From Hypomesus transpacificus (lineage: Eukaryota > Chordata > Actinopteri > Osmeriformes > Osmeridae), in contig NC_061068.1 in assembly GCF_021917145.1 (NCBI RefSeq), positions 10,238,975-10,302,974 of the forward strand: DNA of 64,000 nt, read 5' to 3'. This document shows positions 1 to 64,000 of the stretch, one piece after another. A program made the position numbers and the translations under genes. Position 1 is the stretch's first letter. Each line of letters begins with the position of its first letter. The notes beneath the pieces are model-generated. The model did not search any database. It saw nothing but the letters and a program-made list of their open reading frames with translations, and was not told the origin of the DNA.

Positions 1-1039
1 CATGATTGAATGTGCATGTGTACCACATGCATGGAATGGGTACATGCAAAGATGCAGCCAAATGTGTTTATGAAATACAGCAGTGAGTGCTCACAAGCAC
101 ACAGATAGACACCATTATGAAATGGCTGCTTTGGGGGAGAAGCAGTTGCTCAGGTATGCTACACATGTGCAGCTGAGGAATATGGGGGAAGTTTACTCTT
201 TTGGCATGGAAAATTCTCTATATAATTCTGTATATAATTCTCTAAATCTCTGTTACATTTTTCTCCCATACCTATCTTATCAAATCCTGTTAAATATAAT
301 ATTTTGGATACAAATTCAATCCATTCCCTTTAAGTGTTTGGTGTTTTTCTAGTTTGATTCCAGTACAGTGTCTCACAGGCACACTTAAACGTTTTTCCAT
401 TGCTGTCAGCCAGGAGCATGCAGTCATGGAGGGAAGGGCACATTTGTGAATGAACAGCAGAAAGAAGAGGGGGAGGGGATACTGAGCTTCAGTTGGGAGA
501 GGAAGAAGCTAACAGTGTAGTACCCATTATTTACCTGCTGGGCGCAGTAGTGTTCCCAAAAGTACAAGCTACAGATGACCAATAACGTGGAGCCAGGCGA
601 GGCCAGGCATTGGAAACTGGATAAAAGATTTAAGTGAACTTTTTGAGCATTGTCGATTCTGTTTCCCTTGTTACATCTGTATGTGCTTGATGTGCAGAAA
701 TCTCCGGCTGTCTAAATTACACAAGCACAAACAACATAAGCTAAACATAAGGGTATCTAAACCTAAGGGGGTACTACTAGGTTTATTAATTAGAACAATC
801 CCTCCATATTCAGAAGGAAGTCGTAAAGTCTCAAATTTAGCTGACACCTCATCCAACACAGTATTTTTTTACCTAAAAACGGAGGTTGTCAGACCAGTAT
901 ATTACATGTCAATTCAGGAACTTGAACGAGACCATGCATGATTACTATCTGGCTCTCACTGTAGATTGTGTGTCATTTTGGGGGGAATCTAAATATAAAA
1001 ATACAAAAACATCTCAGCATACATGTATGTTCTAACATG

Positions 1040-1145
1040 TCTCTCCTTTCTGTCTCTCTCCGTTTTCTCTCTCACTCTTTCTATCTCTCCTCTCTCTCCT
1101 GCTCTATCTCTCTGTCTGTCTTTTTCTTCCCATTCTCTCTGGCTG
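1040..1145. repeat. CT-rich low-complexity tract
   Basis: The + strand is a degenerate (TCTC)n tract interrupted by single bases. It produces spurious Ser/Leu-rich open frames on the + strand and Glu/Arg-rich ones on the - strand. Confidence 0.75.
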
Positions 1146-1569
1146 TAGCCTTCACCCTCACTGTTTCCCTGAGTCATAAAGAGGCCCTTTTTTAAAATCT
1201 GTGTAAAAACAACACCTGCATGTCGACACACTGTGTAACGCTAAAATGTCACTGCTAGTTTTATAGGTGTGTAGGGGCCACACACAAACACTGAATTGTG
1301 TACATAATGCATAAAATGTGATCAGCATGGATGCTGTTTCAATAGTCACTCAAGCTGATTTACTTTTCTGGCTCTTCCTTTGATTTAAGTTGTACTTTTT
1401 TTATATTCATTATGTGTTCCAAGTGCTAAGGACAGACTGGGCACTTTAGGTCTGGGCAGAGTTGAAATCTCTGTCTGCTGCCTCAGGGCTCAGGGGGAGA
1501 ATTCAGTCAAAACTATTTGAGTCCCCTCAAGCTAAAGTGATTTATGACCAGCAAAGACATCTGCAAAGA

Positions 1570-1685
1570 GCCTTCCCTCCCCCCTTCCCTGCCCTCTCCT
1601 CCTTCCTTCCACCCTCCCCACCCTCTCCATCCCTGCCTCTCCTCTCCCCTCCCTTCTTTCTTCTCTTTGCTTTTTTTCCTCACCT
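1570..1685. repeat. Polypyrimidine tract (CCCTT-rich)
   Basis: A run of C and T about 110 bp long on the + strand, rich in ccctcc and ttcctt words. It explains the proline/serine-rich spurious frames that cross it. Confidence 0.7.
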
Positions 1686-4600
1686 TTTGTCTTTGTACCC
1701 TTTGGAAAAAATGCACTTGTTCATTTGATTAATTTCAACTTTGATGAGACACAGACAGGGCTGAACCACCGAAAATCTTACAAATATTCATTAATTACCA
1801 TTTTAGCTCTCAAGGTCACTTCCTTGTGTGTCCAAACTGCCTAAGCTTTCCCAGTTTCCTTGTCTTTTCCTTCTTAAACATCCTTTTCCTGTCTGATGCT
1901 CTTTCTTTCTCCAGCTGGACTCGTCAGGCTGAGTGTCAGTCGATCAGTCTGCAGTCGATCAGTCTGCCGTCATTACAGCAAATATCACCCCGGTTATTCC
2001 ACAATCACAGTCACTAACATTACCACAACAGCTCACTTGAAAACAATTACTTGGTGTTTTCTGACAAGTTCAAAATAAGTAGGGAAAATAGACTTGAAGT
2101 ATGAAAAAGGTCTTTCTTATGTAGATACAGTTCATAAAATGGCTTTTTGTTTCCAGTTTCGATATTATTTCGATTTAATACAACTGTTAATAAATAAATT
2201 AAAACGTGTGTTAATTATGTTTAACACATATCTTCGACTTCATTCAGCCCAACAATAATTATTGAAGTACTCCAGGTTTCTGGAAGTGGTTGTCACTTGG
2301 ACAGTGTGAACAATAAGGTTGATGTGGGTTTGATAACAGGAAGGAGAAGATATGGCATCTTGTAGCTGTATTTCGTTCCATCACATACCCTCTCTGGACC
2401 ATGAGCAAAGAGAAAATTATTTTGATGTATCTCTTGCCACTGTTTCATGGGTATATTAATATGTTTGTGTGCACGTGGGTGTTAGCCAGACTGTGGTGGC
2501 ATTAACTCCAGTAAGTGTAACATTTGCTATCTCAGGCATCAACAAATGTTAAGCTCTTAACCCTTTAGAAGACAGATTTAGAACCTAATCATTCAAGACA
2601 TGCTCACTGGAAAAGGTTTGTGGAGGAGAAAAAAAACGAATAAATATAATATTGGAATGAGTGTCTGCTGTGGAGAGACCATGGTTGAACAGAGAAGAGG
2701 CTATTTTTACTCAACACAACTTCATGATGCAAGAGGTGGCCCCACCCATGCTGGCATCCTTGTTAATTATCAGAGGACTGGGTGTTGGCTCAACTTTCTC
2801 CGAAAGCCTTTGAAAAGATTTTGCTCAGACAAAAAGCAACATGAGAAGGATCTTATATTTTGGATCCAATGTTTATTCCTTTACCTGCTGTGCATGAACT
2901 GTAATTGCGATACTGTAAATGTTTGTTCCAACCACTCTGAACTCCACAATAGACATAGAGTTTTTAATTCATTGCATATACTGTATTTGGAGTAAAAAGG
3001 CAAGCAAATTTTGATATTGCAATAACTTACCATTTTTATCCTGCAAAGTCTTCTTCATGTAAACATTATTTAACCTATATCATTAGTGGAAGAACCTTTC
3101 AACACACTTTTCCACATATTTCCAAACACATAGGTAAGTCACAGAATGGAAATGTTTTGCTATTTTTGGCTTAGATGCAAAACATATGTACACATAATAA
3201 AAATAGATTCCAATTACATGATGAGATTGGCATTTTGTCATCTCAAAGTCAAAACAAATATGGTTTCAAGGTTTTGTTAAGGTGATTATGGTTGCAATGG
3301 TAACAATGGTAAACTGACGAATAGTCTGAGAGTCTGACTCAATATGGCATAGGATACATACAGTATAAAATCGTTTTTAAAAAGGAACAAATATATCATA
3401 TACATTCTACAAATATAATTATTTTTGCATTTTGATGTAAATGTACAGTTACAGAATCAGGCTATTCGTTTCTTCATTAATGTAGTCAATAAATCCAATT
3501 AATTGACCTAACTAACAATGATTTCTGGTTTTAGAAAACAACACACACACACCAAATAAAATAACAAAAACAAACAGAGAATGCATCATTCTTATGCATG
3601 ACATATTAAGGAATGCTTGAATTTAAAGAAAAGATCAACAGGTCAACATGTGGACATAAACTGCTCATTCCAAGTTTATTCTCATTTGAAAAGTGGAACA
3701 TTGTAGAGATAAGCTTCATACTGCACCGGAAATAAAGTTACGTTTCCATTTTAAAACGCTGTTGACAGTTGACATGACGAAAACTCCACAGATTGCTTCT
3801 GTGCATATGTTAACTTTAACAAATAGAAAAGTATGTTTTCCATGTGGAATTGTAAAAATAGTTTCTGACATCGTCACGTACCCCATTTTAAGACTTTCAT
3901 GAGATAAAATATTGATCATTTACAATCCTGTCCTTCTGCATGTTATGAGGTGCAATCATTTAAAAATAAATTCACTAAATTGCTGAGAAAGAAACATACA
4001 TAAAGCTAAAAAACGATTCTGGTCTACCACGTGCATTTTAGTAATGTAGTTTTTGTTCGTGTTGCAATGTGGGGGGTCGATTTCCACGTTGAAACCAATG
4101 CAACAGATTACGACAACAAATTGAATTGATGTGCTTTCAGTGTAGTTTTATTGTTAATCTCTGTTTTAATTCCATCATTAGCATAGGCTACAGCAAACAG
4201 TGTCTGGCAATGCAGCCTTTAGGCCCACTATAGGTTACTCTTAAAATTAATTTGCAGCAGAATGTATTGACTGTTAGATAGGTCATTATGACTCGATTTC
4301 TGTCAAATGTGTACATTTGTCCTTTACCATTAGCTACGCTCCAGACTTATGTAAAACCAAGGCAATTAGATGTGATTAATTTAAATCAGATCAGTGTTGA
4401 TGTAAGAACCCCAACCTGCACCTGAAAATGATTAAAAGCCGCTGTATAGGTTACGTAAAATTGGAGGCTACAGTAGTGATACGGATCTGTTTTAGATGGC
4501 GATATGCACTGTGAGACTAATTGTTTCTTCTGTCTGGGAGTTAACAATCTTGAACTTGAACTTAGTTTATCTATTGCAGCGCAGACAGAATCATTCCTCA

Positions 4601-5965
4601 GCCGTCGGCCAAAATACCATTACAACCCTGTCAAGAAATATTCATAGCAGGCTATTCAAAACTTAGACCTAGAGTAGAGTTTAAAACGAATTTGATTATG
4701 CATTTACATTTTCATCCCCATTATTTACGTAATACAGCCTGTACCGTTAGAGGGTTAGTAAGAGGCTACAAAGTGCAAAAACATTAATTGGCTTCCATTG
4801 ATGATGGAATGAGAATTTTCAATTACAAAACTGAATCGAAACCTGGTGAGGGAAGAATGCAGGGAGGTCATCCTACTTCACTTCAAACAATTGTGTTATA
4901 AGACTTTGAACAATTAGCTTGTAGGCCAATATTAATGTCAGATAAAGCTCAACAGGGTTTTCAATAGAAGTTTGCGTCCGTACACACTTGTTAAACGTAT
5001 AATCCTAAACCCAAATGGCTAATGTCTGATTTCAAACAAGTTTGGTCTGAAATCTTCTTGAAAAGTTCTAAACTTCAAAACTGTTTAACAAATAGTTATC
5101 GAAAGCCTTTTTTGTAAAAGCGTGCGTCAAAGGTAACGATATCCATCATCAAGTCATTTTAAAACTAGACTCCTCTTGTATTGTTGTGTGATGTTTAATT
5201 TTCAAATTTTGCAAATTATCCTATTTCTATCACCATCATATTTGCTTCAAAAAAAGGCTCATTGCAGGTTTCCAAACACCCATGTAAAAATCATAATTCT
5301 CATACTATCTCACAATGTCCTATTTTGACAATTAAGTACTGGATTTCAACCCGTTTTATTTACACACTCGGGTTGCTTTTCTTGTCAGAGTGATCAGTTT
5401 ACATCATTGGATGAACCCTGTTGCTCCTTTGTCTTAGTGTCAAACTTGCCTTCACAGTAGCCTTTCCTCAGCGGCTACTAAAAAATAACCCTAAGCCTAC
5501 TTTAAAAACTTTAACAAGCTTCCATTGCATGCAGAGTGTTGGCCTGGGCAAAAGCTCTGCCACTTTAACAAATGTGTCCTTGCATTTTATTAAATCTGTA
5601 ACTTTCCATGACTTATAAGTGCTGGTTTACCAAACACTACTGCTTTAATGTTGCTTTCACCCTAATGTCCTTCAAAGTTGTATGAAGGTATTTAATTCAT
5701 TGTACAAAGCATGTTACCTACGGGTTTTATGTTATCTGATCTCCACTGGTGCATAAAGGATGTTTATATGGCCTAATTTGGGGTTTATCTTTGATCAAAT
5801 TATTTATGATAACAATATGTTATAAAAGTTATGATAACTATGGATACATTTCTCCAATATAAGGAGGTCTTATGGCGCATTTTCTTTTATATAAAACCCC
5901 TTTCTCCTTTCATCAGCAGATTCCTTGGAATCATTTGTGTATGCTTTCTAGATGTATTATAGTTC

Positions 5966-5983
5966 CCCCCCCCCCCCCCCCCA
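5966..5983. repeat. Poly-C homopolymer run
   Basis: About 17-18 consecutive C on the + strand, next to 'ttatagtt' and 'caggtaat'. The length of such runs is often unreliable in assemblies. Confidence 0.85.
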
Positions 5984-8900
5984 GGTAATACATAGACTAG
6001 AAACCCGGTGTAGAGGCATTTTCCACATTGCAGAAATACTTTTTTGATCTTATGAGAGAGAAGATATATCTTGGAAAGTAATGAATGTGGAGGTGGATTC
6101 AAACGGCCTGTAACTTTGGTGTAGCAAGATGCATCTGGATAGAAGCAGTGGACGTCTCTCTTAACTTGAACTTGGACTTCTGCTGATAGGACGGGTCTTG
6201 CCGCCAACCTATTTGTATTGGGCTAAAACCTGTTAATTAACACAGTGCTGTGATGTTCACATTGCATCAAGTTAATCTTATTCTGCCATTTTGATTGTCA
6301 ATTTATTTTTACACAGGTTTTAAAAAAATAATATAACTTCAGTAAGCTATTCCTAAATGAAAGCCTCGAGGAAATGATAACATTTGATAACAATGTGTAA
6401 TGCAAAAATTAGTTCAGTTATTGGGAACATCAACTCTCCATTTCCGGAACATATTTTGGTGGGACTGGGCGATAACCACGTTTCAGTAGGCTAGAAGGCC
6501 TGGCTTCCACAAGAACATAAGATTGAACGAAAACACAGAAGATCATGTAATGGCAAAAAAACGTGAAGAATCGCGAATGTTTTTTTCCTATAGTCTATTC
6601 TTCATATCACATGATCCCAGTTTTCGTAGACTGTTAAAAAAAAATAAAGGCAAATTCATGTAGGCCTATTGAATTTCACGACTGACCATGAATCTACAGA
6701 TTGTTGCTGACACTGAAAATAAACTAACAATTCTAGCAAATCAGTCACATTTGTAGTCATTTTCTCTTTCAAACATATTTTCGCCTAACATATATCTTAT
6801 TACAATCACTTGAAACACGTTAATTTAAACGTTTTGTCGTGTTTATCGCTCTCACGTCCAATCGGACTTTTGGTTGGGAAGCTTATCATGCAAACATGCC
6901 ATTGTTATTCAGCACTGTATCTGTGGGTAAGAGTAAGGATACAGTGGTAATAAAATGTCCTTCAATTTTTTTTTTGTATTTAAAAGGAAATGGATGTGTG
7001 GAATAGTCCACAGATTACTTTCAATTAAGCTATATTGTCTGTAAACAGTATTTATCTTATTGGGGATTATGGATATGGATCCTGAAAGCGTATAGGCTAG
7101 GACTAAAATGGGAATATGCGAATTGTTCAGGGAGATCACGCAAAAGGCTACCACTGGTATGTTTTATGTTAACACTAGGCTATTACATTTCTGAATGCTT
7201 AGCTCCTTAAAACACTATTACCACTTGATCCTAATTTCAAACAACATAAGGTTCCACAAAGCACTACTTTCAGGGTCGGTTTACGTTCTCTTTTCAGGTG
7301 AGAGAGTAGACCTAGAATGCATTTTTTTTTAGAATGTTTCGATTTTTTTTGAAGGGTCTGATAATTTAACAGTTCCATGACACCTTTTTGGATTAGGGTT
7401 ACAGAAATGTAACAACTATTGTGAACACGCATATTATGGGTATGGCTACCTGGCGTCTTGGCTAACGTGCGTTTTAACATTCATTCAAGTTCAGTTCAGT
7501 CAGGCTATTTAGCCTAGGCTTGTGTCAGAAATGACAGACACAATTGCTGTAATTTAGAGACAATGATCCCATGTGCATCCAATGTTATTTTGAATGTGAG
7601 CACAGGATGCTTGATTGAGCAGCGGAAACAAGAACGGAAAAATCAAGCTAAACTGAGAACATATAAAACAAATAGGCTGGAACATGTCATTGAACGGTAT
7701 TCATTTGGCAAGTCTGAGTTGCTGACCGGACTTGACTACATTGTGCCCGTTGTATCAAGTTTCGGAGTATCTTACTAAATGTATAATAAAAGACAACAAA
7801 TCGTCAACAAATCGTAGCCTAAACAAGTTGGTAAACCTGTAGTCCATAGGATAGATCCTACATGGCAAATATGACAAAGGATAAAAATGTCAACGTTAAT
7901 CTTTCCTTTTGGTAAGATAGCCACGGTTATATAGTTTAACGAATGCTTGCAATCACAGAAAGGTGCTCAAGTAGTTTGAAATAGCCTTTATTAAGCGATA
8001 TATTTAGGCTACTCTTAATAAATCAAGATAGGTCTATGGTTTAGGCTTGTTAGCATAAAGACTACAAAAGCTGTGCTATTTCTAAAATTAGTAAACGAAG
8101 AAAGCAAGAGCTGACTTTTGGTCGGGTTATGTTAACCTACCCCAAAAAGTCATTTATAGCTGTAATTGCATCGAGTTTTCACGTAAGTCCACAAAGCGTG
8201 TGTGAAGTTCATTCAGTCTGTCTAGACCTATTACGACCCTGTTTGTCTGTGTTGTCTAACTTGACCTTGGACTTCCTGGTTTCTACAATTAAGCATGATC
8301 AGACATCATTCGCTATGTGTTGGTGTTCTCCTTCCTACGTTATAGTAGATGAAAAAGGTAGCCTACCAGTTATTAGTTAGTCATATCAAAATGAATATGA
8401 TTTGTTTCATTCTAGTTTTTTGAACCCCAATGCGTGAAGCATCATAATGTTATGACATCATTACATTTTATGTGAATAGCCTTGTATTTTAGTTTTGATT
8501 GTCATAGGCATATGCAAATGGCTTAGCCTACTGTGCAACAATTAAAAATATATAAATGTAGGATAATAGTTGAATGAAAAAAATATAGGCTGCGCCTGGT
8601 GTGAATAACCTAGGCCAAAAGACACACACATGTATTTGTTTTGCGGAGCGAAAAGAGTATCCTTAGGCTACATTTTTCTTGTTTTCTCCAAACGATAACT
8701 AAAACGTTATTTAATGGGTTGCCCCAAATGATAGGCTATAGTATGAGAGGCCATGGCAGTGGCTTTTCAAGTCAAACCACAATTTCCGACTATCAAACTT
8801 AGCATAAATAAGAAATTGAAAGTGTCCGTGACTGAGACATTCAACGGAGAACAGATTGTTTATCGAGGCCAGTTCATCCACTTTAATCCTTTCTACACAG

Positions 8901-9655
8901 TAGCCTAGTTTTCTTAAAGTTGATCAGACATTTGATCATCATGAAATTGTGAGAATTAAATTTAAATTGTTTAATGAAAACTACCTCACCTGTTAGACGT
9001 AGCTTAAATTCCGCTATTGATTAGTGCCAACATTATACAAAGTATTTATCTAACATCGGTCCCTTCTATGCCATCTGTCATTTTACCATAGTTTAAACAA
9101 TTTTAAACGTGACTTTTTAATTCAATTTCGTCCAGTAGCCTGTCGTGGGCAACTATCAGATTTTTGCAAAATGGTCTGCTGTCTAGTGATAATATGACTA
9201 GTTTGACTAGCCTTAATCCTCAATTTTCATATGATACACACAAGCACTCTGTCCCTAACGGGAAGTTTAAACCATACCTATGGTTGAGTGTGGTTTAAAG
9301 CATAACGGAATTGTCTGCGATTTGGGACTTAAGTTATTTGTTTAAATGGCTTTTTGACTGATTCAAAACGTAGTACCTATAGCCTACATGGTCCACGTCA
9401 AAAAAGACGAATGCATGTAGACAATCTTACCACAAATCGGAAATCCTCAGTAGCCTATTTGGTTAATCATGTGGCGGTTAATACTCTTTTCGCCCTTCCA
9501 CCCTTAAACTAGACCTATATTTTATAATTACGTCTCCTGAGTAGCCTTTTTGCCATTTCTTGCTTACCTATATCCAGAAGCTTAAATTGCAATCAAGAAA
9601 AATTGCTGAGCCTACACCAAATGTTGTTTCATAAAGATACGTCTCTCACCACCTA

Positions 9656-9830
9656 TAGCCTACCAACCCCCATATCTGCCTTGTTGTGGTATCACGTGTT
9701 TGAGGATCTCAATAATGAAGTGGACACTTGGGTACTGGGCGGTACGCATGCGCATGCGTAAAAAAGTGTTTGGAGATGAGGTGTCCGTCTTGGAGTAGTC
9801 GACTTTTAAAAAGCATCGGTAACCCGTGAT
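9656..9830 (+). promoter_or_regulatory. hoxc13a proximal promoter / 5' UTR with NRF1-like palindrome
   Basis: This is the sequence directly upstream of the hoxc13a start codon. It contains a CACGTG E-box near 9693-9698 and a perfect 16-bp palindrome, acgcatgcgcatgcgt, at 9744-9759, about 75-85 bp before the ATG. The palindrome resembles the consensus of the transcription factor NRF1 (TGCGCATGCGC). No TATA box is evident. The promoter role is inferred from position and motifs; the transcription start cannot be placed. Confidence 0.5.
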
Positions 9831-10494
9831 ATGACGACTTCGATGGTTCTGCATCCACGCTGGGCGGACACCTTTATGTACGTATATGAAAAAAGCCCGA
9901 ATGAAAATAATCAGAATAAAAACCAATCCATGGAGGGACTGAGCGGGAATTGTCCTGCTACCCACTGCAGGGAACTGATCTCGCACACCACGTTGGGACG
10001 ACACTCAGGCAGCATTGCCCACCAAAGTTCTGTATACTCGGACATAAACCCTCAGGACATGGGGAGACAATGCCCCGCTCCACAGACTTCCTCAAACACC
10101 AGCCTAGGATATGGTTACCCGTTTGGAAGCCCTTATTACGGGTGTCGGTTGTCGCACACCCATAACGTGAATTTACAGCAGAAGCAGTGCTCTTATCATA
10201 CCACCGATAAGTACTCAACAGAGCCCAGCGCGGCGCTGCCCACAGAAGAACTGTCAAGTCGTCCAAAGGAATTTGCCTTTTACCCAAGTTTTGCCAGCTC
10301 ATATCAGACTGTCCCAAGCTACCTGGACGTATCGGTGGTGCCTGGTATCAGTGCGCACCCGGAACCAAGACATGAGACTTTGATACCCATGGATGGCTAT
10401 CAACACTGGGCTCTATCAAATGGCTGGGATGGACAGGTGTACTGTTCCAAAGAACAAACTCAGTCAGCACATCTTTGGAAGTCGCCCTTTCCGG
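9831..10494 (+). CDS. hoxc13a: Hoxc13a, exon 1 (N-terminal region)
   Basis: First coding exon of the most posterior HoxC gene, encoding a nuclear homeodomain transcription factor. In vertebrates Hoxc13 acts in tail, epidermal-appendage and fin-fold development. The protein starts MTTSMVLHPRWADTFMYVYE, the characteristic Hox13 opening, followed by KSPNEN. Exon 1 encodes 221 residues plus one base. The end is set by matching LWKSPFP to the conserved Hoxc13 junction: the donor is ccgg|gtatga and the phase-1 split codon makes Asp of DVVPLQ when joined to exon 2. The fused protein would be 307 residues, close to other Hoxc13 proteins. There is no hexapeptide, as expected for an Abd-B-type posterior gene. 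An in-frame read-through past the donor ends soon after in a stop and is not used. Confidence 0.96.
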
Positions 10495-11860
10495 GTATGA
10501 AATGTGTTTCCTCCTAATTACAAAAACGGTCTTGATAGTTTAATGCTTGATGTAATTGTTTAATTTCAACAGTCATATCGATTATTGTAATCTAATAGCA
10601 GAGAGAGCCTGCACGTGCGCGTGTTTGTGCCCCACGCTTCAATCGTTTTAAAAGTAATATGTTTTTACACATGGCCTGCTCTTATTTTACGTGTGTTTAT
10701 ATTCGTCATTTGGTCACAGCTGGGGAAAAGCGCTTTTTATTTTACATGAATTGTGTCACTCTATGTCAATGTAAACACAAGGCAAGTCTTTCAACTGCCA
10801 TGCACGCCTTACATTGTTTATTATGTGAATCGGATTTAAAATGTAGTCCGTTACTGTGTAGGGACAGCTCATTCAAATAATTTCCACACCGTAGGCCTTC
10901 ACCATCTCCCTGGAAGTCTTAATCCAATCAGGGAGTGGAACCTTGAAGTTTGCCATGCATCTTCATTAACGATTTTAACGATTTTGCAGATTACAAATCC
11001 AAGAATCTCTTAATGTGTTGTTATGTGTTCATTAGGTCTCCTAGACTTATACTATTTGTTTTGTGAGAAGACGGCATCATAACATCCCGTGGACTTGACG
11101 AGGCTGCTTTTATTATAATCTAGTAGGCCTAATATAAAAATGTCTCTCAAACTCCTGTGTTTGTGTGAGTCTGTGAGAGAGGGAGGGAGGGGGTGTGTGT
11201 TTGTTTGTTTGTTTGTGTGTGTCTATGACCGCATGTGTCTGAGTGTTGTCACAAGCCATCCGTCACAAAATGAATGTATTCTTATATCAAACAACGTCTA
11301 TCATGACACTGTGCTGCTTTGCTGTGAAAAAGCAAAGCAAAGCAGCACAGTTGAAATGAAACGTCCTTCGGATCCTGGTCTAGTGTGTTATAGTTGGCAT
11401 GTAGGCACTGGACTATTGAGTAGGCTAGATTTTAGTGTTTCTAAATATCTGTATCAAGTTCTGTCTTGTCAAGAATAGAAACCAAATTCCTGGATTGATT
11501 GGTTTATCATTCATGTAACAGTTGACACGACTGACATTTGGACATTCGTGTGTAACTGTCGGGAAAGGTTTTTCACGTTTAAAAGGGTGTTTGTTTTTAG
11601 ATTAAATTGGGCCTTCAACGCTTGACTATAGTTTCAGTAGGCCATGCCAGATTATCTGTCTACAATATGGCTGAACAAGACGTAGACTACATGTTTAAAC
11701 GAGTCTGGATGGCCCCAGATGTAGGTTTAGGCCTATAGTTTCCGATTCCATTCAAGAATCGTTGTACTGTAGATATTACCAAAATGCAAGAAATAACAAT
11801 TGAGACAGAGTGCCGAAGTTCTATCTTCTCAACTGTTTTTTATTTTTGTGTTTCTCTCAG
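10495..11860 (+). other. hoxc13a intron
   Basis: Phase-1 intron of 1366 bp with a GT donor (ggtatga) and a good acceptor preceded by a pyrimidine stretch ending tttctctcag. It carries a GTTT/GT-rich simple repeat around 11165-11222 and a strong 16-bp-arm hairpin at 11308-11351. I see no other gene in it. Confidence 0.85.
11308..11351. repeat. Perfect inverted repeat in the hoxc13a intron
   Basis: Arm actgtgctgctttgct (11308-11323) is repeated as its exact reverse complement at 11336-11351, with a 12-nt loop. The transcribed strand would fold into a stable hairpin. It does not resemble a microRNA family known to me, and the arms are short for a pre-miRNA. It could be a small MITE remnant. Confidence 0.8.
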
Positions 11861-12120
11861 ATGTGGTCCCTTTGCAATCAGAGGTCAGCAGCTACAGGCG
11901 AGGTCGCAAGAAGCGAGTTCCATACACTAAAATCCAACTAAAGGAGCTAGAAAAGGAATATGCTGCCAGTAAATTCATCACCAAAGACAAGAGAAGACGG
12001 ATATCAGCCACCACGAACCTCTCCGAACGCCAGGTTACTATTTGGTTCCAGAACCGACGAGTAAAAGAGAAGAAATTCGTCTGTAAATCAAAGCCAAGCG
12101 CCCACATGCATACAACTTGA
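11861..12120 (+). CDS. hoxc13a: Hoxc13a, exon 2 (homeodomain)
   Basis: The second and last coding exon starts with the remaining two bases of the Asp codon and reads [19 protein letters not shown]. The homeodomain spans protein residues 236-295. It carries the Hox13-specific helix 1/2 segment with [17 protein letters not shown] and recognition helix [16 protein letters not shown], with Trp48, Phe49, Asn51 and Arg53 all present. A 12-residue tail ([12 protein letters not shown]) precedes the TGA at 12118-12120. The homeodomain binds TTAY-type AT-rich DNA; the Val and Thr substitutions in helix 3 (QVTIW, RRVKEKK) are typical of group 13. No frameshift or lost key residue is seen. Confidence 0.97.
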
Positions 12121-12771
12121 TACATTTCTAGCAATTCATACTTTCCACCATGAACGCTCTTGTAAGAAATCTCAACAAACGTTTATGCACTTGATATTCA
12201 AAGAACGGGATTTTATTATTGTAGCCTATAGATCGGACTGAATGATATATATACATTGATCGATGAAAATCTGGCCTTTGAATGGTCCTCCAGTACGGAA
12301 TGTAGCCTATTACCAAAATAATAAACTGACGCTGGCAAACATTGCCGAGGGTACAGAATTTCACGCCGTCAATCTGTGCATATACATTTCCACGCTTGGG
12401 CTAGGACGCTTCAAAACTCAACGCTTATGTAAAGGTTACTGTTATAAGCCTATACTTATTTTGCTATTGTCTGTGTCGTACATTTATTATTTAATTAGTC
12501 TGTTCTCTCGTGTGACAGGACTTGCAGCCTAAATTGAGTTCGTTTTTGATATAACTGTCATGCAACTGGAATGACTGTATTCATAATAAGAATATTAACG
12601 GTATTGCATATTAATGCACAACCTTTAATCATAGGTTTGTACAGTATCAGGTCTTATTGCATTCGGGCTGTGCACTCCCATTGTAGGACCTTTGCTCATC
12701 TTTAGTGCACCATTTGAACTGTGATGTGGTGTTGGATTGAAATTTACTCAGTGAAAACGTGTTTCATAAAT

Positions 12772-12777
12772 AATAAA
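12772..12777 (+). terminator. Candidate hoxc13a polyadenylation signal
   Basis: AATAAA about 650 bp downstream of the hoxc13a stop, in an A-rich context. It is plausible as the 3' UTR end, but only by motif and distance. Confidence 0.35.
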
Positions 12778-13396
12778 AAAATGTAATGACCTGTCAATGT
12801 CAGTTGCGTGTGTTTTCATGAAATCTGTCTCTTTGTATTGATCACGAAATAGGCTATACCTTAATCCCAAACACGTCAAAATTATCAATTTACACAGGCC
12901 TGTCTACTTTATTCGGCCATCTGAGTTTCACCAGTGTCATTGGTAATGTCAATAGTCCCGTCCCTTGAATGAACCAATGGTGTTCCAAGATCAGTCAAAA
13001 TCTCAGTCTGCTGCTTACGTCTGGAGATCTACCAAGAAAGATATACAGTGGCGACATTGGAACCAAAACATTTGCGTTTGGCCTACATTTAAGGCAAGAC
13101 TATTGCTTTTTGGGCAAATGTGCTCTTTAATTTGAAATAGCAGGCCTATGGAGGAATTCATGGAATATAAATACGAATATTCTGAATGAAATAGGCAGTC
13201 CCTCATATTGTCTCCCGTAGCTTTCAGATGATAACGAATTGTTCGTTCATCTAAGGCGTTCCTTCTAGTAAAAGTATACATGTGGGCCCACAGTAGCCTT
13301 GACATTTAGGTAGCCTATCCAGCTGTAGTAGTGGTTTTGAAAGAGCCATTTGTGTTTTTTTGCATTTGCACTGCATTGCTTGTTTTTGACAAGTTG

Positions 13397-13452
13397 ATAG
13401 GGTTAGGGTTATCAAGGGATAGGGTTAGGGTTATCTAGGGATAGGGTTAGGT
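13397..13452. repeat. TTAGGG-like short minisatellite
   Basis: Three imperfect copies of a roughly 22-bp unit containing gatagggttagggttatc. The TTAGGG hexamer matches the vertebrate telomere repeat, but the intervening gat/atc bases make it an interstitial minisatellite rather than telomeric DNA. Confidence 0.75.
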
Positions 13453-16400
13453 TCCACTGGTGTTTGTCACCTGTCCATAAAAAGAGTGAAGACCAGGATA
13501 TAGGCTAAGCTTAAACAAAATGTAAACGCCGTTATCATTGAGGATGAAAGACTGGTGACAAGCGATGTTTTTCAAATTCAAATTTCTTACACAGATCCCT
13601 AACAAAAAATATAGAATGTTGGTTTTATCCTTAATCTAACGAGAACATAATTAAGATGTGATTAAATGACGGAAACCTTATGCGTACACAACGTTTGTTT
13701 GTACACTTCGGACTACAAGTGTTAAATAGGCTATAATAACGTGATCAATCGTCTGGAAGCTCCGAGATTCCATGATAAAGGATAGGCTACAGTTTGGGAT
13801 ATAGCTTTTTCGTTTATGTTAGTTGGCTATTAGCGCATGGTTGGTTTTTATAAGGTTGTTCTTTTATATTCAAAATACATTATTAATCTGTGATATATTG
13901 CGTTATAGGGAAACAAAATTAAGGTAAATAATCTTCGCTAAATATGTTGTCTGATTTAGAATAGTCTTGATGAAATAGACTCGAAGTTACTCGTCTATTT
14001 TGCCCCTACGTCACATGCCTACCCTTGACCATGACTGTTGGCTATAGTCACTTTGACCTTGACATAACAACAGCTAAAGCATTGCAAACATGGGAGGTTG
14101 TGCCACCTCTTTCTGGCCTATTGGGGTAAGACACCATGTTTGGCAATTGATTAATTGAATTGATGAAAAAATAAAAAAATCAGTGCATCTGAGATTCCTT
14201 GAAAGCCTGCTGATTCGTTCAGAACAAATCCACAAAATGTGTTGGTTAGTTGCTTTACTAGATAATTTCGCCATGGACTCCAGACTGAAATGATACTGCA
14301 CACGTACACAGTCATCTTTGGGAGTGCGTGGTTTTCTGAGCGTGGATAACAGTTAGACCGCAATCAGCTTGCAAGTCTATCACATTTGACACCGACAAGT
14401 TTGTTCTTTTCGGGTGAAGATTTAAAGCTACTTCGATGTGTTCGTCTGCTTCAAAGGAAAACAGACGTGACCCATAAAAAAATTGTCAAGGTATGTACAC
14501 GAGCGTATACGTCTAGAGGTGTAGCCTACCTATGACTATTTGTATATGCCTATCCTTTCAAGAACCTAACACCCGTTCAGTATATACATTTGCATACATT
14601 ATTTGTGTGGATTTATAGCCTCACCATTTAAGCTACATATGCTAAACTTAACTACGTTGTTTAAGGTAACACATCCGTGGTGCCTTTCTTCAATTATTTT
14701 GTGTGTAGGCCTTCAAGGCAAAAGCAAAAGGTTAGGTAACTTCAATTTCAGATAAAAATTCTTCAAATTCCAGTGATGGGGCAGCAAACATTTCTCCGCT
14801 AACAAGCACACACAAGGGGGTTGGTGATATCATTTGTATTAAAATTGTGTTAGTTAGAAACTGTTGAATATTTAGCTTTGTATAATTTAGCTTATATTAT
14901 TAGTAAAATTTAGTTAATTTGCTTTAACACTATTCTATTCGAATAGTCACATGTATGATCAAGTTGTCAAGAGTAACTTTCAACAGTGAATTTCTGATCT
15001 ACTCTGGGTTACAAAATGTGTATTTGGTTCACGCCCTAAATATCCAAAGCCTATAACAGGTTAATTCAAGTTTAATGCGGCGGTCTTTCCTTGAACATAT
15101 TCTCTAAATTCACATGTGTATTTGATAGTGGTAATCAAGGTTTACTTCAAATAAATTATCTTGAAGTGTGTCGAAAATTAGAACTGCTGAGATAGGAATG
15201 CGTCTGAAACTGTTCAGTCGACCAGCTGGTCTAATTATGAGTGTCCTGAACTGTGAATAGGAGGATGACAGCCTCTGCTGGTGAATACATGGAAATAGCA
15301 GGAAGTTGACGACTATCGGCTTATATTCACTGGCGTTCGTAATTTTGCCTGGTTTGTGGTTAGGTTCTTACATCAACTCAACGTTTCGTCAATTCCACAA
15401 TGCAAACACAAACTCATTTGGTCAAACCATGTTTTGAATAACAATTTGAACATGTATTTGTTCGTATAAGCTCTAGCCTACATGAAACAACTGTCAGTGC
15501 TGATGTTGGAGGGATATTTATCCTGAACAACTGAACATGAAACTCACTTAACTTATCATTTGAACTCGTACATAAAAAGAAGAGTATAAGACAGATTAAC
15601 TGCAATATCAGACGCTAACCGACAGGTGAATGGAAACGATGACGATGTACCTATTCCTTCGTCAAAATAAAATTGGAAACATAATTCACATATTTATTTA
15701 GCCTACTTTGTCTTGAGCATTCTTGCTCAAGTAGGCCTAAACACACACATAGACATACAAAGTGGTCTACTTACAGTCACCCTCGCCTTTTTAAAGGCTT
15801 TACGTTTGCCGTAAAATACGTCTTAAAGACTAGCCTAATACAAGTTAAAATCATATTAAAGTATACAAAATGCATATAAGCAAATATACCTGCAATTGGC
15901 AGTATTTTCCTTTATGTTCAATGACACTGTAAAACTGTTGGACACAAGTTAAGCTAAGATAAATTATAGGCACCGTCAAAATAGTTAGGCCTACCCCAAG
16001 TATGTCAACAATTTACCCAGGACTATGTTTAAAAAGCAATTGTCAAATATGGGTGACACTAACCTTTAGGCAGGGGTGTTGAGGTTACCAAACATTTGGA
16101 CAAATAAGTAATGACATATCTTACAAAACGTACTTGTTTCACTGTAAAGGTCAAACCGTGCAATTAGGCTATGGGCTAAATATATGCCCCTGGTTTGTAG
16201 TTTACAGTGCTACCCAATCTCTAACTAATCCATGTTTTTCACTTCGACCATCACAGCTCCCACTTTCCTATATAAAATGTTGACATATCATGATGTGCTT
16301 GTGCGCAGTAACAAATTTGTTGAATTTGTTTCTGGAGCTCGGCAATTGGTCTATGACAACTTGTTATTGGAACTCATTGAAGGAACAACTATTTGTTCAG

Positions 16401-18384
16401 ACGAGCGTCTCCGGGACATGGCGAGGGTTTTCAAAATAGCCGTGTCAATGAGAAAGCAGACAGCAATACACTAGACAGTGACCTTGAACTGCCGCAGCAC
16501 CAATTGTTGAGTTCTTCACCTAAAGAGCAGAATGAACGGAAATTAGTTTCATTTAAGATACACATTTTGCAACGGCATGGTCATGGAATTTATTTCAAAC
16601 ATTACAAGAATTAATATTGTTGTTTTAACATAGGCCTACTTTTGTCCATTATTTTGGGAATTTTTTCAACAGCTGACGATAGGCAGCAAGAGTTGCACAT
16701 CTTCTGTTTCGTGGTCGAAGGTAACTTTATCAGGCATACTTGCAATCTTTCAGGAACTATTTCTAGCAATGTGAACAGGCCACCAAAATTGAATCAAGTA
16801 TGCTACTATTCCTAAAAATATAGGTTAAACATTCTGTTTGTTTTAGCTAATAGCCTACCCTGTGATCATCGGCTGTTTCTTATGCTGCACTAGACTTTTT
16901 ACGCACTAAACTATTGCCACACACAATCAGGCAAATTCAGTTTTTATTTTGAGGCCTACTTATAATGTCACGGTATTTGAAAACCAAATAAGATGTGTTT
17001 AATAGTATCCAGTAAAACGTGTTCACTACTCGATTAAGAATATCATACTAAGTTAGACAGTGCAATAATGGCAAATTATGCATTGGCATTAACATCTGTG
17101 CGTATAGATGCAGCCCCTGGCCTGCATATGCTGCATATATTAATGAAAAGATAGCTCATGTTATTTGAGCTGTATATCAAAATCGTTATGTGATGTGTCC
17201 CCTCAAGCCTTATTTAGGTTATTGAAATTCACATCAAAAAGCAAACTGGCCATCTCTAATTTTGAAATCAGTCATAAAATAGTCAGATATTATGGATAGG
17301 GTATATATTAAGCGAATATTTGATTAGATTATCCTAAGGCTACATTGCCGTAGAGCCTCAATAATTCCTATAGCCTACTTTATTTATGTTGTTTGCACAA
17401 AACTCGATTTTAGACATACACACAGCCCGCAGTCCTGATCATGAACTTGTTAGGTTATGTGTCTTTGTGCTTATGTTGCGTTTTCCATCTCCGTTGTCCC
17501 ATCCCTGCTACATAACCTTTGGAGGTTTATCCATTACGATTAAGGAAACAATGAACAAGTAACAAACCCACCAATTAGGCCCATTCTGAACTACCATAGT
17601 ATTTTCACAAAGCCAATCTGCCAATCTTTGTAAGAGTCACCCACCTTAACTCTCACGTAGACCTAACGTAAACAGCGGCATCAAGATAGGCTACAAATCA
17701 ATTGATGAGCGTATCAAGGCTTTTGTGGTTCATTTAGATCCATGGCGCATAGTTTCGTTGTTCGTCTTTAAAATACACATAAAAATTGAAAGTTTATAGA
17801 AGTGCCCCAGTGCATGGTCACAAACGTTTAATTTGATATCTGTGGAATTTCTTCCCTTAGCACGGGTGTTATTTGAAATGTACGCTCTTAAAATAACCTT
17901 ACTGCAGACCGTCTCAATTTTTACAGAGTCAACGGTTTCAACCTACTGACCCTGTTACTGTAAATACAAGAGGAGGATGGCTGTGAAGAATGAGCAGTGA
18001 GGCAGTCTTTCTCTAAAACAGGCCCGTAAAGTGCAGCATCACAGCTTTATATGACATTCAATTCATCTGTAATTTGCTCTAAAAGAAAGAGTAAGACTTG
18101 TACACCAACAATGTAACCTGTATATTGGCCTGAAGAGAAAAACAAAAGAATATCGTGTCTAGTAAGCTGCATGTTAGTAGTCTATTAAATACAATGTAAA
18201 AGATAGTGAACAATAACGTAGTATTATCATGTTTTGCCTGGATTGTGACAATTTAAAAATAGATTACCGAAAATGTTTATTTGAAGCACAAGATGAAATC
18301 AGCAGAAAAAAGCGAATTAAATGTTTACAGAATATTTTAAAAGCTTATAAATTCCGTAAAACAGAAGTTTATGTTTTGTTTGGT

Positions 18385-18533
18385 CAGACATGGACGAAGT
18401 GGGTGGCACCTTCCGTAACGCAGTTTGGCTGGGACATGTGGCCCCGGTTCGACCAATCACGAGGCCTGCACAGTCTAACTATGTTAAATGTCAGATTGCC
18501 ATAAACTAGAAGCTCTAGGTCGGGCCCGCCGAA
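18385..18533 (+). promoter_or_regulatory. hoxc12a proximal promoter / 5' UTR
   Basis: A GC-richer patch directly upstream of the hoxc12a ATG. It contains a CCAAT box (gaccaatcacgag near 18450-18462) and GC-rich words close to the start (gggcccgccg). Its promoter role is inferred from position and base composition compared with the AT-rich spacer. Confidence 0.5.
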
Positions 18534-19122
18534 ATGGGCGAGCATAATCTTCTTAATAGCGGGTTTGTGGGACCTTTGGTAAACATCCACACGGGAGACA
18601 CATTTTACCTTCCAAACTTTAGAGCGTCCGGTGGACAACTGGCGGGTCTACCCTCACTCTCCTACCCAAGAAGGGACAATGTATGCTCCCTCCCTTGGAC
18701 CCCGTCAGAGCCGTGCAATGGATATCCTCAACCTTACATTAGCAGTCCTATGTCCATTAACCCCTCTTTCAACCATACATGCGAAATTACGAGGCAAGAT
18801 GAAGGCAAATGTTTTTACACCAACGGTGGTGGTAACAGAGAAATCTGCGAAAGATCAAACCTCAAGCGCGAGGAGGGGACAAGAGGAGACTCCTGTTCCT
18901 CCATAATAGTGGATCATCTGCACAACGGGATGACAAACAACGGTACCTTTTCTAAGTACGACTACAACAACGACCAATTAAACCAAGATCCGCCATCCTG
19001 TCAGTCTCTCGAATCTGACTCCAGTTCGTCGCTGCTCAATGAAGGGAGCAAATCCTCATCGGGTATCGCACAGGCGCTGACAACCCCTGGAAATCATGTC
19101 CCAAACGCAATAGTGGGCGGAG
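18534..19122 (+). CDS. hoxc12a: Hoxc12a, exon 1 (N-terminal region)
   Basis: N-terminal exon of the Hoxc12 homeodomain transcription factor, a nuclear regulator of posterior axial identity. The start is fixed by the strongly conserved Hox12 opening [20 protein letters not shown] followed by [13 protein letters not shown]. It encodes 196 residues plus one base. The middle is low-complexity and Ser/Asn-rich (around [20 protein letters not shown]), as usual for transactivation regions. The donor is ggag|gtgagt, phase 1, completing a Gly codon with exon 2. The full protein is 275 residues, in the expected range. The open frame runs on past the donor into intron sequence (EWEFIH onwards), which is not protein. 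Confidence 0.95.
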
Positions 19123-19906
19123 GTGAGTGGGAATTTATACATATGAATGCCATTTGTAAAATGTTGTATGATCCTTTGGTGCCTTTACAGATTTGCTATT
19201 TGCTTCTCGTTTCAGTGCAGATAAGGTCGCCTGTATTCTTGAGGCTTGCATGTTGGCATGGGCACCGCTAGGGGAAGCATTTAAGTAGGGGTTCATATTT
19301 TCGTTTACGCGGAGCCTTTTATACACTAATAAACCCTTTCAGAACCATAAAATCAAGATATTGTTTGTGGTAAAAAAGATAATTAGAATGGCTATATCTT
19401 ACCAGGAGAACAAAGAAGCTATATCATTGAGGATTTAAATGATTATCAGCCAAACGATCAAACTCGGCTAATCGATGATCAATTCCATCAAAATCTCAAC
19501 AGGGAAATACACCTGCTTAACATTTGCTTATTTAAAGGAATCTAATTAGCATTTTTGGGCTAGTTGTGGCAATGTGTTTACATAGTAGTAATGAGACCGT
19601 ATCAACCCTATATGTTTTTTTTTGCAATTGTATTGCAGGTTTAGACGCAACGTCACTAAGTAGTGAGATTTATTGTGTCTTCTCAACAAAATGAGTCTAC
19701 AAGACAAGTGCTTTGTGTAGCTATTCACTTGACATTTATTTTAAATAATTCGGAAACAACTCACACCACTGGAATGCATTACTTTCAATTGCACAAAGTA
19801 TTGCATGCGTATTCATGCTTTTATTAATTTCGAGGTCAGCATGGGTAGAAAATGTGAACAGTTTGAAACTGTTTAGTAATATGTAAGCCTATTGAACACA
19901 CACGTT

Positions 19907-19946
<40 letters not shown>

Positions 19947-19977
19947 GCTTTGTTGCTCCACTCATTCTCATCACCAG
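19123..19977 (+). other. hoxc12a intron
   Basis: Phase-1 intron of 855 bp with a consensus GTGAGT donor and the acceptor tcaccag. A perfect CT dinucleotide repeat (about 19909-19942) lies only about 35 nt upstream of the acceptor, inside or next to the polypyrimidine tract. Confidence 0.85.
19909..19942. repeat. (CT)n microsatellite next to the hoxc12a splice acceptor
   Basis: About 17 uninterrupted CT units on the + strand, ending about 35 nt before exon 2. Repeat-length change here would alter the polypyrimidine context of the only hoxc12a splice acceptor. Confidence 0.9.
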
Positions 19978-20216
19978 GTGCTCCGTGGTACCCAATGCAT
20001 ACACGAACCAGAAAGAAGCGTAAACCCTATTCCAAACTCCAGCTGGCAGAGCTAGAAGGAGAGTTCATGCTGAATGAATTCATCACCCGGCAGCGACGGA
20101 GGGAGCTATCTGAGCGCCTGAATCTCAGCGACCAACAGGTGAAGATATGGTTTCAAAACCGCAGGATGAAGAAGAAGAGATTGATGCTCAGAGAACACGC
20201 TTTGTCCTTCTTCTGA
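19978..20216 (+). CDS. hoxc12a: Hoxc12a, exon 2 (homeodomain)
   Basis: The exon begins with the last two bases of a Gly codon and reads [20 protein letters not shown]. The WYP motif just before the homeodomain is typical of Hox12. The homeodomain is residues 207-266, with [20 protein letters not shown] and [15 protein letters not shown]; Trp48, Phe49, Asn51 and Arg53 are intact. The short tail LREHALSFF is the conserved Hox12 C-terminus, before the TGA at 20214-20216. The gene appears fully functional. Confidence 0.97.
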
Positions 20217-22623
20217 GAGAGAGAATTGTAAAGAGAGGAAAGAATAATGTGAAGAAATATGTATGTAATCTCATTGAAACATGCGAGTGATTATGTTATT
20301 GTAGATGGGCTGTACACAGCATGCAGTCTCCTGACGGCCTTTAGATAAACATATTTTTACTGTGACAAAATAACTTTTGCCAATTCTGCTAAGACAACCG
20401 ACCAAATTATGGTAAATGATCGTCCAGTATTTCAGATCTCCAAAATTGCCATAGTCCATGCTAATATATTTAGCCTAATTACTGTCCTGCAAACAGTAGG
20501 CCTGAAATTAACACACTCATTCCATAACGGACTTGAAATTCGCGCTTGGTATTCTTTATGATCCATCGCTGCAGACCAAAGGCCAAATATCTATGGACTT
20601 GGATTTAATTCATTAAACCTAAATTAATTAAAACATGAATCCTACATGCTGTGAGGTTCAACCTATATTTGCAGCTTGGAGAAAATGTTCTATAGCCTAA
20701 TCAGTTTTCAAAATTACTCCAAATTAAATAAGTTTGTGTTATCAAGGTTTACCAATCGGTTAACACTATTTTCAGGTTCTAAAATGAATGTATCGATGTG
20801 ATTTAATGTAAATATATTACTAAAGAGTTTGGTTGCAATGAACAGTGTAGCCTACAATCTTCTATTCATATCCGGTTGAAAATATTTGCTTACACGTGAT
20901 AGCAAGCTATGTTTTCCATCAACTCTGCACATTATAGGAACATCCACGATCAAGGGCAAACACTCCTAGACGAGTGTTATCTTTATATTCTTTACTCCGA
21001 TGTTATATTAAAGAACTATGCTTTTCAATACAATAAAATAATGAACAATAGTTCACCTGTTGTATCACCTTGACATAGACACGGATTGTCGAAGCGGGCC
21101 GACTGTGAACACTAGAGCCTTGTGTCAACTCTATCCAAGATAGCCCAGACACACCAAAATGTTCTTAAACAAGCGCAAGCAAACGTAGTGCACGCAGTGC
21201 ACTATTGAAGACAGTGATAAGCTGTTGAAGGTGTTTGGAAGTGTGCAAAGGACTGTGCTGCTATATTTGTTGAATGTGATTCTCAGATTCTCAGAGTTTG
21301 GGTGTAAGGTAATATGCCTTCGTAACGACGACAGAGATCTGTCTATTGCAATAGTCATTTACGGTTTATGCAGCCAAATATATTTCCACCAATACACTAA
21401 CCCACTCTCTTTAGTAATCAAATTGGCAGTCTATTCTAGACTAAATAAAAAAACATACTTTTTTCTGTTCAGAATTATGCATTGGCCACGCCTGAAGTCG
21501 TTTTCATTTCAATTATAAAAGTGTTTTTAATCGTGGCTTACTACATCTTAGAAGTCAAGCCTTTTAACACCAAATCTAAAAATCCCTTTTCGTTTATAGA
21601 CTATTGAAGATTATTTACCCTGTATGTTAAAACATATCTTTAGTAAACATCTAGTATTGCAATATATCATTAGTGTTATAAGAAAAGTGACTGTGATAGT
21701 TCTTGTATTCTTGTCAACGTGACATGTGTTTGTTCAGGATTTGGAACAGGATTTTTCCACAGTATTTTGGTTACGAAGATATAGGCTAATCTAAATAGTT
21801 TGTGTTGCTGTTTCTCTCTCTCTTATGGTTTCGGAATTGTGTCCACGAAACAAATTCACTTGAGAGTATAGCCTGTGCTATGGTTAAAACACCAGTGTTT
21901 ACAACTATGAATTTTATGACCATGATAAAATACATATTTTGGTGTGTGTTATGTGTCACCTATAACTTGCGTTCATCAACCCTGGCCTTTAGGCTACCAA
22001 TACAAATTATATGAATGTGTCAATTAATGTCTATTAAAATATGCAAACTTTTATATATCGCACATTGTAGTTGTAATTTTCTTTCTTTGCGTAATTTGTT
22101 CTTGAAAACATGTGGTTGTTCTCAGTTGCGTCAATCATGTAAATCTTGTATAGCCTGACCCAATGAAGACTTAATAGACTAACTCGGCCTTTCTAAAGAT
22201 TTTGGATTCTCAGCTCTTTTGAGATACATTTTAAGATGTAGTGGTATGCAAAATAAAAACAATAAATGTGTTTATTTTGCCTTTATAACACAAGTTGTCC
22301 GTAGTATCCTTTACAAGGCGTTAAGAGGACGCAACAAAATAATATAGGAAATGTTTGCAATGAAACCCTTTATCCGCCCCGTGCACTATTTCAGCGAGGA
22401 AGAGGGATTAGATGTAAGTGTTTGACAAATCATTGGGCCTCCTAAACAACTTCTATTCACCATATTATTTTTCTTCTGTGAAAAAATATAGCCTACTTTC
22501 AGCATTGATTATATATTGTTATAGCCCTATATTGCTGAGACTGTCAATAAACTGATAACTGCACGTCTAGCCTACCTGAGACACACATCCTTAAGCTATG
22601 AAGACTAGTGTTGTATGATTAAA

Positions 22624-22733
22624 CATTACATTTACATCTTATCCAGAGCGCCTTTTTCCACGGCCGGGAAGCGATCTGGCAACCTTCAGATTACCAGTCC
22701 AATTCCCTAACCGCTTAGCCATCCGACTCCCTC
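22624..22733 (-). mobile_element. tRNA-derived SINE, internally deleted copy
   Basis: On the - strand it reads gtcggatggctaagcggtta, a Leu/Ser-tRNA-like A box. A degenerate B box (gttgccagatcgcttcccgg) follows, then directly the tail ctctggataagatgtaaatg. The middle, tRNA-unrelated region is mostly missing compared with the copies at 46.3 and 58.0 kb. Confidence 0.75.
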
Positions 22734-23570
22734 TAACATCAATCCAACATTGGTTCTTGAAGCCTGCAATGATTAACACGTAGATTACATGCAAAAAATA
22801 GCCTACAATGTTTGTTTCTTTATATGTTGCTTCTCCTCAAGTGTCAGCAACATCACAAATTACTACCACTACACGGGACGCTTGCAATGCATATTCGATG
22901 TTATTTTCGTCAAAGGTCATCCACCCTGGTCAACACCATTTGACTAACAATCAACTCAACTAGTCTAAATTTAAGAATAAATCTGATTAACAGGTGGACC
23001 AGCCATTGATCCATCTGACCAAATACGGCTTCAGTCAAGGTCAAATGCAAATGCATAGTCCTTAGCAGTATGCTGTGGGGGCACAAGCATTAAGCCTAGA
23101 CTGATAGGCTACAGAAACAGCCATTAAGAGGCTCGATTTCAATTCTAAAGTGGTTTAGAGTTTTGAAAATAAGACTACAAACAGGAAGGCACATACTTTT
23201 GGTTGCATTTGAATTGTTTTACACAATCTGTACAGAATGAAGCAGACTACTGGCAATACAATTTGTTGTGTTCCGTTTGGCTAGGTAACTGGCTTACTGG
23301 GTAGGCTAACCAATTCAAAGTTGTGACTTTGAGACGCCTCCAGGGTCTTTTATGGCTTGTCTGTGAGGCTCAAAGGTCAGTGTTGCATGGTGTTGACGCA
23401 GACCTTGAATGTGGGACCGAAACATCCCCTCTGTATTGGAAAACAATCGAGAGAAAGGAAATGGCCCTACATGTGTCCTCTCTACCAGGATGATCAGACT
23501 GTTGCATTGCGTCATCAAACTAATGTTTGGGACTACCTCGTTGTTATAATCAGTGACCTATGCTCTTTGT

Positions 23571-23639
23571 AAAGCTCTCTCTTGGAAGTCGCTTTGGATA
23601 AAAGCGTCTGCTAAATGCATAAATGTAATGTAAATGTAA
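23571..23639 (+). mobile_element. SINE 3' tail fragment
   Basis: It contains gtcgctttggataaaagcgt and ctgctaaatgcataaatgta, matching the tail of the tRNA-derived SINE family in this window. The tRNA-like head is absent or unrecognisable. Confidence 0.65.
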
Positions 23640-26600
23640 GCTACGACAGACATTCTCGTATATAGTATGTAGCCTATTGTATTCCAATTTGTTGCGATGC
23701 TATAGGCATTCTAAAAAGGCTCCTTATAAAAAAAAAATACAAAAAGCCGGACATAAATTAAAGACAGGGGACATGGACATTTTCGAACTCCCTACACTGA
23801 CACACATGTACGCACTAATCCTTATTGCAACAAAGTCTGATGAATAAATATTTAGACATCCCCAAAGAAAACGTTACTAATAACTTTAAACATTAAACAC
23901 AAGGCTGTAATGAAACTGTAAACTGCTTCCTGACGCCATTTTTTCAATTTCTTACAACATAGGTTAAAGCTTTTGATAATCACATATGGCCAAAAGGTGC
24001 CCACGCCACTTGGTTTTAACAAACATCGCTTTGTTCGCTGATTGGATTGAAAAGGCCAATGTGTACCATTAGCCAAACTCAACAACCTGTCAATTGAATC
24101 ATTTAAAGAAAATGATAAATTATGTTTTTTGTTTATGGAGACTATCATGAAAATGAATATGACTAGGCCACACTGTTCAGTTTAAGGCTGCTTATGTTAA
24201 GGTAAGACAAAATACTTAATAACACACCTCTGGACTGTTTGTAATGGTAAATAATTGGAGTTGTGCCTTTTAGTAAGGCCATGTAAGACAACACCCAAGA
24301 AATCTTTTCCAGAAACATTTGCGCAATCGCTAAAGTGGGCCACCATTTGGAATATGAAACGAATTGAGATTTTAAAGATGATTTACATCAATCAGGCAAT
24401 TTGTATAATTACATTTAAAATGTATATTTACAAATAGCCATTAATGACGTTGTATTACATTTCTTGCGAAAATTAAGCCCATAAAATGTCATTCATGCGG
24501 TGGAAATGTAGCACGTATAAATTCAGCCAATCCTGCCAATTATTTTATTGCATTTCAATAAGCATATTTCACAGGTAATTTCCATTCTACACATTGATTT
24601 GGTTAAGAATGTTTTTCCAAGAGATGCTGGATGGCGTTGGTGCATGCATGACATTATTTTGCGGTTCAAACAGACTATTGCAGATGTTTCTCTGCGTCCT
24701 CCAAATGTACAGGACTACATCTAAACAGACATATGCACTAATGTATGCGATGCCCACATGTGAGCGATCTTATATTACTGCAGTCTAAATTGTAGGCCAT
24801 ATAGCCAGTATGGAAATATTGTGTTTTGTTGTGAGTTGTGTATGTCCACTCTTAAACATATTGGGCACATTCAGAAGGTAGATATGTTGGTATATCTCTT
24901 ATAATTGTGTATGTGTGCAAGACTGTTATCCTTTTTAATGTGAACCTAATGTAGTTACTGAGTGTGAATATTAAACATGGACATTTGAACTAATTTGCTC
25001 TACTCGTTTACACATTTGCACGACCATGTTTTGCACATGTCTGACACAAATCTTTCCCATGGGTAGGTAAGCAATATACAATTTTGGCAAATGTCCTGAT
25101 ACTCCAGTGGCTACATGTTTTGTATTGCAAGCACTTGAGTACACCCAGCCTATGGGTATCCCGTATTTTGATGTGAAGGGTTTCCATCTGCCCCCGCGGA
25201 CTGTGTGGCGCATGGTCCCCGGGTTTCCTGTCGTCTATGTGGGCGGGAACCCCTATACAAATTGAAGGTCAAGTTAGTACGCTCCTTATATGGAACTCCA
25301 GAGTCAATCGCCAATGTTTTGAGCAGGGAACCGGTAGAAACTGTTACAAGAGGACAGAAAAAAACTAATATAAGACGTATAGTGGTTGTTTTTTACTTTA
25401 ATGTTGTTGTTGAGAGTAAAGAAAGACTTACAACTTAGCTGAATTGAAAGGGGCAGGAGAGGAAAGGTTCCAGATTGTGTATTTGAGAAAATAAATTGTT
25501 TCTTAATAGGAATAGAAGATGCAATATATCTAAAGTATCGGGATGCCAACTTCAAAAGCGGCAGTCTCAGCTAGATCTGAAGGCAGCAGTGACAAGAGTT
25601 GGAGAGGAAATTAAACGTCATAAAGAGAGAGACTCAATTAGGGGCCCAATGCTTAAAGGCTACCGAATCTTGTAGGAAACAAAGACGGATATTCGGTAAG
25701 AAAACACAGATTCTATTTCCTCTCTCATAAATCTACTTTACATTTCAGATACTTGAGAAAAAAAGTTTAACCGTGTAAGCTTTTTTGTCTGGTCTTAAAT
25801 AGTAAAATGCCAAATGTCTCGGGTAAGCCAAAGTTTAACAGATATCTTCAGTATGTGTTTTTTTTTCTTAGATAGTGTAGCCTAGAGCCTTCTAGTGTAG
25901 AATAAAGAGCAAGTGCTATGTCTGCAAAGCTGTTTCACACAGTCTGTATCCTGGAAAATAATTGTTTGATAACATGCGCATTGTGCCCATGACAAAATTC
26001 CAAATCAACAACAAAGTCTCCCACATTTGAGCATTTTATTATGGTGCTTTATAGTTATGACGTGGTAGATAAACGAGCCTATAGCTTACCTACCGATTCT
26101 GTCATTCAGTTTAGCTATCTCAAAAACCGCAATGGCCATTTCCGGAAGCTTTTGTGGATTTGACATTTGCATATTTGTTAAATATTTGTTTCTCAATGTA
26201 AAGCGGGGATGCTGTGTCGTGCCTCGGTTTCACAATATTTGACTGGGCAATATATCTGTTATTATCCAACTCAGCATTGTAAAGGAGTGCACATTCTACT
26301 TTATGGAAGGGCTACTTACAACTCAATGTTCAGAGCCTGTTATCAAGCAGTAGACTTAGCCTACATCATAATTAATATATCGTCAGATGGAGTTCAGTCT
26401 ATTGTATCCTTTGTCACACAAAAACGATCATTCAGAAACGAAAATGGTGCTGTGGACCTCTGAGTAACAATAAAAGAACCAGGGACAGACATATTTTGTC
26501 ACGTTCCTAAAAAAAATCTGTTGTAGAAATATATTGAACCTTGGGGTTTTGTTTAAAATCTTTGATGATTTCATTGGTTGAAATTAGTTGTACACAGCTA

Positions 26601-29600
26601 CCCCTTTTATTTGAGTGCAATAGGACAGATATTAAGCCTATACCAATTCGAACTAAAATCATAGAGCACCACCTAGCATGACGTCAAATTAAATTATTGA
26701 TTTCAGTCTAAATAAGCACGCGTTAAGACGCGTTAAGATGTGGCGTTAAGTCCACCAAGTTGAAATTGCTCCACGTTTTATAGCCTAAGAACACAGAGAT
26801 GGGTCTATATGTTTTTAAGATTTTGTATTATACCACATTATCAACCAACAACCTTTTGAACATAGCCTATGATATAGGCTATGTAGGCCTATGATTCCTC
26901 CTTTTCTGTCGATTTTCCGGTCGAGTTCGTTATCCCTATTTTTTATCTGTCAAAATATAAGAATTTAAGTTGACTTTGCATATTATTGTTGACGAATACC
27001 GCAATGACAACGACATGGCTAATTTGATGCAGTGTATGAGCAGAAGCAGTCCTGTCCGTATTTCTCTAAGCCTAATGAATGTAAAATGTGTTGCCTATTT
27101 TGTTTCAGATGTCCAACTCTGGATCTGTAAACTAGCTCTAGTATTCAATATGTTTTGTGCAAAGTAGCTATGCTAATTTTAGACAGGCCTACATAATGTT
27201 GCACAACGGATGTCCTCAAAAATAACCTCAAATGTGGTAGCCTAGGAACAATCGGTTGATGTGTTCGTCAGGTTAACGCAAACGTTCTCGGCTCTTTAAA
27301 GACATTGTGCTTTCAGACAACAAGACAGTAGGCCTATTCAATGTTTTTAGCCCCATGTTCTTGATTCTATCCAGGATTTGCTCGAACACAACAAGAAATA
27401 GGCTACCTTAAAAGACCAAGAACAATCCATAGCCCTGCTGCTTAAGCTAAACCCAGTAGGCCTATAGATTATTTTACGTAGGGATAGGCCTACCATAGGC
27501 CTATTGTGTACTGTTTAAAAGGTCCAACCCCAAACTTCCGAAAGTAAGCTCCACATTTTCATACATAAAACCTATAATAAGACGAATTTCTAAATCGGAT
27601 TGCGCACTCTGGAATATGAAATGAAAATGTCAAGTTTATTGCCTACTTAGGCTACATATCCCGTAGCCTAATATAGCCTATGTACTTATCAAGTATCAAT
27701 GACGTACAAATGGCAGTGAAAGTCCTCGACTGAATGTCAAGAAATGGCTTTAAGTGTGTGCGCATCTTCATTTCGTTGTGTCGTAGCCTGTAATGTTCTA
27801 GCCTCACAACATGTGCACACCGGTACGTTTATTGAGCTTTTTGACAGTCAGCAAACTCCTGATCAGCATGCGCATTGATGTACACCATTGTTATACATAC
27901 CAACCCTCTGCCGCAGGCCTGTGTTGCTTTATCAAATGTAACCCCTTACTGTCAATTAATTTCATTAATTTGTGCCTCACTGCTCCACATCTACATCATG
28001 TCGCTGTGGCTTGGTGCCTTTACCAGCAAACCCGATGAAACCATGGATTTTTGTTGACTCTTGAAACTGTTCACAGCTCATACAACCAAATGTAATTGCT
28101 TGGCGAACATCCAATTAAAATGATCTAGGCCATGGGGGGACAATAATATTGCTACGTAGCCTACGCTTAGACACATAGAGTTTGTTTTGGTTAGGCTTTA
28201 TGGAGAGCCATTGAACGTGACCGGGATAACAACAGTTGAGGTCTGATTTTAAGAATAGATTGTAGCTTATGAATGGATTAAGGTCTGCGTTTCTTGTAAC
28301 TTTAAGAAGGGAGGCGCTCATTCGTTTCAACAGACGCATGTCATAAAGCCCGCTCTACGACAGTGTTGTTTTCAAGCAGAGAATGGCAAATATTTACAAC
28401 ACTGAGCTCTCCTTCAAGTATTATGACGTAAAACTGTTGATGTTTTCAGGCACACTGTGTATCGAGAAAGATTATTTGAAATCCTTAACCAATGTTCAGG
28501 TCACACACAAACAATTGAATGCGTTGTTCCGCAAACTAAAAAGAATTTGGTGAAAAACAAAATTCACAGCATTTATTTGCAGCGGGAGCAGGCGTAAGCT
28601 CAGTCTTTGCTTAGGCCTACAATTCTTATAGTTGCACTGACAATTGTAGATTTTGTTTTTGTTGTTGCAGATACCATGTTGGTAGGCCTATCTTAGAGGC
28701 CTTGATTTGCTACACGGAATTGAGAGCCACTTAATGGTCATATACGCGACCGACAGTCCCAGGAAGAGGATACTATTTTTATGGCAGGCTATTTGTTTAT
28801 TAGTTCTACTGCTCTCCGGGTGCAGTTAATGTTTGTTGCCATTCAATCTAATATTTTCGTGAGAAAGTGTAGGATACTGTAGCAACATAGTAACAAGCAT
28901 TAGCCTATACATTAGCCATATCTGTAACACGCCTCATTGAAGTTCAACAGCTTTCTTGGTTGTATGAACTGACTATACAGTGAAGAAAGCCACATCTTAC
29001 TGGTGGTATTGGCTTTCTAACACAGCCTTTTAACAGCCTATATGAAGTAGTCTAATAGTAAGCCTGTATTTCTAATAGCATTGCATGAAGTAATGGCATC
29101 GCTGTTTATCACTGATTAAGAGAAGACTAAATGATTGTCTATCCTACAAAGGTTTCTTTCAGTTCAAGATGAGAAGAGTAGTTGGTTTACTGCAGCTATT
29201 CTGTGTTTTATGGTGGTTGCTTACAGAAATGTGGTGGTCAAATTCAAGTGCTGTGTCTGGGCAGCTGTCTGGTTTCTTTGTACTTGATGGTAGGGTTTGG
29301 GTTATCTTGCACCACAACCTTTTTATCTGTAGGAAATAAGGGCTGTTGAACTAGGCTAACTGACAAACATAAATAGGCCTACCACAAACGAAATTTGTGT
29401 TCAAGTTCATTTTAAACTATTGGAATCTACGCTGAAATCCATACAATTTTCACATCTACATATTTAACATAGGCCTACTTCACGTTTATGCACAAATGAT
29501 TGATTAGACGACGGGTATTTAGTCTACTCAACCAAAGACCAATCAGAATTGTCCAATTAATAAGTATCCATAAAATGTGATATTTTCTGGGGTTTAGCTA

Positions 29601-30719
29601 AAGAAAAAAAAAACAGGTTGGCATCAAGGCTATAGCTACAGAATAAACACATCGTCCCACGGATGCGATTTTACACAAAAACAAGAGGAATATAAGCTTT
29701 TTTATGATTATAAATGTTCGTTGAGGTATGGCCATGCACAGGGAACAATGACAAATGGCTTGACAAACCCCATTTATTAAAAAGAGTAAAGATCTACTTC
29801 AGACCATTTAACCTACTCATATACACCGAGTACAATGTTAGTTATTTTTTGTAAAGACTTTTTCAGAGTTTGTTTGCCAAATTCATTTCGCCCAGTCTAG
29901 TCAGTACAGTAGGTTGAAAAGTAAAGGCAAAAAATGGGTACACTGGACATAAAGATGACTAACTACACCCGCAAATGCGCGCTAACACGTATCTTTCTTT
30001 CCTGTATTTTTTCTTCAACTTTACCTCGTACATCCCCCTACTCCAATACCCTCACACCCCCACACACAGCAATTATGAAGTTAAGCAATGATTTTGCCAA
30101 TGTTTTCGTATTGTTGTGTTGACCTAGTGTTTCACGTCGTCAGACAATGCACTATTGTGAGGCTACTGGCAGTAGACCAATTAGGCTAGGTTCTTATTCT
30201 TATTCTTATTTATTCTATTGATTCTTCTGGACAAAACGAAATCATGATAATGACTGGCATATACACAAAACATCCCAACGCATGAGGATTGGCTTCAGAT
30301 TTCAGGATTAGCCTGAAATCAATAAATAAAACAGTTTTCATATGTCACTCAAACTAGAATTATGATAGCATATAACTATAAATTCGTTAATTTTCTAAAT
30401 TGAAAATCCAGGTGAAATGCCAATGTTATTAACTGGGGACGTGTTTTACTGCACTTTAGTTTAGTTTTTAGAAAAACTAAAGTAGACCTAGAAAACAAGA
30501 ATGTGACTTGTAAGCATCCTTACCTTTTTTAATTCATAGTATCTATAATTTAGCGTGTTATGACCTATAGATATTCAGATTTGGCTATAAAGGGTAAGAT
30601 ATCTGATATGGGTGCCCATACTGATGCGGTTTTTGAAAACCAATCGTTTGAACCTTCTATATCTTACCTAAGTGAACCACTCCTACGCATGTAAGTGTTC
30701 CAAATTGATATATGACAAT

Positions 30720-30846
30720 ATCTACTTTCGATCACGTGTCTTGGGGCGACTTAGACGGATAGCGCGTCATCTCGCCTTTCTAAATTTTCTCCTTCTGCAG
30801 TTCGAATCCTAAACATCTATCTTGGTGCAAGAGAAGGGGAACTACG
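30720..30846 (+). promoter_or_regulatory. hoxc11a proximal promoter / 5' UTR
   Basis: Immediately upstream of the hoxc11a ATG. It includes a CACGTG E-box (gatcacgtgtc at about 30732-30742) and a GC-richer stretch, gcgcgtcatctcgcc. Called from position and motif only. Confidence 0.45.
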
Positions 30847-31537
30847 ATGTTTAACTCGGTAAATCTGGGCAACTTTTGCTCACAGACGCGAAAAGACAGG
30901 ACTTCCGAGTTCGGGGACAGAGCGAGCTGCGCGTCTAACCTATACCTCCCAAGCTGCACCTACTACGTCCCCGAATTTTCTGCTGTCTCCTCGTTTTTGC
31001 CACAGGCACAGTCACGGCAAATAACCTATCCTTACTCAACAAACCTCTCACAAGTGCAACCGGTACGGGACGTTTCCTACGGTTTGGACCCTTCAAGTAA
31101 GTGGCACCACAGAGGGAACTATGCGCCCTGCTACTCAGGGGAGGAATTGGTACACAGAGACTGCCTTCCGCCATCGTCCACCATGACAGAAATGCTGATG
31201 AAAAACGAGAGTGTGTACAGCCATCACCATCACCCTGGCTCCAACCACCCTTCCACTGGCTTCTACTCGGGTGTTGGAAAAAACAATGTTCTTCCACAAG
31301 GCTTTGACCGCTTTTTCGAAAGCACACACTGTGGAGCGGAAAATAGCTCACCAGAGAACTGTGCCCCGAAGGGCGACTCCAGTAAGCTCGATTCGGCGTC
31401 CCAGGCGCCTGCCGCCCTCCCCAGCGCCGCAGATCAGGAGAAAGACCCAGAGGATGAGGAAGAAAACACAAATTCTGGTTCTTGTGCTTCCTCATCGGGT
31501 ACGAAGGAGGACAACGCCAGCAAAACCAACCACTCGA
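30847..31537 (+). CDS. hoxc11a: Hoxc11a, exon 1 (N-terminal region)
   Basis: N-terminal exon of the Hoxc11 homeodomain transcription factor, which acts in the posterior trunk, tail and appendages of vertebrates. It starts [20 protein letters not shown] and continues with the Hox11 hallmark [16 protein letters not shown] His-rich run ([12 protein letters not shown]) and an acidic stretch ([11 protein letters not shown]) precede a Ser-rich end. Exon 1 gives 230 residues plus one base. The donor is ctcga|gtaggt, chosen because it joins in phase 1 with the acceptor to give [17 protein letters not shown]; the nearby ag|gtatcg would shift the frame. Full length is 307 residues, normal for Hoxc11. 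Confidence 0.95.
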
Positions 31538-32670
31538 GTAGGTATCGAAGCTGTAAATGGGGAAAAGGTTAAGGGACTAGCCCGGTGTTTTGTCGGTCAG
31601 ATTTTATGTGGAGTTTTATAAGCATTCAAAGGATTTTATTATAACCTACAAAGCTCTTTCTTCCAACAAGAAGAATTTTTACGATGGGAAAAGACTTTGA
31701 AAAAACGATATGTTACACTCAAGCGCAGCTATTCCAGTCTGTGAAAGTTTAAGAGCGCGCTATTGTGACAAATGCTAACTTTGATCATGAACTTGCTCTG
31801 TTTTAAGGGATGTTTCGTCAGCCTGTCAAGTGTAAAAAGCAATTGGGCAGAACACTGCTTTTGGGCGTATGTGATTTAAGTAGTCTCTGCATCCTGCATG
31901 GGTGAGCATTGGGTGAACGCTGATTTGGACGATCAGATCATTGTTATAAAAAAATATTTAGTGTTTTAAAAAGCATTCTGCTCAAAATGCACATGGACAC
32001 TCCAAAAAGTACACTGGTTTGGAGGTTTGCAATTCAAAAATTGTATTAGAAATGTGATGAATATGAAATAAAGAGTTAGGCTTTTGGCTACTTCTATCTA
32101 ATCAACAACTATCAAAATTAGGCTATTCTTCTTTAGGTTAATTCATGGTATATAGCCTGCGGTAATTGCACGCAGCCTACCGAACACTGATAACCTACAG
32201 AAACTATTATCTCCCTGCGCTAAGCAGGCCCAAGCGCTCTTAAAGGTGTTTGTTGATTCATATTTGTGTCACCTAATCAGTATAAAATCTTTCACGGGTT
32301 AGTTAGCTACAATCATAACATTAGATGAATACTGTAACATCAAGTTACATAATATAGTCGTAATTCCTATGTTAATGTGTTTCTAGATGGGGCTGTAAGC
32401 AGTCAATATCTCCTAGAGATAAGTGAAAAAAGGTTTGCAATAAGATGCTATTTATTTACGACGACAAAAAACGTAATGTGCTGATGTTACTGCGTGTTAA
32501 AAACATGTTGTAGACAACACCATCCCAATCATTTCATGAATTGTTTTGAATTCTTACACGTTGATCACGTTGGCCCAGTATACGTTAGGGTTTGCTTGTG
32601 AAATACAATTTGATCATAATTCAGTCTCAATTCAATCATAATTCTCTGGTTTTTCCACTATCACCCTAAG
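31538..32670 (+). other. hoxc11a intron
   Basis: Phase-1 intron of 1133 bp, donor gtaggt and acceptor caccctaag. It is AT-rich with no recognisable gene or repeat insertion. The intron-side open frame that reads out of exon 1 ([10 protein letters not shown]) is not coding. Confidence 0.8.
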
Positions 32671-32903
32671 GTACTCCACGTACAAGAAAGAAGAGATGTC
32701 CATACACGAAGTTCCAGATTCGAGAATTGGAAAGAGAGTTCTTCTTTAATGTTTATATCAACAAAGAGAAACGGCTTCAGCTCTCCAGAATGCTAAACCT
32801 AACTGATCGTCAGGTCAAGATATGGTTCCAGAATCGCCGAATGAAAGAAAAGAAGTTAAGCCGAGATCGCCTGCAATACTTTTCTGGCAATCCTTTACTG
32901 TGA
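32671..32903 (+). CDS. hoxc11a: Hoxc11a, exon 2 (homeodomain)
   Basis: This exon is too short for a long open frame but clear by homology. It completes the Ser codon and reads [20 protein letters not shown], then [20 protein letters not shown]. The recognition helix is [16 protein letters not shown]. The homeodomain is residues 235-294, with Trp48, Phe49, Asn51 and Arg53 intact. The C-terminus [13 protein letters not shown] is the Hox11 signature, followed by TGA at 32901-32903. The gene is intact. Confidence 0.97.
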
Positions 32904-33402
32904 GTTATGGACTTAATAATAATCTCAACTGCCACACACAATACATTGATTGCTTTGGAGGACAAGGCAAAAGAAGATCGACTTCTGAAAGAGGGTTATA
33001 GGCAGAAACGATGGACGCTGGGATGATAATCAAATATGAATAAGGTTATTTTGGTAATCATTTCTTTGAACAATTAAGACAACAAAATACAAGACACCAG
33101 AGAACGATATGCTGAGACATTTGAGGTAACATAGTTTATGTCTTGTCTGTAGGCTACAGGCAATGTATTCCTTCAAAGATTTGCAGCCTATAAATATGGC
33201 AACACCAGTTTTGCCATTTTGGCAAAAATGATCGCTGACGATGTGTTTAAGCCTACTCGTCCATTTCTTCATAATTTACTATAACGTGCAATTCAATTGA
33301 AACTCTCTCTCTAGCCATTTCACAATTATAGGCATAGGCCTACTGACTTTGCGGATAGGTTTGTCTACAAAATGAGCCGACTTGAGGACAACTAGCGTAT
33401 AG

Positions 33403-33435
33403 TATGACGAGTCTATAGACTATAGACTCGTCATA
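33403..33435. repeat. 33-bp palindrome downstream of hoxc11a
   Basis: Arm tatgacgagtctatag (33403-33418) is followed, after one base, by its exact reverse complement (33420-33435). It can extrude as a cruciform or fold in RNA. No transposon ends are recognisable around it. Confidence 0.85.
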
Positions 33436-34984
33436 TAGCCTATAGGCTACACAGATGTATTATCCTACCCAGAAGACATTTTAAGATTGAATAGTCTGTA
33501 TTGATTGTATAAAAGCGATGCATTTAATTTCCTTGTCCATTTATCCCTTGTCTATTTTAGCAAGCTCCTAAAACTAAGTTAAATCTTAGGACCTCATGGT
33601 TTATTAGAATGGGATTTTAAGTTCCTTGCTTGCCGTTCACGTTATGAGATTACGTCAAATATAGCATATGCATCGAGTAAAAAGAATGTAACATGAAAAT
33701 AAACGAATATGGATTCTAAAATAAAGAGAGAGTTTGGAGAGTTTTCGTTCTATATTCAGGACCATAATTTCATCATCATGCACGGAGCAGCTTGTTTTAC
33801 ATTCATACCAACAATTCTTATTTGGGGTTACATCTACAAACAGTTATGCCAAAGGAGACCCTTGCCGTCACAGCCTTTTATCAATAATACTCCACATAAT
33901 AATAATGTAATATCTTACATGCCCTTTAAGAGTTCACATAGACCATGAGTGAAGCATACAGGACTGAGCTCGGTGAGATAATCTGTGTCCACAAATCAAT
34001 AAAATAAAGATAGGCGTAGGTTTATAGCCCACTGTCAATCATCACATTTGATATAATTCTTGCAAGATTGTTACAAGTAGGCTGGGGTACAATTTGTCAA
34101 GAAATATGTGCACATTTTTTAAGTGAAAACATTTTCGATTTTCGTCCGAGTATGAACGGCTAAATGTAGCCTAAATGAAAAGGAGTGGCTATAGAACAAG
34201 AATGTGCAGAGCATTTTTAACGCTACCTATGCAAAAGGAATTTGTCATGAGAGATAGAGCTAGGTTAAAAGCTGAACATATCCAAAACTAGTCCAGTCTA
34301 GACACTGCCATCAAGACTGAGGCACTAAACACCCCTTTATTGCTCCGTCTGCCCAGTTAAGTGAGACTCCTTCCGCTCTAAATGTTTAAGATTGCTAACG
34401 ATGTCTATGGACGCAAAAACCGGACAGGCTACCGCAATTTAAACACTTTACGTAGATACACAATTCTCATGTGAATACACTTCCATCAAAAATTGACATA
34501 GCACACAGTTCCCCATTTTTTTACCAAAATAGGTCTACGTTCCAGTCTTTGGTTGATGTGTTGATTTGGCTGTATGGGCACACAGTCTGGACATCATGCG
34601 ATGAGGCAAAAGTTAAATATTTAATTTGCAAGACAGCAAAACAAGTTTTGTCTTTGAACTTCTCTGAAGTCAAGGCCATCACCTTTAACCTTACGCAATA
34701 AAGTTTAATCAGAAATGTGTTGCCCCCACGGAAATGTGGCTTGGCCTACCAACTGGTAAATGAGTGGACTTCGCTAGTGCAGCATTTACCTTTCTCATGT
34801 AAAAGTAATGCAGTATTTCTATATATTGGTTAATGGTGGTAGTTTTGCTAAACGACTGTCGTCAAGATTTCAAAAGATTAGAACTATTTTGCAGCCTTGA
34901 CTAAGCACAATAATCTGCGAGTAGCAATGCGGTTTTTTAAATGTACATACATGTGAAAATTATGTTTTCACTATATATTCACTA

Positions 34985-35125
34985 TGCTCGATTCCCGGCC
35001 GTGCCAAATGACGTTGTGTCCTTGGGCAAGGCACTTCACCCTACTTGCCTCGGGGGGAATGTCCCTGTCCTTTCTGTAAATCGCTCTGGAAAAGAGCGTC
35101 TGCTAAATGATAAAATTTAAATGTA
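34985..35125 (+). mobile_element. tRNA-derived SINE, 5'-truncated copy
   Basis: It starts inside the B box (tcgattcccggccgtgccaa) and continues through the shared body, ccttgggcaaggcacttcac, to the tail ctggaaaagagcgtctgcta and ttaaatgta. It is in the opposite orientation to the copies at 22.6, 46.3 and 58.0 kb. The 5' truncation is typical of target-primed reverse transcription. Confidence 0.8.
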
Positions 35126-35439
35126 GGCTATATGCTCCTTCTATCTCTATCTTATTTTGTTTTTCACATGACAATTTTTGCAATTTTCAGACAAAACTGC
35201 ATGGATTGCAACAAGACGTCTTTCAGCCTTCTATTATACAATGTTCCTTGAATGCGTTAACAAAAATAACAAAATTGCGTGTGAAACTTCAGAAACACAT
35301 CTTAAATGTCAATAGATTTCGCTACACTCCTTTTTCAGACATTTAAATAAGAAGTCGGCTATTGACATGTAATATTATTCCTTCCATTTAACTTATATAT
35401 TAGTGATGAAATCTTGAGAAGAGAAGTTAATGTGGGGAT

Positions 35440-35716
35440 TTGATCAGTGTTGAGATCAAGACTCTCACACTACCACTCCCCGCCGGGAGACCTTGGACCT
35501 GGACTGCAGGCTGTTCCACAACTCTGGGACCCTCTCACGGTATCAGATATCGTGCACCTCTTGCTCCCTCCTTTTCCCCATTTGGCGTTGGGTCTGGACC
35601 AAAGGTATCTGGTGCAGGAGACGATGCTTTGTCTCGTGGTGTCAAACGTTATTCAAATGTGTGAATTGGACAATATTGGCGTATGTAATCGAGACATACA
35701 AAGGAAACTGATGTGA
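35440..35716 (+). other. Isolated coding-like GC-rich island, identity unknown
   Basis: A sharp rise in GC relative to the AT-rich surroundings, with two overlapping open frames of 74 and 89 codons. The frame at 35447-35716 contains LQAVPQLWDPLTVSDIVHLL, a regular hydrophobic, protein-like pattern, and ends RDIQRKLM. I do not recognise the family and it is not Hox-like. It could be a decayed exon, part of a retrotransposed gene or transposon, or chance. The function is unknown. Confidence 0.3.
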
Positions 35717-36564
35717 TCAGGTAGGATTCGTAGATGACAGCCTACAATATATATTTATGATTATATTGGGGCTAACAAAATCATTCTGTGCTTTGTAATG
35801 GTCTGGAGTTACGAAAGGGTTGATATTTTGGCTTCCAGACGCTTCTGCGTCAGACAGTAGTCTAAACTGAATAATAATCCATCGATGTGGATTCCAAATT
35901 ACGCATTGGTCTAACTAATACTGAAGGATCTAATTTACAGTCTTGAAAGTGGGCTAGGCATATTGTTACATATTGAACATGTGGACAATACGTTTTAGAG
36001 GCCTATAATGTCCGTCTGTAAGTCTAACATGTTTTACCATAAATTAAGTTGATTTGGTACAGTGAAACAGATACGTATAGGCCCATGTGTTTCTGTGAGT
36101 GCCAGTGTTATGGACATTGCACGACAAGTGTTTAAACCACAGTCCAGTCTCTGATGTATATAATGTTTTTAAGACAGTAAGTTGAATACCTTTAAATATC
36201 TTATACCCCACCGGGCAGCATTATTATTAGGTTTAACACTGCAATGTGTCCAATAAAATGTATCTGACTTCGTTGATTGATAAGTGGCTACTAGCCTAAC
36301 TGAAAATACATCATACGGTTACAGTATAGTCATTTCCTATCAATCAGTACTCAAGCATGTAGCCTATAAGGGACGTCGTTTAAAATATAGCCTAGGTAGC
36401 ATATAAGTGGACATTTGGAGCATGTCCACCAATAGCGTGAGGATAGAAGTAGGGCCTAGCCTATGGAGCGTGGAACGAAAACCAAATGAGGCTATACAAT
36501 GACAGTAGGCTATATTCCTCTCGATCGGCCCACTTCTAAAAAGCTTAATGTTTATATTGATATT

Positions 36565-36708
36565 GGCCGGGTTTCCCAGATTCGTTAAGAAGCTCTTAAC
36601 GCTAAGATCTTCTTCAGAACGTTCTAAGAGCGTTCTAGAGCGCCCTTAGAAAGTTCTTAAGACGCTCTTGGCGTTAAGAACTTCTTAACGAATCTGGGAA
36701 ACCCGGCC
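36565..36708. mobile_element. Palindromic MITE, copy 1
   Basis: A 144-bp element whose two halves are nearly reverse complements. The termini are ggccgggtttcccagattcg and its complement, continuing as gttaagaa. It is flanked by a possible 3-bp duplication (att/att). With copy 2 at 54478-54608 it defines a foldback family. The 3-bp duplication suggests PIF/Harbinger mobilisation; this is inference. Confidence 0.8.
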
Positions 36709-36792
36709 ATTATTGTTTATATTTATATATGAGGAATAATCAATGACATGTCCCAAAGGGTGATGATATTACCAAAACATGTTCGTCTGTTA

Positions 36793-36838
36793 TTTTGTCA
36801 TTTAAATCGTACAAGGCATGTTTTGTCATTTAAATCGT
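36793..36838. repeat. Short tandem direct repeat
   Basis: The 18-mer ttttgtcatttaaatcgt occurs at 36793-36810 and again at 36821-36838, a 28-bp period. It lies between the MITE and the presumed old hoxc10a promoter. Confidence 0.7.
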
Positions 36839-37439
36839 CTGAGGAACGTTATATCCAGTTTGAATGAAATAACAAAAGGTTTTAGTGAAACCACATTTGT
36901 CTATTATCAGTACGAATAATTATGTAAATTAGGCTACTGTAGTGGGTTCTACTCTAACAAGACATTGAAATATACCATTTCATTATTTAATTATAGGCTG
37001 TTTATAGGCTAATAGTTATGATTCAAATGGAAAATATGGCTGCTGGTCAACGAAGTCAATTCAAAACTAATTAAATACAAAATATTAAATATTTAAAATA
37101 ATCTATATCTCTTAATACCTTTTTGAGTCTAACGGCTTCAGTAGCCTATGATATGCGTCCTAATTTTAATTGTACAATATCTAGGAGAAGATTATTACAT
37201 TTTATAATAGCCGTCTATTATCATGTTATCATGTTAACTTCAGCCTAAAGGCTAAGTAGGTTTGCATTGTAAACGTTTGACTGGACAAACGGTTTAGGCA
37301 GTCAGACAAAGTATAAGCCTACTTTTAGTCCATGGAAAACGATGGACGTGTTCTGTTAGATAGTCACTACAAAACAAGGAAATACCACAATCAATAGGCA
37401 AACCATTGTCTGCTTCCCTTTTTGCATTTTTTGTGTATT

Positions 37440-37645
37440 CACAGCTGGTTTTCACAAGATGGCTGTTGTTGCGATGTTATTCCTGCTAGATGGCGTCCCT
37501 CACCATGATATTGCCAAAACTTGACCTCATTGTCGTCACTAAGTCTGGTGCGCCAAGGCCACATTCAATCTCCGATTGGTCTCAAAGTCACGTGGTATGG
37601 TTCTTGCTCCATTGAGTTGGTGTTTTGTGGTCCACCCCCGTCTCA
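37440..37645 (+). promoter_or_regulatory. Orphan Hox-promoter-like patch, probably former hoxc10a promoter
   Basis: A GC-richer island in AT-rich spacer, with an inverted CCAAT box (gattgg at 37574-37579) 10 bp before an E-box (cacgtgg at 37589-37595). The intact hoxc9a promoter carries the same pair, CACGTGG and CCAAT, in a different order. No gene follows directly. The decayed Hox10-like homeobox lies about 1.9 kb downstream, a normal distance from promoter to second exon. I infer that this is the remaining hoxc10a promoter, or an element that regulates neighbouring genes; exon 1 itself is not recognisable. Confidence 0.4.
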
Positions 37646-39514
37646 AATATCATAAGATAATAATCTTCGTAAAGGACTCAGTAAAGTTTATATCTCAATT
37701 AAATAAATGCTAAAATACATTGCTTGCACATTTCATGTAAACCAATTGTAAAGAGGATTATCCGCGTGCAAGAAGATTTTAGTTTACTCCGAAATTTGCG
37801 ACAGAGTAGAATGTTTGATGCATAAGAATGATGGAATTGCGTCTTCACCCTCTCAAAATGGAAGCATAATCTCAGACAAAAGGGACAAAATATATGTATA
37901 TATATATACATGTATGTAGCCTATCCCATTTTGCAAATGCCGATGTCCGACCGTTTGTCTGTTTTTCCATCATGTCGATAGTTAGTTCCACGTCCTGAAG
38001 ATAAAAAGAGGACTGAGACAGGACAATGTCGAATACATGTCGTTTTAAAAACTGTATCTTCGACTGGATTGCTCGACGGAGAGTCAGAGATAGCATGCAA
38101 AGGAGAGTGGACGCGGATGTCAGTTAAATTTCTAAACATGCACACAAAATCCTGAGTCGTTATAACTTGGATGTATACCGATAAGGACTCCTTTTCTTGC
38201 AGAAACCGTAAAGTAATATCTTCCTAAAACTGACATAATTCAAACAGGGATGTTAAAGGTAACCACACTCACACATCCACGCACAAGTACGATATTCATC
38301 AAATACAAATTAATTATGAGTTTATCATCATATCCTTTATCATTATATAGAATTTATGGTTCGTTTGGATAGGCTTTATATTTCGAGTTCCATTGATGAA
38401 TGTCTTTGTCAGTTTTATTCTAAAATTGTTGTGGAGAAAGTTCAAGCTGTTATGATACTTTTGCATTCTTTGTATTTTCTATTGTGCAATCCCAGCCATT
38501 TTCTTGTATTTGTTTTCAAGTGATCATTGTAGGTCTTTTCCAAAATAAGGGAAGCCTAAAAGTGCTTTATTAGTAGAAACATCAGTAAATTGTGTTTGCG
38601 TCAGATTGAAATAATGTCTGCACACATCATTTAGGCCTATGCGGCAGCTGTCTTTATAGTGGCTTCTTGGTGTTGGCTACATCGTAATGTGGTAACACAT
38701 TTAGTAAATGATAGCATGTTAATTCTAATAGACGCAAACCTTTTAAAATAGGCTATTATAACATGTAAAGCACAATGAACGCATAATTAGCCTTTTAATA
38801 GTCAAACATAACCCATAATTCAAAATGAGATTTTGAGCCTAAATAATAGTTTTAAAGGTCAATAATTATTGTCCTCTAATTAAAAATCAACTAGTTGGTG
38901 ATACTAAACGACATTTGCAAGAATGTATTCGAGACTGATGTTTGTAAAAGAAAACAAGGGCCCAAGTTGTATGCGGGCTCTCTCTCTTACTGGCTATTTT
39001 ATTGATAACGGTCCGGTTGTTTGCAAACAAGCATGAAACAACCTAAAACGAAACTGCAATAGTTAAGCCACAAGCAGCTAGTTCGTCTGTTGCAAGATAC
39101 CTATTTCCGAATTGTTTTCTCAAAATGTGAAATAAGTATTTAACAGACTGACACAATTGTGTTCTATGTAGCTTGTATGGAACATATCGACAGAGTTTAC
39201 ATAGCATTGGCCTAGTATACACAACATTACCCACAGAGGAACTAACTCTGCAACGTTGTATTCATATAGAATTCAGCTATTTCGTTTTGATCGAAATGCA
39301 AATAAGGATTATTTGTTTATCGACTCAGGTAGTTAATTTCAATATAGATTATGTTGTTTGAAGCCAATGGTTATTTAACCTACATTATTAATATATGGAG
39401 AACTATTCTAAAAAATACTTTAGACCTACATAATATATCAATTTTGTAACCCATTTTCTGTTTTGATAATTCCACGATTTTGTTAAATTTTCAGGGGACA
39501 TGCAGTAGGCATAC
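37646..39514. other. Expected hoxc10a exon 1/intron region, not recognisable
   Basis: Between the orphan promoter-like patch and the decayed homeobox I searched all frames for Hox10 N-terminal hallmarks and found none. A TA-rich microsatellite lies near 37891-37915. The open frames here are short and unrelated to Hox. Confidence 0.5.
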
Positions 39515-39770
39515 TGTACAACTAGTTGGAGAAGGCCGGTGAAAATGGGCTCGCGGCGAGAAGTGGACGGTCCCGATACAAAACCGGCAATGGAGCTATT
39601 GTTGTGGAATTCTATCGTATTTGACTCGAGAGCGCCACCTGGAGATACGATATGGTGTAAATGTATCTGACACATGACAAAACCAGGTTCCAGAATCGAC
39701 GTACAAAGCTGAAGATATTTAACAGGATTTTGTCTATGTCTATTTATCGAACCACTCACTGTGCTGTGAG
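39515..39770 (+). pseudogene. hoxc10a: Decayed hoxc10a homeobox (exon 2 remnant)
   Basis: Where hoxc10a belongs, between hoxc11a and miR-196a/hoxc9a, the + strand keeps a damaged Hox10-type homeobox. Frames read (A)RSGR near 39556-39570, a fragment matching the start of the Hox10 homeodomain. LTRERHLEI follows at 39621-39647, against LTRERRLEI in Hox10. It continues in frame as RYGVNVSDT, then TGA at 39675-39677 where Hox10 has Gln. FQNRRTKLK at 39688-39714 matches FQNRRMKLK. Damage: about 7 bases missing between EF (39607-39612) and LTRER, the premature stop, and a 2-base deletion that removes the Trp48 codon and shifts frame before FQNRR. The Hox10 C-terminal tail is not readable. It cannot make a functional homeodomain. 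Assignment to Hox10 rests on position plus LTRER and RRxKLK; other groups differ at these sites. Confidence 0.85.
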
Positions 39771-41210
39771 GAATATCACATAAAGGAAAAGTGGCATAAT
39801 CAAGAGGGCTAACATGAGAGATCACACATGCTGGTCATTTAAAACATATTGGTAGGTCACAAAATATAGACTACCTTACAGCCTTAAATGTTTCCAAAAC
39901 GTGACAGTTTGTATGAAAGATAACTGCAATGTGTGTTAATCAAGACTTTTGTTTTAGAATTGTGTCGTTACTGTCACTTATTATACTGTTCCAAATGCGA
40001 TTATTTGATGATGGTGAGATGTATTCCGATACATTTATGTAGCTAATATGTTGTATTTGGACTCAAATCTATCTTAAGGAAGACTAAAGACACAAGTTCA
40101 TCAAGAAATTAAACGGATACTGAGGCATCATTTTTCTTTGTGTCCTCTCCCTTCGTGTCCTTTGGCTATGACTTGCCATATGGGATGACTGGGTGTGTAG
40201 GGTAGTTTCAATGGAAAGACAACCAGAACGGTGATTTAAATATTAGCCAGGTGACCACAATAAGTCAAAGTCATAAAATTGTAATGTCAGGATGGATGCA
40301 GTGTAGCGCCTGAAGTGGGTTTTATGATCTTCAAATATAATGTGCGTTGCCGCAGTTAGAAGCGTAAAAGGTGACGAGGAGGAGGTCTACACCGATGTTG
40401 CCGCGGGCTACCATGGGTCGGCTTCAGCTGTAGTGTGCGAACGCTCTTTTCCTGGAAAGAAAACCAACATTTTGGATCATGTATAGAAAAAAGATTACAA
40501 GGAAAGGAAATCACATGTATAATGGAGCAGTATCAATGTTAAGAAGGTCCCCGTAGTTGCAAGACGAGGTAGGACTTACCCCTTTTTTTCTTTGCTTTGA
40601 ACAAGATGATGTCTCGTGCTGGTATATTTAGAAATGTTTTAACTGGAATCATAATAAACAATTATTTCTACTGAATTTTCTATGTATTTATAGAACTGTG
40701 TTTTAGATTTGTACGGCATTAGGCCTATAGCAATGCACTAGGCGATGTTGCACGAGCGGTGATTTCGGATTATTTGTGACATCTCTCCTTCATGCGCAAT
40801 ATAATTTAGCCAAAATACATTATTGTTGTACACCTGCACAAAAAGTCAGTGATTGGTTTATTGTAGATTAATTTCACAAATTAAAAACTATGATCGCCTC
40901 GTCATTACTGGACTGCTCACATTGACATGAAAGGTATCGCCATGTGCATGTTCTTATAGGGACTGTAAAGGTAAACGGCTAAACTGTGCAAGGTTAATAA
41001 AGGAGTCTGTTGGCATGTACTTGTTATTGGTGTGGCATGTCACCAATGCAGTGGGCTACGGAAGCATCGTAGGATTTAAAATTGGGATGAACTGGCTACA
41101 AAACATATATCAAGCCTATACTATCTTCTAATTCTCCCATTAAATTAATTTCGATTCAGGAAGCCCATCAGAAATTGCATACACTGATTACGCAGTTGTC
41201 CCCTAAAGTT
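39771..41210. other. Spacer between hoxc10a remnant and miR-196a
   Basis: No coding exon. A GC-richer block at about 40300-40450 (including gttgccgcagttagaag and ttgccgcgggctaccatggg) stands out from AT-rich flanks. It could be conserved regulatory DNA or an exon of the miR-196a primary transcript; neither can be shown here. Confidence 0.45.
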
Positions 41211-41211
41211 C

Positions 41212-41296
41212 AGCTGATGCGTGGTTTAGGTAGTTTCATGTTGTTGGGATGGACTTCCTGGCTCGGCAACAAGAAACTGCCTTGATTACGTCAGTT
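41212..41296 (+). ncRNA. mir196a: miR-196a precursor hairpin
   Basis: The 5' arm contains the exact mature miR-196a, taggtagtttcatgttgttg followed by gg, at 41227-41248. The 3' arm contains cggcaacaagaaactgcctt (41264-41283), the conserved star sequence, which pairs with the mature strand apart from one internal mismatch and G:U pairs. The loop is atggacttcctggct. The flanks (ctgatg... and ...cgtcag) extend the stem. Location between Hox10 and Hox9 is the ancestral position of mir-196 in HoxC. miR-196 represses Hox8-group and other Hox mRNAs, and matching sites are present in hoxc8a downstream. Confidence 0.97.
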
Positions 41297-41299
41297 TGC

Positions 41300-44200
41300 C
41301 TTCATCAAGGGCGTCAATTTCCGCCAAAGTGGCCGCAAATGGCGTAAATGAACCAAGCCATGGCTATCCACAAGGATATTTTTTTCTTTGCTCTTTGGGT
41401 GCATGGTGGGTACTAAAGTGTCTATGGGTTTCAGTATGTGAATTGGGGTTGTAAACATCACGAGACCTTTATAGCTTTGTGTTGTAGCCGATAGCCAAGG
41501 CCTATAGTTGGGCTTGCAGACGAAATTATTGACCGGAGGTGTTTTAAAACAGGGTCCTCTGCATTCCGAAGCATTTCAGGTGTAGCTGTAGCCTACCAGA
41601 CATCTATAAAAGCGACAGAGCTGCTGCAATCTCTGGGAACATTTAGCAGTGTTTGTCTCCGTGATTGGACTTGATCATAATAGGCTAGCCCAGTACATAG
41701 ACTTCAGGTTGTGGTTTTATCTGTGAAATGATTATGTCGATGTGTTGTTTTATATGCTACTCTGTATAATTGTCCCATATGTACATTTAAATATGCGTAA
41801 TTTTGAGACAACAACACGACTTGCAAAGCCAGTACTTATACTATCCATCATCATTTTAAAAGGTAGAATGTAGCCTATGGAAATTATATATAACCTTGAT
41901 CTTTCAGTGAGTTGTCTCGTTATCATTGCGAGTGTTCCTACAATATTACAGAATATCCCGTTTTATTTTACCCATGAGTGCTCCATATTTCAGATGACCA
42001 ACACATGTATTTTGTGTGGGAAAACCACAAGGACCTATGGAAGATTTTCTTAGGCCTTGACTCTTCACCCACGATCATAACTTTATGCAGTGATTATAGG
42101 CTACTACCAGGCCTCCTATGAAAACGTTTGACAGTTAGACATTAAGGAGGCGCCTTTAAATGTGTTTACGAGTATGGAATGTTACTCCAACTCCACCAAA
42201 TTAACGTGCGTAATAAACAGCATTCTTGCGACCCCGATGGCTGGAACGTAATCCTTCACCAGAGATATAAATGTAGAGGGTGTGTGCATTTGTACAACAT
42301 GCTGTTAAGCACTCTATAATTGCTTATGCCATGCAAAGACTTGTCTCTAACTCAGTGGCATATTTCTCTCCTCTTGGCCGGTCAGTGTCGGAATTATATA
42401 ACATCATGTCTCTCTCACTCTCTCATTTTATTTCTCGGCCAATAAACAAATGAATGTATTGCAAGGAGACAATGCTGTTACAATTTTAAAAGAGTTTAAA
42501 ACTATAACATGCAGTGTTCTATCTGTCGAGACCATCTAGTTTTCAAGCAATACAGTAAGAAATATAAGGATACTGGCAATCAATTAATATTTAGTCCAAC
42601 GACACAGATTATGTTTTATCACTGTGGTTATGCATGTTTCCACTGAAATATAAATATTGTATATATTATATTTGTTTAGTGTTTTTGTTTGTTTAGTTTC
42701 TGTTAGATTGTTCAGGTTTATAGTTTTTCAATGCATTATGTGGGCTAATACATTAATTGAAAAGTAGGTGAAGTCAAGGCTCACGTACTTGTCATGTGTT
42801 GTCTTTATACTGCATAATATGCTCACCCGTCCTCTCAGAAAGCATAATGGAATCATGGGATTCAACTCTTTTGACATTAAAACACATGGCGCACGAGTGT
42901 GTGAGTGTGTGTATATTTTACAGGTCCAGTGACATTTTAATAGCAATATCATTTTTGTATTCATTTAACATTCAGAATGAGATGTTTTTGAATATATCAG
43001 AACACATCCAAATAAGCTATGGTGTGTGTTGTTTCTTTTGAACAGTAGGCCTACAAAATGTCATATTATTTAAACATTTGAGGCAGAAACATGAGGAATT
43101 TGATCTTCAAGTAAAACTAAACAGCACATGCGCAGGCTAACAGCGTACAAAGCTGTAAACTGTCTGGAAAAGATCATGAGCAAAGGTACAGCAGAGTTAA
43201 AATCTAAATTTAAATCACTCTTGCCAAACCAAAACATAAATGTCTAGAATTTAAGAAGCTTGACTAAACATTTGTGTTACTTTCTTTGAATGATTATGCA
43301 CATCCTTTGGATCTTTAATACATTGAAAATAGCCCAAATATATTGTAATGTTAATTTTAATATAGCCAAAAACAAACATTTGAAAACTAAATAAACGTAC
43401 CAACGATACAATGTTTCCCACTAAATGGTTGCAAATCATCAATGTGTTATTTGATTTGCATAGATTTATCATATTTAGCATAGCAAATTATGTTTATATT
43501 TGAAAGACATCCGACAATGACAACAACATAGAACACAAAGTCGATTACAGTGCACAGTTACTGACTTGAAATCAAGAAATCATTAACACATTATTGCACA
43601 GGGAAACGGTTGCTGAGCAAAGATGTGTAGCCTATGCGTAACCCATGTTGAAGAATTATTTTATTAACCTCTTATTTATTAGGCCTACATATTCTGTATA
43701 TTTATGCAAATATAGCTATATTTGAGCATTTAATGATCATCTCATTAGCCAATGGCATAGTTTTAGAAGCCCATTAATGAGAATTTTGTTAAAGCCTTGT
43801 GGTGGTAGTTTCTCAGTAAATTAAACATATTGCCAACAAAGCAACCAAGACAACTATTCTGCATAACTATAAATCCACAGGAATGTACATGCAAGGACTC
43901 GAATCTTTATTATTCGAAATCCTGAATGAGGCCTACGGAACTAATCTAACTCAGAACTCATCAGAACTATGATCACGATGCTCATTATGCACTGCACCGC
44001 AATGTGTAGAAGGCTAAAACGACAAGAAGTTCATGTAGCCAAGGCTTTAGGCATATGCTATTCGTAGGCTATCATAATGTGTATGACTCCAAAGCTAAGC
44101 TATAAACATTGTAACTCAAGAGACGGCAAAGTCGCAATGTATTGTCTTTGTGAGATAACTTGGTATGTGACATTGACATAACCAACTTAGTGTGTTTTAG

Positions 44201-45045
44201 TAGGCTTGGTGCTGAGACTAAGAGAGTTTTGGCAGCCGAAACTTGAAGTTTGTGGTTAGAGTAGTATGTTTTAAACTTAAATCTATATGCCCTTCTGTGG
44301 AAAAAGCATATTATTTAAAATTATATTTTGATATTGACAGCACAAGTTTATAAACTACCAGGTACCTTTCAATTGTGAGTAACAGACTTGCTGTCCACAT
44401 CCAGGTTACTTCAGGAAGAAACAAAGCACTGGTTTCGCGAATGTATTAGTTTATACATAGTTTATGATAGCGATGATACATTTTGGTGCATTGTAACACA
44501 TTGGGTTTAAATGTATAGGAAATGAAAAACTTGGTTGTTGTTTTTTGATTACACGTTTATTACCAATCAAATGCTCCCCATACCACTTTAGGGTAGATGA
44601 AAACGTGAACGGTCTCTCCATGTTTAGACTCATTGGGTCAATTGTTCTTCAAGTGTATGTGATACACAAAGTCTTATATGAATCAGAACATACGTCAGCA
44701 ATTTAATAGGCTTTGTAGTCTGTTTCATAGGTTAAATTGATGCAATCTGAACGAATGGGTCATCATCCCTTGTGTTAATCCAAATGTTTAAATTCTGATG
44801 AGCTATACAAACTGCATGAAAAAATAGTACCTCATGTTCTCGGCAACATAGCCGATACCTCTACTCCATGAACAAGTCGATAGTCTTAAATATCCGTGTG
44901 AGTAGGCTTATGTCGAAAGAATAAACAATTCTTGAGCTACTGATAACTGTACGTTATTTGCACCATTTCTATATTCACACCAGTTCTGATGTACAAGTAA
45001 AACTGTCCAGACAGTAGCTTGCTTGCGCATTAATCGACTTTGCAG
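41300..45045. other. miR-196a-hoxc9a spacer
   Basis: About 3.7 kb without recognisable coding sequence, microRNA or transposon. It is AT-rich unique-looking DNA. Short open frames on both strands have no domain content. Confidence 0.55.
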
Positions 45046-45209
45046 TTAGAGGTACCACCACGTGGCCTGCTTTGGCCAATGAAAATAAAGGAAACCAGGG
45101 ATAAATAATTACCTGACTTGATTGTTCTAGGGGTAAGGAAAAAAAAAAGTATACACTCGATGTAATAATCTGATGCATGTAAAGGAGAAAAGAGTTAAGG
45201 GTAATCGTC
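45046..45209 (+). promoter_or_regulatory. hoxc9a proximal promoter / 5' UTR
   Basis: Within 165 bp of the ATG there is an E-box (ccacgtgg at 45058-45065), a CCAAT box (ggccaatg near 45074-45081) and an AT-rich homeodomain-type stretch, gataaataattacctgactt, with a further ttgatt. These suggest Hox/Pbx auto- or cross-regulation. This is inferred from motifs and position. Confidence 0.5.
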
Positions 45210-45732
45210 ATGTCAACCACGGGTCCCATGAGCACTTATTATGTGGATTCTCTCATCAGTCACGAAAGCGAGGATGTGCAGCTGGCGTCGCGGTTATCTG
45301 TTCCCGAGCTTCTTCCCAGTGGTTCTTGTCCGACGACACTAGTTCCAGAGTGCTCAGACTTTTCATCCTGTAGTTTTGCTCCAAAACCGACTGTCTTTAC
45401 CTCGTCCTGGCACCCTGTTCACTCTCAATCTTCGGTGGTCTATCACCCATATACCCATCAACCGCAGATTGGGACGGACTCGAGGTATGTTCGGTCATGG
45501 TTGGAGCCAATATCGGGGACAGTATCCTTTCCAAGCTACCCGGTAAACACCTTTGGGCTGAAAACCGAACATCTCACGGCCGGTGATTGCTTTGCTTCCA
45601 GTGCACGAGGATATCCGGACTATTTCTACAACTCGCCCGTCCGAGATAAGACACAGCAGAACATCCCTTCTCCGGAGCTGGACGTTTCGGCACCCACGAA
45701 GCACAAAGACGACAAACCAGAATTAAACCCGG
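45210..45732 (+). CDS. hoxc9a: Hoxc9a, exon 1 (N-terminal region)
   Basis: N-terminal exon of Hoxc9, a trunk-level homeodomain transcription factor known in vertebrates to shape thoracic motor-neuron identity. It opens MSTTGPMSTYYVDSLISHES, the Hox9 signature, and keeps CSFAPKPTVFTSSWHPVHSQ, YHPYTHQPQIG, YVRSWLEPISG and YPDYFYNSP. It encodes 174 residues plus one base. The donor is ccgg|gtaagt, phase 1, completing Asp (PELNPDNPVINW). Full length is 255 residues, typical of Hoxc9. The open frame continues into the intron as GKWQPS, which is excluded. Confidence 0.96.
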
Positions 45733-46953
45733 GTAAGTGGCAGCCAAGTCCGTTTATTAGGCTACTTTATATCGTTTCGCGTGTGATGTCCATCCTTATT
45801 ACAACAACATTATCTACGTTCTCTTATTTTTAACAAGTGTATTTAGGTGCTGTGTGACAGTGTTAGTAAACACAAACGCCAATCCCGGCAAGGTTGTAAA
45901 AAAAACTAGAAGCTGTAAAAGAGCTATAAAATGAGGGCATTTCTGTAAACAAGTTTCACATCGCCTAGTCAATGACCAATACAGATTTCAAAGACTCCAC
46001 ACCGGCTTATCTTCATATTTGTTCAAGTTTATTACCTTTAGGTGGCCTAATACATGTTTTGAATTTGGCTTTACATGAGCTGTGGTTTAGTGTAGGCTAA
46101 CCCTAAGGTGCGGCTAGTGCCACGATGGATAGGCAAACAAACCCTTCTAGTTCTATTTGAAAACGTAGCCTATGTTGCATGTTAAAGTCGTGTTAAATGT
46201 GACACAGTGTGAAATTAGGCATTTGGCCTCGGCCGACCGTCCAATTATTGTTAAACAGTAGCCTATAGACGTGCTTTTACTGTCGACTATCAACATAGGT
46301 TAAGATCAGATAATCATTTGAATTTACATTTACTCATTTACTCATTTACTCATTTAGCAGACGCTCTTATCCAGAGTGACTTCCAGGGATATCCCCCGAG
46401 GCAAGTAGGGTTAATGCATGAGGTGCCTTGCACAAGGGCACAACGTCATTTAGCGTAGCCGGGAATCGAACCGGCAACCTTCTGATTAATAGCCCGAGTC
46501 CCTAACCGCTCAGCCATCTGATCCCCACGAATCATGGACTACATTGCTTCTAATTGGGAAAAATGACACATGCCAACACATAGCAATGTCAGAGCGAAGC
46601 ATCTAGCTGCGTCGGTCGCAGACCTGCACAGACACGAAGCCAAAGGCTTTTAAAATATTTTATGAGCCAATAAAGCAAATGGCACACTCACCAGTTTACG
46701 ACGCTGTGCCTTGCTAGCCACAGGTGATGATTCTAAAGATGATCGGAGTATTTTACGATTATATACAGGTTGTAGGCCAATCAGTGTGTTCCCATAGATT
46801 AGGTAGTTTCACCTGATTGGAAATCATGGTAGGCTAATGATTTCTATTTTTGTCAGAATGTGTAGCCTGTGAATGTGTAAAGCTAAATGTTTACCTATTT
46901 CTTGGCCTAAGCGTATAGGCTACTTTAATGGTGTTCTTTTCCCCATTTTATAG
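45733..46953 (+). other. hoxc9a intron
   Basis: Phase-1 intron of 1221 bp with a consensus gtaagt donor and acceptor ccccattttatag. A nearly full-length tRNA-derived SINE sits antisense in its middle (46322-46526). Confidence 0.9.
46322..46526 (-). mobile_element. tRNA-derived SINE, near full length, in the hoxc9a intron
   Basis: Read on the - strand: A box gatggctgagcggttaggga, B box gccggttcgattcccggcta, body with gacgttgtgcccttgtgcaa, and tail ctctggataagagcgtctgc ending in three aaatgagt units. The head resembles tRNA-Leu/Ser. A roughly 205-bp copy, the longest in the window together with the 58.0 kb copy. The repeated tail units may be where the target-site duplication and tail expansion merge. 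Confidence 0.85.
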
Positions 46954-47198
46954 ACAATCCGGTCATTAATTGGATACATGCAAGGTCAACAAGGAAGAAG
47001 AGGTGTCCTTATACAAAATATCAGACGCTTGAGCTGGAAAAAGAGTTTTTGTTTAATACGTATCTTACTAGGGATCAACGATACGAGGTGGCACGGGTTT
47101 TGAATCTGACCGAAAGACAAGTCAAGATATGGTTTCAGAATCGTCGAATGAAAATGAAGAAGATGAATAAAGAGAAGACGGAGACCAATGAGCAGTAA
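46954..47198 (+). CDS. hoxc9a: Hoxc9a, exon 2 (homeodomain)
   Basis: Reads [20 protein letters not shown]. The NW motif before the homeodomain is the reduced Pbx-binding tryptophan motif of Hox9 (usually ANWIHA). The homeodomain is residues 187-246, with [20 protein letters not shown] and [16 protein letters not shown]; Trp48, Phe49, Asn51 and Arg53 are intact. The tail is KEKTETNEQ, before TAA at 47196-47198. Compared with typical Hoxc9, LTRDRR has become LTRDQR and NMY is NTY; otherwise it is conserved. Confidence 0.97.
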
Positions 47199-47551
47199 TG
47201 CACCTTGGTGACGCATATGCCTTTAAAATGTAAGCTATGAAAAATATCATTGTTCAAGGGCACCTGAAATCTCCAAGTAAAAAAGTTCCTATTTCCAAAT
47301 ACGCCTGATTAATTCAGGTCTTTAGCGCAGGACTGCAATGTCTCAATACAATTGTATCCGTATGCAGCTTGTTGGGAGTTTGCCCTGAGACACTGATCTG
47401 GGACACTATCTTTAATGGTCTTTATTTCTGTGTATTTGACAAAACCTGTGTATTTGGATTATTAGCATTTTTAGCTTTATTATTTTCACCTTAAAAGGCA
47501 TGCAGAAGCCTTGACTCGTGTTTTTATTTTATATTTTCTCATGACAGTACA

Positions 47552-48343
47552 GGGTTGTGTTTCCCAATAGCAATGTATCTTAGTTGTTAAGAGTGTTTTC
47601 TACGAGCAAAATAACGAACGGCCTATATTTTACGTGCGTTTCCCAAACATGCTCTTAACAAGAACGTTTGTAGGCCTACCTCTCTCAAGAACTAAGACGC
47701 TTGTGTGGAAATGTGATTGTTCTTTCTCAACTTCAAGACATATGTTAAATAAACTAACTAAAAGAAAGTAATCACGGTACACAAAACATCTTACAGTAAT
47801 TACTGTCGGTACAGAAAACGCTTTACATTTACGGCTTTATCATAATTTTGGGGCCCTATTGTCATTTATATATAGGCCTATCGTATGTGGCTAAAACTAG
47901 TTCACATATAGGCATATAGCCTAGCAGGTGTCATAACTTTTCAATCAGCGGGATGCATTTATAAAATGAATATGTAGGCCTAGCCTAATCCGCACACTAT
48001 CTGAATAAAGACATGTTTAGCCTAGTTCATTGAAAATATTACAGTTTCAGTTTAACTTCTGTAAAACAAATGAAAGAAAAACACAAAGAATTTTGTTTTT
48101 TTTCATCTCGAACCATCTTTACGCATCAATGTAGCCTCGTTTTTAGGGTTGGCCTACTGGTGTCTCCACTGAGTCTCTGTGCTCGATGCACTTAGCGATC
48201 TACGACTGGTCTGGAGCTCTCGTTAATTTTCGATTTTCAAGTGCCTCTTTAGCTACGATGGTTTCTGGAAACGGCCCGTAAAACTAAGATCAGTCGTACG
48301 ATGGATTCTACGACCAACTTCGTCTTATGATGCTTTTGGGAGG
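47552..48343. mobile_element. Non-autonomous Harbinger-like element, copy 1
   Basis: Roughly 0.79 kb with degenerate ends: left gggttgtgtttcccaatagc, right ending ttatgatgcttttggga, both resembling the 49996-52364 element (gggtgcgtttcccgaaagca). Its right 200 bp (tgtctccactgagtctctgt through acttagcgatctacgactgg) matches the left end of that larger element in reverse. Its interior is shared with the 57718-58581 element. There is no transposase frame. A cag precedes the left end. Confidence 0.7.
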
Positions 48344-49391
48344 TTTTGTTACTTTTTCCTCTGTATGCCTCAAGTTTATGTAGTGAAATATTAAATCTGC
48401 ACCAGAAGTATTTCTTTAACTTTATGTAATGTAGCTTTATGTTGTGAACATGTGCCATTATTATCAGCAACAAGATGACAAGAATTTGTTTCTCCTCGTG
48501 TCACTATGCTGTTTTTGGACTCTAGCTACACTGCGTTGTTTCATTGTTTATCTCATAAGTGTTGTTGTGTAATTAGAATTGAATAGTATTTGAAGTGTAA
48601 GGAAAAACTGTCTCTCAGAATGTATTTTCTCTGTTATTGGTTACTAGACTGAATTGGCCCTCTTCTCGATGTGCCACAAAAATCCTGACAGGATGCTGAG
48701 ATTTTAGTGCCCAATATAGTGGGGCATTTCCGTCTTGGAGCACAGAGAAATGTAGGTGTTTACGACACTTGTTGAGGCATTGCTGTTGGTCTTGCATCCA
48801 ATCGAACAAAGAAAATCTGGCAGAACTGGCTAGACGTCTGGGCTAAATGACTTTATTGTTCTTATGGTGTGCCTCTTTCAAATAACCTTATTACACTTGT
48901 TTTGTCTGCTTCAAATGCGTCTCTGTGGCCCTTTATCAATAGTTATCGACTCTAAAAGTGGTAGGAGGGAAAAGGAGGGGCAAAACTTCACTACTGCCTA
49001 CTTTGATCTTCGACAATACGGATTTTATAATGCCTAGTTTCCTTACAAAACACTGACATGATGCCATGTGAAATTGGCATAGGCCTCTTCAATTTTTTTG
49101 TCAACAATGCAAGTAGGCTATGCTCATATACATATATAAGCCAATACAAAATGAGTTCACTAATGAGGATATCATCCAATAGCCTTTAAACAGCATCCAT
49201 ATTGGAGATGTTTAAATAACATTTATATTTAGGCCAAATTATGTTGGTGGTTAACTTTTATTATGTATCTAACTTCTATCTAAGTTAAGAGTAGGTAGGC
49301 TATACCAATTATTTATAGTCTATTGTTTAAGAAAGTCTATTGTAGTTTTTTTTATGTCAAGACTTAATAGGCCTATATACAATGTTTACGT
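48344..49391. other. Spacer upstream of the Harbinger element
   Basis: No exon, RNA gene or repeat is recognisable. The stretch around 48840-48985 is somewhat different in composition (cctttatcaatagttatcga then gtggtaggaggg) and might be regulatory, but nothing specific can be shown. Confidence 0.4.
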
Positions 49392-49431
49392 GTCATTCAT
49401 TAAGCAGACGCTTATATCAGAAGCGACGTAC
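49392..49431 (-). mobile_element. SINE 3' tail fragment
   Basis: The words cattaagcagacgcttatat and cagaagcgacgtac match the SINE tail (cagacgctcttatccagagc) in antisense orientation. Only about 40 bp is retained. Confidence 0.5.
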
Positions 49432-49995
49432 AAATAACCTTGTTCATCTATAGGCTAAAGAAAGTAGGCCTACAGTAGAATCAGATCAAGAATTGGAAGC
49501 ATTTCTACAGTTTTTCGATAGTCAGAGTATATGAACAGTCATTTTTCACAAGCCACATCGCAAAGTATCTCTGCTACAAGGCACAGTGAAGAAAAAATGT
49601 TAGCACAATATCTCAATTGCTTAAAGAGTAGGCCTAACAAGAACAAATAACTAGAACAAATAATGGACCTATCACTACCAGCCACTTAAACCGTTATTTT
49701 GATCCTTTTTAAATTTTCAATAAGAAGTTTACGACTAGTTTTAGCTACAATAATAACTGTAAACAATGTTGAGATGTAACAAATTAGATGTAGCCTACAA
49801 GAGACGACGTGAGGAATTGTCATCAAGTGATGGCCGTTTTCTTGGCTAATTCACGTCATTTTGATATGTTATAGTATAAAAGCCTATATAGTCTATCTTT
49901 AAATAAGTGATACTTTGTCTTGATTTCATAGAGGGATAGGCTACATGGCTTGGACAGAATGTTTAGATGGATAATATTGCAATTTTAATGCACAG

Positions 49996-50281
49996 GGGTG
50001 CGTTTCCCGAAAGCATCGTAAGCCTAAGTTGATCGTAGAGTCCATCGTACGATGGATCTTAATTGTACGGGCCGTTTCCCGAAACCATCGTAGCTAAAGA
50101 GGCACTTGAAAATCGTCGTAGATCAACAAGAGCTCCAGGGGTGCGTTTCCCGAAAGCATCGTAAGCCTAAGTTGATCGTAGAGTCCATCGTACGATGGAT
50201 CTTAGTTGTACGGGCCGTTTCCCGAAACCATCGTAGCTAAAGAGGCACTTGAAAATCGTCGTAGATCAACAAGAGCTCCAG
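49996..50281. repeat. 143-bp tandem duplication of the Harbinger left end
   Basis: The segment beginning gggtgcgtttcccgaaagca recurs 143 bp downstream (49996 and 50139), both copies running to gatcaacaagagctccag. I see a single difference (cttaattgtacg versus cttagttgtacg), so the duplication is recent relative to the rest of the element. It duplicates the terminal repeat and puts an internal copy of it in direct orientation. Confidence 0.9.
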
Positions 50282-50948
50282 ACCAGTCGTAGATCGCTAA
50301 GTGCATCGTAGCACAGAGACTCAGTGGAGACACGCGTAGGCCGACCATGAAAACTACATTAAACTCATGCTGAAAGTTACTTCCGATGGAAAATAAGATT
50401 TTTCTGATTCTCTTTTTACGCCAGTTACGCTGGAACTGGAATATTTCTTAGTGAACCATACAAGTTTAACTGCCGAAAAAATATCAGAATCCGGTTTATC
50501 CTCAAGTAAATTTAGGTTACACAAAATAATTTGATTTAGTGGGTTTGGCGCATGCAATGAAGGTATTTAAAAAACAAATGTCAGTCTTATTCAAAATACT
50601 ATAACATTGAAATATGGCTGTTGTAATGTGCAATAGAAACTAGAAATGCATTAACGTAACGCTTTTACGAGTACAATAACACAACAACAATTGAACATTG
50701 AAGATGTTTATTAGAATTATAGGGCTGGTAGCACGCCAAGCCCGGTGGATGAAGAGGCCGGTGGCAGAGCCGAGCCTGATGTTAGGAGATGGTGGCGCCC
50801 AGGAAATGGAAAGACTCCACAGGGTTGACTACGAAGTCACACAGGGTGAAGGGGCTGGGAGGGAGTGAAAACTCGTACGAAAATCATAAAAGCCATTGAA
50901 GATAGCCTAAGTCCTGCACTGCAGACTTGTCCCCTCTGATATGGGGAA

Positions 50949-51170
50949 TTAGATGTGGTCTGGGATGTGGCAAAGTAATCCAGTTGTGACAGCCTGCACA
51001 GATCTTGACACTGAGGCCTTGGCGAGCCCATGTCCATCTCCAATAACCTCCAGAAAACTGCCAATGGCATAGAACCTTAACACTGCCAGTAGTTGGGTTA
51101 CAGGGGTCAGTGCAAAGGACCTCCTTGTTAGCCTCTGCAGGTCTGCTTCTATGTGGTTCAGGAGCATCAT
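50949..51170 (-). pseudogene. HARBI1-like transposase fragment
   Basis: A 73-codon open frame on the - strand reading RRSFALTPVTQLLAVLRFYA, then IGSFLEVIGDGHGLAKASVS and RSVQAVTTGLL. This matches the N-terminal helix-turn-helix segment typical of PIF/Harbinger (HARBI1) transposases, LTP..QLL..LRFYATG.F..v.GD..GlS.atvSR. The following - strand frames show IFNGFYDF-like sequence with shifts, but the DDE catalytic part is not recognisable. It belongs to the surrounding transposon and is not a host gene. Confidence 0.8.
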
Positions 51171-52367
51171 GATATCATGATGTCATCTGAAATATCTTAC
51201 ACTCATAATGAGTATAATTGATCAACCATCAATTAAAGTAGAGTTGATTATTCATGTCAGAAACAATGATTCCATGTTGAAGACATGGGGTATTCATTAC
51301 TTATGTGTTTGTCATTTGTCACAATGTCATTTGTGGCCAATATGTGATAATTATGAGATTGCAAACATGGTCTTGGGAAGCTGTTGGCCTATGCAAGATT
51401 GTAGATATAGTCAGCACTAGAAAATAAGACAGTAAACATGTTGGATTGAGATGCTTGTATTTGTACATTGAATTGTTTAGGATGCTAGCTGGGACATGCC
51501 ATGTGTGATACCATTCATATGCATTGTTTTTAACCTTGTAGTTCAATCAAGTAGTAAATATAGGACTCATATATATATGCCTATGGAAAGTGGAGTACCA
51601 AGAAGAGTTAAAAACCAAGGCACAAGTAATTTGAGAAATAGTTGTTTTATGGGAGTTTTTTCTCCCTGCTCCTGCTCCTCACATGGATCTATAAGGTAAA
51701 CATGTAAGGATTGGACAGGCAACACTGAATATATGATACAATACACAATTCAGCCTTTACTTTAAATAAACATTGTATGCTTTAGGCTATAAGGTAACCT
51801 AAATGTGACACTACCTTGTTGATTGGGCAGAAGAATAGGCACAGAAATGGAGGGCCTTGTGAACTTCATCTCTTCAAACAAAAGCTTCCTCACCTCAATT
51901 TGGAGACGAGCCCACTTAATTTCCAATACCTCCTATTGGTATTTAGCATCCTGTGTCGCTGATTGCAAGGTCCTAACACCGGTGTAAAACTCAGATGCAG
52001 CATAGTTTGCACGTTCACCTTATTGTCTTTACCTTCATGTAGCATCACATTGAAAAGTACTCAAATAAGTAGCCTATAATAAATGTAAAGTTTTCTGTAG
52101 CTACAGAAAATATTTTTTTGTGTACCGTAATTCGTCAAATATTTTGGTTAACGTTTTAATTTTAAAGTCTTCAAGTTGCGTCAGAAGAATCACATTTCAG
52201 TACAATGGACAGCGTCTTGTTAAGTGCAACTTAAGAGATACGTACGATGGTTCTCCTTACGAGCATGTTCGGGAAACGCACGTAAGAAATAACGATGGAT
52301 CGTTATTTTCATCGTAGAGAACCCTCGTAACAGCTACGATCCATCGTTATCGGGAAACGCACCCCAG

Positions 52368-53280
52368 GACAGTGATGGATTATATTTACCCTACGTATGT
52401 TTAGCCACAAGATGTCACTGTGGACTAAGCATTTAAGTTTTGAGAACGTGTTTTTATGCCAGAAGCTTTGGCATGAAAATAAATGCAACGTCTTCAACCT
52501 GTTTGGCTAATCTTGTCCCAAATGTAGGCAATAAGCGGGTAAAATGAAACTACAATTAATAGGATGAATAGTTAATGGAAAAGTAGAAAAGGCTTTTAGT
52601 AGACTATACTACTACTTGGCCGTTTTAAATTGATGTGAGTATATTTTCACAGATGTAACCTACTGGGTTAGGGTTAGAATAACCCTTTGTTATCCTTGTT
52701 CATCGTGAATCAATTCATTTTCTAAGTTGAAGGTCGAATGGAATAAATCACAATTTGCAACAACTCAAAGGCAGATGGCAAAACGTGTATTTTTATTCAT
52801 TCATAAAATCAAGTTCAGATAAATTAAGGCTGTTTTAAAATTACAAGAGGCTAATACGAAATTCTAATAAATATTAGGCTATACCTATCAAACTTCACTT
52901 AAAACCAAAAATGTCGTACATGTCTCCTCGAAGCATTCAGATGCAACTTATTTAAATTGACCTTTCTGTTTAAAAGCAGAAATGAGAGCAGATGTTGTAT
53001 GCATATAGCCAACGTTTTGTGACCACTCGACTATGACAAAAGTGTGTCAGAGAGAAAGGGGGCCATAATGTACAAAGGAAATGTCAGAAAACAAAGGACT
53101 ATATCTGATATACCAACAAAATACACTTCTACTCGTTCAAATAAAAGACATTCACACACAAATGACAGTCAAACTGTTTTGTTGACAATACCAGAAGGCG
53201 GACATGTTGGCCTGTTGCACCATGGCATCTAGATTTCCAGTTCTTTCTGATAGAAGCTAAATCAACATTCAGTTTTTGCA
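52368..53280. other. Spacer between the Harbinger element and hoxc8a promoter
   Basis: AT-rich, with no recognisable exon or repeat. The frame at 53044-53232 has no domain features. Confidence 0.5.
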
Positions 53281-53681
53281 GGTCCGTAGACGTCTGAGTA
53301 AACCTTGCAAGTGGGAGGAGGTTGGGAGAGAGAAGGAAGGTGGTTTATGTCGTGTAAGGAGGGAGGGGGTGCTTGTGAATGTGTCGGAGGAGCTAGCCAG
53401 CTTTAGCTATAGCTCACATTAACCATTCACGACATAAGTCGGACTTGAGGCTGCAAAAGAAAGAAAATAAAAGGCAATATAAGCAGGTTAGTTGTATACA
53501 AACATCGGAGTAGTCTAACATCTAGAAATATTGTAAGGGAGCCGGCGCAATTTGTTTCCGTCATTGAACATTTCTTTATGGTTTTGTGGTGTCGTGCTTT
53601 TTATGTATGGGGTTTGGAAAAGGACTTCGGTAATAATTGCTATCAGCCTGCAATTCAGCTGTGACATTATTTAGGAAAAAC
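53281..53681 (+). promoter_or_regulatory. hoxc8a upstream promoter region / 5' UTR
   Basis: A purine-rich, GC-raised block (gtgggaggaggttgggagag, ggagggagggggtgc) followed by cattcacgacataagtcgga and aaaataaaagg, ending at the hoxc8a start. The words tttatgtcgtgtaa (53345-53358) and ttcacgacataa (53426-53437) form an imperfect inverted pair with a Cdx/Hox-like TTTATG core. The promoter assignment is positional. Confidence 0.45.
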
Positions 53682-54111
53682 ATGAGTTCCTATTTCGTCA
53701 ACCCTCTCTTTTCAAAATACAAAGGTGGCGAGAACTTGGAACCAACTTACTACGACTGCAGGTTCCCTCAAAGCGTCACACGAAGCCATGCGCTGGTGTA
53801 TGGAGCAGGAGCGGCAGCATCAGGCTTTCAGCATCCGCCTCATCACGTCCAAGATTTCTTCCACCATGGGACGCCGGGAATATCAACGCCGGGTTACCAA
53901 CAGAACCCATGCGCATTGGCTTGCCGTGGAGATGCCTCAAAATTTTATGGATACGAAGCTCTTCCCAGACAACAGCTTTATGGTACCCAACAAGAAGCTA
54001 GAGGGGCACAATACCCAGACTGTAAATCGGCAAATGGCACCAATATCGGAGAAGAACAAGGCCAATTAACAAATCCTCCAAGTCTACTGTTTCCGTGGAT
54101 GAGACCGCATG
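53682..54111 (+). CDS. hoxc8a: Hoxc8a, exon 1 (N-terminal region and hexapeptide)
   Basis: N-terminal exon of Hoxc8, a trunk-patterning homeodomain transcription factor. The start is set at the ATG opening MSSYFVNPLFSKYKGGENLE, the conserved Hox8 N-terminus. An in-frame ATG 45 bp upstream (MLSACNS) is outside the conserved protein and rejected. Conserved blocks: PTYYDCRFPQSV, QHPPHHVQDFFHHG, NPCALACRGD, FYGYEALPRQQLYG. The Pbx-binding hexapeptide core FPWM is at residues 137-140. It encodes 143 residues plus one base; the donor is catg|gttagt, phase 1, completing Ala ([12 protein letters not shown]). The predicted protein is 258 residues. Confidence 0.96.
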
Positions 54112-54932
54112 GTTAGTATAAATTCACATTCTTATGTCCTATTCCATCAAATAAACTGACCTGTAAATTAAACTTCAAGTCTGTAAAGTAAACTGCACAG
54201 TCTGCAATGGTGTGTCGTCATGATTGGACATGATGTCTGTAAATTGTTGGATAAAGGGCAGATACAAAGTACAAAACAAGACCGTAAACCATGCAGTCAA
54301 GCCCATTCTAAGTAAATCAACTTAAAGTTAACCGAAGTGTTTTAGCCCTTAGGTGAAAAGGCAGCCAGGATCAAGGGACAACAAACAAGCACTTCAAAAG
54401 CTATACCTCTGCCACAATAACGCGCACACGCACCCGCGTCAACATTATTAGGTGTAGGCCTATTACTAACCAACAAGGGCCGGGTTTCCCAAATTCGTTA
54501 AGAACCTCTTGACGCTAAGAGCTTCTTATGAGCGTTCTAAGAGCGTTCTTACGCTCCTAAGAAGCTCTGAGCGTTAAGAGGTTCTTAACGAATCTGGGAA
54601 ACCCGGCCAAGGGTGTGTGTTTCAGGGACGTAATATATGTTGAGGGGGACACATCCCAATATTCAAATCTGGTCAAAATCCCTCCCCCAATATATTGATA
54701 TAAAAATATGAATAAAATATAAATGTACGCTACGACAGGCAACCGCGCACACTTTCCGAAATTATCATAAAAAATGTTATCATATTCATAACTAAACGTA
54801 AAAAGCTCCCCCTTGGAGGCCTTGGTGTGTTTGAGTTCGTATTTTACATTTTTTCACAAATATGCTTTTCATCCATGTAAATGTAAACCTTTCAATCATG
54901 CCCTCTAAATGTGAGCTATTTCCATACCATAG
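54112..54932 (+). other. hoxc8a intron
   Basis: Phase-1 intron of 821 bp, donor gttagt and acceptor tttccataccatag. It contains a palindromic MITE (54478-54608) and no other gene. Confidence 0.9.
54478..54608. mobile_element. Palindromic MITE, copy 2, in the hoxc8a intron
   Basis: 131 bp with long self-complementary arms. The termini are ggccgggtttcccaaattcg and, in reverse, ggccgggtttcccagattcg, with gttaagaacctctt following. It is flanked by aag on both sides, a likely 3-bp target-site duplication. It has the same family ends as 36565-36708 but a shorter, diverged centre. The transcribed intron would carry a long hairpin. Confidence 0.85.
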
Positions 54933-55279
54933 CTCCAGGAAGACGCAGTGGTCGTCAGACCTACAGCCGATACCAAACTCTGGAGCTGGAGAAGGAATTT
55001 CTGTTTAATCCATATCTCACCCGTAAACGTCGGATCGAGGTATCTCACGTTTTGGGATTAACGGAACGACAGGTGAAGATTTGGTTCCAAAACCGACGAA
55101 TGAAGTGGAAAAAGGAAAACAACAAAGACAAATTTCCAGGCCAAAAAGGACAGTCAGAGACCGAGGGCAAAGCAGTGGGTGAGATCGACGGAGAGAGAGA
55201 AGAAGGGTGCAACGATGACGCAGTAGCAGCCCAGAGTGATAAAAAGGAAACTGGAGACGAAGAAGATACAAAAGAATAA
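54933..55279 (+). CDS. hoxc8a: Hoxc8a, exon 2 (homeodomain and acidic tail)
   Basis: Reads [20 protein letters not shown]. The homeodomain is residues 147-206, with [20 protein letters not shown] and [18 protein letters not shown]; Trp48, Phe49, Asn51 and Arg53 are intact. The [14 protein letters not shown] segment is the Hox8 diagnostic. A 52-residue tail (NKDKFPGQ...) is rich in Glu, Asp and Lys ([19 protein letters not shown]), like the acidic Hoxc8 C-terminus. TAA is at 55277-55279. Confidence 0.97.
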
Positions 55280-55708
55280 TCTTATTCTAAATGTAAAAGT
55301 GATATGCTTGGTCCTAACATGATGAAGGGGGGGGGGGGGAGAGAAAGAAAAGGGTGCGCGTGTGTATGGAGTTGGGGGTGGGTTGTAAAGATGAAAAAAA
55401 CATTTTTGACCATCCTTTTATTAAGCCAGTAAGTGAATAAGTAAATTGTTTTTATAAAATTATTTAGAGAAAAAAAGCTCTGGTCCCCATTGTGTAAAGC
55501 ATTTGGTTCATGTTCTAATCACTAATGCACAACTTGGAGATATGGATGAATATTAGCCTGTAGGCTATTTGAAATACAATATTTACACTAACTGTGTGAT
55601 CTTATCTGAAAAACATTTGACCGTTTATTTTAGTTTATGGGAAAATATTTTCCCATAAGTTTCCAATAAGTTTCCAAAGTTTCCAAATCCGAATGTGGAC
55701 AATTAATG

Positions 55709-55715
55709 CTACCTA
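55709..55715 (+). promoter_or_regulatory. miR-196 seed match (7mer-A1) in hoxc8a 3' UTR
   Basis: CTACCTA pairs with miR-196a bases 2-7 plus the A opposite base 1. The preceding base is G rather than A, so it is the weakest of the three sites. Confidence 0.55.
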
Positions 55716-55871
55716 TATGATAATGTTAAATAGAGAAAGGACGATCACGTAAAGTAGGCCGAGTAGTATTTTCGAGTAAATATTGTGTTGGGATCTGTTT
55801 GCATAGGCCCATGCATAATTGTCTTTACCTAAAAAACATGCCTTTTCTCTCTGAGCAGTATAATGCAGCAG

Positions 55872-55879
55872 ACTACCTA
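55872..55879 (+). promoter_or_regulatory. miR-196 seed match (8mer) in hoxc8a 3' UTR
   Basis: ACTACCTA is complementary to miR-196a bases 2-8 with the terminal A, about 590 nt after the stop codon. Confidence 0.75.
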
Positions 55880-55930
55880 TTTGGGATCTTGTTTTCCAGC
55901 TGACAACTTGATTGTTGGAATAGCGAAACC

Positions 55931-55940
55931 AAACTACCTA
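55931..55940 (+). promoter_or_regulatory. miR-196 site, 10-nt match, in hoxc8a 3' UTR
   Basis: AAACTACCTA is exactly complementary to bases 1-10 of miR-196a, an 8mer seed with two more paired bases. It lies 61 nt downstream of the previous site, close enough to act together. Hox8-group mRNAs are established miR-196 targets in vertebrates. Confidence 0.8.
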
Positions 55941-56688
55941 CTACTACTGCTACTGCTCAAATATAAGTTCTGACCAAGGCTACACTGATTGGCAAATTAA
56001 TAACTGTACATAATCAGGACACTACCATTGTGCACTTGTTTGTATACAGTCCTTGATGTGTGTACAGATTGAAAACAAATCTGTGTCCGCACCATGCACG
56101 CAATTTCTGGATAATTTGTGTACCAAAAACTTAGACTTCCTAAAGGAACGCATATTGAAATCACTAATATTGTATAATTTTATCGAATACGTGTAGTTAG
56201 ATATATTTGTATAATTCATCAGCTACTTTATGATTATTTTATTAATACGCTGATGAAATATCAAAGTTTTTGTATTGCACTGATTTTGAGACATCAATGT
56301 TCGTATTTTCGTATGATTAAGCTTGATTTCTAAACATTTTCAACATAAGTGATATGCACACTCTTGACATTGAGATGTTCAAATAAATTGGATGAAAACT
56401 CCTGTTTCCTCTCATTGTTGGAAAGATAGTCTGGTATAAACCACATGCCCATTTGAGGACACACCCATGGGCTGGACTAAGTTGTATTGTTTTTTTTCGT
56501 ACTGAATCATACATTTATAGCATCCCTTCACATATTTGTATTTATTTATTAACTCATAGTTGTGTACAGTAAGCCTAAACTTTATTTTAGTATAGAAAAT
56601 CTGTGTTGTCATACACTCTGATGCATGTAGGCCTAGTCAAACCAAGTTATGAGGCAGTTAAGCAGTTATTATCTTGAAATTGTGCAAA

Positions 56689-56694
56689 AATAAA
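56689..56694 (+). terminator. Candidate hoxc8a polyadenylation signal
   Basis: AATAAA in caaaaataaatactcg, about 1.4 kb after the stop. This is compatible with a long hoxc8 3' UTR. Called from motif and distance only. Confidence 0.4.
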
Positions 56695-56695
56695 T

Positions 56696-57717
56696 ACTCG
56701 AACTGAATTTTTGGTTCTTGAATTTACAAAACATTCAACCTCACCGGAAAGTTGTCTAGTAGGACTATAAGTGTGTATATTATATTTTAGTGGACGTGGA
56801 AGTTATGGGGTGCTTCAGCTTTGGCGTAGACCATAATCTTCAAACGGGGCTTCGTTTCATATCTTGCGTTTTGAAGTCATTTTCTGTATCTACTAAAAAT
56901 ATTATAGAATTCGGACTATGTATGCAACAAGCCTATACCATCTACGTTTAAAGGTTTTAGACATTTGCCAGCCCAATTGATCCGAATTTTAGGCGAGGCA
57001 CTGGTCGGAAATAGCCTATGCACCGATAGGCCTAATTAAACACAATTAGGCTCAATGGCACAATAAGGGTAGACCACATCCGCAATGAGGCCATAAACAC
57101 CTGTATATTTTATGGGTGGCATATAAAACCTGTGTTCTAGGCTCTGGGATTTCATTTTAAGTCCTTACTAACTAACACTCGGACTGCGTATAGATCTTTG
57201 TTGTCAAACCCAGTGAGAGGCCACACATTGTTACGATGTAAAATATGTTTGGAGTGGAAATCAAAACTAAGCGTACATTTTATAAATTGTAAATAGTTCT
57301 GAATCCCCTCTCTTTAGCTCTTTCTACCATCACACAAAATACATTTTATGAGGCTGAAGGGAAATCATTTGTTGTTATTTTGCATAACAGCTAGTTATGG
57401 TTGCCACCGCCATCAAGGTTTAGGCAAGTGGCTGACAACACAGAATATGTGACGTGTTTCTGTATTTATTAGTTTTTCCCAGCCATATGATCGCATTAGA
57501 TACCCTTTACTTCGACACACTAAAACAAATAATGTGTTATGTATGTATGATTGTTGTTGTGTAAGTGTAGGGTATTTCCCTGTTTTACAAATAGCCTACC
57601 GAATTAATGTATGATCTCCATCCCATAACACAAAATTATGCATCATATTCGGGCAGCTAATCTGGGACATTTTTGCATGCATTTTCTCATGGGAGCTTCC
57701 TAATTGACAATTGCCCT
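56696..57717. other. Spacer downstream of hoxc8a
   Basis: AT-rich with no recognisable gene, RNA or repeat. Confidence 0.5.
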
Positions 57718-58581
57718 GGGCTGCGTATCCTGATAACGATTTATTTTCGATTTCACTCACGTTCCTAGGCTTACCTGTCTCCTAAGAATTAAGAACTACT
57801 TAAGATGCTTACCGGATGCGGAAATGTGATTGCAACTTCAAGAATTTCGTTAAATAATCACGGTAGGCTATTATTTAGCCCACTGTCGATACAGAAAACA
57901 TATCATTATTATCGTTTTTAATTTATATCGTAGGTTATGTGGTTAAAATAGTTCACATGGTCTAGGCATGCATATAACCTAGCAGGTGTCATTTACATTT
58001 AGTCATTTAGCAGACGCTCTTATCCAGAGCGTCTTACAGTAAGCACAGGAACATTCCCCCGAGGCAAGTGCCTTGCCCAAGGACACAACGTCATTTGGTA
58101 TCCCCGATCTGGCAACCTTCAGATTACTAGTCCGATTCCCTAACCGCTCAGCCATCTGACTCTCCTACACTGTCATGACTTTACAATCAGCGTTGCAGAT
58201 TTTGCATTCATGAAATGCATACGTAATTCACACACCATTTGATTAAAGACACGTGTAGCCTTTCACTGAAATATATCCCAGTTTCAGTTTAACTTCTGTA
58301 ATATATATATATATATATATGTAGCCTATATAAAAAAGCATTATCTTTTTTTCATCTCGAATCATATTTACGCATCCATGTAACTTTAGGATTGGCCTAC
58401 TGGTGTCTCCACTGAGTCTCTTTGCTTAAAATGCATTTAGCGATCTACGACTGCTCTGGAGCTCTTGTTAATCTACGAGCATTTTCAAGAGCCTCTTCGA
58501 TGGTTTTGGGAAACGGCTCGTAAAACTAAGATCCATCGTAGGATGGATTCGAGGTTTACAATGCTTTTGGAAAAGCAGCCC
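57718..58581. mobile_element. Non-autonomous Harbinger-like element, copy 2, with nested SINE
   Basis: Shares its interior with 47552-48343 (for example taacctagcaggtgtcat, gtttcagtttaacttctgta, tttttcatctcga, tggtgtctccactgagtctc) and ends gggctgcgtatcctgataac on the left and atgcttttggaaaagcagcc on the right. It is split by a SINE at 57991-58164; copy 1 shows the matching empty site near 47928-47945. Flanking CTG and CAG are consistent with the CWG target preference. An (AT)n run occurs near 58301-58320. Confidence 0.75.
57991..58164 (-). mobile_element. tRNA-derived SINE nested in a Harbinger-like element
   Basis: - strand: A box agatggctgagcggttaggg, a weak B box gttgccagatcggggatacc, body ttgggcaaggcacttgcctc and tail gctctggataagagcgtctg then ctaaatgactaaatgtaaat. 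The host element has gtgtcat on the left and ctgtcat on the right, a probable duplicated target. Confidence 0.85.
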
Positions 58582-59448
58582 AGATTACCCGAATTCACCC
58601 AATGCTTAGTGAGGCTGCAGCCTGCGCGTGTGGGGCCGGGGGTTGTTTGAGCGCATGTGTGCGCATGCGGAGAGGCCTCCGAGTCTGCTTGATTCCTCTG
58701 GTAGTATACATTTTGCCCTTTTTATTAATGACTTGGTAGTTGCTATAACAGTCCTAAAAAACTGTTTGTTAACCAATGTTTCGATTGAAGATTATTGGGT
58801 TTCACTGAACATGGCTCCAAACAAATACTATTATACAGGTTCGGGAAAGTGGATGTCCTAAGGGAACAATGGATTTTATGAATAAAGTATATAGTTTGGA
58901 TATTAGAATATACATCCTGAGCAAGTGCCTTACTGAAGTGAACTGTGTTTTATAACAAATATTTCGAAGTGGTCCACTAGAATGAGGGGGAGAAACGCAT
59001 TCCTGACTGTTTGGTTGGAAATTTACAGGCAAGTAATAAAAGTTTACGACTGTATCGGAACTTGGATTGGCTGTAGCCTGTCATGTGACTACCACTCCAT
59101 GAACATGAACTTATTACTGTTGTCTCCTCTGCTAACCAGCTTTCTCTATCTGTAAGCTTCACGACCCACGTTTTTACAGGCATGGGTTTTATTTTTCTAC
59201 CGAGCGTTGGCTACCTGTTCAGGCTTTACATCTGCTGTTCTTATCCCGTCCATCGTTTCCCTATTTATGGCGTTATGTCAGTAATGCTCTATCACTTTTC
59301 TTTTGTCCGATCGGTCGCTCACAATACTACATTGTGTAATTGAGCTTGGGCAGCTTGGTTCCTTATTGTGGAGTGGTATTCTGTTAGAATACGATAATTG
59401 GAGATGTAGGTACCAATTGGTTCCTAATATTTCTTCGTTTCCCTCCAG
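58582..59448. other. Spacer before the candidate noncoding exon
   Basis: No recognisable gene. GC content rises in the last 300 bp (gtccgatcggtcgctcac, accaattggttcc) before the exon-like segment. The open frames across 58465-58861 begin in transposon DNA and have no domains. Confidence 0.4.
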
Positions 59449-59501
59449 CCCTCGCAGCTGCGGGTCCAGTAGGCTTGCGTCACTCGCCAAGGAAAACGTG
59501 G
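59449..59501 (+). other. Candidate 5' noncoding exon (hoxc6a/c5a/c4a transcription unit?)
   Basis: A 53-nt GC-rich segment bounded by a strong acceptor (cgtttccctccag) and a consensus donor (gtgagt at 59502), with no Hox coding content. In vertebrates the anterior HoxC genes (Hoxc6, c5, c4) can share an upstream noncoding leader exon located between Hoxc8 and Hoxc6. The position fits, but the identity is inference; it could also be chance or part of a lncRNA. Confidence 0.3.
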
Positions 59502-62500
59502 GTGAGTTTCATTGGGTTTCTGTAGTTATTATTGGTTCAGAATCAACATTGTCATGTAATGATTTGTAGGTTTTCTTCCTATTCCGAGCAAAACTGTGAA
59601 AGTTACCCCAAGTCAATGTAGGCTGTTATTTGTGGGGGTTTCATATAGACTAAAAGTCCATCTCCACAAGCATAATTTGCTTTGCACAGTTCGCCGCGCA
59701 CTGCGTCTCCACCCCCGGTCAGGAGTCAGTTTATCTTTCGAGCAACCAACATGCTTGGAAAAAAAGGGATTTGTGTAATCTGTAGTTGATCAAAAGGAAA
59801 CACATCCTGATGGTTGTTTCCCACGTGATGATAATATTAAAGGCAGGCAACCGTGGTGGGTGAGAGGGTCAGTGTAGTGCCACATAACAGAGTGAGGAAA
59901 TGATGATAACGTGAGGCATACTGGCTCGTGTGTTAACGATGTAGATAGGATGGTGGTTTCTCAGTATGCAAATGCAGACCTTAATGTATATCCCCATGTG
60001 GTTAAAGGAACACTGAGCCTATGTGGCAAAGACATCATAGCTCTATTTGAATAACTAAATTAATAAAATATAGTCTGTCTGAGTAGTCAATAACTGTAAT
60101 TGTCTAACTGCATTGACAACACCTCCTTCATATCGTCCCTTGGAATAAGCAAACAGCTCAACATAATTCATAATAGCTGTTCTGGTTATTCCTGATATAG
60201 GCCTTTGCCAGATTCAAGGCCAAACATGTAAATCGCAATGATAGGCCATACCGTAAATCAACAAATCGAATATGCATCAGTTTATTGGGAAGCAACTGAT
60301 CTTCAATCTCTTGTTTAAATTAATAAATACCAATGCTTCTTGTTCAAGCCCAAAGTTTTATTAGCCTACGATTTGCTTAAAGCCAACATTGCCATCTAGT
60401 GTTTGATGAAAATAATGAAAATAATTTCACATTCCATACAGCTTTGTGGTGACCGAAATGTGTCCTATTGGGTTTTGTTTACTGGTTGTTCAATGGTTGC
60501 AACTCAGGATTCAGTTATTTGTGACATACCGACAGACTAACTTCTGTCTGGGATTTGTGTTTCACTTACTGTAGACTCACCAACTCTTGGGATTCATTTT
60601 ATTCATATCACTACATCCAATAGGCTATTTGAGGATGGGGTTGTAGTTGAGGTCGGCTAGGGTTGACTTTTCGAAATGTTTACATTGGAAGCTCTAGGTA
60701 TATAGCTATATGAGGAATGCACAAAGACGTGGTTTTATTTGAAGAAGGGAGTATTGTAACTGCTCCTCTTTATTGCTGCTGTTCTTACCTCCTGGGGTTT
60801 GTCCAAGGACACTTGCCACTTTGGGCTTCCGCTAAAGCTGTGGAGACAGGAAGGCAAAAAGGAGCGTGAGTTTATTACATTTTATGGCCTGAACTACAGT
60901 GAAGTGTTTTGGCAGATCTTATCTTCCAAACACGTTTGACAGGTTTAATTGGTATAGAACCGTTTATTCTATAAGTAAGTAAGAATATGCTATAAAAAAA
61001 ACACAAAACAAAATAGGAAGACAAACTCAATCAAACGTGAAAAAAATTCCTGACACAAAAAGGATAGTTTTCGAACGTCTAAAGCCATATAGCCTGACAT
61101 ATTTTAGTAAGGCTACTTGGCGGCTAGTAATTTTGTAGCAGCTAATCCTGGGCTGGTAGGCCTACCAGATACAGACTTTACACTGGCATTTTGGCAAACT
61201 TGTATTTTTTCCTCCTGTCCTCCAACCCCTCTGTTTGTAGGCTACAAATTAGTAAATAGGCCAAGTTGAATCACGTTGGAATTACAGGATTATCAGAGGC
61301 TCGTCAAACCATGCGGATGTCCTTTGTATTCAGTTAAAGAAGGGCCCGGAAGCACTATGCGTCAAACCATGAACTTTATTGCCACATTATCTTAAAATGC
61401 GTATCCCAAAAGCTTTACTTAGTCATTACTCCAACGTAACATGTTGCTTTTGTACCGCAAACATTAAATCAATTCACTTAAACCCAATTGTGGGAGAATT
61501 CCATGTTTATTTTTAAATCGGCATGTTTTAATATAAATCTGCTACATTAAATCAAGGGTAAGTTAAGTAAAACATACAATTACATTTCTGGGCGGAACAA
61601 AGACGGTTGTCTAAATGTGACATTATAACATGTTACCCACTCTTTATATTTCAATCAGATGTTGCTCTCCCTCAAGCATTTGGGTAGCCAATTATTTAAT
61701 TAAACCAGAGAAAGTGAAGTGTCTAATTTTTGTAACAGCAACTCGGACTTTGCTTGCGTGGGAAAGATTAACCCTTCTCTAAAGGATCCGACTACAATAA
61801 GGTGGTTCAACTTCCTCCATGAATATATTTTGAAGATTGTGCCTTCAACCTCGTTAGCAATATAAAAATAATTTAGTTCTTGCATTGATAGACTATTCTA
61901 AATAAGATAAACACGTTTTTATGATTAATGAGGGCCTATGAATGTCCAACCCGCCTATCACCTTACTTGAGCAGACACCTTCAGCTAAATACCACTTAAC
62001 GCTACAGCAAATATGGCTCGTTGAATACGAGTTTACTCACATTATAGATTTAGATTCAAACTCGCCAGAAGAATCAACACTCCACAACCATTCTTATTTG
62101 TATTATTAGATCATAGATAAGCTTAACCGTTGTCTTCTTTTCATTATTTCATTGTTGTTATTGTCTTTTGTTAAGGTCGTATTCTGGCTATGTTTGGCAT
62201 TCTTTCGAAAAAGCATATAAATATAGATTTATTAGGTAGACACAAACATTTTTGAACCCCTACTTTTTTTCTTTCGGGTTAAATTGATCACGACGTAGAC
62301 TTACTGATGGTTAGTTGTAATCTGTTTTGGTAGACTAAATCAGTGGGCATAAGTGAATAATATTCTCTACAGCTAAGAACGTGCCAATTTTGTGACCGTC
62401 TGTAAAATTGTCTAAAGTTGGAAGTGCAAATTAGCATATAACCTACTTTTTTTTTCTTTTTTGTCAAGTCAAGCATTCTATAGGCCTTGAGGCAATAGCC

Positions 62501-64000
62501 TAATGTCTTTATGACCCTGTGCTTAAAGGTAATTCCATGCCAGACTGTCCTCAAAGAATGCAATAAAACACCTTCCCATAGGCTGCACTTTCACTTCCAT
62601 ATACGTTCCCTTCCTTACCCGAAACCCAATTAACAGACGCGATAGTTTTGTATACTTGTTTTAGGAGGTCAACAATGCCGACTAGATTTTTGTAAGCCTA
62701 TTTTAAACGGATATTTCAGAATAGAGGTTTATATATCCTTATCAACACCAAAACTTGGACGGTCAAATATAACCTAGCTTACACTGGCTTTCTCGGACAA
62801 TACCTATAAGATGATATTCAACTGCATTTTAACTCCAGCATGCGTCATGAGACTCATTTTTAAGTCACAGCTTTATCTTCCTTCTCAAAGATCAAAGCGT
62901 GTGCAGGAAACATTACGTTTGTCTCAGTTCTCTGCCAGTGTTTGTTAGTGTGATTGCATATTGCAGTACTTCATATGTGAAAATAGGCCTATTATAGGCT
63001 ATAGGATAGGCCTATTAGCCGTATAATTCAAATAGGTCATAAATAACATTAGGGCATTTGCCCTTTACTTACCCAAGATGTATATGACTCTGTGCACGTC
63101 ATAAACACAGACTAATTTAAACAAGAATGTGGAAAGCCCAAACTTGCAGGCTTTGTGGAAAACTAGGCAACAGTAAAAAGTAAGTAAATAATTCAATAAA
63201 CAACAAGCTGCTTGATTATGGAATATCATATTTTGCAGTTGATGGTCACTCTTAGACTGTTAAATGATACAGCACAGGCGTTTCATGAACCTTAATGGGC
63301 TGAGGTGGTGTAGATTTTTATAGCTCGGAATTACAACTCTTTATAGCAGGGTCTTGTTTCTCCCCACATGCCAATGGCCTGCCAAGTGTACACTCTCCCA
63401 AAAATCTATTTTTATTCCGAGATGGTTTCTGTTTTTTTAATTTTGTTCCTATACACGAATACACACTGTGCAAACAGGCAGTGGTAGACTGGAAGCTGTT
63501 ATTTGTCTGGTTTTATGACTTCTGCTGCTAACACAGGCATTTAAACATTATTTTGTAGTAAAAGTGCTATTAACCTTTTCTATTAGCAATGATAATTTCC
63601 ATTGTCAACGAAAGCTTTCTTGATCCGTTGCTAACCTTACCCTTCAATAACACAATTTGCGATGTGGATCTGTGTCTTTGAAATCATCAGCAGCAACAGC
63701 CTAATGCTCGCTTGACCACTGTAATATGATAGCCTATTGTTTGCCCTATACACCAATGCCTGCAAGTCAATATTGTGTGGATAGTTTGTGTAGGCCTAGT
63801 CTATGTGTGTTTGCGCCTGAAATACCCGCCTTTTGCCTACAATGATTCTAACAATCTATAGGCCAACTTTTTCCAATAAATTAATATCATACAATTACTT
63901 GACAAATTACAGACCGGCCTGATTACTTTAAAAACAAATTATTTGTAGCCTGAAAAATCATTTAAATCGGATGTAAAATCATTTTACATCCGATTTAAAT
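59502..64000. other. hoxc8a-hoxc6a spacer (partial)
   Basis: No Hox exon is present up to the window end, so hoxc6a lies outside. A block at about 63290-63450 contains repeated TTTATAG words (tttttatagctcgg, ctctttatagcagg), which are Cdx-like, and looks like a regulatory element. The last 41 bp form a perfect palindrome touching the edge. Otherwise AT-rich spacer. Confidence 0.5.
63960..64000. repeat. Perfect 20-bp-arm palindrome at the window edge
   Basis: Arm atttaaatcggatgtaaaat (63960-63979), one C, then its exact reverse complement (63981-64000). Because it reaches the last base, the true inverted repeat may be longer; it could be a MITE end or an assembly fold-back. Confidence 0.85.

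Follow-up and report, generated by a model that had tools for sequence, protein, structure and literature searches.

Decayed Hox duplicates in teleosts

Loss of hoxc10b has been described in ostariophysans, the lineage of zebrafish and catfish, in which the gene is reported to have vanished (PMC6173838). Decayed remnants of other duplicate Hox genes are known from further lineages: hoxa2a, hoxa7a and hoxa10a in zebrafish (PMC6173838), psi-hoxd2x and psi-hoxa13y in Pantodon (PMC4166920), and three Hox pseudogenes in the European eel (PMC3286462). Entire clusters have also been lost, namely HoxCb in pufferfish, medaka and cichlids (PMC4166920, PMC2080641) and HoxDb in the zebrafish and salmon lineages (PMC4166920). 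As far as the literature considered here goes, described clupeocephalans have at most seven Hox clusters, salmon's extra duplicates aside.

The window considered here is a stretch of 64,000 nucleotides from the osmerid smelt Hypomesus transpacificus (NC_061068.1, positions 10,238,975 to 10,302,974); all positions below refer to this stretch. We assign a feature within it to psi-hoxc10b, the decayed second Hoxc10 copy from the teleost genome duplication, located in the HoxCb cluster (probability about 0.95). The gene is the one lost in zebrafish and catfish, but in the smelt remnants of both exons are still readable.

The hoxc10b locus and its neighbourhood

The window represents a teleost HoxC cluster, with open frames for hoxc13, hoxc12, hoxc11, hoxc9 and hoxc8. 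The features of the locus are, in order:

30847..32903, + strand: intact two-exon hoxc11b (exon 1 starting at 30847, exon 2 at 32670-32903; Pfam DUF3528 and Homeodomain), which flanks the remnant on the 5' side and served to identify the cluster
37407..37721, + strand: putative promoter and 5' untranslated region, also conserved in the promoter of the intact hoxc10a (core 37518-37612)
37719..37721, + strand: start-codon position of the dead hoxc10b, reading ATT; 37721 is the last promoter-aligned base, and the following GCT TGC corresponds to A-C of MAC
37722..37889, + strand: what is left of the N-terminal portion of hoxc10b exon 1, identified by translated alignment to intact hoxc10b, with an in-frame TAA at 37749-37751
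39502..39726, + strand: what is left of hoxc10b exon 2, homeobox included
39618..39671, + strand: best-kept homeobox block 1, YLTRERHLEIRYGVNVSD, with the serine typical of hoxc10b, encoded by TCT at 39666
39679..39726, + strand: best-kept homeobox block 2, KTRFQNRRTKLKIFNR, in a frame other than that of block 1
40201..40389, + strand: conserved non-coding element downstream of the dead gene and ahead of miR-196, also present in the HoxCa cluster (77.8% over 194 columns, E 8e-33)
41218..41292, + strand: mir-196 precursor (Rfam RF00256, 84 bits)
45210..47198, + strand: hoxc9b, intact, two exons (Pfam Hox9_act and Homeodomain); the 3' neighbour

The locus is collinear with one on another chromosome of the same genome (C18), which harbors an intact hoxc10: both show the same succession of promoter core, exon 2, another conserved element and miR-196. 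The remnant lies between hoxc11 and miR-196/hoxc9, and the collinearity bears out its placement at the ancestral Hoxc10 position in the preliminary description of this DNA. Elsewhere in the window, between hoxc9b and hoxc8b and near a 143-base tandem repeat, open frames (at 50640-51182 on the - strand, and at 49993-50281) resemble what we take to be a decayed Harbinger-type transposase; a Pfam search of the open frames at 50640-51182 found nothing. An UnaL2 LINE 3' element (Rfam RF00436) is located at 57997-58050 on the - strand.

A broken group-10 homeobox

Alignment of the intact Hox10 exon 2 from C18 with positions 39400-39800 (Smith-Waterman) yields a score of 413 over 39502-39760. The corresponding 1000 dinucleotide shuffles have a mean of 206 (sd 18) and a maximum of 279, which rules out chance similarity as the source of the match. 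When the window is divided into 400-base tiles on both strands, only tiles with an intact homeobox rival the remnant, and the best other tile reaches 284. The exon is most similar to group 10: the scores of ten further HoxC exon 2 stretches against it run from 191 to 279, with c9b equal to the shuffle maximum (three of the ten slices are off the reading frame, which is immaterial to an alignment at the DNA level), and tblastn at the remnant gives an E-value of 4e-5 with a Hox10 homeodomain versus 0.035 with Hox9. Among the Hox10 exons of the different clusters, compared with a shorter query and for five of six exons (the C17 exon being left out), hoxc10a scores 354 and the four others 288-313.

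The motif LTRERHLEI (39621-39647) is followed by an in-frame TGA (39675-39677) and by FQNRRTKLK (39688-39714) in a different frame. Depending on the gap penalty, the alignment contains between 5 indels within the homeobox (+2, -11, -3, -7, -2; strictest penalty) and 16 over the whole of exon 2 (gentlest penalty). There is no open frame across the gene, and the remnant is predicted to make no homeodomain protein. An antisense stop-to-stop open frame of 143 codons (39403-39834, - strand) overlies the remnant, probably by chance. The preliminary description had already recognised a vestigial Hoxc10 at this site from the two motifs and the stop codon, all of which we find where it placed them; its assignment to group 10 and its account of several frame-breaking lesions hold as well. 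The two small deletions it noted (7 and 2 bases) are recovered by the gap alignment, together with an additional deletion of 11 bases.

Intact Hoxc10 relatives and a diagnostic serine

Intact counterparts of the dead gene exist in other teleosts. In a tree of Hoxc10 proteins (43 rows), the hoxc10b clade consists of six rows from Anguilla, Albula, Aldrovandia, Synaphobranchus, Megalops and Paramormyrops (support 100/98), whereas all 23 clupeocephalan rows, including the smelt's own, fall into one other clade, hoxc10a. The protein listings behind the Hoxc10 comparisons comprise the 120 best matches out of 3401 in one case and out of 4905 in the other, such that a clupeocephalan hoxc10b may exist beyond them. 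Elopomorph and Paramormyrops hoxc10b (P0245-P0248, P0251, P0253) derive from the same ancestral gene as the smelt copy and have the same homeodomain serine, but they are intact and the smelt copy is broken. Specifically, the homeodomain reads LSD in six of six intact hoxc10b proteins and LTD in all 125 other Hoxc10 proteins that fit the pattern (30 of 161 Hoxc10 proteins did not fit it and were dropped). The remnant reads VSD, and its serine agrees with hoxc10b at this one residue; being a single codon, it could also stem from a change during decay.

The smelt's hoxc10a on C18 (exon 2 at C18:11275386-11275634) is the paralogue from the teleost duplication, with a collinear locus and a conserved promoter. 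It differs from the dead copy in its open frame and in its location in HoxCa rather than HoxCb. The branch leading to the smelts within hoxc10a is long (0.26), and the surviving copy has therefore itself evolved quickly. Its exon 2 ends with RESRGRELTPVFNFS and contains YLSRERR.

Exon 1 and the putative promoter

More of the gene survives than the preliminary description had given, as the start of exon 1 can be made out as well. The translation from 37722 onward is similar to the N-terminus of intact hoxc10b, and this segment adjoins the 3' end of the promoter-like stretch shared with hoxc10a. Among 236 tiles between hoxc11 and hoxc9, the exon 1 tile, a location chosen for the tile and shuffle test after a tblastn match had indicated it, ranks first. 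Its mean score against four hoxc10b proteins is 37.75, above the shuffle maximum of 36.5 (0 of 1000 shuffles as good), and is driven largely by a single protein (55 for Megalops versus 31-34 for the other three). The tblastn search itself gave one match, likewise to Megalops, which is not significant (E 0.81). At the DNA level exon 1 is not alignable with hoxc10a (score 207 versus a shuffle mean of 172 and maximum of 250), and an alignment of the hoxc10b and hoxc10a introns scores under its null mean.

The stretch preceding exon 1 is more readily aligned. Positions 37407-37721 match the hoxc10a promoter with a local score of 349 (shuffle mean 144, sd 15, maximum 199), and blastn recovers the core with 75.5% identity over 98 columns (E 3e-11). 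When promoters are aligned globally, their percent identity is uninformative, with random pairs averaging 75%. Compared with its paralogue, the 320-base region ahead of the dead gene reaches a score of 341, while the same comparison for the living neighbours gives 234 (c8), 428 (c9), 481 (c13), 557 (c12) and 862 (c11). The start of exon 1, in contrast, scores 110 versus 461-839 in the living neighbours, and the homeobox 289 versus 538-669. The putative hoxc10b promoter thus looks better preserved than the coding sequence, although the contrast with exon 1 is weak because exon 1 of Hoxc10 changes rapidly in living genes as well.

The better-kept promoter may reflect a remaining role, as the start of a miR-196 host transcript or as an enhancer, or just a recent loss combined with the rapid change of Hoxc10 exon 1. 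Of the alternatives to a plain dead gene, a locus that would still be active is the one that survives best: the coding gene would be dead and its promoter kept, either to start a noncoding transcript into miR-196 or as an enhancer of hoxc9b or hoxc11b. The upstream score of 341 lies inside the living range of 234-862 and the scores of exon 1 and homeobox lie outside theirs; moreover, miR-196 is encoded on the same strand 3.5 kb downstream. On the other hand, 300 random pairs yielded scores of up to 408 (99th percentile 200), rapid exon 1 evolution is no mark of a dead gene, and a recent loss would likewise leave a readable promoter. On balance we consider continued activity unlikely. Its more far-reaching form, in which a Hox gene would have turned into the host of a regulatory RNA, with the promoter retained after death of the coding part as the start of a miR-196 noncoding transcript or as a cluster enhancer, is somewhat more doubtful again.

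Age of the loss

Within the two best-kept blocks, 8 of 50 sites at which every substitution would change an invariant residue are altered, or 7 of 48 if the LSD/LTD column is omitted. The latter fraction corresponds to about 0.16 changes per site (Jukes-Cantor formula). Neutral rates range from 3 to 10 per billion years, which puts the age of the remnant at roughly 15 to 55 million years. This value is a lower bound, since the blocks used are the readable ones. Such an age would suggest that hoxc10b was lost inside the smelt lineage, independently of the ostariophysans; an older loss, after which the remnant stayed under a degree of constraint, is also compatible with the estimate.

Cluster identity: HoxCb, not HoxCa

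The assignment to hoxc10b rather than hoxc10a depends on the identity of the cluster. The preliminary description had named the gene hoxc10a and placed it in hoxca, and regarded it as a normally kept Hox gene being lost. Position and group 10 agree with this reading, as do the database names of the nearest Hoxc11 relatives, which are C11a or C11a-like. The label is understandable because public annotations call these relatives 'Hox-C11a-like'. Counting against HoxCb, public names disagree: the eel C11a is found on the window side of the Hoxc11 tree and the eel C11b on the opposite side, and the proteins called Hox-C11a in Danio aesculapii and grass carp are on the window side, with a long branch.

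In the Hoxc11 tree (46 rows), the window groups with Osmerus, salmon, pike, herring, electric eel and others (12-row clade, support 99/96), while the C18 copy groups with cod, fugu (Takifugu), medaka (Oryzias), stickleback (Gasterosteus), catfishes and others (21 rows, 100/97). Pufferfish, medaka and cichlids have lost HoxCb, and the C18-side clade is therefore HoxCa; the window's hoxc11 falls opposite the neoteleost HoxCa genes, Hoxc11 being the one cluster gene on which the tree-based identity rests. Forcing the window and Osmerus into the C18-side clade costs 68 log units (p-AU 2e-15, for a grouping set after a first quick Hoxc11 tree was seen). Exon 1 of the window's hoxc11 is 97% identical to a protein of Osmerus eperlanus. 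The second HoxC cluster of the genome, on C18, comprises c13, c12, c11, c10, c9, c8, c6, c5 and c4 as well as two further homeobox exons, which we read as c3 and c1.

The co-occurrence of Hoxc11 and Hoxc10 on contigs provides independent support for HoxCb. On the HoxCa side, both genes are located on equally long contigs in 8 of 9 comparable species (Gadus, Lampris, Salminus, Silurus, Carassius, Triplophysa, Cololabis and Sebastes); the sole exception is Oncorhynchus keta, a member of the salmonids with their extra duplicates. On the window side, the contigs are unequally long in all four clupeocephalans (Esox, Electrophorus, Chanos and Dallia, the last placed on this side by the first quick tree). 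In Albula and Paramormyrops, hoxc10b is found on a contig as long as that of the window-type Hoxc11.

The search for Hox10 genes that might compensate for the loss, which the preliminary description had proposed, recovers six open homeodomain exons, on C18, C4, C2, C23, C12 and C17 (79-100% identity to the query). The copy on C18 is an open hoxc10a, 95% identical to Osmerus mordax Hox-C10a. Together with the Hoxc11 tree it leads us to reject a hoxc10a of HoxCa being lost in the smelt lineage, unless that tree misleads, and we regard this reading as very improbable. The name psi-hoxc10b follows from the HoxCb cluster, the open hoxc10a on C18 and the hoxc10b-type serine. Of the preliminary description, the dead group-10 homeobox, its position and its lesions are retained, whereas the gene and cluster names are replaced; the loss is also not that of a normally kept gene, as other teleosts are described as having lost hoxc10b (PMC6173838).

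A retrocopy or stray Hox10 fragment inserted at the locus is still less credible: promoter, exon 1 start, an intron-length gap, exon 2, conserved element and miR-196 are all collinear with the intact locus, and nothing was seen in its favour. Assembly errors in an intact hoxc10b can be dismissed to the same degree as the sole cause of the lesions, given that exon 1 is almost gone, that exon 2 has at least 5 indels, many substitutions and a stop, and that the neighbouring genes are open.

Implications for smelt Hox clusters

Since an intact hoxc10a is present on another chromosome and the remnant is the duplicate hoxc10b, the event is an ordinary loss of a spare copy, albeit one whose remnant is unusually legible. 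Presumably hoxc10b was dispensable, with hoxc10a and other group-10 genes covering its role; its coding sequence would then have decayed free of constraint, and some of the adjoining regulatory DNA and miR-196 would have stayed under selection. What comes in addition to the known loss of hoxc10b is a readable remnant, a promoter that has apparently outlived its gene, and the finding that elopomorphs and a mormyrid retain an intact hoxc10b.

The corrected identity matters, as otherwise the loss of a widely kept Hox gene would be reported in a fish that has it. The hoxc10b remnant in a euteleost can help to date the loss of the duplicate outside eels and bony tongues, and constitutes a small test of whether Hox promoters beside miR-196 outlive their genes. 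Homeodomain matches in the genome are found on C4, C2, C17, C13, C18, C9 (the contig of the window), C23 and C12, and point to an apparent total of eight Hox clusters (HoxA, HoxB, HoxC and HoxD in two copies each), as assigned by spacing and exon similarity only. One of these, a short cluster with a Hox10 gene at C12:6127311-6127565 whose exon 1 is hoxd10-like (L033), may be HoxDb. The smelt thus appears to retain two HoxC and two HoxD clusters and, if so, would be useful for the comparison of duplicated clusters.
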